64,000 nt of DNA from Clostridiaceae bacterium. Its GTDB lineage: Bacteria; Bacillota; Clostridia; TANB77; CAG-508. Made by a program: the position numbers and the translations under genes. The notes under the pieces were generated by a model. The model saw nothing but the letters and a program-made list of their open reading frames with translations, searched no databases and had not been told where the DNA came from. Positions 1 through 64,000 of the stretch are shown piece by piece; within the stretch, counting starts at the first letter, position 1, and each line of letters opens with the position of its first letter. The stretch is from contig JAETPW010000003.1 of NCBI GenBank assembly GCA_021771025.1, positions 72,279-136,278 on the forward strand, written 5' to 3'.

Positions 1-452
1 ATAAAATCATTCCTGTAGGAATAACGATAATGTATTTGATTTCGTTTGGATTCTTTATGGTGGACTATTCACACGAAAATGCAGATGAATATTACACGTT
101 TGAACAAAACCTGCAAGAACCACTAGCGTATGTGAAAGAACAAGCAGAAAAGAGGAATAGACCAATATACATCACCAGTACCATAAAAGAACCATATATC
201 TATGTACTATTTTATACTCAATATAATACAGATGAATTTGTCAAAACGGTCACATATGCTAACCCAAAAGCAGAATTTAGACAAGTAATTTCATTTGGAG
301 AGTATCATATAGAAGAAATAGATGATGAAACCATTAACCAAGCAGAAGAGGGAAGTTTATTTTTGCTAAGTAACCAAGAAGCAAAAAAGATAGAACGAGA
401 AAATGTCATCAAAAAAGAGTTTAAAAAATATACCATAATAGAAAAAAATTAA
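1..452 (+). CDS. C-terminal end of a membrane protein, possibly a glycosyltransferase-39-like protein, truncated by the window edge
   Basis: Frame stays open to base 1 upstream of the listed ATG at 30; hydrophobic segment followed by a soluble tail; stop at 450-452. Confidence 0.4.
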   Translation, partial: KIIPVGITIMYLISFGFFMVDYSHENADEYYTFEQNLQEPLAYVKEQAEKRNRPIYITSTIKEPYIYVLFYTQYNTDEFVKTVTYANPKAEFRQVISFGEYHIEEIDDETINQAEEGSLFLLSNQEAKKIERENVIKKEFKKYTIIEKN

Positions 453-478
453 ACATAAAAAGGAGAAGAAGGAAAAAA

Positions 479-1018
479 ATGAAGTTATTAATGCACACCT
501 GTTGTGCTCCCTGTAGTATTTATTGTATAGATAGCTTAAGAGAAGAAGGAATTGAGCCAACTGTGTACTGGTTTAATCCCAACATTCACCCTTATCAAGA
601 ATATAAAATGAGAAGAGATACCTTAAAAGAATATACAAAATTGATAGGAATACAAAGCATATTCGAGGAAAACTATGGATTAAGGGAATTTTGCCAAAAT
701 ACCATACAAGAGTTAAACCATCGTTGCCAAAACTATTGCTATCCAGTAAGACTAGAACAAACGGCTAAATATGCTAAAGAAAAAGGATATGAAGCATTTA
801 CTACTACATTACTAGTTAGCCCTTATCAAAACCATGAAGCTATTATCAAAGTGGCGGGCCAAGTAGCGGAAAAATACGAAATTCCTTTTCTTTATCGTGA
901 CTTTCGTGTAGGGTTTAGGCAAGGGCAAGATAAAGCAAGAGAATTGGGATTGTATCGCCAAAAGTATTGTGGATGCGTTTTTTCAGAGGAAGAAAGGTAT
1001 TTACGACGCAAAAACTAG
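479..1018 (+). CDS. queH: Epoxyqueuosine reductase QueH
   Basis: MKLLMHTCCAPCSIYCIDSL N-terminus and CC/CxC motifs including YCGCVFSEEERY; RBS aggagaag. Confidence 0.92.
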   Translation: MKLLMHTCCAPCSIYCIDSLREEGIEPTVYWFNPNIHPYQEYKMRRDTLKEYTKLIGIQSIFEENYGLREFCQNTIQELNHRCQNYCYPVRLEQTAKYAKEKGYEAFTTTLLVSPYQNHEAIIKVAGQVAEKYEIPFLYRDFRVGFRQGQDKARELGLYRQKYCGCVFSEEERYLRRKN

Positions 1019-1174
1019 AAACCAACAGAGGATTTGTGTGAGTTTTAAATCCAGAAGCAAGCAATTTATCGACACACAATTTTGAAGAGATTAGTTTAGA
1101 ATAATTAGTAAAACTGAAAGTGATAAAACATTAAAACAAAAAGAAGAAGTGACTATTAATTAATATTCTTATTT

Positions 1175-2225
1175 ATGGAATATAATCTTATTAAAAGAAA
1201 GGTGATTTTTTTGAACAATATAGAAAAATTGAAAGACTTAATTATCTATCAGAGCAAGAATAATGAAAATATATCAGTAGAAGTTCTATATGATGAAGAA
1301 GATTTTTGGTTAACTCAAAAGTCTATGTCTAAATTATTTAATGTTGAAGTAAATACGATAAATTATCATTTAAAAGAAATTTTTGAAAGTCATGAATTAG
1401 AAGAAAAACGAACTATTCGAAAAATTAGAACAGTTCAAAATGAAGGCGGTAGAAGTGTTTCAAGAGAATTATCTTTTTATAGTCTAGATGCAATAATAGC
1501 TGTTGGGTACAGAGTAAATTCTAAAGAAGCAACAAATTTTAGAATTTGGGCTACAAACACATTGAAAGAATACATAAAAAAAGGTTTTGTATTAAATGAT
1601 GAATTATTAAAAAATGGACCTAAATTTGGAAAAGATTATTTTAAAGAACTTTTAGAACGCATTCGTTCAATTAGGACAAGTGAACGTAGAATATGGCAAC
1701 AGATAACAGACATATTTGCAGAATGCAGTATTGATTATGATAAAAATTCAGAAATAACACATCAATTTTATGCAATGATTCAAAATAAATTCCACTTTGC
1801 AATTACAGGAAGTACAGCAGCGGAAATTATATATCAAAAAGCAGATCATACCAAAGAGAATATGGGATTAACGACTTGGAAAAATTCTCCAGATGGAAGA
1901 ATATTAAAATCTGATGTAATGATTGCTAAAAATTATTTAGAAGAAAAGCAAATAAAAAGATTAGAAAGAGCAGTGACAGGATATTTTGATGTTAGAAGAT
2001 TTAGTAGAAAGAGAAAATACCTTTACTATGGAAGAATTTTCAAAAAGTGTTAATGAATTTTTAGAATTTAGAAAATATGATATTCTAAAAGATAATGGAA
2101 AAATTTCTAGAAAAATGGCTGAAGAAAAAGCTGAAAAAGAGTATAATGAATTTAATAAGACACAAAAAATAATATCAGATTTTGATAAATTATTGATTGA
2201 AGCGAAAAAGTTAAAAAATAATTAG
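1175..2225 (+). pseudogene. RhuM-family protein interrupted by a frameshift near 1986-2000
   Basis: N-terminal ORF (WLTQKSMSKLFNVEVNTINYHLKEIFE...FRIWATNTLKEYIKKGFVLND...) continues in the +1 frame as LVERENTFTMEEFSKSVNEFLEFRKYDIL...AEKEYNEFNKTQ, the usual RhuM C-terminus. Confidence 0.8.
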
Positions 2226-2428
2226 TTTCGTAAAAAATATTATTTTTTTAATATAATAAAAGTAATGTTTTTTATTGAAAAATCAACATATATAAGCAAT
2301 TTCCTATGTGTCGATAAATAGTGTACTCAGAGGAGGAACGCTAGTTATGCTACAATAAGATAAAACTAAATTGAAATTGAGAATGATATTAAAACAATAA
2401 ATTTTGATAAGTAGAAGTAGGAGGAATT

Positions 2429-3163
2429 TTGATGAAAAAAGAAGTTTTTAATAAAAAACTAGAAGAAGCATTAAATTATTTTCTACAATATGATTTTGAA
2501 GGGATTAAAAAAGAAAAATTAATGGAAATCGTAAATGAGTTATATGGCTATTATAGACAAATAGTAGAAGATCAATGTGATGAAAGAGACAAAAGAAGAT
2601 TTAGAAATAATATGGTGTTAGGGTTAAATGAGACAGAAACAAAAAATGAAGAGGATAGATTAAAGAGAGATAATATAACATGCTTAATGAAAGATGAAGA
2701 AGAAGTTATTTCATATGTTTATGGTGCGTATATAGCAAACAGAATAGCACATCAATTTAAAACAAATACACGAAGAAGAAAGATGGACTTAAATCAGGGA
2801 AATAGAATTGCAAAGAAATCATATGCATTAAAATCACTATTTACTAAATATATTATAGATGGATTAAAAGAAACTTCTCGTTATGAATTTGGGTGGGGAA
2901 AAGATGAAAAAACTGGACATATAGCATTAAGTATCAACATAACTCCGTATTCAAATAAAAAATTATATGAATATCATAAAAGAACAGACAGAAATGTTGA
3001 TAATATTTATATATCAATACATATTATTGATCCAGAATTGACAAATGCGATTAGAGATTTGCCAGAGAATATATTGATAAAGGGAAATAAACCCACAGAA
3101 ATTTTAAACCAAGCAGATGATATTAGAAAATTGTATAAAGACTTGGAGAGAGAGGAAAGATGA
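2429..3163 (+). CDS. Hypothetical protein (244 aa)
   Basis: RBS aggaggaattttg upstream; ATGA overlap with the next ORF. Confidence 0.65.
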   Translation: MMKKEVFNKKLEEALNYFLQYDFEGIKKEKLMEIVNELYGYYRQIVEDQCDERDKRRFRNNMVLGLNETETKNEEDRLKRDNITCLMKDEEEVISYVYGAYIANRIAHQFKTNTRRRKMDLNQGNRIAKKSYALKSLFTKYIIDGLKETSRYEFGWGKDEKTGHIALSINITPYSNKKLYEYHKRTDRNVDNIYISIHIIDPELTNAIRDLPENILIKGNKPTEILNQADDIRKLYKDLEREER

Positions 3164-3474
3164 TAGATTATAGGAAAAAAATGGAAAGAATAGAATATGC
3201 TATAAATAATCATGAATATAAAAAAGCTTTAAAAGCTTTGGCTACTATAATAATGATTTTAAATATAGAGATAATAAAGAAAAATTATATAAAAGATTTT
3301 AATAAAATGAATTTTTATGATGCAATGGAAGTTTATCGAATGAAAAATAAAGAAATATACAATATAATGTTAGATATTAACTATATTTATGAATTGACTG
3401 AAGAAAAAAATAAAATAGAGTTAGATGATATTTTAGAACTAAAAGAATTGTGTAATAAATTGAGAGAATTTTGA
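3160..3474 (+). CDS. Hypothetical protein (104 aa), translationally coupled to the preceding gene
   Basis: 4-bp ATGA overlap; helical, low-complexity sequence. Confidence 0.6.
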   Translation: MIDYRKKMERIEYAINNHEYKKALKALATIIMILNIEIIKKNYIKDFNKMNFYDAMEVYRMKNKEIYNIMLDINYIYELTEEKNKIELDDILELKELCNKLREF

Positions 3475-3534
3475 GATGAATAAGTTGGTAGAATTTGATT
3501 ATGATCAAACATTAGAAAGATAAAGGAGAAAAAT

Positions 3535-3640
3535 ATGGTATTAAAAAATAAATTAGGAATAGATGCCCAAATGAACTTGCGGAAGAAGAAGCTTTGAAGC
3601 AAATTGATAAAATGTCACAATGAGATAGTAGATTTAAATG
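3535..3640 (+). pseudogene. Fic gene remnant with large internal deletion
   Basis: MVLKNKLGID at the start and EEEALKQIDKMSQ, matching MLKNKLGIK and EALKQIDKMPQ of the intact Fic at 5328; stops and missing middle. Confidence 0.7.
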
Positions 3641-3678
3641 AAGAACTAATAGAAATAATATAAAAACCAATTTACAGT

Positions 3679-3954
3679 ATGATACCTGAAAAAACGTTTT
3701 ATAATGTACAAAAAAAACTAATAGAAAAAATCGAAAAAGAAGATAAGTATAGTAGACTACATTTTGTTGTTACTAGTTTAACTGATATAACAATGGAAAA
3801 TGGTCTTTGGATGCTAAATAAATATGGTGGTGAATTGCTAGAAGATATTTTTATAGCTATGGAATTAGAAGACTTCTATGCTAAAAATATTGCAAAAATA
3901 GGAGAAGCATATGCAATAGAATTTAAAATTGATATAGATAAGGCTTTTAATTGA
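3679..3954 (+). CDS. Hypothetical protein (91 aa)
   Basis: Intact ORF with plausible composition; no recognisable motif. Confidence 0.4.
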   Translation: MIPEKTFYNVQKKLIEKIEKEDKYSRLHFVVTSLTDITMENGLWMLNKYGGELLEDIFIAMELEDFYAKNIAKIGEAYAIEFKIDIDKAFN

Positions 3955-4325
3955 AATAATTAAATGTATGTAAGAAAAATTAATACTTTTAAAGGATAAA
4001 CATATTTTCTCGGAAAGTCATATATTAACAAATATCAAAGCAAAAGATATTGTAAAAGCAGAAAAAATAATAGTTTAATAAAATAAAAAGATTTTAGTGA
4101 TTGAAATATAAATAGAATAAAACAACTTCATGAAATTTATCATAATAATGAAATTGTTTTTCTAGTGCAGAGACGAATTAATTAGACTAATTTGAATGCT
4201 TAATGTTAAGTGAAAGGCTTCTATTTTTGAAGTATAAAAATTTAATAGTTCTTTAAGAGGAAAACTGTAGAAGCTGAATTAAAAAAATGTCTACTAAAGT
4301 AAACAATCTTAAGAGGAGATATTCG

Positions 4326-4679
4326 ATGGAAAATGAAATTACTAATTAAGAAAGTAATAAAATTATAATATATACATCAGATGATGGACAAGTTAAAATA
4401 GAAGTAAGATTAGAAGACCAAAATGTTTGGCTTACACAAAATGCTATGGCAGAACTTTTCAATACAACTAGAAATAATATTACAATACATATAAAAAATA
4501 TTTTTGCAGAAGGAGAGTTGGAAGAAAAAGCAGTTAGTAAGGATTCCTTACTAACTGCAAAAGATGGCAAAAAATATAAAACAAAATTCTATAATTTAGA
4601 CTTAATTATATCAGTCGGATATCGCGTGAAATCAATTCGTGGTACGCAATTTAGAATATGGCAAACAGACAAAAAATGA
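4326..4679 (+). pseudogene. Second RhuM-family fragment (N-terminal domain only, in-frame stop after codon 7)
   Basis: MENEITN*ESNKIIIYTSDDGQVKIEVRLEDQNVWLTQNAMAELFNTTRNNITIHIKNIFAEGELEE...YKTKFYNLDLIISVGYRVKSIRGTQFRIW; then truncated. Confidence 0.75.
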
Positions 4680-4712
4680 TAGTACCATGATAAAAAAATA
4701 ATTACAAAAGGT

Positions 4713-5307
4713 GTGAATAATATGATAGAGTATGAAAAACTATACAATGAAGTAAAAAACAACCTCTCAGAAAAAAGGTTCAACCATTCCCTAGCAGTTG
4801 TCAAAAGAGCAATCGAATATGCACGGAGTATATCACGTAGAACCAGAAAAAGTAAAAATAGTAGCCATAGCCCACGACATGGCCAAAGAACTAACAAACG
4901 AAGAGATACAACAAATTACAGATAAGTACAATATTGAATTAGACGAAATCGAAACAAGGAATAAAGACCTAATCCATGCCAAAATAGGAGCATACCTAAT
5001 GAAAAACGAATACCATTTCACCAACGACATGGCCAATGCCATAGCCTATCACACAACAGGAAGAGCGGAAATGAGCCTACTAGAAAAAATAATCTATCTA
5101 GCAGATGCTACAGAAGAAACCAGAGAATATTGCTCTCACCATTATGTGGATATCATCAAAAAAGATATTGATCAAGGAATCGTTGAAATTCAAAAATGGG
5201 TAATGGGTCGACTTCTAGAAAGAAATAAACTTATCCATCCCAATAGTATTGAGTGTTATAATTATTACATTGAGCACAATAAAAGCAAAAATGAAAGTAA
5301 TGAGTAA
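4713..5307 (+). pseudogene. yqeK: YqeK-type HD-domain Ap4A hydrolase, frameshifted near 4825 (or sequencing error)
   Basis: RFNHSLAVVKRAIEYA in the 4713 frame continues in the +1 frame as YHVEPEKVKIVAIAHDMAKEL...AIAYHTTGRAEMSLLEKIIYLADATEETR. Confidence 0.8.
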
Positions 5308-5327
5308 AAAAGGGAAGAAGGGAAAAG

Positions 5328-5948
5328 ATGTTAAAGAATAAACTAGGAATAAAAGATGAAAGAGAACTAGCCAAGAAAGAAGAAAAAATAACAAAATTAA
5401 AGGCAATAAACCTATTCCAAACGCAAAAATTAGAAGAAACAGAAATAGGTACATTTAGTGACTTATCCAAAATTCATCACTACTTATTTGAAGAAATATA
5501 CGAATTTGCGGGAAAAATAAGAACAGAAAACATATCCAAAAGTAACTTTAGATTTGCATCAGCAATGTATTTACAAGAAGCATTAAAACAAATAGATAAA
5601 ATGCCACAAGCTAACTTTGACGAAATTATCGATAAATATATTGAAATGAATATAGCCCATCCATTTAGAGAAGGAAATGGGAGAAGTTCAAGAATATGGC
5701 TAGACAGGATCCTAAAAAAAGAAATTGGCAAAGTAATCGATTGGAGCAAGGTAGATAAAGAAGACTATTTACTAGCCATGGAAAGAAGTCCCATAAAAAG
5801 TACTGAAATTAAAATTCTTCTAAAAAAAGCATTAACAGACAAAATAAATGATAGAGAAATATATATGAAGGGAATAGAGGCAAGTTATCATTATGAAGGG
5901 TACAACACCTATAAAATAGAAGAATTAGCAAAGAAAAACAAACCATAA
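5328..5948 (+). CDS. Fic-domain protein, class III-like, with a C-terminal inhibitory helix
   Basis: HPFREGNGRSSRIWLD Fic motif; C-terminal SYHYEGYN fits the (S/T)xxxE(G/N) inhibitory motif. Confidence 0.88.
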   Translation: MLKNKLGIKDERELAKKEEKITKLKAINLFQTQKLEETEIGTFSDLSKIHHYLFEEIYEFAGKIRTENISKSNFRFASAMYLQEALKQIDKMPQANFDEIIDKYIEMNIAHPFREGNGRSSRIWLDRILKKEIGKVIDWSKVDKEDYLLAMERSPIKSTEIKILLKKALTDKINDREIYMKGIEASYHYEGYNTYKIEELAKKNKP

Positions 5949-6070
5949 ATAACTGTAATAAAACCATTTTTAAAGAGCAGAAGAAATATCCAAAAGGTCG
6001 AATCAGCAGCTAGACAAATAGCGAAATGTCCCAAACAGAAACGTCCCCAAAAGGACAAAGGAGGAAAGTA

Positions 6071-8866
6071 GTGAAAAAATTAGTATTAATCGATGGAAAC
6101 AGCATCATGAACCGTGCCTTCTATGGCATCATGGGAAGTAAAATGTTAATGACAAAAGACGGAAAATACACCAATGCCGTCTATGGTTTTCTAGCCATTC
6201 TATTCAAATTAATCGAAGACGAAAACCCAGACTATATGGCAGTAGCCTTTGACCTAAAAGCACCAACAGCAAGGCACAAAATGTATGAAGGATATAAAGC
6301 AACGAGAAAAGGTATGCCAGATGAACTAGCAGAGCAAATGCCAGTGATCAAAGAAATATTAAGAGCCATGAACATAGATATCATAGAAAAAGAAGGTTAT
6401 GAAGCAGACGATGTATTAGGGACACTTTCTTGCTATGGAGAAAAACAAGGGTTAGAAGTGATCATTCTTTCCGGAGATCGTGATACCTTCCAATTAGCAA
6501 CTGATCAAGTTACCATTCGTATTCCACGCACAAAAGGAGGGAAAACAGAAACCGATTGTTTTGACCGAAATAAAATAAAGGAAACCTATGGACTAGAACC
6601 CAAACAACTCATCGAAGTAAAAGGATTACAAGGGGACAGTTCAGACAATATTCCAGGAGTACCAGGAATCGGAGAAAAAACTGCCCTTTCCCTAATCCAA
6701 AAATATGGTTCGATCCAAAACCTATATGACTTATTAGCCAAAGGAGAAGCAGAAGTAAAAGGAAAGCAAAAAGAAAATCTAGAAAATAACCAAGAATTAG
6801 CCGAACTTTCCCGAACCCTCGGAACCATCAATTTGGAAGTACCCATAGAAGATACCTTAGAACAATTCAAAGTAGAAGAATGGGACAAGCAAAAGGTATA
6901 CGAAATGTTTAAAGAATTAAATTTTAAACGCTATATCGAACGATTTCATTTAGCCGAAAATAAAGGAATAGGCCAAGAAGGAAATGAGAAAGGTGAAGAA
7001 AATAACAATAAACCAAACCAAGAAAAAGAATTATACCAAATAGAAGATAAAACACTAACTGAAATCATAAACTTAATTAAAGAACAAAAAGAAATGATCT
7101 TCTATCTATCCAGTATCCCAGAAGAAAACGCACAAAATAACCCAGCAAAAATTATTTCCGAACGAATTACTTCAATTAGTATCTACAACAATAAAGAAAA
7201 TAAAGCCTATTATCAACTATTTGTCAACGAAAAAGATATCGGAGAGTTAAAAGAAATCTTAGAAGATGCTAGCATTAGCAAAATTGGTTTCCACTTAAGT
7301 AAAACCTACATTTTATTAAAACAAGTAGGAATTACCTTGCAAGGGTTAATATTTGACGCCAAAATAGCAGGATACTTACTAGACCCAACCGTACACAAAC
7401 TAAGCCTAATAGAATTAGCTGACAGATATTTAGAAATAGAAGAGCAAAACACAAAAGAACTACAACAAGAAAGGCAAATTAACTTATTTGACCAAATGGA
7501 AGAAAAAAAGGTAGAAGAAGAAAAGCAAAAAGAGCAAAACAGTCAAGAAAATGAAAAAAATAAAGAAATTCAAGAAAACACCTACTTCTCTTACCTAATT
7601 GCCAAACTAAACCAAATACTAACCCAAGAATTAGAAGAAAGCCAAAGCTTATCCCTTTTTGAAACCATAGAAATGCCAACCGTAACGGTACTTGCTGATA
7701 TGCAATGGAACGGAATACATGCCAATCAAGAGGAATTAACGAAATTTGGTGAAGAACTAACCAAACAGCTAGAACAAAAAACAAAAATTATATACGAAAT
7801 GGCAGGAGAAGAATTCAATATCAACTCAACCAAACAACTAGGAGAAATCCTTTTTGAAAAAATGAAATTACCAGTAGGAAGAAAAACTAAAAGCGGATAT
7901 TCAACCGATGTAGACGTCTTAGAAAAATTAAAACAAGAAGATCCAATCATCCAAGAACTACTAGACTATCGCCAACTCATGAAACTAAACTCCACTTATG
8001 TAGAAGGACTAAAACCATACATCAATCCAGTCACCAAACGAATCCACTCCTTCTTCCACCAAACCATAACAGCAACAGGAAGAATCAGTTCAACCGAACC
8101 AAACCTACAAAACATCCCAACACGATTTGAACTAGGAAAACAAGTAAGAAAAATATTCGAACCAGAAGAAGGAAACATCTTCATTGACGCCGACTACTCC
8201 CAAATCGAACTACGAGTATTAGCCGATATGTCAAACGACAAACACATGATAGAAGCCTTCCAAAATAACCAAGACATCCACAAACAAGCAGCCTCCAAAG
8301 TATTCAAAACCCCAATCGACGAAGTCACCAAAGAACAAAGAAGCAACGCAAAAGCAGTCAACTTCGGAATTGTCTATGGAATCAGTGACTTTGGATTAGC
8401 TGAACAATTAGGAATACCAAGAAAACTAGCCAAAACCTATATAGAAGAATACCTAGAAGAATACGCAGGAGTCAAAGAATTCATGGAAAACATGGTAGAA
8501 CTAGCCAAAAAGCAAGGCTACGTAGAAACCCTATTTCACCGAAGAAGATATATCCCTGAACTAACCTCCAAAAACTACACCGTAAGGCAATTCGGAAGTA
8601 GAGCAGCCATGAACAGCCCCATCCAAGGAACAGCAGCCGACATCATGAAAATAGCCATGATCAATGTATTAAGCGAAATCCAAAAACAAGGGCTAAAATC
8701 AAGAATCATCTTACAAGTACACGACGAAATGATGATCGAATCACCAAAAGAAGAAGCAGAAACCATGAAAAAAATCCTAAAAGAATGTATGGAAAAAGCA
8801 GCAACCCTAAAAGTTCCATTACTCGCCGAAATCTCCGAAGCTACTAACTGGTACGATTGTAAATAA
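6071..8866 (+). CDS. polA: DNA polymerase I
   Basis: FEN-like 5' nuclease domain (GDSSDNIPGVPGIGEKTA) and family A polymerase motifs (DADYSQIELRVLA, QVHDEMMIE). GTG at 6071 preceded by aaggagg; the listed start at 6026 lies inside an intergenic repeat. Confidence 0.96.
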   Translation: MKKLVLIDGNSIMNRAFYGIMGSKMLMTKDGKYTNAVYGFLAILFKLIEDENPDYMAVAFDLKAPTARHKMYEGYKATRKGMPDELAEQMPVIKEILRAMNIDIIEKEGYEADDVLGTLSCYGEKQGLEVIILSGDRDTFQLATDQVTIRIPRTKGGKTETDCFDRNKIKETYGLEPKQLIEVKGLQGDSSDNIPGVPGIGEKTALSLIQKYGSIQNLYDLLAKGEAEVKGKQKENLENNQELAELSRTLGTINLEVPIEDTLEQFKVEEWDKQKVYEMFKELNFKRYIERFHLAENKGIGQEGNEKGEENNNKPNQEKELYQIEDKTLTEIINLIKEQKEMIFYLSSIPEENAQNNPAKIISERITSISIYNNKENKAYYQLFVNEKDIGELKEILEDASISKIGFHLSKTYILLKQVGITLQGLIFDAKIAGYLLDPTVHKLSLIELADRYLEIEEQNTKELQQERQINLFDQMEEKKVEEEKQKEQNSQENEKNKEIQENTYFSYLIAKLNQILTQELEESQSLSLFETIEMPTVTVLADMQWNGIHANQEELTKFGEELTKQLEQKTKIIYEMAGEEFNINSTKQLGEILFEKMKLPVGRKTKSGYSTDVDVLEKLKQEDPIIQELLDYRQLMKLNSTYVEGLKPYINPVTKRIHSFFHQTITATGRISSTEPNLQNIPTRFELGKQVRKIFEPEEGNIFIDADYSQIELRVLADMSNDKHMIEAFQNNQDIHKQAASKVFKTPIDEVTKEQRSNAKAVNFGIVYGISDFGLAEQLGIPRKLAKTYIEEYLEEYAGVKEFMENMVELAKKQGYVETLFHRRRYIPELTSKNYTVRQFGSRAAMNSPIQGTAADIMKIAMINVLSEIQKQGLKSRIILQVHDEMMIESPKEEAETMKKILKECMEKAATLKVPLLAEISEATNWYDCK

Positions 8867-8891
8867 GATGAAAAGTTAGCCTCAACTTAGT

Positions 8892-8947
8892 CCCAGGTTG
8901 GGGACGGGGTAAAATTTGGCAATTTTACCCAAAACAGGGACAGGGTG
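8892..8947. repeat. Intergenic repeat family B
   Basis: ggttggggacggggtaaaatttggcaattttacccaaaacagggacagggtga, closely matched at 21852-21902. Confidence 0.7.
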
Positions 8948-9117
8948 ATAATAGCAGGAAAATGATAAATAAGGAATTCTAAATGGGGAAACTTAAAATA
9001 AGGAAACCCAAAATAAGGAATACTCAAAGAAAGGAAACTTTAAATAGGGAAAACTAAAATGGGAATACTTAGAATAGAATACTTTAAATAGGGAAAATAC
9101 AGATAGGGAAATTTTAG

Positions 9118-9156
9118 ATAGGGAAGAAAAGGGCGTCCCCTTTACTTCCCTACAAA
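9118..9156. repeat. Intergenic repeat family C (inverted repeat)
   Basis: tagggaagaaaagggcgtcccctttacttcccta; related copies at 27628-27851 and 39045-39175. Confidence 0.7.
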
Positions 9157-9168
9157 GGAGAGATACTT

Positions 9169-9759
9169 TTGAGAAAAAAACAAAAAAGAAAAGGAAAAGC
9201 GTTAGTGATTTTGGTAAGTTTACTAGCTATAGTCGTGTTTTTGTTGTGTTATTTTCAAGTGCCAAATCAAATCATGAAACGAATGTATCCCAAAAAGTAC
9301 CAAGAGTTTGTTTCTTATTATGCTAATGAGTATCAAGTTGAGGAAGATTTAGTTTATGCCGTGATCAAAGCGGAAAGTAATTTTAACCCTGAGGCTCATT
9401 CTCATAAAGGAGCTAAAGGATTAATGCAACTGATGGAAGATACGGCTAAAGATGTAGCGAAAAAAACGGAACTTGCTAATTCATTAGATCAAATTACGGA
9501 AAGGTTAAGTGAGCCAGAGGTAAATATTCAATTAGGTACCAAATATCTTTCTGTTTTACTAGAACGTTATCATCATAAAGAAGTGGCACTAACCGCATAT
9601 AATGCAGGAATAGGAACGGTTGATAATTGGATTGAAAAGGGAATTATTAAAGCAGATGGAAGTGATATTGAAAATGTTCCCTATCAAGAGACAAATCAAT
9701 ACGTACGTAAAATTTTGAGGGATCACCAAATTTACCAGAAATTGTATAAAAATGATTGA
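9169..9759 (+). CDS. Membrane-anchored lytic transglycosylase (SLT domain)
   Basis: AVIKAESNFNPEAHSHKGAKGLMQLM and ALTAYNAGIGTV motifs; N-terminal TM; TTG start with RBS aaaggagagat. Confidence 0.92.
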   Translation: MRKKQKRKGKALVILVSLLAIVVFLLCYFQVPNQIMKRMYPKKYQEFVSYYANEYQVEEDLVYAVIKAESNFNPEAHSHKGAKGLMQLMEDTAKDVAKKTELANSLDQITERLSEPEVNIQLGTKYLSVLLERYHHKEVALTAYNAGIGTVDNWIEKGIIKADGSDIENVPYQETNQYVRKILRDHQIYQKLYKND

Positions 9760-9855
9760 AAGTAACATAAAAGTGTGATAAGATAACACATGATAAAGAT
9801 TCTCTAAAAAGAGAAATATACAAAAAATACCTATTCATAATTGAGGAGGAAAAAA

Positions 9856-10590
9856 ATGAAGGGAAAAGAATTAAAAGAAAATCGGAAGGATGAAATAAGC
9901 GGAGTAATACTCGAAAAAGGAACTCTGCAAGAAAGAAGTTCACCGACAGCATTTTTTTATTTTGATGAGATAAAACTGCAAGAGAACAGTAAAATAAAAA
10001 ATGAAGAATGGAAAGAAATAAGTACGAACACGATCAAACAAACTATTTTCCTTATGAACCAGAACGAGGAAGAAGAATTTTTTGTCATCCATATTTATTA
10101 TGAATTGCAAGAATTTAAGGAAATAACCAAGGACTATACAATAGCTTCCCAAAAGAGATACGCAAAGCAAATAGATATTTTAGTGATAGGAAGTGAAGAG
10201 TCAATTTCCACGACAAGAAGATATAAACAAGAAGATTACAAAAGGGAATTGATAGAAGTGGATTTAATTCAAAAGGCAAAAACTGAAAGAGAAAAAGAAA
10301 ACCGTCGAGAGCAAAAAAAGTTTTCGAGAGAATGGGGAATTTTCGGGAATTGGATGCCAAAAGAATTACTTAAGCTAAATAGTAAGGAAAGTACCTTTAA
10401 AATGGGTGAGGCGGATCTATCTGTTACGGCTAGGAGTAAGTTAATCAGCCGGAAAAAAGTAGTTAAATACTCGGTAAAAGGAATAGATATTACTATTTAT
10501 CTACCAGTTAAGTTATACGAAATAGAAGTAAATCTATTTCGTCATCAAAAAGAAATAATGATGACAAAAAAGTATATCTTAATTCTTTAA
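9856..10590 (+). CDS. Hypothetical protein
   Basis: ATG at 9856 with RBS gaggaggaaaaaa; no motif recognised. Confidence 0.65.
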   Translation: MKGKELKENRKDEISGVILEKGTLQERSSPTAFFYFDEIKLQENSKIKNEEWKEISTNTIKQTIFLMNQNEEEEFFVIHIYYELQEFKEITKDYTIASQKRYAKQIDILVIGSEESISTTRRYKQEDYKRELIEVDLIQKAKTEREKENRREQKKFSREWGIFGNWMPKELLKLNSKESTFKMGEADLSVTARSKLISRKKVVKYSVKGIDITIYLPVKLYEIEVNLFRHQKEIMMTKKYILIL

Positions 10591-10592
10591 CC

Positions 10593-10625
10593 AGTAAAAG
10601 CAATCCCACTGGGATTGCTTTTACT
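10593..10625. terminator. Perfect hairpin between genes, possible terminator
   Basis: AGTAAAAGCAATCCCA / TGGGATTGCTTTTACT. Confidence 0.6.
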
Positions 10626-10720
10626 AAGTTAACAAAAACAACAACCAAACCACTTGCCAAAACACAAAAAATGAAATAAAATAGAAACAAAGAGAAAAGC
10701 AAAAAGGAGAACAAAAAACC

Positions 10721-11965
10721 ATGATAATTGAACAAGCTTTATTCGCCATTGTAGCATTCACCTTATTTATCTATCTGTTTTTTAAGATGTTCAGAGAAAA
10801 TGATACAAGTTATATTATCGTATTAATTTTACAAGCCATAGGGATAGCCTTAAATTTTTTAGAAGTGTTATTCCAAATTAAATTAAACTGGATATTCATG
10901 ATCATAAAATATATAGTAGCAATTTTACTACCAATTGGCGTGATTTTATTAGAAAAGCAAGGAAAACCTTGGATTGAAATAATCAATATTCTTAAAGCTA
11001 AGGTATACTTTAAATTAGAAAATAATAAAAAAGCAAAACAAGTCCTAATCGATCTAATCGATAAAATACCAGAAAATTATCAAGGTCATAAATTATTAGC
11101 TGAAATATATGAACAAGAAGGCGGAATGAGAAAAGCCATAGATGAATATGTTCAAGCTATTGATAGCAATAAAAAAGACTATAATTCTTATTATAAAGTA
11201 GCTGAACTATTAACTCAATTAGATAAATCAGATGAAGCAGCCGAAATGTTAGTTAATTTATTAAACAAAAAACCAGAATATTTACAAGCAACAGAATTAT
11301 TAGGAAATATTTTGATCAAAAAAGAAATGTACAAAGAAGCGGCTAATATATACCAAGAAGCGTTACGTTATCATCCAGTTAATTATGAAATACACTACAA
11401 TTTAGGAATGGTATACACTATGCTCAATGATTTTGAAAATGCTAAAATTTGTTATGAAAAAGCAGCAGAGATAAATTCACTAATATATAATGCTAAGTAT
11501 TCTCTGGCGGAAATAGCTTTAATTTATAAAGAACTTGATGAAGCCGAAAAATACTTCATGCAGGCCATTGAAGAAGAGGAACTCGCAGCAGATGGATATT
11601 ATGAACTAGCCAAAATATCACTGATTAAAGGGGATAAAGAAATGGCTATAAAATATGCCAATACTGCGATTGATAGTAATTCCAAGAAAATAGTACCAAA
11701 AGTAAAAAAAGACCCTATTTTTATTCCCATTATGGCTAAACTATCCATTCCGTTTAATTTAGAAGAGCCAGAAACGGAAGCAAAACTAACAAAAGCAGAA
11801 GGAAAAGTAAAAGAACATTTAGAAGAAATGGCAGAAATTACAAGGCATTTAAGTTATAGTGATATAGAATTATTAAATTATAATAAGAAAAAAGAAGAAA
11901 CCAAGAGAGAAGAAAATTCAAAAGATAGACAAGAGGAAAATGATCAAAGAGAAAGGCAAGAGTAA
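10721..11965 (+). CDS. Membrane-anchored TPR-repeat protein
   Basis: N-terminal TM segments, then repeated TPR-like units (e.g. AANIYQEALRYHPVNYEIHYNLGMVYTMLNDFENAKICYEKAAEIN). Confidence 0.85.
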   Translation: MIIEQALFAIVAFTLFIYLFFKMFRENDTSYIIVLILQAIGIALNFLEVLFQIKLNWIFMIIKYIVAILLPIGVILLEKQGKPWIEIINILKAKVYFKLENNKKAKQVLIDLIDKIPENYQGHKLLAEIYEQEGGMRKAIDEYVQAIDSNKKDYNSYYKVAELLTQLDKSDEAAEMLVNLLNKKPEYLQATELLGNILIKKEMYKEAANIYQEALRYHPVNYEIHYNLGMVYTMLNDFENAKICYEKAAEINSLIYNAKYSLAEIALIYKELDEAEKYFMQAIEEEELAADGYYELAKISLIKGDKEMAIKYANTAIDSNSKKIVPKVKKDPIFIPIMAKLSIPFNLEEPETEAKLTKAEGKVKEHLEEMAEITRHLSYSDIELLNYNKKKEETKREENSKDRQEENDQRERQE

Positions 11966-11986
11966 GATAGAAAAAGCCTTTGCTGT

Positions 11987-12037
11987 AAACCCGCCTGATT
12001 TAAGCTAAAAAGTTTAAGCAGGCAGGTTTATTTTTTG
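11987..12037 (+). terminator. Rho-independent terminator
   Basis: aaacccgcctg..tttaagctaaaaagtttaa..caggcaggttt followed by a T-run. Confidence 0.75.
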
Positions 12038-12138
12038 GTCATTTAGAACAATAGGAAATTTTTTAAATCCATACATAAAATTCCTGAAAAACAATATACT
12101 AAATACAAGAAAACAAATAAAAAAGAAAGAGGGATATT

Positions 12139-13029
12139 ATGAGTGAAAAGAAATCATTTGCTGTAATTGGCGGAGATTTAAGGATGATAAAATTGACTAA
12201 AATGCTTGCCAAAGAGGGTAATTTAGTATATACTTATGGTCTAGAAAAAGCAGAAGAATTAAAAGGAGTAGACAACATTATTTTCTGCGACAAATTAACA
12301 GAAGCCATTAAACCAGTAGAAGTAGTCATTGGACCAATACCTTTTTCTAGTAATGGAAAAGAAATCAATACACCATTTAGTGACCAAAAAATTTCTATTC
12401 GTGAACTTATGCACATCTTAAATGCCAAAATTTTAATTGCCGGAACAATTACACCAGAAGTGTATGACTTAGCCAATGATGAATATATCGAAATAATAGA
12501 CATCATGAAACGTGAGGAATTAGCCGTCTTAAATACCATTTCTACAGCAGAAGGAGCTATCGAAATTGCCATCAGTAATACCAACAAAATCATTCATGGA
12601 AGCAAAGTTTTAGTATTAGGATTTGGAAGAATTGGGAAAGTATTAGCCAGAAAATTAGCAGGGCTTTCAGCAATAGTAACTTGTGCTGCCAGAAAAGATG
12701 AGGATATTGCATGGATTAAAGCCTATGGGCATAAATCCACAAACATCAATACCTTAGGAGAGAATCTTGCTGATTTTGATATTATCATCAATACAGTTCC
12801 TCATATGATTTTAAATGAAGAACGATTAACCTATGTAAAACCAGAATGTTTACTCATTGACCTTGCTTCTAATCCCGGAGGAATTGATAAAAAAGTGGCC
12901 AAAGAAAAAGAACTAAAATTAATATGGGCACTAGCTCTGCCAGGAAAAGTAGCTCCTATTACGACAGCAGAATTTATTAAAGACACCATTTATAATATCA
13001 TGAAAGAAATCTATAAAGAAAGTCGTTAG
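12139..13029 (+). CDS. dpaA: Dipicolinate synthase subunit A
   Basis: FAVIGGDLRMIKLTKMLAKEG N-terminus and GFGRIGKVLARKL Rossmann motif; length matches DpaA/SpoVFA. Confidence 0.88.
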   Translation: MSEKKSFAVIGGDLRMIKLTKMLAKEGNLVYTYGLEKAEELKGVDNIIFCDKLTEAIKPVEVVIGPIPFSSNGKEINTPFSDQKISIRELMHILNAKILIAGTITPEVYDLANDEYIEIIDIMKREELAVLNTISTAEGAIEIAISNTNKIIHGSKVLVLGFGRIGKVLARKLAGLSAIVTCAARKDEDIAWIKAYGHKSTNINTLGENLADFDIIINTVPHMILNEERLTYVKPECLLIDLASNPGGIDKKVAKEKELKLIWALALPGKVAPITTAEFIKDTIYNIMKEIYKESR

Positions 13030-13162
13030 AGAGTTAAAAAATGATTGCTAAGTTTTTGCTTTATTCTACTGATAAGAAAAGGAAAAATATTACTAGCGAT
13101 AAAAATTAAAAAAAGTTATTAAGTTGAAACAAATAAATCTAACCAAAGAAAGGAAGAAAAAA

Positions 13163-13954
13163 ATGAACGAATTAATTCAAGCACTTATTTTAGGAATTGT
13201 CCAAGGGTTAACGGAATTATTACCAATTTCAAGCTCAGCACATTTAAACTTAATCCCTTGGGCATTCAATTGGGAAATGCCAGCAAGTTTTGATGTCGCT
13301 TTACACTTTGGTACATTACTTGCCATCGCCCTATTCTTTTTCAAAGACTGGATTGCTCTAATTAAAGGAGGATATAATCAAGTCGTTAAAAAAGAAAAAT
13401 CCACAGAAGGAAGAATGTTTTGGTACATTGTGATTGCTACCATACCAGGAGGAGCAATAGGATTTTTATTAGATCACTTTGTGGGAGACAGCTTAGGAAA
13501 AATGCCATTACTCATTGCCACTGCCTTAATTGTAATGGGAATTATATTATACATAGCCGACAAAAAAGCACCATCCAAAACCAAATATAAAGACATGACA
13601 TTTAAACAAACTTTTTTAATTGGATTATCCCAAGCACTAGCCTTCATTCCCGGAGTATCCAGATCAGGAGTAACCATGACAGCAGGAAGAATTATGGGAG
13701 TAGAACGAGAATCCACTGCCAAATACTCATTTATGTTATCAGCACCAATTGTGTTAGGAGCAACTCTTTACAAATTCAAAGACTTTGTTTTTGGAATGCC
13801 ATTTGTAGTAGGAGTGTTAGCTAGTTTCTTAGTAGGGTTAGCTGTTATTAAATTTTTATTACAATATTTGCAAAAAGGAAGCTTTAAAATTTTTGCTATT
13901 TACCGAGTAATTTTGGGAATTGCGATCATAGGCTTATATCTAACAAGAATATAA
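13163..13954 (+). CDS. uppP: Undecaprenyl-diphosphatase UppP/BacA
   Basis: GIVQGLTELLPISSSAHL and PGVSRSGVTM motifs; ATG at 13163 with RBS aaaggaag. Confidence 0.95.
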   Translation: MNELIQALILGIVQGLTELLPISSSAHLNLIPWAFNWEMPASFDVALHFGTLLAIALFFFKDWIALIKGGYNQVVKKEKSTEGRMFWYIVIATIPGGAIGFLLDHFVGDSLGKMPLLIATALIVMGIILYIADKKAPSKTKYKDMTFKQTFLIGLSQALAFIPGVSRSGVTMTAGRIMGVERESTAKYSFMLSAPIVLGATLYKFKDFVFGMPFVVGVLASFLVGLAVIKFLLQYLQKGSFKIFAIYRVILGIAIIGLYLTRI

Positions 13955-13959
13955 TGTCT

Positions 13960-14130
13960 AATGGGGGACGTTTCTGTTTTGTCCAATTGGGGACGTTTCT
14001 GTTTTGGACATTTTGATTTTGTCCAAAGGGGGATGTCTCTTTTTGAGATATTTTTCTCTTTGTCCAATTGGGGATGTTTCCTTTTTTGGACTTTTTTGCT
14101 TTTTATCCAATAGAACACGTTTCTATTTGA
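13960..14130. repeat. Intergenic repeat family A, about five degenerate tandem units
   Basis: Repeated gtccaattggggacgtttctgttttggac-like units. Confidence 0.8.
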
Positions 14131-14218
14131 CTGTTTTTCCTTTAATTGAATCTTCTTTATTAGTTAGTAAGATATTTTTATAGGTGTACCTAATTTTGTG
14201 CTATAGGATAATGGTTTT

Positions 14219-14426
14219 GAGGAATTAGTCCGCTTTGAACTCAAGTCATCTGTGGTACTTTTTAGATAAATTTAGTCTTCCATAGCTGGGTCTTTTTAAA
14301 ACCCTTAGGTCCCTCACAAGAAGCCTGTTATCGGGTTTTAAGCCTAACGCGGGTCTTGGGGAACTGTCAGACGTAAATTTATCTAAAAAGTACTACAGAT
14401 GACTTGAGTTCAAAGCTATTTTAGTG
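14219..14426. repeat. Large foldback (MITE-like) element, copy 1
   Basis: 43-nt arms at 14232-14274 and 14374-14416 with one mismatch; inner 28-nt loop ttaggtccctcacaagaagcctgttatc at 14305-14332. Confidence 0.75.
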
Positions 14427-14984
14427 TAAAACTAGTAGTTACAATTCACAGTTTGATGAAAATGGTAACTACTAGTAACAATTTTGCGTAAAAGTAGGTT
14501 AAATACACTTTACAAAGTAAGAAAAAGATGATATAGTATACATAATTTATTTCAGCACAAATGTGCTACCTATTTAATTCAATTATTTATTCACTCTATT
14601 TTGTTTCTTTTAAGTTCTTTCATTTGATTTTAAGTTATTTTAGTTGAAAGTATCTATCAAAATGTTTATAGTAACTGTTTAGGGGAATGTTTAATTTTGC
14701 TTTTAAGGAATTATTGTTATTAGCAGTTACCATATATAGATGGCATTTCCAAAATTCCCAAACAAAAAGAGAATAAGAAAAAAATTTATTTAAAAGGAGG
14801 TTTTACGTCTCAAAAGAGAAAATGGTAGTTTATTTTGTGCAAATAAAAATACTAGGTTTATATCAATCAAAAAACAAGTAAAAACAAGATAAGTTAAAAA
14901 AAGTCTAGAAAATATTTGAAAAATCTAGCTTTATGTTTGTTGTGAATAACTTGTTTATTTGGTATAATAGAAAGGAAGTTATAG

Positions 14985-15671
14985 ATGGCAAAACAAACAC
15001 CAAAACCATTAAATCTAAAAAATGATATTGTCTTTAAAACATTTTTTTCACGAAAAGGGAACGAAGAGTTTCTCATTGATTTTTTATCTGCTTTGCTAAA
15101 AATAGAAATCAAACATATTTCTATTCGTGAAGAAGTAAATCTAGAACAATTATCCATCGAAGAAAAAGGAGGAAGGCTAGATTTACAAGCAGAATTAAAT
15201 GATGGGATTATAGTGAGTATTGAACTACAAATATGCAATCATCATGATATGGAAAATCGAACTACCTTTTATAGTGCAAAAGTGTTATCAAAGGAAACAG
15301 AAAGAGGAACAAATTATCGAGAGATTAAACAAGTCTACATGATTAATATTCTTGATTATGAATTATTAGGGTTTGAAGAATATGTATCCGAATCTGTAAT
15401 TGTATTAGATAAACACCGTGATTACGAGGTACTAAAAGGGTTAAAATGGTATTTTATTGAATTACCTAAATTTAGAGAAAAGCATCCAGACATGAATGAA
15501 AAATTAAATCAATGGATTGCCTTCATAGACGATTATGATAAGGGGTTGGTCAAAATGGCAGAAAAAAAGAATAAAACATTGGAAAAAGCAAGAGAGGAAA
15601 TGAATTATTTAACAGGAGATGCAGCCGTAAGAAGACTTGCAGAACTACGAGAAAAATTTTACGGGACTTAG
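14985..15671 (+). CDS. Rpn-family / PD-(D/E)XK nuclease family transposase-like protein, C-terminus probably frameshifted
   Basis: NDIVFKTFFSRKGNEEFLIDFLSALL...GGRLDLQAELNDGIIVSIELQ; the end continues in +1 frame as TGLSREEIEECKKSSN*. Confidence 0.85.
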   Translation: MAKQTPKPLNLKNDIVFKTFFSRKGNEEFLIDFLSALLKIEIKHISIREEVNLEQLSIEEKGGRLDLQAELNDGIIVSIELQICNHHDMENRTTFYSAKVLSKETERGTNYREIKQVYMINILDYELLGFEEYVSESVIVLDKHRDYEVLKGLKWYFIELPKFREKHPDMNEKLNQWIAFIDDYDKGLVKMAEKKNKTLEKAREEMNYLTGDAAVRRLAELREKFYGT

Positions 15672-15709
15672 TAGAGAAGAAATCGAAGAATGTAAAAAAT
15701 CAAGTAATT

Positions 15710-15785
15710 AGTCCAATGAGGAACGTTTCTGATAAGGACCAAAACTAGAATATCCCAATTAGAAACGTTCCAATTGGACGTTTTT
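15710..15785. repeat. Intergenic repeat family A copy
   Basis: gtccaatgaggaacgtttct ... cccaattagaaacgttccaattggacgtttttcc. Confidence 0.6.
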
Positions 15786-15850
15786 CCTTGAATTTTCGCA
15801 CCAATTATGATAAAATTAATCAACTAAATAAAGAAAATGGGGTTTGTAAC

Positions 15851-17728
15851 ATGTTAGAAAAAATAAATTCACCACAAGACATAAAAAAATTAACTATTCC
15901 CGAAATAGAACAATTAGCACAAGAGATAAGAGAATATATATTACAAATTGTATCCGAAAACGGAGGACATTTAGCCTCTAATTTGGGCGTTGTTGAACTT
16001 ACCCTAGCCCTTCATCGTGTTTTTTCTGTACCAACCGATAAAATTGTGTGGGATGTAGGCCATCAGACCTATGTCCATAAAATTCTAACCGGAAGAAGAG
16101 AAGACCTAAAAACATTACGAAAATTAGAAGGAATAGCAGGCTTTCCTAAAACAAAAGAATCGGAATGTGATTGCTTTAACACAGGTCATAGTAGTACCTC
16201 TATCTCAGCAGCTTTAGGAATGGCTAGGGCGAGAAACTTAAAAGGCGAAAAACATGATGTAATTGCTGTGATCGGTGATGGTGCATTAACCGGAGGAATG
16301 GCATTAGAAGCACTAAATGATGCAGGATTTAGCAAATGTAAAATGACGGTGATTCTCAATGATAATGAAATGAGTATTTCAAAAAATATAGGTGGATTAA
16401 ATCTATTTCTTAGTAAGTTAAGAACCAAACGATTATACACCAAATCCAATATCTCCCTAAAACGAAAAATTAGTAAAATTCCAGGAGTAGGGAAGCCATT
16501 TGTGCGTTTAGTCCAAAAAGTAAAAAGAAGTATTAAACAATTAATTATTCCTAAAATGTTTTTTGAAGATATAGGGTTCACGTATTTAGGTCCAGTAGAT
16601 GGCCATAATATCGAAGAATTAGAAAGCATTTTACGTTTAAGTAAACAGGTAGATACACCAGTACTCATTCATGTATTAACCAAAAAAGGAAAAGGATATT
16701 CCATAGCTGAAAAAAATCCAGATAAATTTCATGCCACAGGACCATTTGAGAGAGAAACAGGAAACGCAAAAAAAGCCAAAGGATTAGATTATTCCAAAGT
16801 ATTTGGACAAAAATTAGTTAGCTTAGCCAAAGAAAATAAAAAAATTGTAGCAGTAACAGCTTCCATGAAAGATGGTACAGGCCTTACTGCATTTGCCCAA
16901 GAGTTTCCTGACCGTTTCTTTGACATAGGAATCGCTGAACAACACGCGATAACTATGGCAGCAGGAATGGCAAAAGAAGGGATGATCCCGGTCGTACCTA
17001 TTTATTCCTCATTTTATCAAAGAGCTTATGATCAGGTGATCCATGATGTAGCTATGCAAAATTTACCAGTCATCTTTTGCGTAGACCGTGCAGGGGTGGT
17101 AGGAGCAGATGGAGAGACCCATCAAGGAACTTTAGATATGGCATTTTTCCGTTTAGTTCCTAACTTAAGCATTATGGCGCCAAAAGACTTTCAGGAATTA
17201 GAGGATATGCTAGAAGAGGCAACAAAATGGGAAAGACCAGTTGTTATCCGTTATCCAAGAGGAGGAGAAGATCTTACTGTTAATTTAGGAGACCAAAATA
17301 AAGTAGAATATGGAAAAGCAGAGATGATTCAAGAAGGAAGAGAGATAACCATTATTGCCATAGGAAAAATGGTAGCCAGAGCAAAAAGGGTAGCAGAAAT
17401 ACTAGCAAAAGAGGGAAAATCGGTGGAAATCATTAATAGTCGATTTTTAAAGCCACTAGATGAAAAAATGATCTTAAGTAGCTTACGAAAAACAAAACAA
17501 GCTATTACCTTAGAAGATGGAACTATCATCAATGGGCTAGGAACAGCCGTAAAAGAATTAGTGATGAAAGAAAGAGAAAACAATCCATCAGGAGACATCA
17601 TCAAAGTAAAAACTTTCGCTTACCCAGATGAATACATTCCTCATGGATCAGTTGAACAGTTGGAGAAGATGTATGGGTTATCAGAAGAACAAATAGCAAA
17701 AGAAGTTGTACAGTTTATCACTAGTTAA
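15851..17728 (+). CDS. dxs: 1-deoxy-D-xylulose-5-phosphate synthase
   Basis: GDGALTGGMALEALNDAG, DRAGVVGADGETHQGTLD and other DXS motifs; 15788 TTG start overlaps a repeat, ATG at 15851 preferred. Confidence 0.95.
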   Translation: MLEKINSPQDIKKLTIPEIEQLAQEIREYILQIVSENGGHLASNLGVVELTLALHRVFSVPTDKIVWDVGHQTYVHKILTGRREDLKTLRKLEGIAGFPKTKESECDCFNTGHSSTSISAALGMARARNLKGEKHDVIAVIGDGALTGGMALEALNDAGFSKCKMTVILNDNEMSISKNIGGLNLFLSKLRTKRLYTKSNISLKRKISKIPGVGKPFVRLVQKVKRSIKQLIIPKMFFEDIGFTYLGPVDGHNIEELESILRLSKQVDTPVLIHVLTKKGKGYSIAEKNPDKFHATGPFERETGNAKKAKGLDYSKVFGQKLVSLAKENKKIVAVTASMKDGTGLTAFAQEFPDRFFDIGIAEQHAITMAAGMAKEGMIPVVPIYSSFYQRAYDQVIHDVAMQNLPVIFCVDRAGVVGADGETHQGTLDMAFFRLVPNLSIMAPKDFQELEDMLEEATKWERPVVIRYPRGGEDLTVNLGDQNKVEYGKAEMIQEGREITIIAIGKMVARAKRVAEILAKEGKSVEIINSRFLKPLDEKMILSSLRKTKQAITLEDGTIINGLGTAVKELVMKERENNPSGDIIKVKTFAYPDEYIPHGSVEQLEKMYGLSEEQIAKEVVQFITS

Positions 17729-17811
17729 AGTTGGTTAGCTTTAAGGGGATAATGGGTTTATAGGTAAATCCTTTATTAAAAACCTAAATATAGTATACAA
17801 GGAAAAAGAAG

Positions 17812-18612
17812 ATGACTAAACGAGAATTATTAGAAGACTACCGAAGACCAGAAGACAAAATAAAATTAGCAGAAATATTAGACAAACTAGAATTAGCCAC
17901 AAAAACAAACCAAATACAAGTTACGGATTTTTTAGATATGTACCAAATTTCCTTAGTTAAAAACTTCCTAAAGAAAGCACAGATCACAAATTATGAAATG
18001 GAAGGAGGAGTAGAAGAGGCAGAAAGAAAAGTAGTAGTAGCTACTCCAGAAGGAAAGGAAGATGACCAAAACACAAAAATAGCAGAAAAGTTAAAAGCCA
18101 TTCGCATTACTTTACCATCAGAAGAAATAGGAAACTATAGCCATCGCAATTACTTAGGAGGAATCGTCAAACTAGGAATGAAACGAGAAAAAGTAGGAGA
18201 CATCTTAGTAAGAGAAGAAGGGGCAGATATCATCGTAAAAGCAGAAACAGCGGAAATGTTAAAACAAGAACTAGGAACTCTTACTAGATTTGAAAAAGCA
18301 AAAATAGAACTAATTGAAATCACAGAAATCAAAAAGCCAGAAATAAAAACAGAAGAAATTAAGATAATTGTCCCATCATTACGTTTAGACAATATCGTAT
18401 CAGATTTAGCCAGAACATCAAGAAGTAAAGCAGTACAAATTATTAATCAAGAACGTGTATTTATTAACGGGCAAAATGAAACTAAAGTAGCGAAAACAGT
18501 CAAAATAGGCGATGTAATCACCATTAGAGGAAAAGGTAGATTTACAGTAAAAGGAGTTACCGGAACCACGAGGAGTGGAAGAAGTGTGCTATTAATTGAG
18601 AAATTTAACTAG
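17812..18612 (+). CDS. ylmH: S4-domain RNA-binding protein, YlmH type
   Basis: C-terminal S4 domain (LRLDNIVSDLARTSRSKAVQIINQERVFINGQ). Confidence 0.85.
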   Translation: MTKRELLEDYRRPEDKIKLAEILDKLELATKTNQIQVTDFLDMYQISLVKNFLKKAQITNYEMEGGVEEAERKVVVATPEGKEDDQNTKIAEKLKAIRITLPSEEIGNYSHRNYLGGIVKLGMKREKVGDILVREEGADIIVKAETAEMLKQELGTLTRFEKAKIELIEITEIKKPEIKTEEIKIIVPSLRLDNIVSDLARTSRSKAVQIINQERVFINGQNETKVAKTVKIGDVITIRGKGRFTVKGVTGTTRSGRSVLLIEKFN

Positions 18613-18725
18613 TGTCCAATTGACAAAAAATTGTAAACTCAATTACTCGAGCATAAAAGAAAAAGAGGAAAATATTAGTAGATACAATCGACTAATGTAT
18701 TCCTCTTTCCATTTAATTTCTTATT

Positions 18726-19339
18726 TTAACTTAGCTTTTGAAAAGTTCCCGTACGTTTCATTTTATCCAATTCAATTTCTGCTTTTTTAACAAAAAAATT
18801 ACTCGTATCAATAGGAAGATGTAACTCAAGCAGTTTTTTCTTTAACATGTTAATGATTCTATATCGGGATTTTCACTAACTACTTCAATTTCCATAAGAG
18901 TATCTCCATTTTGAATATCTTTAATGGCTAATTCTAAACCATCTTTACCATATATAATATCCTTTTCTGCTATACTCATTATTGTTTTATATCCGATAGC
19001 CTCAAATAAATCAATTGCATCATTGATATGAAAAATATCACAATCAATGATTTTTTGATTTACTATATCACCATTCGGATCAAATTTTTTTATTTTAAAG
19101 GTTATTCTGTTATCGATATTCTTTTTGAACTCACTATCTATAGTTCTTAGTAATACAGCCTTTGATAATATTTCTCTACTAGACATAGTCATAATATCTA
19201 TATTGTTAGGAACCATAAAAATATCCTGCAAAGAATAGTTATCTACGATGATAAATCCTTTTGCTTTTAAAAGTTGAATGAATTTGTTTTTATCACATAA
19301 AAGTTTAACTGTTATTTCATGTACTGTTTTGATACTCAT
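18726..19339 (-). pseudogene. CYTH-like (triphosphate tunnel metalloenzyme / class IV cyclase-like) protein, frameshifted near 18848
   Basis: ORF 18842-19339 stops at ENPDIESLTC; the adjacent frame continues as MLKKKLLELHLPIDTSNFFVKKAEIELDKMK to a stop at 18726. Confidence 0.6.
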
Positions 19340-19353
19340 AAGTAAATTCCTTC

Positions 19354-19764
19354 CTATTTAATTAAATCAAGATTTTCATTGATGACGATTGGAGCAAACC
19401 CTTGAATTTCATCATATAACATTCCCTCAGGGATGGGATGATATAAATAGATTTTTTTATGATTAACAAAAGCCTCATATAGTTCAAGAAATGTTGCTCC
19501 ACCAATATAATTAGGGATTCCTTTTTTCTCGAAATTTAAGGTTAATACAGCATCCATTTTCTTTATGGTATCAGCAGACTGTTTAAACATTCTAGCTTTA
19601 AATTCGGAATGTTCTTTTTCCCCTAAATCCCAACTTTCTTGTTCTGCCTCTGGATGGTAATAGGAATTTGGTAAAGAAATTTCGTGTCCTTCTTTTTCTA
19701 GTTTTTCTTTGATTGGTGCAATATCTTTGTAAAAGGCTTTACTACAGATAATTAAAATTTTCAT
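19354..19764 (-). CDS. Hypothetical protein, possibly nucleoside 2-deoxyribosyltransferase-like
   Basis: Start MKILIICSKAFYKDIAPIKEKLEKEGHEI and internal MDAVLTLNFEKKGIPNYIGGATFLELYEAF; RBS aggaggaaatatc. Confidence 0.55.
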   Translation of the reverse strand: MKILIICSKAFYKDIAPIKEKLEKEGHEISLPNSYYHPEAEQESWDLGEKEHSEFKARMFKQSADTIKKMDAVLTLNFEKKGIPNYIGGATFLELYEAFVNHKKIYLYHPIPEGMLYDEIQGFAPIVINENLDLIK

Positions 19765-19813
19765 GATATTTCCTCCTCACTTTTAATCATATAATAAAAT
19801 AAAAAATAAATGT

Positions 19814-19996
19814 TTATTCTTGATTACGTTCTTCTAATTGTTGCTCTAAAAAGCTTGATAATTCTTTTTGTGGCTCATACATAGAATAATGAGAATTAGC
19901 TAAATTTTTCATATTAAAAAATAGAATTGTCATAGTGATTAAGGCAATGGTAAGTAAAACAACAAGAACTAATAAAATTTTACTTAATTTATTCAT
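19814..19996 (-). CDS. Small single-TM membrane protein
   Basis: ATG at 19996 with RBS aggaggtgataatc; hydrophobic segment. Confidence 0.65.
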   Translation of the reverse strand: MNKLSKILLVLVVLLTIALITMTILFFNMKNLANSHYSMYEPQKELSSFLEQQLEERNQE

Positions 19997-20158
19997 GATT
20001 ATCACCTCCTTTTTTCAAATAATAAGGTATACTAAAATAAAAATCAACATATGGTAGGTAAAAGTAGAAAAATAAAATCCATCTACACTAATAGTACAAA
20101 CTATGATAAATGATAATCGGGAAGAGTACCATTGAAAACGAGTTTCATTTTAATAACA

Positions 20159-21307
20159 CTAGGTAAATTTTAAATCCATCAAAATAGCATTTTGATTTTC
20201 CCCATAATAATTTTTACGAACTGATACCGGAACAAACTGAAATTTCTGATACAAAGCAGTAGCAGAAACATTATTTTCATTGACTTCTAACAAAACAGCA
20301 GAGAGCCTATTTTCTTTTGCCCAGTCAATTACTTTTTGCAAAAGAAGAGAAGCAACCCCTTGCCTACGAAAACTGTGTTTCACCACAATATTCATCAGTT
20401 CTGCATGATCAGCAATTTTTTTCACTCCAGCAAATCCTATGATTTCATCTTCTAAAGTAGCTTTCCAAAAATAAGAAAGATCAGAATGTAGTTCAGACTG
20501 TAAAATAGAATTTGTCCAAAAATCATCAAAATCAGAAGACAAAATAGGTTCAATTTGTTTCTCATCTTCATCTGTCATCAAGGAAACACAAAACTCTTTA
20601 GTTTCAAGTTGCCTTTGGGCTTGCGGTTTTTTCAAATACAAAGGAAGAAGAGGAGGAAGAGGTTCATTAGAGTTTTGAGCCTTTTGGTATACATGAAGAC
20701 CAGCTAAAGCAAGAGCGTTAATGGACAGATCACATTGTGCAGAAGAAGCAAAATGAGCATCAGGGAAAAAACGAATAATTTCTTCCTGATAGCGAATTGC
20801 CCCATCTCCAACAAAGTAAAAGGAGTGATCTTGATACTTTGATTTCCAAGACGCCAATAAAGATAAAATATCATCTGTTTGAGGAAGTTCTAAAGGTTCA
20901 TAATCTCCATTTTTTTTTTCAAAAATAGCACCATACACATTATTGTGATTCGCATCAAGTAAACTCACAACAAAACCAGAACTCTGTGATCCATAAGCTA
21001 AACAAGTCAAAGAATCAACCCCAACTGCCGGAATTCCTTGAGAATCAGCAAAAGCCTTAAGAGTAGCCACACCAATACGAATTCCCGTAAAAGAACCTGG
21101 ACCAATATCACCAACCAATAAATCAATATCAGATAAAGATAATTGATGACGATCCATTAACTCCTGAATAGCTGGCATAAGAGTTTCCGAATGAGTAAGT
21201 CCATTATCTTGAATAATCCAATCAATCAAATGATTTTCATGTAGCGTATTTTCCCATAAACAACAACTGCATAAACGGCTAGCAGTATCGATACATAACA
21301 ATTTCAT
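20159..21307 (-). CDS. tsaB-rimI: TsaB-RimI fusion (t6A synthesis subunit plus GNAT acetyltransferase)
   Basis: N-terminal MKLLCIDTASRLCS...VGDIGPGSFTGIRIGVATLKA (TsaB); C-terminal MNIVVKHSFRRQGVASLLLQKVIDWAKENR...LLEVNENNVSATALYQKFQF (RimI). Confidence 0.92.
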   Translation of the reverse strand: MKLLCIDTASRLCSCCLWENTLHENHLIDWIIQDNGLTHSETLMPAIQELMDRHQLSLSDIDLLVGDIGPGSFTGIRIGVATLKAFADSQGIPAVGVDSLTCLAYGSQSSGFVVSLLDANHNNVYGAIFEKKNGDYEPLELPQTDDILSLLASWKSKYQDHSFYFVGDGAIRYQEEIIRFFPDAHFASSAQCDLSINALALAGLHVYQKAQNSNEPLPPLLPLYLKKPQAQRQLETKEFCVSLMTDEDEKQIEPILSSDFDDFWTNSILQSELHSDLSYFWKATLEDEIIGFAGVKKIADHAELMNIVVKHSFRRQGVASLLLQKVIDWAKENRLSAVLLEVNENNVSATALYQKFQFVPVSVRKNYYGENQNAILMDLKFT

Positions 21308-21789
21308 TTCATATCCTCCTTTTTAAGAAATGGCAAACAAGATAATAGAGTTTCATAATGTTTACCATGAGCGGTAAACGTAAGCATACGATCAGAATCT
21401 TCATAAGAACGAGAAAAAGAAATTTGCAAATAATCAGAAGGCAAAACATCTAAAATTTGCTCACCCCACTCAATCAAACAAATACCACGATTTAAATACT
21501 CTTCTCCTCCCATTTCAGAAAATTCAGAAGAATCAGTCAAGCGATAAACATCAAAATGAAAAATAGGTCCTTGTGACGAATCATATTCGTTAACAATGGT
21601 AAACGTAGGACTAGAAATCTCCTCTTCTAGATGAAAAAAAGTCAAAATTCCTTCTGTCAGTTTTGTTTTGCCAGAACCTAGGTCTCCTGTTAATATTACT
21701 AAATCCCCCTTTTGTAAAAAAGAAGCAATAGAATTAGCTAATTGTTTGGTGTCTTCTTCAGAATGAGATAAATAAGAATAAGTGCTCAT
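21304..21789 (-). CDS. tsaE: TsaE, tRNA threonylcarbamoyladenosine ATPase subunit
   Basis: GDLVILTGDLGSGKTKLTEGI Walker A and FHFDVYRL; overlaps tsaB start by 4 bp. Confidence 0.93.
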   Translation of the reverse strand: MSTYSYLSHSEEDTKQLANSIASFLQKGDLVILTGDLGSGKTKLTEGILTFFHLEEEISSPTFTIVNEYDSSQGPIFHFDVYRLTDSSEFSEMGGEEYLNRGICLIEWGEQILDVLPSDYLQISFSRSYEDSDRMLTFTAHGKHYETLLSCLPFLKKEDMK

Positions 21790-21851
21790 TTTTTTTCCTC
21801 TCTTTTTTTACTATTTACGCTATTATAATACAAATTTAGAAAGAGGTCAAA

Positions 21852-21902
21852 TCTGGGGACGGGGTAAAATTGGGTAATTTTACCTTTTTTGGGACAGGGT
21901 GT
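21852..21902. repeat. Intergenic repeat family B
   Basis: tggggacggggtaaaattgggtaattttaccttttttgggacagggt. Confidence 0.7.
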
Positions 21903-22055
21903 AAAACCATTAACAATAAATTGAAAAAAATCCCCTAAACCTATTGATAAATTCCAACGCTTGTAATATAATTGAAATGAATTTGTAACAAAAGTGAAAC
22001 AGGAAAAGAAAAATAGATAAATCATCAAAAATCAAGAGTGGAAGGGAAGAAAAAA

Positions 22056-23057
22056 ATGTTTAAATTTGGATTTGGACAAGATGTAGGAATAGATTTAGGA
22101 ACAGCAACAGTCATTGTATATGTTAAAGGAAAAGGAATCGTACTACGAGAACCATCAGTAGTAGCAGTAGATAATAACACAGGGGAAGTACTAGCTGTTG
22201 GGGGAGAAGCTAGAAGAATGTTAGGAAGAACACCAGGAAATATCGTTGCCACAAGACCATTACGCGATGGCGTCATTTCTGACTACACCGTAACAGAAAA
22301 AATGCTAAAACACTTTATTAGTAAAGTATGTGGGAAATTTGTTTTTTCTCCTCGCATTATGATCTGTATACCTTCACAAGTAACTGAAGTAGAAAAAAAA
22401 GCTGTCATCGATGCAGCAACGCAAGCAGGAGCAAGAAGAGTTTATTTAATAGAAGAACCAATCGCAGCAGCAATAGGAGCAGGAATTGACATTGCCAAAC
22501 CTTGTGGAAATATGGTAGTTGATATAGGGGGAGGAACCACAGACATTGCGGTTATTTCACTAGGAGGATCAGTAGTTAGTACATCCATCAAAGTAGCAGG
22601 AGACAATTTCGATGAAGCCATCGTAAAATACATCAAGAAAAAGCACAATATCGCCATTGGAGAACGAACAGCAGAAGATCTAAAAGTAAACATTGGTTGT
22701 GTATACCCAAAAATTCAAGACGTAGACATGGAAATTAGAGGAAGAGACTTAATTACCGGACTACCTAAAACCGTTACCGTTCATTCAAGCGAAATGTTAG
22801 AAGCATTAATTGAACCAGCCATGATGATTGTAGACGCTGTACATAGCGTACTAGAGAAAACTCCACCAGAACTAGCAGCAGACATTAGTGATAAAGGAAT
22901 TTATATGACAGGTGGAGGATGTTTATTAGATGGATTAGATAAACTATTACAAGAAAAAACAGGAATTAACGTAATGATTGCCCAAGACACCGTATCTTGT
23001 GTAGCATTAGGAACAGGAAAAGCCTTAGAAAATTTAGACGTATTAGATCGAAAATAA
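22056..23057 (+). CDS. mreB: Rod shape-determining protein MreB/Mbl
   Basis: GIDLGTATVIVYVKGKGIVLREPSVVA and VVDIGGGTTDIAVISLGG; ATG at 22056 preferred over GTG at 22038. Confidence 0.95.
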   Translation: MFKFGFGQDVGIDLGTATVIVYVKGKGIVLREPSVVAVDNNTGEVLAVGGEARRMLGRTPGNIVATRPLRDGVISDYTVTEKMLKHFISKVCGKFVFSPRIMICIPSQVTEVEKKAVIDAATQAGARRVYLIEEPIAAAIGAGIDIAKPCGNMVVDIGGGTTDIAVISLGGSVVSTSIKVAGDNFDEAIVKYIKKKHNIAIGERTAEDLKVNIGCVYPKIQDVDMEIRGRDLITGLPKTVTVHSSEMLEALIEPAMMIVDAVHSVLEKTPPELAADISDKGIYMTGGGCLLDGLDKLLQEKTGINVMIAQDTVSCVALGTGKALENLDVLDRK

Positions 23058-23063
23058 TCGAGG

Positions 23064-23141
23064 TAGTGTCTAGTGGGGGACGAGTACGTTTTGAACAACA
23101 AATGTTCAAAACGTACCCGTCCCCTATTGGACACTGCACTG
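23064..23141. repeat. Family A repeat as a long inverted repeat
   Basis: gtgtctagtgggggacgagtacgttttgaac-aacaaat-gttcaaaacgtacccgtcccctattggacac. Confidence 0.8.
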
Positions 23142-23176
23142 ATGGAACATGAACTAAAACAGAGAAAGGAAGAACT

Positions 23177-24469
23177 ATGGCAAAAAAAGTAGCATTTATC
23201 ACACTAGGTTGTAAAGTAAACCAATACGAAACCAATGGTATGGCACAAAAAATGATAGAGCAGGGGTATACTTTAGTGGAACATCACGAAAAAGCAGAAA
23301 TCTACATCATCAACACCTGTACAGTTACCAATATGTCAGACCGTAAATCAAGACAAAGCCTCAGAAAAGTAAAAGAGCAAAATCCAGAGGCAATCGTAGT
23401 AGCAGTAGGATGTTATGCCCAAGTAGCAAAAGACGAACTAGAACAAATTCCAGAAATTGATTTAGTATTAGGAAATGATGAAAAAGCCAATATCACACAA
23501 TATATCGAAAAACTAATCAGCGAAAAATCAAGAGAAGACCATATCAATGATGTCATGAAAGACATAGAATTTACCGATTTTGGTGATATCACATTCACCG
23601 AAAAAACAAGAGCAGTCATTAAAATTCAAGACGGATGCGACCGATTTTGTTCTTACTGCATTATCCCGTATGCAAGAGGAAGAGTAAGAAGCAGAAAGCC
23701 AGAAAGCATTCTATCAGAAATTAAACAAATTGCCCAAAAAGGAATCAAAGAAGTAGTCATCACCGGAATTCACATAGCCTCTTATGGAAAAGACTTTGAA
23801 CCTAAACTTACCCTCATCGACCTATTAGAACAAATCGATTCCGTTCAGGGAATCGAAAGAATTCGTCTGGGATCAATAGAACCACTCATTATCACCGAAG
23901 AATTTTTAACAAAACTAAAACCACTAGACAAAATATGCCATCACTTTCACTTATCTTTACAAAGTGGATGTGATAATACCCTAAAACGAATGAATCGTCG
24001 TTATACCACAGAGCAGTTCAGAACCATCGTTCATCACTTAAGAAAATTTGATCCACAAGTCATCTTAACCACTGATATCATCGTAGGTTTTCCTGGAGAA
24101 ACAGAAGAGGAATTCAACATCACCAAACAATTTTTAACCGAAATCAACTTTTACAAAATGCACATCTTCAAATATTCTCCTCGAAAAGGAACAAAAGCTG
24201 CCCAAATGAAAGAACAAATTGACGGGAAAATAAAAGAAAAAAGAAGTAAAGAACTAATAGAACTATCCAATAAAAACCAATTAGCCTATCATCAAACCTA
24301 TTTAGGAAAACCAGTAGAAGTATTATGGGAAGAAGAGAATGAAGGATTTTTCCAAGGACACACCAAAAATTACCTACACATTAAAAGTGCAAAAAAAGAA
24401 CTAGCAGAAAATCAAATCGCATCAGTTGTATGTAGGCAAGCTAACATAGACTCCATAATTGCCCAATAA
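23177..24469 (+). CDS. mtaB: tRNA t6A37 methylthiotransferase MtaB
   Basis: MiaB-like N-terminus (ITLGCKVNQYETN), radical SAM CxxxCxxC (CDRFCSYCIIPYARG). Confidence 0.93.
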   Translation: MAKKVAFITLGCKVNQYETNGMAQKMIEQGYTLVEHHEKAEIYIINTCTVTNMSDRKSRQSLRKVKEQNPEAIVVAVGCYAQVAKDELEQIPEIDLVLGNDEKANITQYIEKLISEKSREDHINDVMKDIEFTDFGDITFTEKTRAVIKIQDGCDRFCSYCIIPYARGRVRSRKPESILSEIKQIAQKGIKEVVITGIHIASYGKDFEPKLTLIDLLEQIDSVQGIERIRLGSIEPLIITEEFLTKLKPLDKICHHFHLSLQSGCDNTLKRMNRRYTTEQFRTIVHHLRKFDPQVILTTDIIVGFPGETEEEFNITKQFLTEINFYKMHIFKYSPRKGTKAAQMKEQIDGKIKEKRSKELIELSNKNQLAYHQTYLGKPVEVLWEEENEGFFQGHTKNYLHIKSAKKELAENQIASVVCRQANIDSIIAQ

Positions 24470-24604
24470 AGGATAAAAATGTCATCATTTTGTCACATGG
24501 ATGTCACGAAAAAGTAATATACAATTTACAAAAATTACTTGATTATTCTAGTAAATTATAGTATAACTAGAATAAATAAAGAAACCACAAAGGAGGAAAC
24601 AAAA

Positions 24605-24940
24605 ATGGCAGATTTAGGTGAAAATAAAGTTGCAGGGGTATTCGGAGGAATTGAATTCGGAAATGAAAATGGTCAAAACCAAGAAATAAACAATATAGAA
24701 AACGCAGGAACCATTAGAAACCAAGACTTACCTGTAAAAAGAGGATTTTGGTCTAAATTTAAAGCATTCTGGCTACAAGAAATAGATTGGAACAAAGAAA
24801 TTAAAGTAGAATTAACACCATATCAACAAAAAGTAGAAGACGAAGTAAACGAATTTTTACACCAAGAAATTACTTGGGGAAAAGTTCATGATTTCTTATT
24901 CCAAGAAGTTTCATTTGGAAAAAAGAAAGAACAAGCGTAA
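24605..24940 (+). CDS. Small hypothetical protein with repeated aromatic QE motif
   Basis: ATG with RBS aaaggaggaaac; FWLQEIDWNKE, FLHQEITWGK, FLFQEVSFGKK. Confidence 0.75.
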   Translation: MADLGENKVAGVFGGIEFGNENGQNQEINNIENAGTIRNQDLPVKRGFWSKFKAFWLQEIDWNKEIKVELTPYQQKVEDEVNEFLHQEITWGKVHDFLFQEVSFGKKKEQA

Positions 24941-25005
24941 TGTTGCCCGATTTTGGAGACAAGTACGTTTTGGACATTCAATTGTAAATTTTTAATGAAT
25001 TAAAT

Positions 25006-25047
25006 AAAAGGTATAGCTATCTTTATCAGAGTATGCTATACTTTTTT
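25006..25047 (+). terminator. Rho-independent terminator
   Basis: aaaaggtatagc...gctatacttttttc. Confidence 0.75.
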
Positions 25048-25146
25048 CAATTGGAGAAAATAAAAAACAAAAAGTAAAGGAAATGTCCAATGTCCAAAAT
25101 GTACCCATCTCCAATTGGACACCTAAAGGACAAAAGGAGGCAAACA

Positions 25147-26511
25147 TTGGCTAAAAGCAAAACCGTTTTTGTCTGTAATGAATGTGGAAACGAATCCTCA
25201 AAATGGCTAGGAAAGTGTCCAGCGTGCAATAGTTGGAACAGCTTTTTTGAGCAAAAAATAGTCGAATCCAAAAATAGTTCACTAAAATCTGCAGACGCAA
25301 AACGAAACACACCCAAAGAATTAAATGAATGTGAAGCAAAAGAAACTATGCGAACCTTAACCGGATTCGGAGAACTAGACCGCGTTCTAGGAGGAGGTTT
25401 AGTCAAAGGTTCTTTAGTTTTATTAGGAGGAGAACCGGGAATAGGAAAATCCACCCTGATTTTACAAATTTGTGACAAAGTAAAAGGAGAAGGCAAAGTT
25501 CTTTATGTATCAGGAGAAGAATCAGCAGAACAAATCAAACTAAGAGCAGACCGTCTAGGCATAAAAAATGAAGATATTCTCTTTTTAGGGGAAACAGATA
25601 TTGACATCGTAAACCAAGCCATCATTGACCTAAACCCAAAGCTAGTTATCATCGACTCCATTCAAACCATGTATTCTGAAGAACTAACAGCAGCGGCAGG
25701 AAGTGTGAGCCAAGTAAGAGAAATCACTTCTCAAGTTATGCGTATCTGTAAATCCAGAAATATTACGACCATCATCATCGGTCATGTGACAAAAGAAGGA
25801 AACATAGCTGGGCCAAGAGTGTTAGAACATATGGTAGATACGGTACTTTACTTAGAAGGAGAGCGCTATTTTTCTTACCGTATATTAAGAGGCGTGAAAA
25901 ACCGTTTTGGCTCAACGAATGAAATTGGAATGTTTGAAATGAGAGAAGAAGGAATGTGCGAAATTCTAAATCCATCAGATGTATTAATTTCAGAAAGAGA
26001 AGATAATCCAGCCGGATCTTGCATCGTTTCCTGTATGGAAGGGACAAGACCAATTTTAGTAGAACTGCAAGCCCTAACTACGCAAAGCGTATTTGGTTTT
26101 CCCAAACGAACAGCCAATGGAATTGACTTTAACCGCTTATCCTTACTCATTGCGGTTATTGAAAAAAGAGCAGGAGTCATGCTTGGTTCACAAGATGTTT
26201 ACTTAAATGTAGTAGGAGGCCTAAGAATTAGTGAACCATCGATTGACTTAGGAATTTTACTGGCCACAGCCTCTAGTTTTAAAAATGTAGCTATCCCCAA
26301 AGACATGGTCATCATGGGAGAAGTAGGACTAACCGGAGAAGTAAGAAGAATTAATCTCATGGAAAAAAGATTAAAAGAAGCCGAAAAATTAGGGTTCAAA
26401 ACTTGTCTAATTCCAGAAAGTAACAAAAAAGTCTTGAAAGATGAGTTTAAATTAGATATAATAGGCGTTAGAAATGTCTATGAAGCCATGAAAAAGATTG
26501 GGCTAAAATAA
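25147..26511 (+). CDS. radA: DNA repair protein RadA/Sms
   Basis: Zn finger CNECGNESSKWLGKCPACNSW, Walker A GGEPGIGKST, KNRFGSTNE motif; TTG at 25147 with RBS aggaggcaaac. Confidence 0.95.
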   Translation: MAKSKTVFVCNECGNESSKWLGKCPACNSWNSFFEQKIVESKNSSLKSADAKRNTPKELNECEAKETMRTLTGFGELDRVLGGGLVKGSLVLLGGEPGIGKSTLILQICDKVKGEGKVLYVSGEESAEQIKLRADRLGIKNEDILFLGETDIDIVNQAIIDLNPKLVIIDSIQTMYSEELTAAAGSVSQVREITSQVMRICKSRNITTIIIGHVTKEGNIAGPRVLEHMVDTVLYLEGERYFSYRILRGVKNRFGSTNEIGMFEMREEGMCEILNPSDVLISEREDNPAGSCIVSCMEGTRPILVELQALTTQSVFGFPKRTANGIDFNRLSLLIAVIEKRAGVMLGSQDVYLNVVGGLRISEPSIDLGILLATASSFKNVAIPKDMVIMGEVGLTGEVRRINLMEKRLKEAEKLGFKTCLIPESNKKVLKDEFKLDIIGVRNVYEAMKKIGLK

Positions 26512-26547
26512 AAGCGCCAGAAAGCAAAGGCAAAAGGGGGAATCTAT

Positions 26548-27630
26548 TTGAGAAAAAGCAAAGAAAATAGTATCACCGAAATATTAAAACTAATCGCTCC
26601 TGGAACACCTATCCGTGATGGATTAGAAAACATCTTAAGAGCAAAAACAGGGGCCTTACTACTCATTACCGATAACACCGAAATCATCAAAGAAGTTGTC
26701 GACGGAGGATTTACCATTAATGAAGACTATACCTCTTCAAAACTCTACGAATTAGCCAAAATGGATGGAGCAATCATCTTAAGCGGAGACCTAAAAAAAA
26801 TCCTATTTGCCAATGCCCAGCTTATTCCCTCTCGTGAAATCGAAACAAGAGAAACAGGAACAAGGCATAGAACAGCAGAAAGAACAGCCAAACAAACAGG
26901 AGAACTAGTCATCAGTATATCCCAAAGACGAAATATCATTACCGTATTTAAAGGAAACGACCGTTACATATTAGAAGACACCAATGCCGTACTCAATAAA
27001 GCAAACCAAGCCGTCCAAACATTAGAAAGATACAAAAAAGTATTTGACAACAAATTAAGCAACCTAAACGAATACGAATTCAACGACATTGTCACCATGC
27101 AAAATGTGATCGTAGCCATCCAACGAGCAGAAATGGTCATGAGAATTGTAGAAGAAATCCAAAACCAAATCTACGAATTAGGAAATGACGGAAGGCTAGT
27201 CAAAATGCAACTAGAAGAATTAATCGGTGGAGTAGAAAAAGAAGAAATGTTAATCATCAAAGATTACCTAGCACCAAAAAAGAAAAAGCAAACCCCAGAA
27301 GAAGTCATGCAACAACTATCAGAAGTACCTTACGAAGAACTAACCAAAGAAAACACCATAGCCAAACTATTAGGGTACGAAAACTTTGACAACTACGACG
27401 AAGTAGGGGTATACACAAGAGGATACCGAATCTTAAGCAAAATACCACGAATGCCAAGCAATATCGTAGAAAACTTAGTCTCCTCCTTCAAATCCTTCCA
27501 ACACATCCTAGCAGCAGACATCGAAAGTCTAGACGAAGTAGACGGAATAGGAGAAGTCAGAGCAAGAACCATCAAACAATCCCTAAAAAGAATGCAAGAA
27601 CAATTTGTCTTTGACAATGTACTCGTCTAA
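26548..27630 (+). CDS. disA: Diadenylate cyclase DisA
   Basis: MDGAIILSGD and ETGTRHRTAERTAKQTG motifs; C-terminal HhH; adjacent to radA. Confidence 0.94.
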   Translation: MRKSKENSITEILKLIAPGTPIRDGLENILRAKTGALLLITDNTEIIKEVVDGGFTINEDYTSSKLYELAKMDGAIILSGDLKKILFANAQLIPSREIETRETGTRHRTAERTAKQTGELVISISQRRNIITVFKGNDRYILEDTNAVLNKANQAVQTLERYKKVFDNKLSNLNEYEFNDIVTMQNVIVAIQRAEMVMRIVEEIQNQIYELGNDGRLVKMQLEELIGGVEKEEMLIIKDYLAPKKKKQTPEEVMQQLSEVPYEELTKENTIAKLLGYENFDNYDEVGVYTRGYRILSKIPRMPSNIVENLVSSFKSFQHILAADIESLDEVDGIGEVRARTIKQSLKRMQEQFVFDNVLV

Positions 27631-27851
27631 TAGGGATAGGGAAATAAAGGGGACGCCCTTTTCTTCCCTAGGGAAAATTTCCCTACTTAAAATTTCACTA
27701 GGAAGAAACTAAAGGGAAAAGAGCAGCACGAGGGCACCAAAAAATAAATGAACAAAATGAGAAATGAAGAAAATTAAAAAAATACAAAGAAGCGTAAGTA
27801 GGGAAAAAAGAGATAGGGAAAAAAAGGGCGTCCCCCTTATTTCCCTACTTG
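27628..27851. repeat. Inverted pair of family C repeats
   Basis: tagggaaataaaggggacgcccttttcttccctaggg ... agggaaaaaaagggcgtcccccttatttcccta. Confidence 0.75.
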
Positions 27852-27882
27852 CCCTTCGTACAAGAGAAAGGAAGAAGAAAAA

Positions 27883-28668
27883 ATGAATAAGAGCCAAAAA
27901 ATAATTTGGATCATTGCCTTAGTGGTAGTGATTGTATTAATAGGAGTAGTGGGATATGGCTATTTCCAAAAGTTAACGAAAGAAGTGAAAAATCCCATTG
28001 CCACAATGGAAGTAGAAAATTTTGGAACAGTGAAAATGGAATTGTATCCAGATCAGGCACCTGAGAGTGTAGCTAACTTTATTGCTTTAGCTAATCGTGG
28101 ATATTATGATGGATCAACATTTCACCGTGTGGTGAAAGACTTTATGATTCAAGGAGGAACAAAAAACGGAGATGGTTCTACCGGAGCAAAGTTAAGCGAT
28201 TTAAAAGATGGTGGAGAGGATAAAGAATATTCCATCAAAGGAGAATTCATTGCCAATGGAGTAAATAATAAGATTAAATTTGAAGAGGGAATTTTAGGAA
28301 TGGCAAGATCTGATTTTAGCCAATATTCTTCTGATTTAACTACTGAATCGTATAATTCAGGAAATGCACAGTTCTTTATTATGACCAAAGAAAATACCAG
28401 TTTAAATGGAAATTATACTTCATTTGGAAAAGTAACCGAAGGAATGGAGGTTGTGCATAACTTAGAAAATATTGAAGTGAAAGCACCAGATGATGCTGAA
28501 TCAACAGGAAATACGGAAGTAAGTACTCCGGTTAATGCTCCTAAGATTACTTCCATTCGTGTGGATACGTTTGGCGTAGATTATGGAATGCCTGAAACAT
28601 TGACACCTTTTGATTATATGAGTTGGATGTATAAACAGTATGGAATCGGAGGATCTACTGATCAATAA
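27883..28668 (+). CDS. Membrane-anchored cyclophilin-type peptidyl-prolyl isomerase
   Basis: N-terminal TM; FHRVVKDFMIQGG, NSGNAQFFIM, FGKVTEGMEVV. Confidence 0.92.
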   Translation: MNKSQKIIWIIALVVVIVLIGVVGYGYFQKLTKEVKNPIATMEVENFGTVKMELYPDQAPESVANFIALANRGYYDGSTFHRVVKDFMIQGGTKNGDGSTGAKLSDLKDGGEDKEYSIKGEFIANGVNNKIKFEEGILGMARSDFSQYSSDLTTESYNSGNAQFFIMTKENTSLNGNYTSFGKVTEGMEVVHNLENIEVKAPDDAESTGNTEVSTPVNAPKITSIRVDTFGVDYGMPETLTPFDYMSWMYKQYGIGGSTDQ

Positions 28669-28670
28669 AT

Positions 28671-28709
28671 CTAAAAATCGAGGAAATATAAATTTTCCTC
28701 GATTTTTAG
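28671..28709. terminator. Bidirectional hairpin terminator
   Basis: ctaaaaatcgaggaaa tataaat tttcctcgatttttag. Confidence 0.75.
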
Positions 28710-28752
28710 TTAAGTAGAAAGTAAAAAACTTTCACTATTTCATGAAAAAAAA

Positions 28753-29250
28753 CTATCCTTTAAAATATTGACAATTAGCTACGTAGAAACTCTCACTTTG
28801 TATCCCAATGGTTTCATAACCATCTAAGATAAAAGAAAAACGTTCGATACGGCTCATTGATTTGAGCACGATGGGGTTTGAAACATTCAAAGTATTAGCT
28901 TTACGAGCCAATACTTTTGAACAGCCACCTTTTTTAAATGGTTTAGCATAACATCTTTTGCAACCATCACATTGATGTTTAGTTGAAAAGATAAAATGGT
29001 TAGTAATAAAAAAATCGTAGCGCACAAAAGCATAAAACAATTGCCCATCTAGTTTTAAAATGAAAGTAGGAATATTTTGACTCCGTAGTGCCAATAATTG
29101 ATTTTCTGTACAAGGATTCAAGAAATACTTATCCTCAACAATAAGCTGACTAGTGGATTTCTTTTCCTCAAGAGTCTTTCGATAAACTTGATAAGATAAA
29201 GTATTTCCTCCATCAAGTAATGCTAATTTAGATGAATTTACAATTCTCAT
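28753..29250 (-). CDS. Hypothetical cysteine-rich protein (165 aa)
   Basis: CDGCKRCYAKPFKKGGC cluster; RBS aggaggttataatc. Confidence 0.65.
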   Translation of the reverse strand: MRIVNSSKLALLDGGNTLSYQVYRKTLEEKKSTSQLIVEDKYFLNPCTENQLLALRSQNIPTFILKLDGQLFYAFVRYDFFITNHFIFSTKHQCDGCKRCYAKPFKKGGCSKVLARKANTLNVSNPIVLKSMSRIERFSFILDGYETIGIQSESFYVANCQYFKG

Positions 29251-29343
29251 GATTATAACCTCCTAAAATTATAATTGGTTGTTTTACTTTGCTAATACAA
29301 GTATTAAGTATAACACATAAAATCAAAAAAATCAAAAAATCTC

Positions 29344-29432
29344 TTGCCAAAACCCAAAACTCATGATAAAATATCGTTAGATTAAAAAAAAACCGAATTT
29401 TTCGGCAAACTTTTTTAATCTTTTTTTATTTT
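29344..29432 (+). promoter_or_regulatory. pyrG promoter and candidate attenuator hairpin
   Basis: TTGCCA...GATAAAAT promoter-like; gattaaaaaa-aaaccgaatttttcggcaaac-ttttttaatc followed by a T-run immediately before the RBS. Confidence 0.5.
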
Positions 29433-29445
29433 AGGAGGAAAAAAC

Positions 29446-31056
29446 ATGAACACAAAGTACATATTTGTCACAGGAGGAGTTGTCTCGGGATTAGGAAAAG
29501 GAATCACAGCAGCTTCCTTAGGAAGATTATTAAAAAATAGAGGATATCGCGTAACCATTCAAAAATTTGACCCCTATATTAACGTCGATCCCGGAACCAT
29601 GAACCCTTATGAGCATGGAGAAGTATTTGTTACTGATGACGGAGCAGAAACTGACCTAGACTTAGGACACTACGAAAGATTTATTAATGAAAATTTAACC
29701 CAAAATTCAAGCGTAACGATGGGAAAAATATACTTAAACGTACTAGAAAAAGAAAGAAAAGGAGATTACTTAGGAAAAACGGTTCAAGTAATCCCTCATA
29801 TTACCAACGAAATCAAAGAAAAAATTTATGGGTTTGAAGATACCGACATGGATATTGTCATCACAGAAGTAGGAGGAACAGTAGGAGACATTGAAGGATT
29901 ATCTATCTTAGAAGCCATCAGACAAGTAGGACTTGAAAAAAATCCCGAAGATGTTCTCTACATTCACGTTACCTTACTACCATATGTATTTGGTTCAAAC
30001 GAAATCAAATCAAAACCAACGCAACATTCCGTAAAAGAACTTCAAAGTCTAGGAATTACACCAGACATTTTAGTATGCCGTACAGAACAAGACATACCAG
30101 ATAATATCCGTGAAAAATTATCTCTATTCTGTAACGTAAGAAAAACTAGTGTCATTCAAAATAAAACGGCAGACTGTTTATATGCAGTTCCTCTCATGCT
30201 AGAAAGAGAAGGACTAGCGAGAGAAGTATGTAATCACCTAAAATTAGACAGTTATGTTCCTGATAATTCAAAATGGGAAAAAATGATTGATGATATACGA
30301 AACATTGATAAAGATACATCAGTCACTATTGGAATAGTAGGAAAATACACTAAACTAGAAGATGCCTACATATCAGTCATGGAAAGCATTCGTCATGCAG
30401 GATTTGCCAATCACATAAATACCCAAATTAAATTAATCGACTCAGAAACGATTACCAAAGATAATGTATCCGATAAATTAAAAGAATTAGATGGAATTAT
30501 TGTACCAGGCGGATTTGGTAGCCGAGGAATTGAAGGAATGATAGAAACCATTCGTTTTGCTAGAGAAAATAAAGTACCATTCTTAGGAATCTGTTTAGGT
30601 ATGCAAATGACTGTAGTCGAGTACGCCAGAAATGTATTAGGGCTAGCCGATGCTAACTCAGCTGAATTCAGTGATACCACAGAAAATCCAGTCATTCATA
30701 TCATGGAAGACCAAAAGCAAATTGACCAAAAGGGAGGAACAATGAGATTAGGTGCCTATCCATGTCTATTAAAAAAAGACAGTTTAGCAGAAAAAATCTA
30801 TGAACAAGAAGAAATATCAGAAAGACATCGCCACCGCTTTGAATACAACAATGAATACAAAGAACGCTTAGAAAAAGCAGGACTAAGGTGTTCAGGAAGT
30901 TCACCAGACGGTAAATTAGTAGAAATAGTAGAATTAAGTGAGAATGAACATCCATACTTTATTGCTGGGCAATTCCATCCAGAATTAAAATCTAGACCAA
31001 ATAGGCCAGCACCATTATTTATTAGTTTAGTAAAAAAAGCCAAAGAATTAAAATAA
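29446..31056 (+). CDS. pyrG: CTP synthase
   Basis: [17 protein letters not shown]; amidotransferase motif [10 protein letters not shown]. Confidence 0.97.
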
Positions 31057-31211
31057 AAGATAAAACAGAGGTGTGCCATATAATAATATATGACACATTT
31101 CTATTATGATAAGATCATCTAATAAAACTAGAAAATAATGTATTTTAAATATTATGTAAATATGATATAAATTAATATAAGTAAATCAAAAGATAAATAG
31201 GAGGATTTTTT

Positions 31212-31670
31212 ATGAATTACAGAAGTATTTATAGCGTAGACCAAAAAGGAGAAGAGCATTTAACATTTTTTGATCAAGCCACCCGGTTAAGAATCCGTGA
31301 GATAGAGGAATCAGATGCATATAACTGGACAAATAAAATGAAAAAAGGGTTTAAATCAGAAAAAGAGAAAAAAGAATATGTAAAAAAGGTAAAAATGGCA
31401 ATAACGTTAAGCAAAAATGAAGATGAATTAAAAAAAGTGCTGGTAGAAACAAAGACAGGAAAAGTTCTTGCTAATGCGGACATCAAATGTTTATGCGATG
31501 AAGATTGTACCTCGGAAGTAACAATATATGTGGCGAAAGACATACATGATGAAAACACAAAAAGAAGAATAATTACAGCAATACGAAACTTATGCCTATA
31601 TGCCAATATGTGCGATCAACTCTTTTTAGTAAATGTAACAAATGAACAAGATAAAAAACAACTAATATAA
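31212..31670 (+). CDS. Hypothetical protein, possibly GNAT-like
   Basis: RBS aggaggatttttt; weak GNAT-like layout (LRIREIEESDA ... VTIYVAKDIHDENTKRRII). Confidence 0.4.
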   Translation: MNYRSIYSVDQKGEEHLTFFDQATRLRIREIEESDAYNWTNKMKKGFKSEKEKKEYVKKVKMAITLSKNEDELKKVLVETKTGKVLANADIKCLCDEDCTSEVTIYVAKDIHDENTKRRIITAIRNLCLYANMCDQLFLVNVTNEQDKKQLI

Positions 31671-31689
31671 TGTAAAAAATAAAAAATCA

Positions 31690-31719
31690 AAAAAGGGCTC
31701 CATTATGGAGCCTTTTTCA
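31690..31719 (+). terminator. Rho-independent terminator
   Basis: aaaagggctccattatggagccttttt. Confidence 0.8.
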
Positions 31720-31878
31720 TAAGGGTAATAAGATTTAACAGTATAGTTATTACTAATTACATTAAGAAATAATAAAATAATAATAGATAAAAATTGAGAC
31801 AAAATAAATACCATACGAATCTAATAAATGAATCGAACTATATGTACATATAAAGATTTAAAAAAGGCGGAGGAAAAC

Positions 31879-32415
31879 ATGGAAGAATTAGTCATAGCAG
31901 CAAAAGAAGGAGACAACGAGGCATTTCTTGAACTAATTGTTGGTTTAGAACAAGATTTATACAAAATAGCCAAAGCAAGATTTTCTTGTGAAGAAGATGT
32001 AGAAGACGCTGTACAGGAAACCATTTTACAAGCATTAAAGTCAATCAAAAAAGTAAAGCAACCACAATACTTTAAGACGTGGATTATTAGAATATTGATT
32101 AACAAATGCAACAAAATGTATCAAAAAAAATTAAACCATAAAGAATATAACGAAGAAATAAATGCAACCAACAATGCCTATACAGAAGACAATAAAATAA
32201 TTGGAAAAATGGATTTCTACTTATTAATTAAAGACCTAAGTTATAAAGAAAGAATTACTATGATTCTATTTTACGTAGAAAACCTAACGACTAAAGATAT
32301 CAGTAAAATCTTAAAAGAATCAGAAAGTACGATTCGAAATAGAATTTCAAGAGCAAGAGCAAAAATTAAGAAAATTTATGAAGAAAAAGGAGTATTCGAT
32401 GAAAGATATAGATAG
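31879..32415 (+). CDS. ECF-family RNA polymerase sigma factor
   Basis: Sigma-70 region 2 (EDVEDAVQETILQALKSI...FKTWIIRILINKCNK) and region 4 (LTTKDISKILKESESTIRNRISRARAKIKK); ATG at 31879 after ggcggagg. Confidence 0.9.
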   Translation: MEELVIAAKEGDNEAFLELIVGLEQDLYKIAKARFSCEEDVEDAVQETILQALKSIKKVKQPQYFKTWIIRILINKCNKMYQKKLNHKEYNEEINATNNAYTEDNKIIGKMDFYLLIKDLSYKERITMILFYVENLTTKDISKILKESESTIRNRISRARAKIKKIYEEKGVFDERYR

Positions 32416-33586
32416 TCAGATCAAAAAGGATTTATCCGCTGATTTGCCGTTACCTGAAAGTTTTACGAATATGGTAAGAAATACAGTAAAAAGTCAAAAG
32501 AGTAAAAAACAAAAAAAGAAAGTTATCATCCTAAAAACAATGGCGGCAGCCTGTGCATGTTTACTGATAACAACCTCCATAGTATTTGCTAAAGATATTA
32601 CTAAATTTATCAATAAATTTTGGAAAGAAAACAAAGGAATAGACACAGCAATTGAAAATGGATATATTCATCAACCTAATATGGAATATAGCGAATCAAA
32701 TGGCACAAAATTAAAAGTAAATGAATTTTTAATGGATGATAATAATTTATGCTTAACTTTTTCGCTAAAGCCAAAAGAAGGAATAAACCTTAATAACATT
32801 CAAAAAATAGACTTTTCCGATATGATCATTACTGATGAAAATAAACATATTTTATACTGTGAAGACAAAGATACATTTGAAGAATACTGTAAAAAAAATC
32901 AACTAGATAATGTTTGGAAAATAGAAAGTGAAACAAATATTAATTCCGGTTCTAATTGGTTTATTCCATCAAGAAGTGAAGAGGATATACAATTAGTTTA
33001 TAATTTATATGCTAATCAATTTCCTCAAAGCAAAAAAATCACTATTCATATGACCCAAATAGTTCTTTTTTTACAAGAAGATAAGTCAGAAGAAAATATA
33101 ACGTTAACTGGAGAATGGGAACTAACCATAGATGTACCTAAAGAATTTTATCAAAGCGAAAAAATAGTTTACCAAGTAAAAGAATGCAATTATCCAAACA
33201 TAAAGTCAAGCAAAATAACCGTTTCTGAAACAAATACAAAATTTGAAATGGAAATAGAAGAAAAAGCTGAGTTACCTTATGAAATGACAGATGATGAAGA
33301 GACAAAAGAAAGAAAAATAAACGAATATATCGAAAAACAGAATCAAGAGAGTTTTGAAGACTATAAAAACAGGAAAAAATTCAAAAATGAATACATAGAA
33401 AATGAAAAAGGGGAAGAATTCTATTCAACAAGTAGTTCAATGGAAAATAGTGGTTACAGCAACAATAATAAAGGAGTAAAATATTGGCAAACATTTACAT
33501 TAACAAAATATCAAGTAACTGATGAATTAATAGTACATATTACTTACCAAGGAGATGAAATAATCATAAAAGCAGTAAAAGAGTAA
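32399..33586 (+). CDS. DUF4179-type anti-sigma/membrane protein
   Basis: Overlaps the sigma gene; cytoplasmic N-terminus, one TM (MAAACACLLITTSIVFA), large extracellular part. Confidence 0.75.
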   Translation: MKDIDSQIKKDLSADLPLPESFTNMVRNTVKSQKSKKQKKKVIILKTMAAACACLLITTSIVFAKDITKFINKFWKENKGIDTAIENGYIHQPNMEYSESNGTKLKVNEFLMDDNNLCLTFSLKPKEGINLNNIQKIDFSDMIITDENKHILYCEDKDTFEEYCKKNQLDNVWKIESETNINSGSNWFIPSRSEEDIQLVYNLYANQFPQSKKITIHMTQIVLFLQEDKSEENITLTGEWELTIDVPKEFYQSEKIVYQVKECNYPNIKSSKITVSETNTKFEMEIEEKAELPYEMTDDEETKERKINEYIEKQNQESFEDYKNRKKFKNEYIENEKGEEFYSTSSSMENSGYSNNNKGVKYWQTFTLTKYQVTDELIVHITYQGDEIIIKAVKE

Positions 33587-33752
33587 AAAGGTAAAGAAAA
33601 TTACCTTTTACACCTTTTACGCTAATTTTTAACAAAAATGATACAATTATACAAATTTTGAAAGTAACATTAAGATTAAGAATAATACTTAAGTTTTCAT
33701 GGTATTATTGTTAATAAAGGTTAGGGATTAGTTATCAACAGGAGGAAAACAA

Positions 33753-33998
33753 ATGAAAAAACACAAAAAATTAATGTTACTAGTAACGTTATCGTTAGTT
33801 TGTTCGTTATTTGTTACGTCAACAGTATTTGCATCGAATGTAATCACACCAGGAGTAGGACAACAAGGAGGAGACTTTACCTTCTCTAACGATAATTGGA
33901 CACCAGTGAAGACAATCAATGGTGGAGGATATGCCGACGAATTCTGGATCAATGGATGGTTCCAAAAGGCAGACAACTATAATGGTCTTGTCAAATGA
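33753..33998 (+). CDS. Short secreted protein (signal peptide plus ~55 aa), possibly truncated
   Basis: RBS aggaggaaaac; MKKHKKLMLLVTLSLVCSLFVTSTVFA-SN signal peptide; 3' end overlaps the convergent gene. Confidence 0.6.
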   Translation: MKKHKKLMLLVTLSLVCSLFVTSTVFASNVITPGVGQQGGDFTFSNDNWTPVKTINGGGYADEFWINGWFQKADNYNGLVK

Positions 33999-34603
33999 TA
34001 TTTTTTGGAAAGAATCGGATAAATCTCTTTATTCAAATTAATGTCAAATCGATCGGTTTTATAATACGAATGATAGATACATTCACTTAAATATTTAGTT
34101 CCTACATAAGAAAAATTATAGTGCAAAGTTGTTAATTCCTTAGTAATCAAATTTTTAATCACATCGGTACTTTTTTCTTGTTTTTTCTCCAATAATAAAT
34201 CACTTAACGTTTTGAGTAAACATTCGGCTCCCGCAACCTTAGAATGATAAGCATATACACAAGGATGATGAATAATTTCTGCCAATAAATTCATATGAGA
34301 AGTAAGCACAATAACTGAGGGAGAAAAATCACCTCCTTGATTACGAATATAGTCAAGAATTTCAAGACCAGAAACATCTGGCAACTTTAAATCTAAAATA
34401 AGAATATCAATTACATTATCTGCTAAAACACTTAACGCCTCCTTACCAGTAGTCAGCATACCACATAATCGAATATCAGCAATATTTTTAGCAATACTGT
34501 TAGCCAAAAAATGGGATTGAACTAAATCATCTTCTACGATCAATAAATTGTACATAACATCACTCCTTTTCTCATTAGAGGCAAAAAAGTCGAAAAATGT
34601 CAC
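33977..34603 (-). CDS. Response regulator with truncated Spo0A-like C-terminal domain
   Basis: Receiver domain (LLIVEDD, DILILDLKLPDVSGLE, VLTS); C-terminus KYLSECIYHSYYKTDRFDINLNKEIYPILSKKYHLT resembles Spo0A_C but ends before the recognition helix. Confidence 0.75.
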   Translation of the reverse strand: MTFFDFFASNEKRSDVMYNLLIVEDDLVQSHFLANSIAKNIADIRLCGMLTTGKEALSVLADNVIDILILDLKLPDVSGLEILDYIRNQGGDFSPSVIVLTSHMNLLAEIIHHPCVYAYHSKVAGAECLLKTLSDLLLEKKQEKSTDVIKNLITKELTTLHYNFSYVGTKYLSECIYHSYYKTDRFDINLNKEIYPILSKKYHLTRPL

Positions 34604-34714
34604 ATGATTTTAACTTTTTTTTGAAAAAAAGTTAAAATAGAGTAAAGGGAATAAAATGAAAGTAGATGAATAAAATAGTTATGTGAAAATTTTGTGAATT
34701 TTACCAAAAAGCTA

Positions 34715-34741
34715 TTGACTTTTTCTGACTTTGGGTATAAA
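34715..34741 (+). promoter_or_regulatory. groESL promoter
   Basis: TTGACT - 15 nt - TATAAA. Confidence 0.6.
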
Positions 34742-34744
34742 TTA

Positions 34745-34771
34745 TTAGCAGTCAAACAAAAAGAGTGCTAA
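34745..34771. promoter_or_regulatory. CIRCE element (HrcA operator)
   Basis: TTAGCAGTC-N9-GAGTGCTAA, one mismatch to TTAGCACTC-N9-GAGTGCTAA. Confidence 0.9.
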
Positions 34772-35089
<318 letters not shown>

Positions 35090-35148
35090 AATAGCCCAAA
35101 CAGAAATGTCCACAAAAGGACAAAACCAAAAAAGAAAGGATTTGATAA

Positions 35149-36783
<1,635 letters not shown>

Positions 36784-36793
36784 TAAAAGGAGA

Positions 36794-36831
36794 AGAAGGT
36801 ATTCAAAAGAGATTGAGTACCTTCTTTTTTT
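36794..36831 (+). terminator. groESL terminator
   Basis: agaaggta ... taccttcttttttt. Confidence 0.8.
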
Positions 36832-37138
36832 GAGTCAGTAAGTTATCATAAACTTGACTAAACAACAATACAAGATAAAAAAAAGAAGGATTAATCATTC
36901 TAATAGGAATTAATTTACAAAAATCAAAATGAAAACCACAAATCTCGGAAAACTAGGTATGGAAAAGAAAAAGAAGGAATGATATATTGACAAAGAAAAG
37001 TATAATACTAAAAAAACAATAATATCCATATTAAAAAAAGAGAAATCAAACTATTGCTAGAAAAATAATGAATAAAACAAGCCAAAAGGAACAAAATATA
37101 AGAAAAATGGAAAAAAGCAAAAGAGGAGGATAATTATA

Positions 37139-38512
37139 GTGAACGGTACAAAAAATGAAGCAAAAATGAAAAAGATAAAAGAATATAAAATGGATAGAGG
37201 TATTACACTAATTGCCCTAGTAATCTCCATTATTGTTTTATTAATTCTAGCAGGGGTAACAATAGCAGCATTAACAGGGCAAAATGGAATACTAAGCAAC
37301 GCTACAAAATCAAAAGAAGCAAACGAAAAAGGAAACGAACTAGACCTAGTAAAATTAGCCACATCAGCTTCACTAATTGATAGTCAAGGGCAAGCCATAT
37401 CGTTAGCCGATTTACAAAACAACTTAAGCAAACAAAACAGTAATGCCATAGCAAGCCAAGAGGGAGAAGGATTTATCGTAAAATTTAATGACTCAGGAAG
37501 AGAATATAAAGTAGACAAATATGGAAACGTACAAGAAACAGCAGGAGGATCAGGAAATTTACCATCAACTCTTGATACAACACCATTCTTACCAGACGGA
37601 TTCACCCAAAAAGAAGGAACGAATCTAGACAATGGACTAACCATAACCGACGGAACCAATAGTTATGTATGGGTAGAAGTACCAAAAAGTATTTATACCA
37701 CAGCAACATCAGAAACAGACTATACCAATATAGAAGTCGATATGAAAACATATACTGCAGATTATAAAAGTGATACGTATAAAGACGAATATTATTCAGA
37801 TGAAACAACAGGGCTAACACAAGCAGAATATAACAGTTTAAAACAATCCATGTTAACTAGTGTATATAAGAATGGAGGATTTTGGATCAGTCAATATGAA
37901 ATAGGAACAGACATACTAAGGACAAGTAGTTCAGCACCATTAACAACTCCAAAAAGTCAAGAGGGATTATACCCCTATAACTATGTAACCTGTACGCAAG
38001 CACAAGAATTAGCAGAGCAAATGAATCCCAATAGTAGTAAATACAAAAGTAGTTTATTGTTTGGAGTACAATGGGATTTAACTTGTAAGTTCTTAGAAAC
38101 GAAAGCAACGAATTTAGGGGAAACGCAAGATGTAAGAAAAAATGTTATAAAAAGTGATAGTACAACATGGGGAAACTACTATAAAGCAACATTTGAAATA
38201 ACCAAGGGAAAATACTCAAGCAATAGTGGTAGTAGTTATACAGATGTAAATGGAACTTATACAAAACCGAATTCAAGTGTATTATTAACAACAGGAGCAA
38301 CAGAAAGAAACAGTAGCATGAATATCTATGATTTCGCTGGAAATGAATGGGAATGGACTTTAGAATATTATACCAGCAACATCAACTATCCTTGCATTAA
38401 TCGAGGTGGCTATTTCTTCAGCAGTGGAACCGTCTTTCCGGCCAGCAGTCGTAACAACAATTCGGATCCTTATAGTAGCGGCGACATTACGTTGCGTACG
38501 GCTTTATATTAG
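37139..38512 (+). CDS. Prepilin-like protein with C-terminal FGE/C-type-lectin-like domain; candidate DGR target
   Basis: RGITLIALVISIIVLLILAGVTIAAL class III-like prepilin N-terminus; FAGNEWEWTLEYY...CINRGGYFFSSG...LRTALY C-terminus; GTG start with RBS agaggaggata. Confidence 0.8.
   Translation: MNGTKNEAKMKKIKEYKMDRGITLIALVISIIVLLILAGVTIAALTGQNGILSNATKSKEANEKGNELDLVKLATSASLIDSQGQAISLADLQNNLSKQNSNAIASQEGEGFIVKFNDSGREYKVDKYGNVQETAGGSGNLPSTLDTTPFLPDGFTQKEGTNLDNGLTITDGTNSYVWVEVPKSIYTTATSETDYTNIEVDMKTYTADYKSDTYKDEYYSDETTGLTQAEYNSLKQSMLTSVYKNGGFWISQYEIGTDILRTSSSAPLTTPKSQEGLYPYNYVTCTQAQELAEQMNPNSSKYKSSLLFGVQWDLTCKFLETKATNLGETQDVRKNVIKSDSTTWGNYYKATFEITKGKYSSNSGSSYTDVNGTYTKPNSSVLLTTGATERNSSMNIYDFAGNEWEWTLEYYTSNINYPCINRGGYFFSSGTVFPASSRNNNSDPYSSGDITLRTALY
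38385..38512 (+). other. Candidate DGR variable region (VR)
   Basis: 3' terminal coding segment with marked codon/GC shift and many NNC codons (TTC TTC AGC ACC GTC GCC AGC AAC AAC AGC GGC GAC), ending ATTACGTTGCGTACGGCTTTATATTAG. Confidence 0.6.
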
Positions 38513-38535
38513 TAAAAATGAGGAGTGTTAAATAT

Positions 38536-38587
38536 AACTGTGCAAATTCAAAATTTAATTTTTGAATTTATACAGTTAATTTTTTTG
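38536..38587 (+). terminator. Rho-independent terminator hairpin downstream of candidate VR
   Basis: actgt gc aaattcaaa atttaatt tttgaattt at acagt followed by a T-run. Confidence 0.75.
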
Positions 38588-38734
38588 ATGGGAAGTAGAG
38601 AAATAAAGAAAGTAAATAGTAACTGTCGCCACAATATTCGAAAAATTCCTCCCAAAAACAATTGCAATTTCCCAAAAACTATGATAGAATAACCAAGAAA
38701 TAAAAAAAGACAAACCATAGGGAGGAATACACAA

Positions 38735-38983
38735 ATGGAAATCGCAAAAACAGTATTAGCCATTATCTACTTCATCAACATTATAGCCATAGTAATACTA
38801 GCTCTTATCCAAACCAAGGAAGACTCAGGGCTATCATCAACCTTAACCGGTTCCTCAACCGACAATTTTTATGAAAAAAATAAAGGAAGAACCAAAGAAG
38901 GAAAACAAAAAAGATGGACGATCATATTATCCATAACCTTTGCAATCTTAACCATAGCACTAGGAATCTTATGGATGGCATAG
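38735..38983 (+). CDS. secG: Preprotein translocase subunit SecG
   Basis: Two TMs with QTKEDSGLSSTLTGSS loop; upstream of rnr. Confidence 0.9.
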   Translation: MEIAKTVLAIIYFINIIAIVILALIQTKEDSGLSSTLTGSSTDNFYEKNKGRTKEGKQKRWTIILSITFAILTIALGILWMA

Positions 38984-38992
38984 AAACAAGAA

Positions 38993-39027
38993 AAGGAGCA
39001 AGTTATCAACTAACTAGCTCTTTTTTG
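38993..39027 (+). terminator. Rho-independent terminator
   Basis: gagcaagttatcaactaactagctctttttt. Confidence 0.75.
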
Positions 39028-39044
39028 AAGTAGAAGAGAAAAAA

Positions 39045-39175
39045 GGGTAGGGAAATGTGGGGACGCCCTTTTCTTCCCTATATACTAAAAGATATAAAAA
39101 ATAAATAAATAAATAGGAAAGTAGATAGGGAAAAAAAGGGCGTCCCTACATTTCCCTACCCCTTTTTTCCCTACC
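39045..39175. repeat. Inverted pair of family C repeats (large palindrome)
   Basis: gggtagggaaatgtggggacgcccttttcttccctata ... tagggaaaaaaagggcgtccctacatttccctaccc. Confidence 0.8.
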
Positions 39176-39196
39176 TTTCCTATTAGGAGGATTTAA

Positions 39197-41320
39197 ATGA
39201 ATAAGAAAGAAGAAATTATTTTAGCGGTAATGAAAGATGATGATTATGTGCCGATGAAGGCCAAAGAGTTGGCCATGATTTTAGGTGTACCAAAAAAAGA
39301 ATATCAAGATTTTTTATCTATTTTAAGTGAATTGGAAATGGAGTTTAAAATAGGAAAAAACAGAAAGAATCGTTATCGCGTAATAGAACAAAATTATCAT
39401 GAGGGAATCTATCGTAAACACCAAAAAGGATTCGGATTTGTGAAATTAGACGGGCAAGAAGAGGAAGTGTATATTGCTAAAGAAAATGCGAACAATGCTT
39501 TAAATGGAGATCGAGTGTTAATTGAAATTCTAGAAGAAAAAAATAAAGTAAAAAAAGCAGAGGGAATCATTAAAAGAATCATTAAACACGAGAAAGATAC
39601 TTTGGTGGGGACTTTTGAAAATCATAAAGATTTTGGTTTTGTTGTTCCTGATGATAAAAATTTTGGTACAGATGTTTTTATCTCTAAAGCCAACTTTGGA
39701 AAGGCCAGAAACGGTCATAAAGTGTTAGTGAAAATTACCCAGTATCCATTAAAAGGGAAAAAAGCAGAAGGAAAAATCATAGAAGTGTTAGGTCCACCAA
39801 ATGAGGCAGGAATTGACATGTTATCTTTGATCAAAGAATACGATTTACCGTATCGTTTTCCTGAACCAGTGGTAGAAGAAGCTAAACGATGTGGAAATAA
39901 AGTAGATAAAAAAGACATTCCTAATCGAGTAGATTTACGTGATGATATGATCTTTACCATTGATGGGGAAGATGCCAAAGATTTAGATGATGCAGTAAGA
40001 GTAAGTAAGTTAGAAAATGGAAACTATCGTTTAGATGTACACATTGCCGATGTGAGTTACTATGTCACAGAAGGAAGTTTACTTGACCAAGAGGCATTAC
40101 TTAGAGGAACCAGTATCTATTTACTAGGAAGAGTTATTCCCATGCTCCCACGTGAACTATCGAATGGAATCTGTAGTTTAAACGCAGGAGAAGATCGATT
40201 TACTCTGTCCTGTAGTATGGAAATCGACGAAAAAGGAAAAGTTATCGGAAGTGAAGTATATAAAGCCATAATTAACGTAACCGAAAGAATGAATTATCAT
40301 GATGTACAAAAAATAATTGACCATTCTGACCCAGAGGTCATGAAACGTTATGAACCATACCAAGAACAGTTTGAATTAATGGAAGAATTAGCCCAAATCT
40401 TAAAACAAAAAAGACAAGAACAAGGCTACTTAAACTTAGACATTCCCGAAAGCAAAATTGAGTTAGACGATAATGGAAAAGTAATCAATATTGGAAAATA
40501 CGAAACAACCTTTGCCAATGAAATCATCGAACAATTCATGCTAATAGCCAATGAAACGATTGCCGAAAAATTTTATTGGTTAGAGGCACCATTTATCTAC
40601 CGTGTTCATGAAGAACCAGACATCGACAAAGTAAAAGAACTAAATAAATTTTTATGGAACTTTGGTTACAAAATAAAAATCACCAACAACAAAGTACACC
40701 CAACGGAATTTGCCAAAATTCTAGAAGAAATAAAAGGGAAACCAGAAGAAAAAGTAGTAGCCAACTTAATTTTAAGAACCCTAAAAGTTGCACGCTACGA
40801 AGCAGAAGACAAAGGTCACTTTGGCATTGCCAGCAATCACTACTGCCACTTTACATCGCCAATTAGAAGATACCCAGACTTATATATTCACCGCATAATA
40901 TCGGAATACCTAAAAAAACACTATGAAGTAAAAGAAGAATGGAAAATGCAGAACCTAGAAATCGCCGAGCAAAGAGCATACCAAAGTTCAGAACGAGAAA
41001 AAATAGCCACAAAAGTAGAACGAGAAAGTGAAGACTTAAAGAAAGCAGAATACATGGAAGGGAAAATAGGAGAAATTTATGAAGGAATTATCTCATCTGT
41101 TACCCAATTTGGAATTTTTGTGGAACTAGAAAATACAGTAGAAGGGTTAATTCGATTCGACCATTTAGGAGACGAATATTTTGAATATGACGAGGAACAC
41201 AAAAGACTAGTGGGAGAGAAATCAAACAAGACCTACCAGATTGGAGATAAAATAACAATTCGCGTAATTTCAGCAAGTAAAATGTTGAGGCAAGTTGACT
41301 TTGAATTAGTACATGAATAG
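39197..41320 (+). CDS. rnr: Ribonuclease R
   Basis: RNB motif DLRDDMIFTIDGEDAKDLDDAV; cold-shock and S1 domains. Confidence 0.96.
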   Translation: MNKKEEIILAVMKDDDYVPMKAKELAMILGVPKKEYQDFLSILSELEMEFKIGKNRKNRYRVIEQNYHEGIYRKHQKGFGFVKLDGQEEEVYIAKENANNALNGDRVLIEILEEKNKVKKAEGIIKRIIKHEKDTLVGTFENHKDFGFVVPDDKNFGTDVFISKANFGKARNGHKVLVKITQYPLKGKKAEGKIIEVLGPPNEAGIDMLSLIKEYDLPYRFPEPVVEEAKRCGNKVDKKDIPNRVDLRDDMIFTIDGEDAKDLDDAVRVSKLENGNYRLDVHIADVSYYVTEGSLLDQEALLRGTSIYLLGRVIPMLPRELSNGICSLNAGEDRFTLSCSMEIDEKGKVIGSEVYKAIINVTERMNYHDVQKIIDHSDPEVMKRYEPYQEQFELMEELAQILKQKRQEQGYLNLDIPESKIELDDNGKVINIGKYETTFANEIIEQFMLIANETIAEKFYWLEAPFIYRVHEEPDIDKVKELNKFLWNFGYKIKITNNKVHPTEFAKILEEIKGKPEEKVVANLILRTLKVARYEAEDKGHFGIASNHYCHFTSPIRRYPDLYIHRIISEYLKKHYEVKEEWKMQNLEIAEQRAYQSSEREKIATKVERESEDLKKAEYMEGKIGEIYEGIISSVTQFGIFVELENTVEGLIRFDHLGDEYFEYDEEHKRLVGEKSNKTYQIGDKITIRVISASKMLRQVDFELVHE

Positions 41321-41354
41321 ATGGCTTTATATGAATTAGGTTACTAAATTTAGG

Positions 41355-41572
41355 TTGAGGAATAAGTCCGCCTGAAAATGGTTCTTTGTTGAGGATGGGG
41401 TTATCTTCATGAATTTAGTCTTCCATAGCAGGGTCGTTTTAAAACCCGATAACAAGCTCCTTGTGAGGGACCTAAGGGTTTTAAAACGACCCTGCTATGG
41501 AAGATTAAATTACTAGACAATAAGATAGCCATACTCCTCACTGGGAAGCGGACTCACACCTCACATCCAAAC
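41355..41572. repeat. Large foldback (MITE-like) element, copy 2
   Basis: Perfect 29-nt arms 41419-41447 / 41476-41504 around loop gataacaagctccttgtgagggacctaa; GAGGAATAAGTCCGC ... GCGGACTCACACCTC ends. Confidence 0.75.
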
Positions 41573-41625
41573 CTCAACCCCCATAATCCACTAACTTTTA
41601 CACAAAACCAAAGGAGGATCTAAAA

Positions 41626-42876
41626 ATGATTTCCATAGCCCAAAAAATACAAAAAGCAGGAGGAACCCTCTACCTAGTAGGAGGAGCAGTCAGAGACGAA
41701 ATAGTAAATAGACCAATTACCGATGAAGACTATTGCATAACAGGTCTAACCCAAGAGCAATTCACTAACCTATTTCCCGGAGCCATCAAACAAGGAAAAA
41801 ACTTTCCTGTATGGCGCTTAGAAGGAAAAGAATTTGCCTTAGCCCGAACCGAACAAAAAACAGGAAAAGGCCATACTCATTTTCATACACAAACAAGCCC
41901 TGAAATTACCATAGAGCAAGATTTAGCCAGAAGAGACTTAAGCATCAATAGCATGGCAAAAGAAGTATTAACCGGAAAAATCATCGATCCCTATAACGGA
42001 AAACAAGACAGTAAACAAAAAATTCTGCGAGCAACAAGTACTCATTTTTCAGAAGATCCACTCCGTGTTTACCGCGTAGCTAGACTAGCAGCAGTACTAG
42101 AATTTACCATAGAACGTCAAACAGAAGCACAAATGAAAAAACTAATCCCAGAACTTAGCACTCTATCAGTAGAACGAATCACCGAAGAATTAAAAAAAGC
42201 CCTAGACACCGATAAACCATCAATCTTCTTTCGCGTACTAGAAAAAATAGGAGCATTGTCCATTCACTTTCCAGAATTACAAAGCTTAATAGGAGCCGAA
42301 CAACCAATAAAATATCATCCTGAAGGAGATGCTTTTAAGCACACCATGATGACTTTAGATGAAGCAGCAAAACTAACCCAAAATCACCCAAACCGAATAG
42401 CCATCCGTTTTAGTAGTTTAGTTCATGATGTAGGAAAAGGACTAACCCCAAAATCTGAATATCCTCACCATTATGGACATGACCAAAAAGGAGTAGCTGT
42501 AGTTGAACAAATGGGAAAACGCCTAAAATTACCTAATAAGTGGATTTCTTGTGGAAAAACAGCGTGCCGAGAACACATGAGAGAAGGCATTTTTCCTGAA
42601 ATGAAACCAGCAACAAAAGTGGATTTCATTGAACGAGTCAATAAAACGCAATTGGGGTTAGAAGGATTAAAAATCGTTGTTTGGGCAGATCAAGCAAATG
42701 GTAGAACCCAAGAAAAAGAACATGATTTTGCTTGTTTAGGTAAACAAATGTTAACCCAAGTAACTGGAAAAAAAATTAAACAAAATCATGAACTATTAAC
42801 AGGGCTTATGATTAAAGAAAAACTAAGAGAAGAAAGAATTAAGTGGATAAAAATTAACTATCCACCCAAAACATAA
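41626..42876 (+). CDS. cca: tRNA nucleotidyltransferase / poly(A) polymerase family with HD domain
   Basis: YLVGGAVRDEIVNR, RRDLSINSMA, HD motif LVHDVGKG. Confidence 0.92.
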   Translation: MISIAQKIQKAGGTLYLVGGAVRDEIVNRPITDEDYCITGLTQEQFTNLFPGAIKQGKNFPVWRLEGKEFALARTEQKTGKGHTHFHTQTSPEITIEQDLARRDLSINSMAKEVLTGKIIDPYNGKQDSKQKILRATSTHFSEDPLRVYRVARLAAVLEFTIERQTEAQMKKLIPELSTLSVERITEELKKALDTDKPSIFFRVLEKIGALSIHFPELQSLIGAEQPIKYHPEGDAFKHTMMTLDEAAKLTQNHPNRIAIRFSSLVHDVGKGLTPKSEYPHHYGHDQKGVAVVEQMGKRLKLPNKWISCGKTACREHMREGIFPEMKPATKVDFIERVNKTQLGLEGLKIVVWADQANGRTQEKEHDFACLGKQMLTQVTGKKIKQNHELLTGLMIKEKLREERIKWIKINYPPKT

Positions 42877-43033
42877 TCACACTAAAAAGAGTCACAAAAC
42901 AAGCAAAAGCAATTAAGCAAATCCCTCCGGATTTGTTTTTTTCTTGGTCAATTTCATATTTAGCGTAGGCAATACTTCTCAGTAAAACATAAATCGCAAA
43001 AACAATAAATAAAATTCGATAAAAAATTTCCAT
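42854..43033 (-). CDS. Small two-TM membrane protein (59 aa), absent from the ORF track
   Basis: MEIFYRILFIVFAIYVLLRSIAYAKYEIDQEKNKSGGICLIAFACFVTLFSVIMFWVDS; RBS gaggtgattag before ATG; overlaps cca 3' end. Confidence 0.55.
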   Translation of the reverse strand: MEIFYRILFIVFAIYVLLRSIAYAKYEIDQEKNKSGGICLIAFACFVTLFSVIMFWVDS

Positions 43034-43048
43034 CTAATCACCTCTTTA

Positions 43049-43139
43049 TACCATTCACAGTCACTAAAATAGTAGAGTAGCTAGAGAGGGGCGATATCGA
43101 CTCGAAAGCGGACTACACTCAAATAGCTGTGAATGGTAA
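43049..43139. repeat. Shorter foldback element related to copies 1 and 2
   Basis: ccattcacag ... ctgtgaatgg ends; reverse complement contains tagtccgctttcgagtc and ctattttagtg, as at the ends of copy 1. Confidence 0.5.
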
Positions 43140-43230
43140 CTTCATTTATTAAAACAATAGAAAATAGTAACATTCTATAAAAATAATTTCCCTTAACCAA
43201 CATTTAATGGCTAGTCAGTAAATACACAAC

Positions 43231-44463
43231 TTAAGTTTCTGTTAATAACGAACCAGACTTAATATTGGTATCTACATGTACATCAAAAAAGCAATTTCGG
43301 TAATTTTCATTCCAATTATAGGTTTCAAAATCCGGCATAGTAAAAAAATTAGTTAAAGCTTTTTTTCCGATACCATTAATATCTGTTCCAAATTCTTTAG
43401 AAGTTTTATACAAATAAGAAGAAAAAGTAGATTCTAAATAACTGCTGCAATAATTGGAAACAGCAGATAAAACATCGCTTTCTAAATATTTTGCACCATT
43501 CTTCATCGAATAAATACGTCCCTTAAAAGAATAATTTACCGTAACATAAGGAGATCCATTTACTAAGTCTACTTTAGTTTTTGTTTCTTTGGCAGGTGTT
43601 AAGTAAAGATCTATATAGGAATTTTCTACATCAGGATTAGGAACAGTAACTAAAAAGCCCTCTACTTCATTACGAGTAGATAAGAAAGAAAGTGTTTCAA
43701 TGGCATTTAATTCCCCAACTAAAGTTCCATTTTTAAAAATGGCTAAACCTATATTCTCAGAACGTGAAGAACCACTAACTGGAGACTCATTTGCCTTAAC
43801 ATTAGCATCTTTCTGACTAACATTAGTCGTATTGGTTTGCAAAGGCTCAGAGTTAATACCTCCTAAGATAGCAAAAGGTTCACAGGTTTCACATAACATA
43901 TCGTTAAAAAAATCACCAATCGTAGCGTTAACGGTATAACCGGTATATTGGCTAGAATTACTAAATACTTCATAATATTTCGTAATTAAAGGTTCCAAAA
44001 TTGGTTTAGAATTTTGAATATAGGCCTTAGCGGTGCATTTGCTAATAACAATATTGGTAGAAGGTCTAATTTGACTATCATTCATGAGTGTATAGATTTC
44101 ATCTTGAATACCTTGTTTTGCTACTTCCTCTGAAAAAACAATTAACTTACAATGGGAAAGGGTTAATTCTTTTCCAATATAGGCATTCATTAGATTAATG
44201 GCAGAAGATAGAGAAGAAGCCTCAATTGTATTAACAATAGAAGGAGCTTTTTCAGTTGTTCCTGTTTCAGAGACAGAAGAAGAATTCGTAAATTGGAAAG
44301 TAACTTGATAGCGATTCGTATCAGAACGATCTACTGCCATAGAAACCAAAATAGCAATATTATCTAAATTTAATGTCTTATAGGAAGCAGAAAACATAGT
44401 AATAAAAACAAACAAGAGAAGAAACACAAAAAATTTTTTGGCTATACTATTCATGAGTAACAC
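43231..44463 (-). CDS. gerAC: Germinant receptor subunit C (Ger(x)C family)
   Basis: N-terminal lipoprotein-like/TM region, LDNIAILVSMAVDRSDTNRYQVTFQF, position after AB. Confidence 0.88.
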   Translation of the reverse strand: MLLMNSIAKKFFVFLLLFVFITMFSASYKTLNLDNIAILVSMAVDRSDTNRYQVTFQFTNSSSVSETGTTEKAPSIVNTIEASSLSSAINLMNAYIGKELTLSHCKLIVFSEEVAKQGIQDEIYTLMNDSQIRPSTNIVISKCTAKAYIQNSKPILEPLITKYYEVFSNSSQYTGYTVNATIGDFFNDMLCETCEPFAILGGINSEPLQTNTTNVSQKDANVKANESPVSGSSRSENIGLAIFKNGTLVGELNAIETLSFLSTRNEVEGFLVTVPNPDVENSYIDLYLTPAKETKTKVDLVNGSPYVTVNYSFKGRIYSMKNGAKYLESDVLSAVSNYCSSYLESTFSSYLYKTSKEFGTDINGIGKKALTNFFTMPDFETYNWNENYRNCFFDVHVDTNIKSGSLLTET

Positions 44464-45550
44464 CCACTTTCTTTCTATTCTTTTTACTGTTGGCTAAAAT
44501 CAAAATCGTAAATGTTAGGACTAAATTAATACCGAGAACTAAATAAGGATATATGCTATCTTCTAAATAACGAGATATAGCATAATTTTTAGGAATCATG
44601 GCAATGGCAAATAGCAGAAGCGGAAAAAGAAACGCTAATGGTTTTAGCTTCTTTAAATTAGTGATTTTTTGAAAAATAGCCATAGAAAAACGATTAGCTA
44701 TACACAAATAGGAACAAATTTCTAACATCCAAACCAATAAAAATAATGATTCTAAACGTTGAAAAAAGGTTCCAAATTCAATATAACGAGCAGCCGAGTA
44801 TAAAGGCAAAACTTCATCAACATTGACAAAGAAGGAGAAAGTAAATAATAGGGTGGAGACACAAAAAATCAGATAAATGGCAGCAACTCCTACAGAAAGC
44901 ATAGATATTTTTTTGAACTTTTGCGGTTCTTTTAAGTAAGGAGGAAGAAAATATAAACACCCAATTCCTCCAAAAGCAGCTAGATTACCTAATCCAACAA
45001 CAAAAGTTTGATAAAGTCCGTCTCCTAAAACTGGTAACATACGCTCTATGAAAAAATTTTTAGCATTACCAAAAAACAATAAAATAATACTCACAAGCAC
45101 GATAGGTAAAATTAATGAAATTGTTTTAACATTAGAACGAAAGGTAAACGTATTGGTAATACAGAGAACAACCACAAACGTTAAGATAATATAGGTTAAA
45201 CTAGTAAAAGGAAAGTAAATAATTTTAATACCCTCGCAAAAATTGCGAAGCAAAAAAGCAGAACTACTAATAAAATAAGCAATAAAAACAAAGCCAACGA
45301 TTTTTTGTAACCAAGGTCCTCCTAAAAACTGGCTAATATCAACAATATCTTGCCCGTGAAATTGGCGGAACAAACGATAAATAACATAGCCAAGTAAAAT
45401 GGCAATAATGCCAACATAAATCATATTAATAATGACCGCTGATTTAGCCGTAGACAATAAGGTTTTAGGAAGAGAAACAATCGTATGAGAAACAATAACG
45501 GTAACCACTAAAATAATAGCTTCTCGAGTGGTAATTTTGGATTGTGGCAT
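44447..45550 (-). CDS. gerAB: Germinant receptor subunit B (spore germination permease)
   Basis: ITTREAIILVVTVIVSHTIVSLP and multiple TM segments typical of GerAB. Confidence 0.9.
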   Translation of the reverse strand: MPQSKITTREAIILVVTVIVSHTIVSLPKTLLSTAKSAVIINMIYVGIIAILLGYVIYRLFRQFHGQDIVDISQFLGGPWLQKIVGFVFIAYFISSSAFLLRNFCEGIKIIYFPFTSLTYIILTFVVVLCITNTFTFRSNVKTISLILPIVLVSIILLFFGNAKNFFIERMLPVLGDGLYQTFVVGLGNLAAFGGIGCLYFLPPYLKEPQKFKKISMLSVGVAAIYLIFCVSTLLFTFSFFVNVDEVLPLYSAARYIEFGTFFQRLESLFLLVWMLEICSYLCIANRFSMAIFQKITNLKKLKPLAFLFPLLLFAIAMIPKNYAISRYLEDSIYPYLVLGINLVLTFTILILANSKKNRKKVGVTHE

Positions 45551-45582
45551 AATAATCTCCTTTCATCATAAAATAACCTAAT

Positions 45583-47286
45583 TTATTTATACTTCCATTT
45601 CATGGCAATTGGTTCTTGGCGCTTTTCTTTTTGTGGATTTAAAAAATTAGCACGATATTCTCTTTTCCAAATGGGAGGAAGAAAATAACTGTGGTGCTTT
45701 GAGTTTTCAAGGGAAGAGGTATTAACCATATACGGAATACCAAAGGAATCGGTGTTGCAAAGCACAGCTAAGTACACAAAAAAGCCTAGAGCGATACCAA
45801 AGAAACCTGACATATACCCTAAAAAGATAAACAAGAAGCGGAAGTAGCGTAGGTGAAAGCCAAAGCTATAATCAGGAATGGCAAAAGAGGCAATTCCAGT
45901 AATAGCAACGATAATAATTAAAATCGGACTAACAATACCAGCACTAACAGCAGCTTGCCCTAATACCAAAGCACCAACAATACCAATGGTAGGACCAATT
46001 GGTGATGGGACCCTTAAACCTGCTTCTCGTATTAATTCAAAAGAAATTTCCATGACTAGCAGTTCGAAAATAATAGGAAAGGGAACACTCTCTCGTGAGG
46101 CTAAAATAGAAAACAGCAATTCTGTTGGTAATACTTCTTGGTGAAAACTAGTAACAGCTATATAAAACCCTGGCAATAATAATGTTAAAAAGACAGCGAG
46201 AAAACGAATTCCTTTTAAAAAGTTAGAAAAAGTAACCTTTAGGTTGCGATCATCTGGTGAACTTAAAAAATCATTAAAAATAGCAGGAACAACAATTGCA
46301 TAAGGAGTACCATTAACCATAAGAACAACTCTTCCATCTAATAAATAACCAACAGCTTTATCAGGACGTTCAGTAGAAAGAGCCTGTGGAACACCTAAAT
46401 CATTTGAATCAGCAATTAGTTGTTCTAATTGACCGGCAGAAAGCATAGAATCAATTTCTAAATTATTTAAACGATAACGAGCTTCAGCTATTAAATCAGT
46501 ATTGGTGATATTTTTCATATAACATAAAGCACATTTTGTTTTAGTAATTTTTCCTATTTCTACATTTTCTATGATTAGATTTTCATTATTAATTACTCGG
46601 CGAATCAATGAAGTATTTGTACGAATACTTTCTACAAAGGCCTCATGAGGGCCTTTAATAACAATCTCATTACTTGGTTTATCTACGCTTCTTTGTTTAA
46701 ACCCTTTTACTTCTATATCGAAAACAATTGGTAAAGTATCTACAAATAAGGCACAATTTCCAGAGTTTACACCAGAAAAAGCCTCTTCAAAATTAGAAAC
46801 TTGATTAACAGTATTTTGAGGAAGAAGGCAATTCATTAAATAAGCCCCTAAATCGAATTTTTTTACTTTACGAACCGTGATATTATTGGTAACAGCTTCC
46901 GAAATAACACGATTTTGTTCTCCTTCAAATAAATTGTTTTGATTTCTCATCATTAAAGGTTGCAAAACAAAATGATCCATTAGTTCAGAATCAATCATTC
47001 CATCAATATAAAGCAAAAAGGCATGATACTGCTTACCACGAGCATTTAAGGTGAATTCACGAACAATAATATCACTATTTATCATCACATTGTAATGAGT
47101 ATTAACATATTCCAAACTAACAGATAAGCTAGGGTAAATAGCGGTTTTGGCTTTAGGAGAATTATTTTCTTGCCTATTACCAGAATAAGGTGATGGAGGG
47201 CGATTACTCTTTTCCAATAACGAAAATTGATATTCATTTGGCGGGGTATAACTAGTTAAGCTATTCCATAGATTTTTGAAACTCAT
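45583..47286 (-). CDS. gerAA: Germinant receptor subunit A
   Basis: GRVVLMVNGTPYAIVVPAIFNDFLSSPDD and C-terminal membrane region typical of GerAA. Confidence 0.93.
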   Translation of the reverse strand: MSFKNLWNSLTSYTPPNEYQFSLLEKSNRPPSPYSGNRQENNSPKAKTAIYPSLSVSLEYVNTHYNVMINSDIIVREFTLNARGKQYHAFLLYIDGMIDSELMDHFVLQPLMMRNQNNLFEGEQNRVISEAVTNNITVRKVKKFDLGAYLMNCLLPQNTVNQVSNFEEAFSGVNSGNCALFVDTLPIVFDIEVKGFKQRSVDKPSNEIVIKGPHEAFVESIRTNTSLIRRVINNENLIIENVEIGKITKTKCALCYMKNITNTDLIAEARYRLNNLEIDSMLSAGQLEQLIADSNDLGVPQALSTERPDKAVGYLLDGRVVLMVNGTPYAIVVPAIFNDFLSSPDDRNLKVTFSNFLKGIRFLAVFLTLLLPGFYIAVTSFHQEVLPTELLFSILASRESVPFPIIFELLVMEISFELIREAGLRVPSPIGPTIGIVGALVLGQAAVSAGIVSPILIIIVAITGIASFAIPDYSFGFHLRYFRFLFIFLGYMSGFFGIALGFFVYLAVLCNTDSFGIPYMVNTSSLENSKHHSYFLPPIWKREYRANFLNPQKEKRQEPIAMKWKYK

Positions 47287-47456
47287 GATTAGTCATCCTT
47301 TCAATTTACATAGACTTTGTACTAGTATTGGTAAAAGTGGAAAAAAATATACGAGAAAGAAAAATTTAAATGAAAAAATTAGAGTAGATTTTCGAGTTCT
47401 ATTATGATATAATAAAAAGGAAGCTGTATAGCAAAAGGAAAAAAAGGAAGAGGAAT

Positions 47457-48590
47457 ATGAAAAGTAAAATAAGTAGTTTTATTATGACGATCATTTCTTT
47501 GTTCATTATTGCCATTTTAATTATCTTTGGCATGATGTTTTGGGAAGATTTTAAAGATACAGAAGTAGGAACGCAAATTCAAAATTTCGTTTCTGATGTT
47601 ACTTCATTAGCAGATGAAAACTCGGTACAAGAAAACATAAAAGAACCACAAATCATTGAAGGAAGTTTAGATGCCCTTGAAAGTAGCAGTTCTCCATCAA
47701 ACACGAATCAGTATTCTGGTGTTAATATCAACCGTCACTTTTATGATCAATTAGAAGAACCAGCAAAAATCATATATCGTGCATTAGAAGCGAATAAAGA
47801 AGAAATCAAAACAGGAACCCATCAAATTAATTTAGGCACAACACTTTCTGATGTGTTAAGTAGTGAAGGTGGGGAAGAAAAACTAGGTTATTACTACCAA
47901 TCTGCCATAGAAAGTTATATTTACGATAATCCAGAGGCATTTTACTTAAACGTGAATAAGATGTATTTAAATATTGAAACAACGACCAAAAGAAATAAAA
48001 CAACCTACAATGTATTTATTAACCAAGGAAAAGAAGCGAATTACTTAGCAGATGGGTATTACAGCAAAACAGACGTTGACCAAGCCATGGGGCAAATCGA
48101 ACAAGCCAAAAACCAAATATTAGCACAAAAGACAGGAAATACATACAAAGATATTAAAATGGTACACGATTATTTAGTAGACCATATTGAATATGACAGT
48201 AGTATTTCAGCAGATGATATTTACAACTTATATGGAGCATTAGTAAGAGGAAAAAGTGTATGTGAAGGGTATGCCAAAGCTTTTAAATACTTAATGGATC
48301 AATTAGATATCCCTTGCGTAATTGTTATTGGAAAAGGAACCAATTCATCAGGAAAAACGGAAAATCATGCTTGGAATTATGTAGAACTAAATCAAACTTG
48401 GTATGCGATAGATTCTACTTGGGATGATCCAGTGATCATTGGCGGAGGAAAAGCAAGTAGTTCTTCTAAGGTGAAATACTTTTTGAAAGGGTCAAGTGAA
48501 TTTAATCGTGATCATGTACCAAATGGGCAATTTACAGAAGGGGGAAAGGTATTTAGTTATCCAGAGTTAAGTGCGCGTAGTTATTCGTAA
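47457..48590 (+). CDS. Membrane-anchored transglutaminase-like domain protein
   Basis: GKSVCEGYAKAFKYLMD, NHAWNYVELNQTWYAIDSTWDDP triad. Confidence 0.9.
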   Translation: MKSKISSFIMTIISLFIIAILIIFGMMFWEDFKDTEVGTQIQNFVSDVTSLADENSVQENIKEPQIIEGSLDALESSSSPSNTNQYSGVNINRHFYDQLEEPAKIIYRALEANKEEIKTGTHQINLGTTLSDVLSSEGGEEKLGYYYQSAIESYIYDNPEAFYLNVNKMYLNIETTTKRNKTTYNVFINQGKEANYLADGYYSKTDVDQAMGQIEQAKNQILAQKTGNTYKDIKMVHDYLVDHIEYDSSISADDIYNLYGALVRGKSVCEGYAKAFKYLMDQLDIPCVIVIGKGTNSSGKTENHAWNYVELNQTWYAIDSTWDDPVIIGGGKASSSSKVKYFLKGSSEFNRDHVPNGQFTEGGKVFSYPELSARSYS

Positions 48591-48595
48591 GGCAA

Positions 48596-48670
48596 TGTCC
48601 AATTGGGGACGGGTACAAATTGGACACTTTTCTTTGTCCTTTTTGGGGACGTTTCTTAAAAGGACATTTT
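48596..48670. repeat. Intergenic repeat family A
   Basis: gtccaattggggacgggtacaaattggacac...tcctttttggggacgtttcttaaaaggaca. Confidence 0.75.
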
Positions 48671-48841
48671 TTACTGAATATGAGGGATTGTTAGGAAATG
48701 GATTTTGTTTTAAACAGAGTCCGTTCTTTTTTTATGGTTCAGAGCTACTTTAGTACCAATAACTTAAGTAGTAACATTTTTTTATTTATGGTTGTAAAAA
48801 AAATGTTTTTTTATTATACTTGATATAGTAGGGAGGAATGG

Positions 48842-49778
48842 TTGATGAAAAAAGAAAGAAAGGTAGCAATTAAACTCCTGTTATTTACGATAGGAATACT
48901 TTTTATCGTAATCGTTAGTTTGATAACAATTTATCTGATTCATATTCAAAAATCGAAATTATTCAGTAGTAATCAGGTGGAAGGCATTAATACAAAAGAT
49001 GTACAGCAAGAAAATAAAATAGCGCAAGATAAAGCAAATTCATCAACTACTAATAAGATAGAAAATGTGAATCCAGAATCATCATCAATACGAGCTGTCA
49101 TTGTGCAAGTAAATGAAAATAATTTAATGGTAATGCCAATAGAAACAGATATTTCATTGGCACTAGCCAGTTTTGCGGAAGAAGGAAATATTGGCTTCAA
49201 ACAAGGACAAGAAGTTTTGATTTATCATGATGGTTTTATCGATTGTACTTATCCAGCTGGTATTTCTCATGTGAGTAAAATCGAAATTGTCAAAGAGAAA
49301 AGTTCTGTAACCATACCAGATAAACTGTTAAAGTCGATGAGTCTTGTTAGTGTATCAGTAGAAAAGATGACAAATACAAGTTTAACCATTACTATTATGG
49401 ATAAAAATGAGAAACCTTATCATTATCCTGATCACTATAAAATAAGAAAGAAAGTAAAAAATAAAGATTATACAGGTAAAGGAAAAAAGGTAGGAGAGGA
49501 TACCGAAACCACTATTTCAGGATTTACGCGGTACAGGGGTAGAATATATTTATGAAGAGATAAAAAATTCAAATGAAAGGAAAATACAAACAACAACCAA
49601 TCCCGAAACAAAAGAAACAAAGCAGGATATGGATTGGACAAATGAATATGGCGAATTAAAAAGTGGAGAATATGTAATTGAACTATTAGGGGAAGAATTA
49701 AACATAAGCATAAAGTTTGCTATTGAGACTAATGGAGAAGTGGTTCAAGATAAATTAGAGATAACGAAACAATCGTGA
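48842..49778 (+). pseudogene. Hypothetical membrane-anchored protein, frameshifted near 49515
   Basis: ORF to 49555, then +1 frame continues DLRGTGVEYIYEEIKNSNERKIQTTTNPETKETKQDMDWTNEYGELKSGEYVIELLGEEL...ITKQS*. Confidence 0.6.
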
Positions 49779-49892
49779 AAATAAGACTACAAAGTGAAGG
49801 AAAAGTAGTTTTTAAAATCATTGAATTATGTTAATAGATATGATATACTATAGCAAAAGCCGGGAGACAAAGTAGGAAGGAGGGTATAGATA

Positions 49893-50108
49893 ATGTATCC
49901 GGAAGAGGAAAAATATTTCCAATTAATAGCTAAGGCGGAGAGAGAAGAAGTAAAAAATAGGTTCCGTACTTTATCAAGGAAACCCGGGATGCTGGCTATT
50001 CCATTATATTGGGGTAGTTGTAAAAGATCGACCAACTATTTTTTAAAGCCAAAAGAGAAGAAACCGGATATTGGTTTCTTTTCTTTTGCACTACTCTACA
50101 ATAGATAA
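49893..50108 (+). CDS. Possible small protein, status uncertain
   Basis: Good RBS ggaaggagggtatagata before ATG, but the 3' part overlaps a strong hairpin (50051-50087). Confidence 0.3.
   Translation: MYPEEEKYFQLIAKAEREEVKNRFRTLSRKPGMLAIPLYWGSCKRSTNYFLKPKEKKPDIGFFSFALLYNR
50051..50087 (+). terminator. Hairpin resembling a terminator
   Basis: aaaagagaagaaacc ggatatt ggtttcttttctttt. Confidence 0.6.
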
Positions 50109-50199
50109 GGCTTGAATGATAATCCAGTAACTCAACCAAAGAAAACAAAAGCAAAACAGTTGCTATTTTACAAAATTTATAGTAAAATAAACAAAGAAA

Positions 50200-50240
50200 A
50201 AATGTCCATTTTGTACCCGTCCCCAATTGGACAGAGGACA
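50200..50240. repeat. Intergenic repeat family A (half unit)
   Basis: atgtccattttgtacccgtccccaattggacagaggaca. Confidence 0.6.
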
Positions 50241-50260
50241 AACAAGAAAGAGGAGAAAAC

Positions 50261-51133
50261 ATGGTCACACTAAAAGATTTTTTCGGAAATAAAATAGAAG
50301 TATATGCCTTTGTTGGACCATCAGGAACAGGGAAAAGTTACCGTGCACAAATGGTGGCCAGTGAAAAAGGAATTAATTATATCATAGATGATGGATTACT
50401 CATCCGCGAAAATGGAGTAATTGCAGGAGAGTCAGCTAAAAAAGCACCGACAAAAGTGGAAACGGTAAAAAAGGCGTTATTTTATAATGAAGCAGAAAGA
50501 CAAGAAATCATCAAAGCCTTTCGTAAATATCGCCCTGATAAAATTTTGTTGTTAGGAACATCAGATAAAATGGTTGCCAAAATTGCTGAAAATTTAGGAT
50601 TACCACCAATTACCGAAACAGTATATATCACTGATGTAGCTACTAAACAAGAAATGGAAACAGCAAGAAGAATACGTATAACTGAAGGAAAACATGTCAT
50701 TCCTGTACCCACTTTTGAAATCAAAAAAGATTTTTCAGGGTATTTGCTTGATCCATTACAAATTTTCAAATCAAAAGGAAAAGGTCAAAAACCATACATT
50801 TCAGAAAAATCCATTATTCGCCCTACATTTAGCTATATGGGGAAATTCACGATATCTGATACCGTGTTTCGCCAAATTTTAGAATTCTTAGCCCAAAAGA
50901 TAGAGGGAATTTATAAAGTACAAAAAACGCGTGTAGAAAATTATGGCGAAGGAGTAGGTCTTTACATGGAAGTCACCGTTGTGTATGGATCAAATGTAGT
51001 CAAAGAAATTAAAAACTTTAAAGAAAAAGCCAAAAAAGAAATAGAAAAACTAACAGCCATGAATGTAGTAAGTTTAGAAGTAGTCGCGAAAAATATTTAT
51101 GTGCCAGAAAAACAAGAAGAAGTTAAATCGTAA
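50261..51133 (+). CDS. P-loop ATPase-like protein with C-terminal Asp23/Gls24-like domain
   Basis: FVGPSGTGKSYRA Walker A; C-terminal FTISDTVFRQILEFLAQKIEGIYKV...GLYMEVTVVYGSNVVKEIKNFKEKAKKEIEKLTAMNVVSLEVVAKNIY. Confidence 0.75.
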   Translation: MVTLKDFFGNKIEVYAFVGPSGTGKSYRAQMVASEKGINYIIDDGLLIRENGVIAGESAKKAPTKVETVKKALFYNEAERQEIIKAFRKYRPDKILLLGTSDKMVAKIAENLGLPPITETVYITDVATKQEMETARRIRITEGKHVIPVPTFEIKKDFSGYLLDPLQIFKSKGKGQKPYISEKSIIRPTFSYMGKFTISDTVFRQILEFLAQKIEGIYKVQKTRVENYGEGVGLYMEVTVVYGSNVVKEIKNFKEKAKKEIEKLTAMNVVSLEVVAKNIYVPEKQEEVKS

Positions 51134-51188
51134 GAACCAGCATAATACTAGTAAATTAGCCAAAAAACAAAATAGGGGGAAAAGAAAG

Positions 51189-52052
51189 ATGTCATTTGTG
51201 GTAGCCATTGATGGACCAGCAGGAGCAGGAAAAGGAACCATTACTGAATTAGTAGGTAAGCAAGTAGGACTAGTGAATATCGACACAGGGGCGACTTTTC
51301 GCTGTGTTACTCTAGCAATGATTAAGAATAAGATTAAGTTAGAAGAGGAAGAAAAAATAAAAGACCTATTAGCCAGTATTCATATTGACTTAAAAAAAGA
51401 AGAAGGAGAAGAAAAAGTTTATTTAGATGGCGAAGATGTCACAAAACAAATTCGTGAAAAACAAGTAAATGACTTAGTATCTCCAGTATCTACGATTAAA
51501 ATCGTAAGGGACAATTTACTCCTACTGCAACGCAAGATGGCAGAAGGAAAAGATGTCATCATGGAAGGAAGAGATATAGGCACAACGGTTTTCCCTGATG
51601 CACAAGTCAAAATCTATTTAACCGCAACAGCAGAAGAAAGAGCCAGAAGACGTGTAGAACAAAACAAAGAGAAAGGAATAGAAACCACCTATGAAGAGGC
51701 ACTAGCCAATGTAAAAGCAAGAGACAAAATGGATTCAGAACGAAAACAAGCACCATTAAAACAAGCCGAAGATGCTATCTGCATCGATAGTACCCAAATG
51801 AATATCTCAGAAGTAGCCCGCGAAATCATCAAAATCATTGAACAAAAAAGAATAGAAAATGTATATGAAGTAGGATTACCATCATATCTGCAACATGACA
51901 TAGACCAATTTATCGAAGGAAAAAAGAGTAATTCAAGTGTTTTAGATTGCTATTTCGACGAATTATATGGTTCAATTAATTCAGCCTACTATTCAGATGA
52001 GATCACTGAAGATCAGGCCAATTACCTACGTCATAAATATCTATTTAAATAA
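51189..52052 (+). CDS. cmk: Cytidylate kinase with ~60-70 aa C-terminal extension
   Basis: VVAIDGPAGAGKGTI, MEGRDIGTTVFPDA; extra tail QHDIDQFIEGKKSNSSVLDCYFDELYGSINSAYYSDEITEDQANYLRHKYLFK. ATG at 51189 preferred. Confidence 0.93.
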   Translation: MSFVVAIDGPAGAGKGTITELVGKQVGLVNIDTGATFRCVTLAMIKNKIKLEEEEKIKDLLASIHIDLKKEEGEEKVYLDGEDVTKQIREKQVNDLVSPVSTIKIVRDNLLLLQRKMAEGKDVIMEGRDIGTTVFPDAQVKIYLTATAEERARRRVEQNKEKGIETTYEEALANVKARDKMDSERKQAPLKQAEDAICIDSTQMNISEVAREIIKIIEQKRIENVYEVGLPSYLQHDIDQFIEGKKSNSSVLDCYFDELYGSINSAYYSDEITEDQANYLRHKYLFK

Positions 52053-52076
52053 ATTAAGCCAAAGGAGGAGAGGAAA

Positions 52077-52991
52077 ATGGATTTCACCCCTTATCTACAA
52101 CAAAATATACCTCGTTTTTATGGAGGAAGTAATGGAAATAAACGTGCTATCCAGTTAGAAAATAATAATATCTATATGCTAAAATTCCCTCCTATTGCCA
52201 AAGATACACAAAATTTAAGTTATTCCAATAGTACTATATCCGAATACATCAGTTGCCAAATTATCGAAAGTATGGGGCTAGAGGTACAAAAAACAAGACT
52301 GGGAAAAGTGAACATAGAAGGAAAAGAAAAAATAGTAGTAGCCTGCCAAGATTTTACCCAAGATGACAGTAAACTATATGAATTTGCGATGATCAAAAAC
52401 GGATGTATTTGTTCTTCTCAAAATGGATACGGAACTGAATTATCAACGATATTATCAGCGATTGAAGAACAAACTATCTACCCACCAGAAAAAGTAAAAG
52501 ACTATTTTTGGGATTTATTTATTCTTGACGCATTTTTAGGCAATTTTGATAGGCACAATGGAAATTGGGGATTTTTGATTAACGAAAAAACAGGAGAAAT
52601 AAAGCTAGCTCCCATCTTTGACTGTGGATCTTGCTTATTTCCCCAGTTAGATGACGAAATGATGGAAAAAATTCTTCAAGACGAAAAAGAAATGGAGCTG
52701 AGAATTTATCAATTTCCTAATTCAGCCTTAAAAGAAGAAGACAAGAAAATCAATTATTTTGGGTACATATCTAGCTTAGCTAACCAAGACACCAATGAAG
52801 CCTTAAAAAGAATATTTCCTAAAATCGAGTTAAAAAAAGTAAATTCAATCATCGAAAAAACGCCTTTTATTAGTAAGATTAGAAAACAATTTTACCAAGA
52901 GATATTAACCAAACGATACGAAAAAATACTAGAATACAGTTACCATAAATTATATATCCAAGAAAGCAAAGAGAAAGAAGGAATGAACTAG
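52077..52991 (+). CDS. HipA/CtkA-like protein kinase
   Basis: DLFILDAFLGNFDRHNGNWGFLINEKTGEIKLAPIFDCGSCLFP catalytic/metal-binding motifs. Confidence 0.85.
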   Translation: MDFTPYLQQNIPRFYGGSNGNKRAIQLENNNIYMLKFPPIAKDTQNLSYSNSTISEYISCQIIESMGLEVQKTRLGKVNIEGKEKIVVACQDFTQDDSKLYEFAMIKNGCICSSQNGYGTELSTILSAIEEQTIYPPEKVKDYFWDLFILDAFLGNFDRHNGNWGFLINEKTGEIKLAPIFDCGSCLFPQLDDEMMEKILQDEKEMELRIYQFPNSALKEEDKKINYFGYISSLANQDTNEALKRIFPKIELKKVNSIIEKTPFISKIRKQFYQEILTKRYEKILEYSYHKLYIQESKEKEGMN

Positions 52992-53674
52992 TGGAAAAAA
53001 ATCTACAAAAACAAGATAAACAAGAAAAACAATTGACAGTACAAGCCTTTGACCAAAGCTCGAAAAAATTTGACCATCCAGAAGATTCATGGTGGAAAAA
53101 AGTACAAAGAAGGTTTGCTTGGAGCGTATTAAGAGGATTTTACCGTTTAGGTTATCGCCTAGAAACCCAAGGAGAAGAAAACATTCCTCGAGAGGGAGCA
53201 TTTATCATTTGTGGAAATCACGTAGACTTCGTCAAAGTACCAGTCATTGTTCTATTTACGCCAAGAAAAGTCAATTTTATTGGAAAAGCAGAACTATTCA
53301 AAAATCCCATTTTAGCATGGCTAGGAGGACTATTTGACGTCATTTCCGTCAAACGTGGAAAGCAAGATGTAGAATCCATGAAACGTTCGTTAAAAGTATT
53401 AAACAAAGGAGAAGGGCTAGGCTTATTTCCAGAAGGAACTAGGCGTGGATTAGAAAAAGGAGTCAAAGTAAAAAATGGAGCAGCCTTCATGGCCTTACGC
53501 ACAGGAAAACCAATCGTACCAGTAGGTGTAAAGGTAAGTAAGCGCAAAATCATTTTAAACTATGGAAAACCATTAGACTATAGTAAATATCAATCCAAAA
53601 CACCAGAAAAAGAAGTACTAGAAAAAGTAAGTAAAGAAATGATGGACACCATAGTTAAGTTGACAAATGAGTAA
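52991..53674 (+). CDS. PlsC-like 1-acylglycerol-3-phosphate acyltransferase family protein
   Basis: GNHVDFVKVPV, FPEGTRRGLEKGVKVKNGAAFMALRTGKPIVPVGV. Confidence 0.88.
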   Translation: MEKNLQKQDKQEKQLTVQAFDQSSKKFDHPEDSWWKKVQRRFAWSVLRGFYRLGYRLETQGEENIPREGAFIICGNHVDFVKVPVIVLFTPRKVNFIGKAELFKNPILAWLGGLFDVISVKRGKQDVESMKRSLKVLNKGEGLGLFPEGTRRGLEKGVKVKNGAAFMALRTGKPIVPVGVKVSKRKIILNYGKPLDYSKYQSKTPEKEVLEKVSKEMMDTIVKLTNE

Positions 53675-53720
53675 AAATAAGATATAATAGATAACGTTGA
53701 ATAAAAAAGGAGAAGAAAAA

Positions 53721-55535
53721 ATGAACAACCAAAAAATCAGAAACATTGCGATTATTGCCCACGTAGATCACGGAAAAACCACACTTGTAGACGCTTTGCT
53801 TAGACAAAGCCATATTTTTAGAGAAAACGAACAAGTACAAGAAAGAGTCATGGACTCTAATGATCAAGAAAAAGAAAGAGGAATTACCATTCTTTCTAAA
53901 AATACATCAGTTATGTATAATGATACTAAAATTAACATTGTAGATACACCTGGACATGCTGATTTCGGAGGAGAAGTTGAACGTGTGTTAAAAACAGTTG
54001 ATGGAGTATTACTATTAGTGGATGCTTTTGAAGGAGCTATGCCTCAAACCAGAGAAGTACTAAAAAAATCATTAGCTTTAGGATTAAAACCAATTGTAGT
54101 CATCAATAAAATCGACCGCCCAGGAGCTAATCCTGAAAAAGTGGTTGATCAAGTTATTGAATTATTTATTGAATTAGAAGCAACAGATGATCAATTAGAT
54201 TTCCCAGTCGTGTATGCGTCTGCTAAAAATGGAATCGCTAAACTAGATTTAGCTGATGAATCAGACAACCTTACTTGTCTTTTTGAAACAATTATTAATA
54301 CCATAGATGCACCAAATTGTGACTTAGAAGGACCAGCACAAATGTTGGTTTCTAATATTGATTATGATGATTATGTAGGAAGAATTGCCGTAGGACGTAT
54401 AGAAAGAGGAACCATTAAATTAGGAATGCCAGTTTCCATTTGTGGAAAAGAAGATAAAATTGGTCAAGGAAGAATTGCTAAATTATACACTCATGTTGGA
54501 CTAAAACGTGTAGAAGTAGAAGAAGTAGGAGCAGGGGACATCATTGCTTTATCTGGAATTCCGAATATTAATATTGGTGATACCATTTGTGATTTTGACC
54601 ACCCAGAAAAAATTCCTTTTGTGGATATTGATGAACCAACTGTTTCGATGACCTTTAGTGTTAACAATGGACCATTTGCCGGAAAAGAAGGAGAATTCAT
54701 TACGTCTCGACACATCAGAGATCGTTTATTTAAAGAACTAGAAAAAAATGTAAGTTTACGCGTAAAAGAAACAGAAAGTGCTGATAGCTTTGAAGTATCA
54801 GGAAGAGGAGAATTACATTTATCCGTATTAATTGAAACCATGAGAAGAGAAGGGTTTGAGCTATTAGTATCACGTCCAAAAGTTATTTTCAAAGAAATCG
54901 ACGGAGTAAAATGTGAACCAATAGAAGACCTAGTTGTCAATGTTCCTGACGATTGTGTAGGAAACGTCATTGAAAAACTAGGAAGAAGAAAAGCAGAAAT
55001 GGTCAATATGGAACCAGCAGAAGATGGACATACCAAAATTGAATTTAAAATTCCAGCAAGAGGGCTAATTGGTTACCGCACAGAATTTTTAACTGACACC
55101 AAAGGGGAAGGAACCATGAATCACATTTTTGATTCTTATCAAGCCTTTAAAGGAGAAATCCAATCTAGAGTAAGAGGGACCATTGTTGCTTTTGAAGCAG
55201 GAAAATCAGTAACCTATGGACTATTTAATGCCCAAGACAAAGGGGAATTATTTATTGGACCTGGTGTAGAAGTGTATGAAGGAATGATCGTAGGACTAAA
55301 CTCCAGAGGAGAAGACCTAGCAATCAACGTATGCAAAGAAAAACATTTAACCAACACCAGAGCATCTGGGTCAGATGAAGCACTACGTTTAGTTCCACCA
55401 GTTCAAATGTCCTTAGAAAAAGCGATCGAATTTATTCAAGACGATGAATTAGTAGAAATTACACCAAAAAATATTCGTTTAAGAAAGAAAATATTAGACA
55501 CCAAGGAAAGAGAAAGAGCAAATCGAAATAAATAA
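53721..55535 (+). CDS. typA: Translational GTPase TypA/BipA
   Basis: [37 protein letters not shown] 53721 with RBS aaaggagaag. Confidence 0.97.
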
Positions 55536-55549
55536 TAAATAAAAGAAAC

Positions 55550-55592
55550 AAAGATAAGGTTAGGCAGGAAGAATGTCTAGCCTTATCTTTCC
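55550..55592 (+). terminator. Hairpin terminator after typA
   Basis: aaagataaggttag ... ctagccttatcttt. Confidence 0.75.
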
Positions 55593-55677
55593 ATTAAGCA
55601 GATAGTAGGAATAAACTAAGCAAAGTCATAATAAAAGCAATATGAAAAAGAAAAAAGGGAAGAGAGGAAAGATAACC

Positions 55678-56283
55678 ATGGATCAAGAAGAATTACAAAA
55701 AATCAAACAAAAAGCGTTAGCAGAGCACATCCCTATCATTATGGATGATACATTACAAGTCATTGACCAATATTTACAAGAAAATAAACCCCAAAAGATC
55801 CTAGAAATAGGAACAGCAGTAGGCTATTCTGCGATGTGTTTTTCCTCATTTTTGCTTGATGGAGGAAGAATCGATACCATTGAACGAGACGAAGAACGAA
55901 TAAAAGAAGCAAAAGAAAATGTCAAAAAAGTAGGAGTAGCTGATAAAATTAACATTTGGGCAGGAGACGCAGTAGAAATCTTGCCAACACTAGAAGAAAA
56001 GTACGATATGGTCTTTATTGATGCAGCTAAAGGAAAATATCCATTTTTCCTAAGCCAAGCTTTACGACTTTTATCTCCAACAGGAATCATTTTTGCCGAT
56101 AATGTGTTATATAAAGGATATGTAATGGGAGACTACAATAAGCACAAACAACGCACAGCAGTAAGAAATTTACGTGAATACATTAAAGAAGTAACTGAAA
56201 ACCCAGAATTAGAAACTGAAATTTTGGAAGTAGGGGATGGGTTAGCCATTACCAAAAGAGAAGTGCATTCTCGCAAAAGTTAG
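55678..56283 (+). CDS. Class I SAM-dependent O-methyltransferase
   Basis: ILEIGTAVGYSAMCFSSFL, MVFIDAAKGKYPFFLSQALRLLSPTGIIFADNVLYKG. Confidence 0.9.
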   Translation: MDQEELQKIKQKALAEHIPIIMDDTLQVIDQYLQENKPQKILEIGTAVGYSAMCFSSFLLDGGRIDTIERDEERIKEAKENVKKVGVADKINIWAGDAVEILPTLEEKYDMVFIDAAKGKYPFFLSQALRLLSPTGIIFADNVLYKGYVMGDYNKHKQRTAVRNLREYIKEVTENPELETEILEVGDGLAITKREVHSRKS

Positions 56284-56448
56284 GTCAAAAACATAGTCCT
56301 CTTGAGTAAATCTTTTTAAGATAAAACAAATAAAGAAAATAAAAAACACTATTTTCAACATAAAACAAATAAAAATAGAGATATACACTTGAGTTAAGAG
56401 TGGATAATCTCTATTTTTTAAATTAAATTAAAAAGTTAAGCTGTAACC

Positions 56449-58470
56449 TTAAATCATAAACGATTCATCATCTACCAATTCAGAAACAGAAAATTCATCA
56501 TCAGAGAATGGGTTACTCATCTCATCAAGATTATCATAAGGCTGTCCGTAAAGGATCTGATACAATTCTTTAGGGTTAAAAGTATAAGTGCCAATTTCTT
56601 CGTCTGCTTTTTTAAAAACAGTGATAACTCTACCCAAAACATCAGATAAGTTAACTCCAGGAGTATTAATGAGTGCTAAAATATCATCATTTGTAGCAGA
56701 ATTAGCGAACTCCTGATAGCGATTTTTCTTATGAAAATCATGCCCCATAGTAGTTGAATCATCTTCTGCCATATCGTTCATTAAAAGAGTACGCTTTTGA
56801 CTTTCCATAGCAAAGCCTGATTGCTTAAATTCAGATTTAGTACTAGATTTGTTACCCAATCTTCTCATCGGATAGAAAATTGAATCATGAAGAGATTGAT
56901 ATCCATTTAATTTAGGCATAGCAATATAATCTTTTCTCTTTCTGGAAATATGAACGATACCATGCTTTTTATAAAAGTCTTCTTCTAAATTCTCTAAATG
57001 ATAAATTGCTTTAATTAAACTTGGTTCATCATATTGGTAAACCTCAATCTGATGTTTAGGATCATGAACTAAAGAAGAAATATCATGAAGATTACCATCT
57101 TCATCTTCAATAGAAATAGAATTTGAATTCTTATCATGATAAATTTGTAAAACATTGAAAAAGGTTTGGCAATTGGTTTCAAGATCAGTAGACTGAATAG
57201 CATCTCGTAACAAAGTTAAATGACCATTTTCATCTTTTTTTGCATTTTCAAACTTTCTTTGCTGTGAAGAAAGTTCAGAAGAATAGAGAAGATCTCTTTC
57301 ATTAAGTATTTGCTCTTTTCCATCAATCATAATATATTTTACGTGATTTTCTTTCGTTTTAATATCTTCAGGAGAAAAGGAAAAAGCAGAGTGAACAATT
57401 TGCTTCTTTCCATCAGTATTATAACAATACAGTTTTCCCTCTTCATAAGATACATCAGTTAACGGAAAATGAATACTACGTATAACAGGACGATGAGCAA
57501 ATAAATCTTCAGTTCGACCGAAATGCTCTACTAATTTTTTACTCAGGTCAGGAGATAAAGAATTTATCATTTTTGAAAATTTATATTGCTGCTCCTGAAG
57601 GGAATAAGAATATAAAAGAGAAGATAATAAAGAATAAGATACACTAGACTGGTCTCCCAAATCATTAATCAACTGTTCAATAGATTCCTGTTCCTGATCT
57701 GTATGAAAAGAAGAAAGTAAAGAATCAATGGAATTTTCTAAATGAGAAACATCGAAACCATTGAGTTCTAAAAACTCTTTTATACGATCTTTTTTCATCA
57801 CGAACTCATTTTCATCAAAATGTTCCATTAGATTCATTATTTTTGTATAAGAAGATTGTTGTTCGGATTTTTCTAAAGTAGATACTAATAGAGAATAATC
57901 ATCAAGAGCGAACAACTCTGGATTTTGTTTTATACGAGTTAACAAAGAATATACGTTCAAATTCTTATTTGGTAAAGACAATTTAGCACAACAGGTATTT
58001 AGCTGATCCATTAGTTGCTGAATAATTAAAGGGTCTTTTTCCTGTGATAAAATATCAGAGATATATTTGTCATGTAAAAACCAAAAAATTTTCTTCTTTT
58101 TCGCTTCTTTATCCTGTAAAAACTTTTCATAGGCTTCTTTATCTTTTGTCGATTTATTTCGATTTTCTCTTAATCCATTTTGATGATAAATGGTTTTAAG
58201 ATTAGGAAAAAACAAATCAAGATTATCTTTCAAATATAAGAGAGTTTTGGTAAAATAACTAGGTTTAGCCTTTAATCTACCAGTTAAAGAAAAATCCACA
58301 GAAGGACATTCTTGAACTAAATAGGTATATAATTTTTTCATATACGTTTCATAAAACATAAAATATTCATTGGAATATGTATGGTATGTACTAATAAAAA
58401 TATCAGGATCAATATCACTATTAATTTTTTTGAGGGATTGAATAAAATTATTTTCGATAATGGAGTACAT
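56449..58470 (-). CDS. Large protein with divergent RelA/SpoT-type synthetase signature
   Basis: RKDYIAMPKLNGYQSLHDSIFYP ... MESQKRTLLMNDMAED near the C-terminus match RSH synthetase motifs; GRLKAKPS near residue 64 resembles the RSH G-loop. Confidence 0.7.
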   Translation of the reverse strand: MYSIIENNFIQSLKKINSDIDPDIFISTYHTYSNEYFMFYETYMKKLYTYLVQECPSVDFSLTGRLKAKPSYFTKTLLYLKDNLDLFFPNLKTIYHQNGLRENRNKSTKDKEAYEKFLQDKEAKKKKIFWFLHDKYISDILSQEKDPLIIQQLMDQLNTCCAKLSLPNKNLNVYSLLTRIKQNPELFALDDYSLLVSTLEKSEQQSSYTKIMNLMEHFDENEFVMKKDRIKEFLELNGFDVSHLENSIDSLLSSFHTDQEQESIEQLINDLGDQSSVSYSLLSSLLYSYSLQEQQYKFSKMINSLSPDLSKKLVEHFGRTEDLFAHRPVIRSIHFPLTDVSYEEGKLYCYNTDGKKQIVHSAFSFSPEDIKTKENHVKYIMIDGKEQILNERDLLYSSELSSQQRKFENAKKDENGHLTLLRDAIQSTDLETNCQTFFNVLQIYHDKNSNSISIEDEDGNLHDISSLVHDPKHQIEVYQYDEPSLIKAIYHLENLEEDFYKKHGIVHISRKRKDYIAMPKLNGYQSLHDSIFYPMRRLGNKSSTKSEFKQSGFAMESQKRTLLMNDMAEDDSTTMGHDFHKKNRYQEFANSATNDDILALINTPGVNLSDVLGRVITVFKKADEEIGTYTFNPKELYQILYGQPYDNLDEMSNPFSDDEFSVSELVDDESFMI

Positions 58471-58761
58471 AAAATCACCTTTCTTTCCTTATATCTACCT
58501 AGTAATTAGTATAACAAAATTAGAAAGAAAAAACAAGTGGACATAAAACAAAATTGACAAAGAGGATAATTTTTTATATAATTAAATAGAAAAATAGTCA
58601 AAATAAGCCAATAACTAAGGCGGTGCATAAAGCTAATTGATTTCAAGGAAATTTAGTGATTCAGTTTTATGCTACTTTACAATAATAGCCCCTAAGTTAG
58701 TACAAAATAAGAAAAATAGCAAACAAGAAAAACAAAGAGAAATAAGAAAGAAGGAAAATAA

Positions 58762-60000
58762 ATGAAACCAATCGAACTATTAGCCCCAGCAGGTTCCTTT
58801 GAAAAAGCCAAAACAGCATTTTTATACGGAGCAGACGCCGTCTACTGTGGGACATCATCATTATCCTTAAGAACAAGAGCCGATATGGGAAATGAAGATT
58901 TAATAAAAACCATAGAATATGCTCATCAAATAGGAAAAAAAGTCTATGTGACCTTAAATATATTTGCTTGGGACGAAAAATACCCAGAAATCATAGAAAT
59001 GGCTAAGATACTAGAAAAAATTAGACCAGATGGAATCATTGCCTCAGATGGGGGAGTAATGGAAATCTTAAAACAATATGCCCCACATGTAGATATCCAT
59101 GTTAGTACACAAGCAAATGTTGTTAGCTTGCAAGCAGCAAACTTTTGGTATAAAAATGGAGCCAAAAGAATGGTCATGGGAAGAGAATTAAACAAAGAAC
59201 AATTAAGCTATATCATGAAAAATAAACCAGAAGATATGGAAATAGAAGTATTTATCCACGGAGCATTATGTTTTGCCTATTCAGGAAGATGTTTCCTCAG
59301 TGATTTTCTATCCGGAAGAAGTGCCAATTTAGGAAGTTGTTCGCAAAGCTGCCGTTGGTCGTATCAATTGTATGCAGAAGAAGCAAACAACCCGGGAGAA
59401 TATATGCCCATTGAAGAAAACGAATATGGAACAAGCATATTCTCCTCAAAAGACCTATGCTTAATCAAAGAAATCCCAGAATTGATAGAAATGGGAGTAG
59501 ATAGCTTAAAAATTGAAGGAAGATTAAAAACAGACTACTATATTGCGAGTGTAGTCAGTAGTTACCGAGCAGCCATTGATGATTATCAAAAAGATCCTGA
59601 TCATTATGACTATACAAAGTATTTAACTGAACTAGAAAAAGTCAAAACAAGAAAATATACCACCTACTATTTTAATGACAGAAATAACCAAGAACTACAA
59701 GATTATAGTGGAAAACAATATAATGAAAACTACGAATTCGGAGGAAAAGTAATTAGGCAAGAAGAAGGAAAAGTCATGTTAGAAATCAAAAATAAATTAC
59801 AAGTCGGAGACGAAATGGAAATCCTTATTCCGGGCCAGTTAGCTCCATATCCCTTTACGATTAATCAATTATGGGATAGTGAAACACAAGAAGAAATCAC
59901 TAGCGTAAGCCCAGGGGTAAAAGGGCAACAAGTCATCATGACAATTCCCATTCCAGTAGAGAAAGATTGGATTTTGAGAAGAAAAAAAGTTACTGCCTAA
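58762..60000 (+). CDS. Peptidase U32 family protein
   Basis: ELLAPAGSFEKAKTAFLYGADAVYCG, FIHGALCFAYSGRCFLSDFLSGRSANLGSCSQSCRWSY. Confidence 0.95.
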   Translation: MKPIELLAPAGSFEKAKTAFLYGADAVYCGTSSLSLRTRADMGNEDLIKTIEYAHQIGKKVYVTLNIFAWDEKYPEIIEMAKILEKIRPDGIIASDGGVMEILKQYAPHVDIHVSTQANVVSLQAANFWYKNGAKRMVMGRELNKEQLSYIMKNKPEDMEIEVFIHGALCFAYSGRCFLSDFLSGRSANLGSCSQSCRWSYQLYAEEANNPGEYMPIEENEYGTSIFSSKDLCLIKEIPELIEMGVDSLKIEGRLKTDYYIASVVSSYRAAIDDYQKDPDHYDYTKYLTELEKVKTRKYTTYYFNDRNNQELQDYSGKQYNENYEFGGKVIRQEEGKVMLEIKNKLQVGDEMEILIPGQLAPYPFTINQLWDSETQEEITSVSPGVKGQQVIMTIPIPVEKDWILRRKKVTA

Positions 60001-60074
60001 TGGGTTTGAGAATGAGTCTACTCTGCCATCAAGGTATCTTAGGTAAAAGTATTAGCATTGACCGTTCTCGCTGT

Positions 60075-60866
60075 TTAGGAAGAAAACAGATGAAAAATAG
60101 CAAAGCCTAAAATGACACATAAAATGCAGATAATACCACCCAAAACATCAGGAATAACAGGAAAAAGGACAAAAACAGAGCCAAGGGTAAAGCCAATAAT
60201 ACTCCAAAAGGTTTGCCCATAAAAATGATCTAGCAAAAACTTAGTCACATTCATCCAAAGAAGACCGCCAATCAAAAGACCAATCCCCATAGGTACTAAA
60301 ACAGGTAAATACAATTGTGAAACAGAGGTCAAGTAAGTAGAATATACTCCTAGTAGCATAAGAATAATGGTACTACTCACACCGGGAACAACAATGCCAA
60401 CAGACATAAAAAATCCACAGATAAACAGGTGCAGAAAACTAATATGACTTATTTCTTGAAGCACTAAGGTTTTTTCTAAAAAAACAGAAGCAATACCAAT
60501 TCCTAGTGCAATGAGAAAGAAAAGAGCAAAAGACCAGTGAAAAGTAGATTTTTGTTCAACCTGTTTTTTTAACGAGGGAATACTAGCTAATATTAGTCCA
60601 ATAAAGATAGATTGTGTCTGCAAAGGAAAGGTAGACAAAGCGTAAGAAAGAATACGACTAAATAAGAGAACACCTAAAAAGCCACCAAAAACCAAAGGAA
60701 ATAGAAATTTACTATTTTCTTTTATGTTATGGAAAAAGTGCAAAATACGATCTAATAAAGTTTCGTAAATGCCAAAGATAACACAGAGTACACCACTACT
60801 TATACCGGGGAGAATGGCTCCTGCCCCAATAGCAATTCCTTTTGCCGTGTTAACAAACCAGTTCAT
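60075..60866 (-). CDS. DUF368 membrane protein (PopT-type undecaprenyl-phosphate translocase family)
   Basis: KGIAIGAGAILPGISSGVLCVIFGIYE and FFMSVGIVVPGVSSTIILMLLGVY repeats. Confidence 0.88.
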   Translation of the reverse strand: MNWFVNTAKGIAIGAGAILPGISSGVLCVIFGIYETLLDRILHFFHNIKENSKFLFPLVFGGFLGVLLFSRILSYALSTFPLQTQSIFIGLILASIPSLKKQVEQKSTFHWSFALFFLIALGIGIASVFLEKTLVLQEISHISFLHLFICGFFMSVGIVVPGVSSTIILMLLGVYSTYLTSVSQLYLPVLVPMGIGLLIGGLLWMNVTKFLLDHFYGQTFWSIIGFTLGSVFVLFPVIPDVLGGIICILCVILGFAIFHLFSS

Positions 60867-61157
60867 GGGATCAACCTCCTAGTATTCATTAGGGTCAATA
60901 AATGAAAGAAAATCATCTCTTTTCAATGTATGAAAGAGATGAGGAAATATGAGTAAAATATCCTATCATAGGCTATTTATTACGCGAGACAACCCACACA
61001 GATAACCATTGTTTGAGACTACCTGTTAACTAATTTTGGTTTAAAAGCATTACGAATAAGAAAACTAGCTTAAAAGAAAAATGAATTAAGGAAGAAGGGG
61101 AAAAAACGAAAAGAAATTAGCATAAGGATAAAAATAATTGGATAATAAAAGAGAGGA

Positions 61158-61856
61158 ATGTTTAGTATAATGATAAAAAGAGTGATTATTGATGTAGATA
61201 ATACATTGCTTGAATGGAAAAAAGAATACAGTAAAGCAATTAACCAAGCATTAGAGGAATTTGGTTTTTCTGCCAATACAGAAACCGTATTAGCCATCCA
61301 AAAAGCATTTGATGATTATGAAATAGAAAATTTCATGGTGGATAAAAAGAAAATGGCTAAGTTTATTAATCAGGCGATGAAGAAGGAATTTCCAGAAGAA
61401 TGTATAACAAAAATAATAGAAAATTGGTCAGAATGTGCGCCAGAGCAGGTAGATGATGAGATAAAAGAAACACTTATGCAGTTAAGTCAACACTACGAAT
61501 TAGTCATTTTAACAGATTGGTTTGCCAAAGAACAAAAAAGAAGGTTAGAAAAAGCAGGAATTTTGCATTTCTTCCCCGTTATTTATCATGCAGAACAAAC
61601 AAAACGAAAACCATTTCCAGAAGCTTTTGAGCAGGCAATAGGTAATCATAAACCAGAAGAATGTGCCATGATAGGCGATGATTTTGAACGAGATATCCAA
61701 GGGGCAATAAATATGGGAATATTACCAATCTGGCTAACCAAAAAAGAAAAACAGGAAAAACAAGAAAAGGGTAACTTAAAATTCATTCAAGTAGCTAATT
61801 GGAAAGAGGTAAAACAGGTTTTATTAAGTAAAAACAAAAAAAGCTACGATAAGTAG
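61158..61856 (+). CDS. HAD-superfamily hydrolase
   Basis: IDVDNTLLEW, ILTDW, KRKPFPEAFEQAI, MIGDDFERDIQGAINMG. Confidence 0.9.
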   Translation: MFSIMIKRVIIDVDNTLLEWKKEYSKAINQALEEFGFSANTETVLAIQKAFDDYEIENFMVDKKKMAKFINQAMKKEFPEECITKIIENWSECAPEQVDDEIKETLMQLSQHYELVILTDWFAKEQKRRLEKAGILHFFPVIYHAEQTKRKPFPEAFEQAIGNHKPEECAMIGDDFERDIQGAINMGILPIWLTKKEKQEKQEKGNLKFIQVANWKEVKQVLLSKNKKSYDK

Positions 61857-61948
61857 CCAAAAAAAGGAGAAAAGGAAACAAAGATAGGCAGAAAAAAAGG
61901 AGAAAAAAGAATAAACTAAAGATAAGAAGAAAAAGGAAGGAGGAATCT

Positions 61949-62824
61949 ATGTTGGTAAAAAACGAACATAGAGGAAATATGAAATTAAACGAAAAATTAC
62001 GAAAATTAAGAACCCAAAAACAATTAACCCAAGAAGCATTAGCAGAAAAACTAAATGTATCCAGACAAGCCATTACTAAGTGGGAAAAAGGAGAGGGAAT
62101 ACCAGACATAGAAAATATAACACAAATTAGTCGATTTTTTGGCATCACTATTGATGAATTGGTAAAAGAAGAACAAGAAATCAAGCCAAATGAAATCTAT
62201 GCTTATACTTGGAAAAAAAGTTTGGCATTAACTCATAGTAAGCGACTAGAGTTAACCGTAAAAAATATGAGGGAAATCACGTTAACAGGAAGTAAGGAAG
62301 ATGCCATAGAAATAGAAATAAGCTCTAATGAAGTCGAACACCTAGAAGAAAGTATACGAATCAAAATTGATGACCCAAAAGATTTAAATAATCGCTATCA
62401 ATTAAACATCAATAATCAAGAAAGCAAAAAATCAGTAAATCTTAAAGTAACTATCCCACAAAAATTAATCGAGCACGTAGAAATAAAAACACACACGCAA
62501 AACATGATTTTAACAGAAATGAAATTAACTCATTTAGAAGTTGATGGAGAAGTTCGTTATGTGAAAGCCATTCACACCAAAGGGTATATTGTTTTCAATA
62601 ACGGCAGATCAGATATCGACCTTGAATTTGACGAATTAGTAGAAAAATTAGACATTAATTTGATCAGTTCAAAAGCAACCTTAACCATACCAGAAACTAG
62701 TCGTTATGTGACATATAACAAAGGAAGATGGACTACTATTGAAGGAAATCACGATACAGAAAAGGCAACAAATGAAATCGAATTAAATGGGCTAACCAGT
62801 AAACTAATGATCTTAACTAAATAG
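61949..62824 (+). CDS. XRE-family HTH regulator with C-terminal beta-rich domain
   Basis: LRKLRTQKQLTQEALAEKLNVSRQAITKWEKGEGIPDIENITQISRFFGITIDEL. Confidence 0.88.
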   Translation: MLVKNEHRGNMKLNEKLRKLRTQKQLTQEALAEKLNVSRQAITKWEKGEGIPDIENITQISRFFGITIDELVKEEQEIKPNEIYAYTWKKSLALTHSKRLELTVKNMREITLTGSKEDAIEIEISSNEVEHLEESIRIKIDDPKDLNNRYQLNINNQESKKSVNLKVTIPQKLIEHVEIKTHTQNMILTEMKLTHLEVDGEVRYVKAIHTKGYIVFNNGRSDIDLEFDELVEKLDINLISSKATLTIPETSRYVTYNKGRWTTIEGNHDTEKATNEIELNGLTSKLMILTK

Positions 62825-63539
62825 AAAGTTAATAGGGTACATTTTAGCGTAGTGCATAAAGCATTAAGCAAAAGAGTACTCTATCTTAAATTTTTATGAT
62901 TTACAACTGATCCAAAATTTATTAACATTTTTTTGAATTCAGAATAAAAAAGATTTTCCACTTCAATAACCCTTTCTAAAATTGTTTTTTAGGCACTTCT
63001 TTTTTGCCATATTTTTTTCGTATTTATCCAAAATCTACTAAAAAACCAAATAGTAATAAACTTGAAATCTTATCTAGATAGGGGAGATAGAAATTATAGT
63101 TCAAGCCTTTTTCTATCTATATAGATAAATAAGAGTTAGATAGAATATACCATAGAAGAAAAGAATAATCTAGATTCTTAAAAAAAAGATTTACGTATTG
63201 CTAGATAAGAGGAGGGAAAAAAGAGATCTAAAAGAAATTCAGGGTAAAGATGATTGATGATAATAATAACCAAGATACAGAAAATTCATATAATAATTAT
63301 TATAGCATATAGGAGGAAGACTCAAAAAAATTATCATCCATTTAAGTTACGATATGTCTATAAAATTATTATGCTTTTAAACATACTTTGATTTTTATGT
63401 GGTTTATTTTATATAAATTGAATGAAGCTATAGATAAATCATAAAAAAATCAACAAAAAAAGAGATGACGAAAGATAATCTTTATCAAATTGAGAGAGGA
63501 GGAATATGTTGGTGATAAAAGCTAACATATACAAGAAAG

Positions 63540-64000
63540 ATGAATTCAAAAGTTATTTTAGAAAAGGCTGCCTGTGAGGTAGCAAAACAAAATTCAATTC
63601 CCCCTTTAATTTTTCAGCTTCCAGTAGAGGAGGGAAGAAGAAGACTAGAGGAAGCTCAAAATAGTCCTGTATATATGTATCCAGCTAATATTCAAGTAGA
63701 TCATATCCATACAGGATGCTATGGAACAATTCCGGTATATATTGTTCTACCCAACTATGCACAAAAAACAAGAAATATCATTTTTTATCTGCATGGAGCT
63801 GGATGGGTGTTTGGTAGTTTTCATACTCACGAAAAATTAGTAAGAGAATTAGCTTATCGAACTAATTCAGTCGTTATATTTCCTGAATATACACGATCAC
63901 CAGAAGCAAAGTTTCCTGTTGCCATTGAGCAGTGTTATTCCCTATTAACCCAAATTCCAGAAATAGTAAAACACCATCAAATTAGTGTAAATTTAGATAC
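63540..64000 (+). CDS. Alpha/beta hydrolase (HSL-like, fold-3), truncated at the window end
   Basis: MNSKVILEKAACEVAKQNSIPPLIFQLPVEEGRRRLEE...IIFYLHGAGWVFGSFHTHEKLVRELAYRTNSVVIFPEYTRSPEAKFPVAIEQ; frame open to base 64000. Confidence 0.85.
   Translation, partial: MNSKVILEKAACEVAKQNSIPPLIFQLPVEEGRRRLEEAQNSPVYMYPANIQVDHIHTGCYGTIPVYIVLPNYAQKTRNIIFYLHGAGWVFGSFHTHEKLVRELAYRTNSVVIFPEYTRSPEAKFPVAIEQCYSLLTQIPEIVKHHQISVNLD

What the first reader, a model, noticed from the sequence alone, without database searches (positions are those of the whole stretch)
37139..38512. Prepilin-like protein with a candidate DGR variable region at its C-terminus
Seen: N-terminal class III-like prepilin helix, a long middle, then an FGE/C-type-lectin-like ending (FAGNEWEWTLEYY...NRGGYFFSSGTVFPASSRNNNSDPYSSGDITLRTALY). 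The last ~40 codons shift visibly to higher GC and to NNC codons (TTC TTC AGC ACC GTC GCC AGC AAC AAC AGC GGC GAC), unlike the A-rich style elsewhere in the window. Established: DGRs diversify C-terminal C-type-lectin-fold domains by adenine mutagenesis of AAC-type codons in a template repeat. Inference: this is a remote DGR target displayed on a pilus-like surface structure. No reverse transcriptase, Avd or template repeat was seen here, so the retroelement would have to act in trans.
Basis: partly seen in the sequence, partly recalled or inferred. Interest (0 to 1): 0.86.

Follow-up and report, generated by a model that had tools for sequence, protein, structure and literature searches.

The report
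Orphaned hypermutation target on prepilin-like protein
A gut-type Clostridia bacterium carries a surface, pilin-headed protein whose tip belongs to a family that relatives rewrite at random with a dedicated mutation machine; here the matching template and enzyme are missing from the assembled genome, while a close relative uses one template to rewrite at least eleven such proteins scattered round its chromosome.

Summary
ORF 37139-38512 has a prepilin-like head and an FGE-type C-type-lectin (CLec) domain. Its last ~40 codons have GC 0.49 against 0.34 for the rest of the gene (99.95th percentile of the window). The domain model (pLDDT 96) matches diversity-generating retroelement (DGR) variable proteins best: TaqVP first, TvpA fifth, Mtd further down. 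Two paralogs in the same genome differ from it in this tail mainly at codon positions 1 and 2, unlike the rest of the gene, and at columns homologous to adenines in sister-species templates. In sister genomes, homologs are DGR targets by sequence: cis cassettes have 20/20 and 23/23 template-variable differences at template A. One relative has one template matched by 11 strict and ~10 looser dispersed variable regions. The window's genome holds two complete DGRs, but neither template fits this tail, and no fitting template was found in the assembly. Its two DGR RTs are at most 57% identical to the RTs that target this family. The gene is therefore a remote DGR target whose core is lost or unassembled. 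Ongoing diversification in this strain is not shown. The mechanism is known; the one-template, many-pseudopilin arrangement is a notable variant.

The parts
37124..37129 (+). Shine-Dalgarno-like AGGAGG before GTG start
   Evidence: read in sequence; same element before the C42 paralog
37139..38512 (+). Target gene, 457 aa, prepilin-like head plus FGE/CLec domain
   Evidence: ORF; 79% identical paralog in C42 and a disrupted paralog in C31
37199..37276 (+). Prepilin-like N-terminal helix, G|ITLIALVISIIVLLILAGVTIAAL (residues 21-46); no Glu5
   Evidence: Pfam N_methyl E=0.012, 5/19 homologs E<0.01; geopilin N-terminus is a weak profile hit (E=0.039); helix in the moderate-confidence full-length model
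37391..37543 (+). Helix plus small beta-sheet segment after the long helix (residues 85-135), pilin-like topology
   Evidence: secondary structure of the full-length model, mostly pLDDT ~77-83, last residues below 50; no fold match for the full chain
37586..38509 (+). FGE-type C-type-lectin domain (residues 150-457)
   Evidence: AlphaFold2 pLDDT 96.4, pTM 0.94; Foldseek top hits TaqVP 5vf4, TvpA 2y3c, FGE; Mtd at rank 50; SUMF2 by profile
38390..38509 (+). Variable region (VR); 102 nt of it align without gaps to sister-species templates and VRs
   Evidence: codon-position shift p=1.3e-4; variable columns coincide with sister-template adenines, p=1.1e-5; homology to the C42 paralog ends at the VR end
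38495..38509 (+). Largely conserved 3' end of VR (CGT ACG GCT TTA TAT; CGT-NNG-GCTTTATAT in all three paralogs), where the invariant 3' segment / IMH would lie
   Evidence: alignment of the three paralogs; IMH function inferred only

Best explanation
The gene encodes a secreted, membrane- or filament-anchored pseudopilin-like protein whose C-terminal FGE-type CLec domain is a DGR variable protein. In this family a DGR reverse transcriptase with bAvd copies a template repeat (TR) RNA, misreading adenines, and the cDNA replaces the homologous last ~120 nt of target genes, including targets far from the cassette. Shown here: the fold, the family's A-specific TR-to-VR differences in sister genomes, one TR matching many dispersed VRs there, and the DGR-like variation pattern of the three paralogs in this genome. 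Inferred: that the window's VR was last written by such a cassette, that the cassette is now absent (lost or not assembled), and that the protein binds variable ligands at the surface.
For: Sister genome G238/G146 (rabbit-gut MAG Lapin-028 bin95; G146 is placed in the same genus): RT, bAvd and TR on contig C4, with 24 VR-like places across the genome; 11 VRs have at most 3 non-A mismatches of ~73; 13 ungapped VRs: 212/507 template A changed against 34/819 non-A (Fisher p=7e-67). Cis cassettes with a homolog as target: G119 20/20 mismatches at A, G238 C4 23/23, G202 25 A/3 non-A, G133 13 A/2. Own paralogs: VR differences 30 at codon positions 1+2 against 8 at position 3, rest of gene 80 against 100, p=1.3e-4; columns homologous to G202 template A: 28 variable/10 constant, other columns 18/46, p=1.1e-5. 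CLec model matches TaqVP and TvpA. All DGR RTs checked carry [IL]GNxxSQ.
Against: No cognate TR in the assembly; only two bAvd genes and two DGR-type RTs there, both belonging to other cassettes. The three paralogs also differ at 11 variable columns without any A (control triples average 7.8 over 102 columns), so ordinary drift is mixed in. CLec loops and surface Asn/Ser codons vary under selection too, so the paralog test alone is not proof. No population reads could be examined.
Confidence: 0.85

Rival explanations
1. The target is still actively diversified in trans: the cognate RT+bAvd+TR exists in the cell but is missing from this draft MAG or present only in other strains.
For: Assembly is 97.45% complete in 75 contigs; the window gene and the C42 copy have intact reading frames; one-template trans targeting is seen in G238; one resident DGR cassette (C56) itself runs off a contig end.
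Against: No template, orphan Avd or third DGR RT found; the third paralog has decayed (frameshift, 1 TAG, 2 TAA).
Confidence: 0.3
2. One of the two DGRs found elsewhere in this genome (C48 or C56) writes this VR.
For: Both are intact DGRs with A-specific template/variable pairs; C48 targets another FGE-domain protein and its RT is 53-57% identical to the RTs of window-family cassettes.
Against: Over the first 63 nt, C48 TR against the window VR has 16/43 non-A mismatches (own target 0/43); TR2 gave no hit to the window gene.
Confidence: 0.03
3. No DGR: the tail varies among paralogs by ordinary positive selection or recombination on an exposed ligand-binding loop.
For: CLec loops are naturally variable; no template present; one more distant relative in the same genome (C3) has a similar end; non-A columns vary too.
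Against: Homologs in at least four sister genomes sit in DGR cassettes with A-confined differences; composition shift, codon-position shift and correspondence with template A columns.
Confidence: 0.06

Closest known systems
Treponema denticola DGR and orphan targets (TvpA family; PMC4891356)
   Same: FGE-type CLec target; one TR with up to seven target genes, several remote; isolates that keep target genes but lack RT and TR
   Different: several T. denticola targets are predicted lipoproteins; here the anchor is a prepilin-like helix. The sister genome has 11 strict plus ~10 looser VRs for one TR
Thiohalocapsa PB-PSB1 DGRs (PMC10907252)
   Same: targets far from their RT/TR, best explained by diversification in trans; CLec domains
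   Different: 15 targets with 21 VRs spread over nine DGR loci, targets are conflict-system sensors; here one cassette matches a family of pseudopilin-like proteins
Thermus aquaticus TaqVP (PDB 5vf4), TvpA (2y3c), Mtd (1yu3)
   Same: same fold class of the variable domain; TaqVP and TvpA among the best Foldseek matches
   Different: about 12-15% sequence identity and modest TM-scores; no prepilin-like head in the comparison
bAvd-type DGRs (Pfam bAvd / NCBIfam DivGenRetAVD)
   Same: cassette order target, bAvd, RT, TR in G119 and in C48 of this genome
   Different: the window target has no cassette beside it

Membership tests
DGR variable protein (target) | C-terminal domain of CLec (or Ig) fold holding the VR | tested here: met
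   model pLDDT 96.4; top PDB matches TaqVP, TvpA, FGE
DGR variable protein (target) | VR near-identical to a template repeat except at template adenines, same genome | tested here: not met
   no template in the assembly; resident TRs do not fit
DGR variable protein (target) | Homologs are A-specifically mutated targets of a DGR | tested here: met
   G119, G202, G238, G133
DGR variable protein (target) | Variation confined to VR in the population | not testable with these tools
   no reads available; paralog comparison only
Complete DGR system in the same genome | DGR-type RT ([IVL]GxxxSQ), Avd, TR | tested here: met
   two cassettes, C48 and C56, but for other targets
Cognate DGR core for this target | RT of the group that targets this family, with TR | tested here: not met
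   own C48 RT 53-57% and C56 RT 42-47% identical to RTs of G119/G202/G238, which are 75-78% identical to each other
Type IV pilin-like protein | Class III signal: basic stretch, G|, hydrophobic helix, Glu5 | tested here: inconclusive
   G|ITLIALV... present, Glu5 replaced by Ala; N_methyl below cut-off, better in homologs; prepilin peptidase gene in genome
Formylglycine-generating enzyme | catalytic activity / active-site cysteines | not tested
   only fold and weak profile similarity shown

The most novel reading that the evidence does not exclude
A genus of gut Clostridia keeps a dispersed, genome-wide arsenal of pseudopilin-anchored CLec receptors, rewritten in trans by a single template and RT (11 to ~21 VRs per template in one genome); in some species, such as this one, the targets outlive the cassette as a frozen repertoire that could resume diversifying if a cassette were regained.
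Probability: 0.5. Interest if true: 0.72.

Novelty: new variant of a known kind. Interest (0 to 1): 0.6.

Why it matters
The large metagenomic DGR survey states that it could not see targets distant from the RT (PMC8144416). This case shows that such targets can be numerous and can belong to one surface-anchored family, and that targets without a core can be recognised by composition, codon-position bias and homology to sister templates. It gives a system for testing how one template serves many targets and what happens to them when the cassette is lost.

Tried and rejected
Resident templates TR1 (C48) and TR2 (C56) as parents of this VR: rejected on non-A mismatches or lack of a hit. Search for a cognate template by DNA similarity and by two A-tolerant patterns with up to 3 mismatches: only the three VRs and unrelated weak hits (one weak hit on C40 is a VR of the C56 template). 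DNA search of 145 family and 211 genus genomes for the same template: only short partial hits. Viral contigs by pattern and phage records by protein: nothing. Full-length structure model: moderate confidence, no fold match; the domain alone gave the answer. Not all G202 paralogs are written by its one template: two fit well (25 A/3 non-A and 28/5), others do not. The 24 G238 places are not all equal: 11 are strict, about 10 have 4-9 non-A mismatches, and the rest are too diverged to assign.

Full report
Observation. The reading frame 37139-38512 is there and has the two ends described. The head is a prepilin-like helix without Glu5; Pfam N_methyl is below its cut-off for this protein but reaches E<0.01 in 5 of 19 full-length homologs. 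The tail is FGE-like: sub-threshold alone, clearer in the family, 27 of 44 domains. The composition shift is not chance: GC 0.486 against 0.34 in the same gene, GC3 0.53 against 0.23, 99.95th percentile of the window.

Fold. A model of residues 150-457 built with 43 relatives has pLDDT 96.4 and pTM 0.94. Foldseek against the PDB puts the DGR variable protein TaqVP first (E 1.1e-5), TvpA of Treponema denticola fifth, with CarF, PvdO and human FGE around it; Mtd is at rank 50. The profile aligns the VR with the last strands of SUMF2. TM-scores are modest (about 0.3-0.46), so the fold class is clear but not a close relationship.

Own genome. The window lies in a 2.04-Mb, 75-contig assembly. It has two complete DGRs elsewhere. 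One is on C48: FGE-domain target, bAvd, RT, then a TR just downstream of the RT; 0/43 non-A and 6/20 A mismatches in the compared 63 nt. The other is on C56: bAvd, RT, TR and a VR gene that runs off the contig; 10/32 A and 0/91 non-A mismatches; a further VR on C40 has 15/31 A and 2/90 non-A. Both RTs have the DGR motif LGNYTSQ or IGNYTSQ. Neither template is a parent of the window VR.

Paralogs. Two copies of the window gene exist. C42 is 79% identical in protein with an open frame. The other C31 copy is broken by a frameshift, one TAG and two TAA. Homology to the C42 copy runs from about 230 nt upstream of the start and stops at the end of the VR. In the VR the window and C42 differ by 30 changes at codon positions 1+2 and 8 at position 3; in the rest of the gene 80 and 100 (p=1.3e-4); the third copy shows the same tendency (p=0.004). 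The VR aligns without gaps over 102 nt with templates of sister species; columns holding A in the G202 template are variable in 28 of 38 cases among the three paralogs, other columns in 18 of 64 (p=1.1e-5); with the G238 template p=0.004, with G119 p=4e-4. These p-values are not corrected for selection on an exposed surface. Drift is also present: 11 variable columns contain no A.

Sister genomes. In the same genus 72 of 98 genomes have a match at E<=1e-20, some in 10 to 17 copies; part of these matches rest on the prepilin head alone. In G119 the homolog (prepilin head, FGE end) is followed by bAvd, RT and TR, and all 20 TR/VR differences are at template A; G202 gives 25 A and 3 non-A; G133 13 and 2; the nearest VR on the G238 cassette contig 23 and 0 (strand-corrected where the cassette is on the minus strand). 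In G238 (MAG Lapin-028 bin95, apparently the same genome as G146) a DNA search with one VR found the template and 24 VR-like places including the query. Eleven of these differ from the template at no more than 3 non-A sites of about 73 while 12-20 of about 42 A sites are changed; about ten more have 4-9 non-A changes. In most, a prepilin-like head is found within 1.5 kb upstream. Thus one cassette most simply accounts for many remote targets of the window's family.

Cognate core. RTs of G119, G202 and G238 are 75-78% identical to each other; the C48 RT of the window's genome is 53-57% and the C56 RT 42-47% identical to them. Only two bAvd genes are present. Together with the absence of a template, this says the core for the window gene is lost or not assembled. 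The same situation is described in T. denticola isolates that keep target genes but lack RT and TR (PMC4891356).

Mechanism. Established for DGRs: mutagenic reverse transcription of the TR and replacement of the VR; remote targets are described in T. denticola (PMC4891356) and trans diversification in Thiohalocapsa (PMC10907252). Shown here by sequence: A-specific differences in this family and its dispersed targets. Inferred: anchoring by the prepilin-like head (a prepilin peptidase gene lies on C42; other pilus genes were not searched), display of the CLec domain outside the cell, ligand binding by the variable surface, and the orphan state in this strain.

Novelty. The kind (DGR, remote target, CLec fold) is known. 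Targets with putative pilin structures have been mentioned (PMC6642488). What differs is a prepilin-like/FGE protein family matched by a single template at eleven or more dispersed sites in one genome; a large survey could not have seen this because it needed the VR next to the RT (PMC8144416). The literature check covered only open-licence papers.

Noticed in passing
L026 (G000:C48:22000-38000), 7812-10305, minus strand: Complete DGR in the same genome: FGE-domain target, bAvd, RT (LGNYTSQ, YMDD) and template; no mismatch at non-A sites in the compared stretch.
   Followed up: yes
L027 (G000:C56:50000-59520), 7093-9521, and L057 (C40) 9096-9216: Second DGR; its VR gene runs off the contig, and a VR on C40 matches its template with 15 A and 2 non-A mismatches, so it may act in trans.
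   Followed up: partly
L030 (G000:C31:160001-180000), 12966-14340: Third copy of the window gene, disrupted by a frameshift and three stop codons, with its VR still recognisable.
   Followed up: yes
L199, L125-L149 (G238): One template with 11 strict and about 10 looser dispersed VRs in one genome; one further VR-bearing frame ends early inside the VR (L106).
   Followed up: partly
L201 (G191:C27), 4308-8192: A different DGR in a sister genome: RT, an Avd-position ORF and a non-FGE-looking target ending SLKSTVKVDL; 21 of 22 template differences at A.
   Followed up: no
window 36783-38735: The target gene sits alone between groES-groEL and a small secG-like gene, in an otherwise housekeeping neighbourhood.
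   Followed up: no
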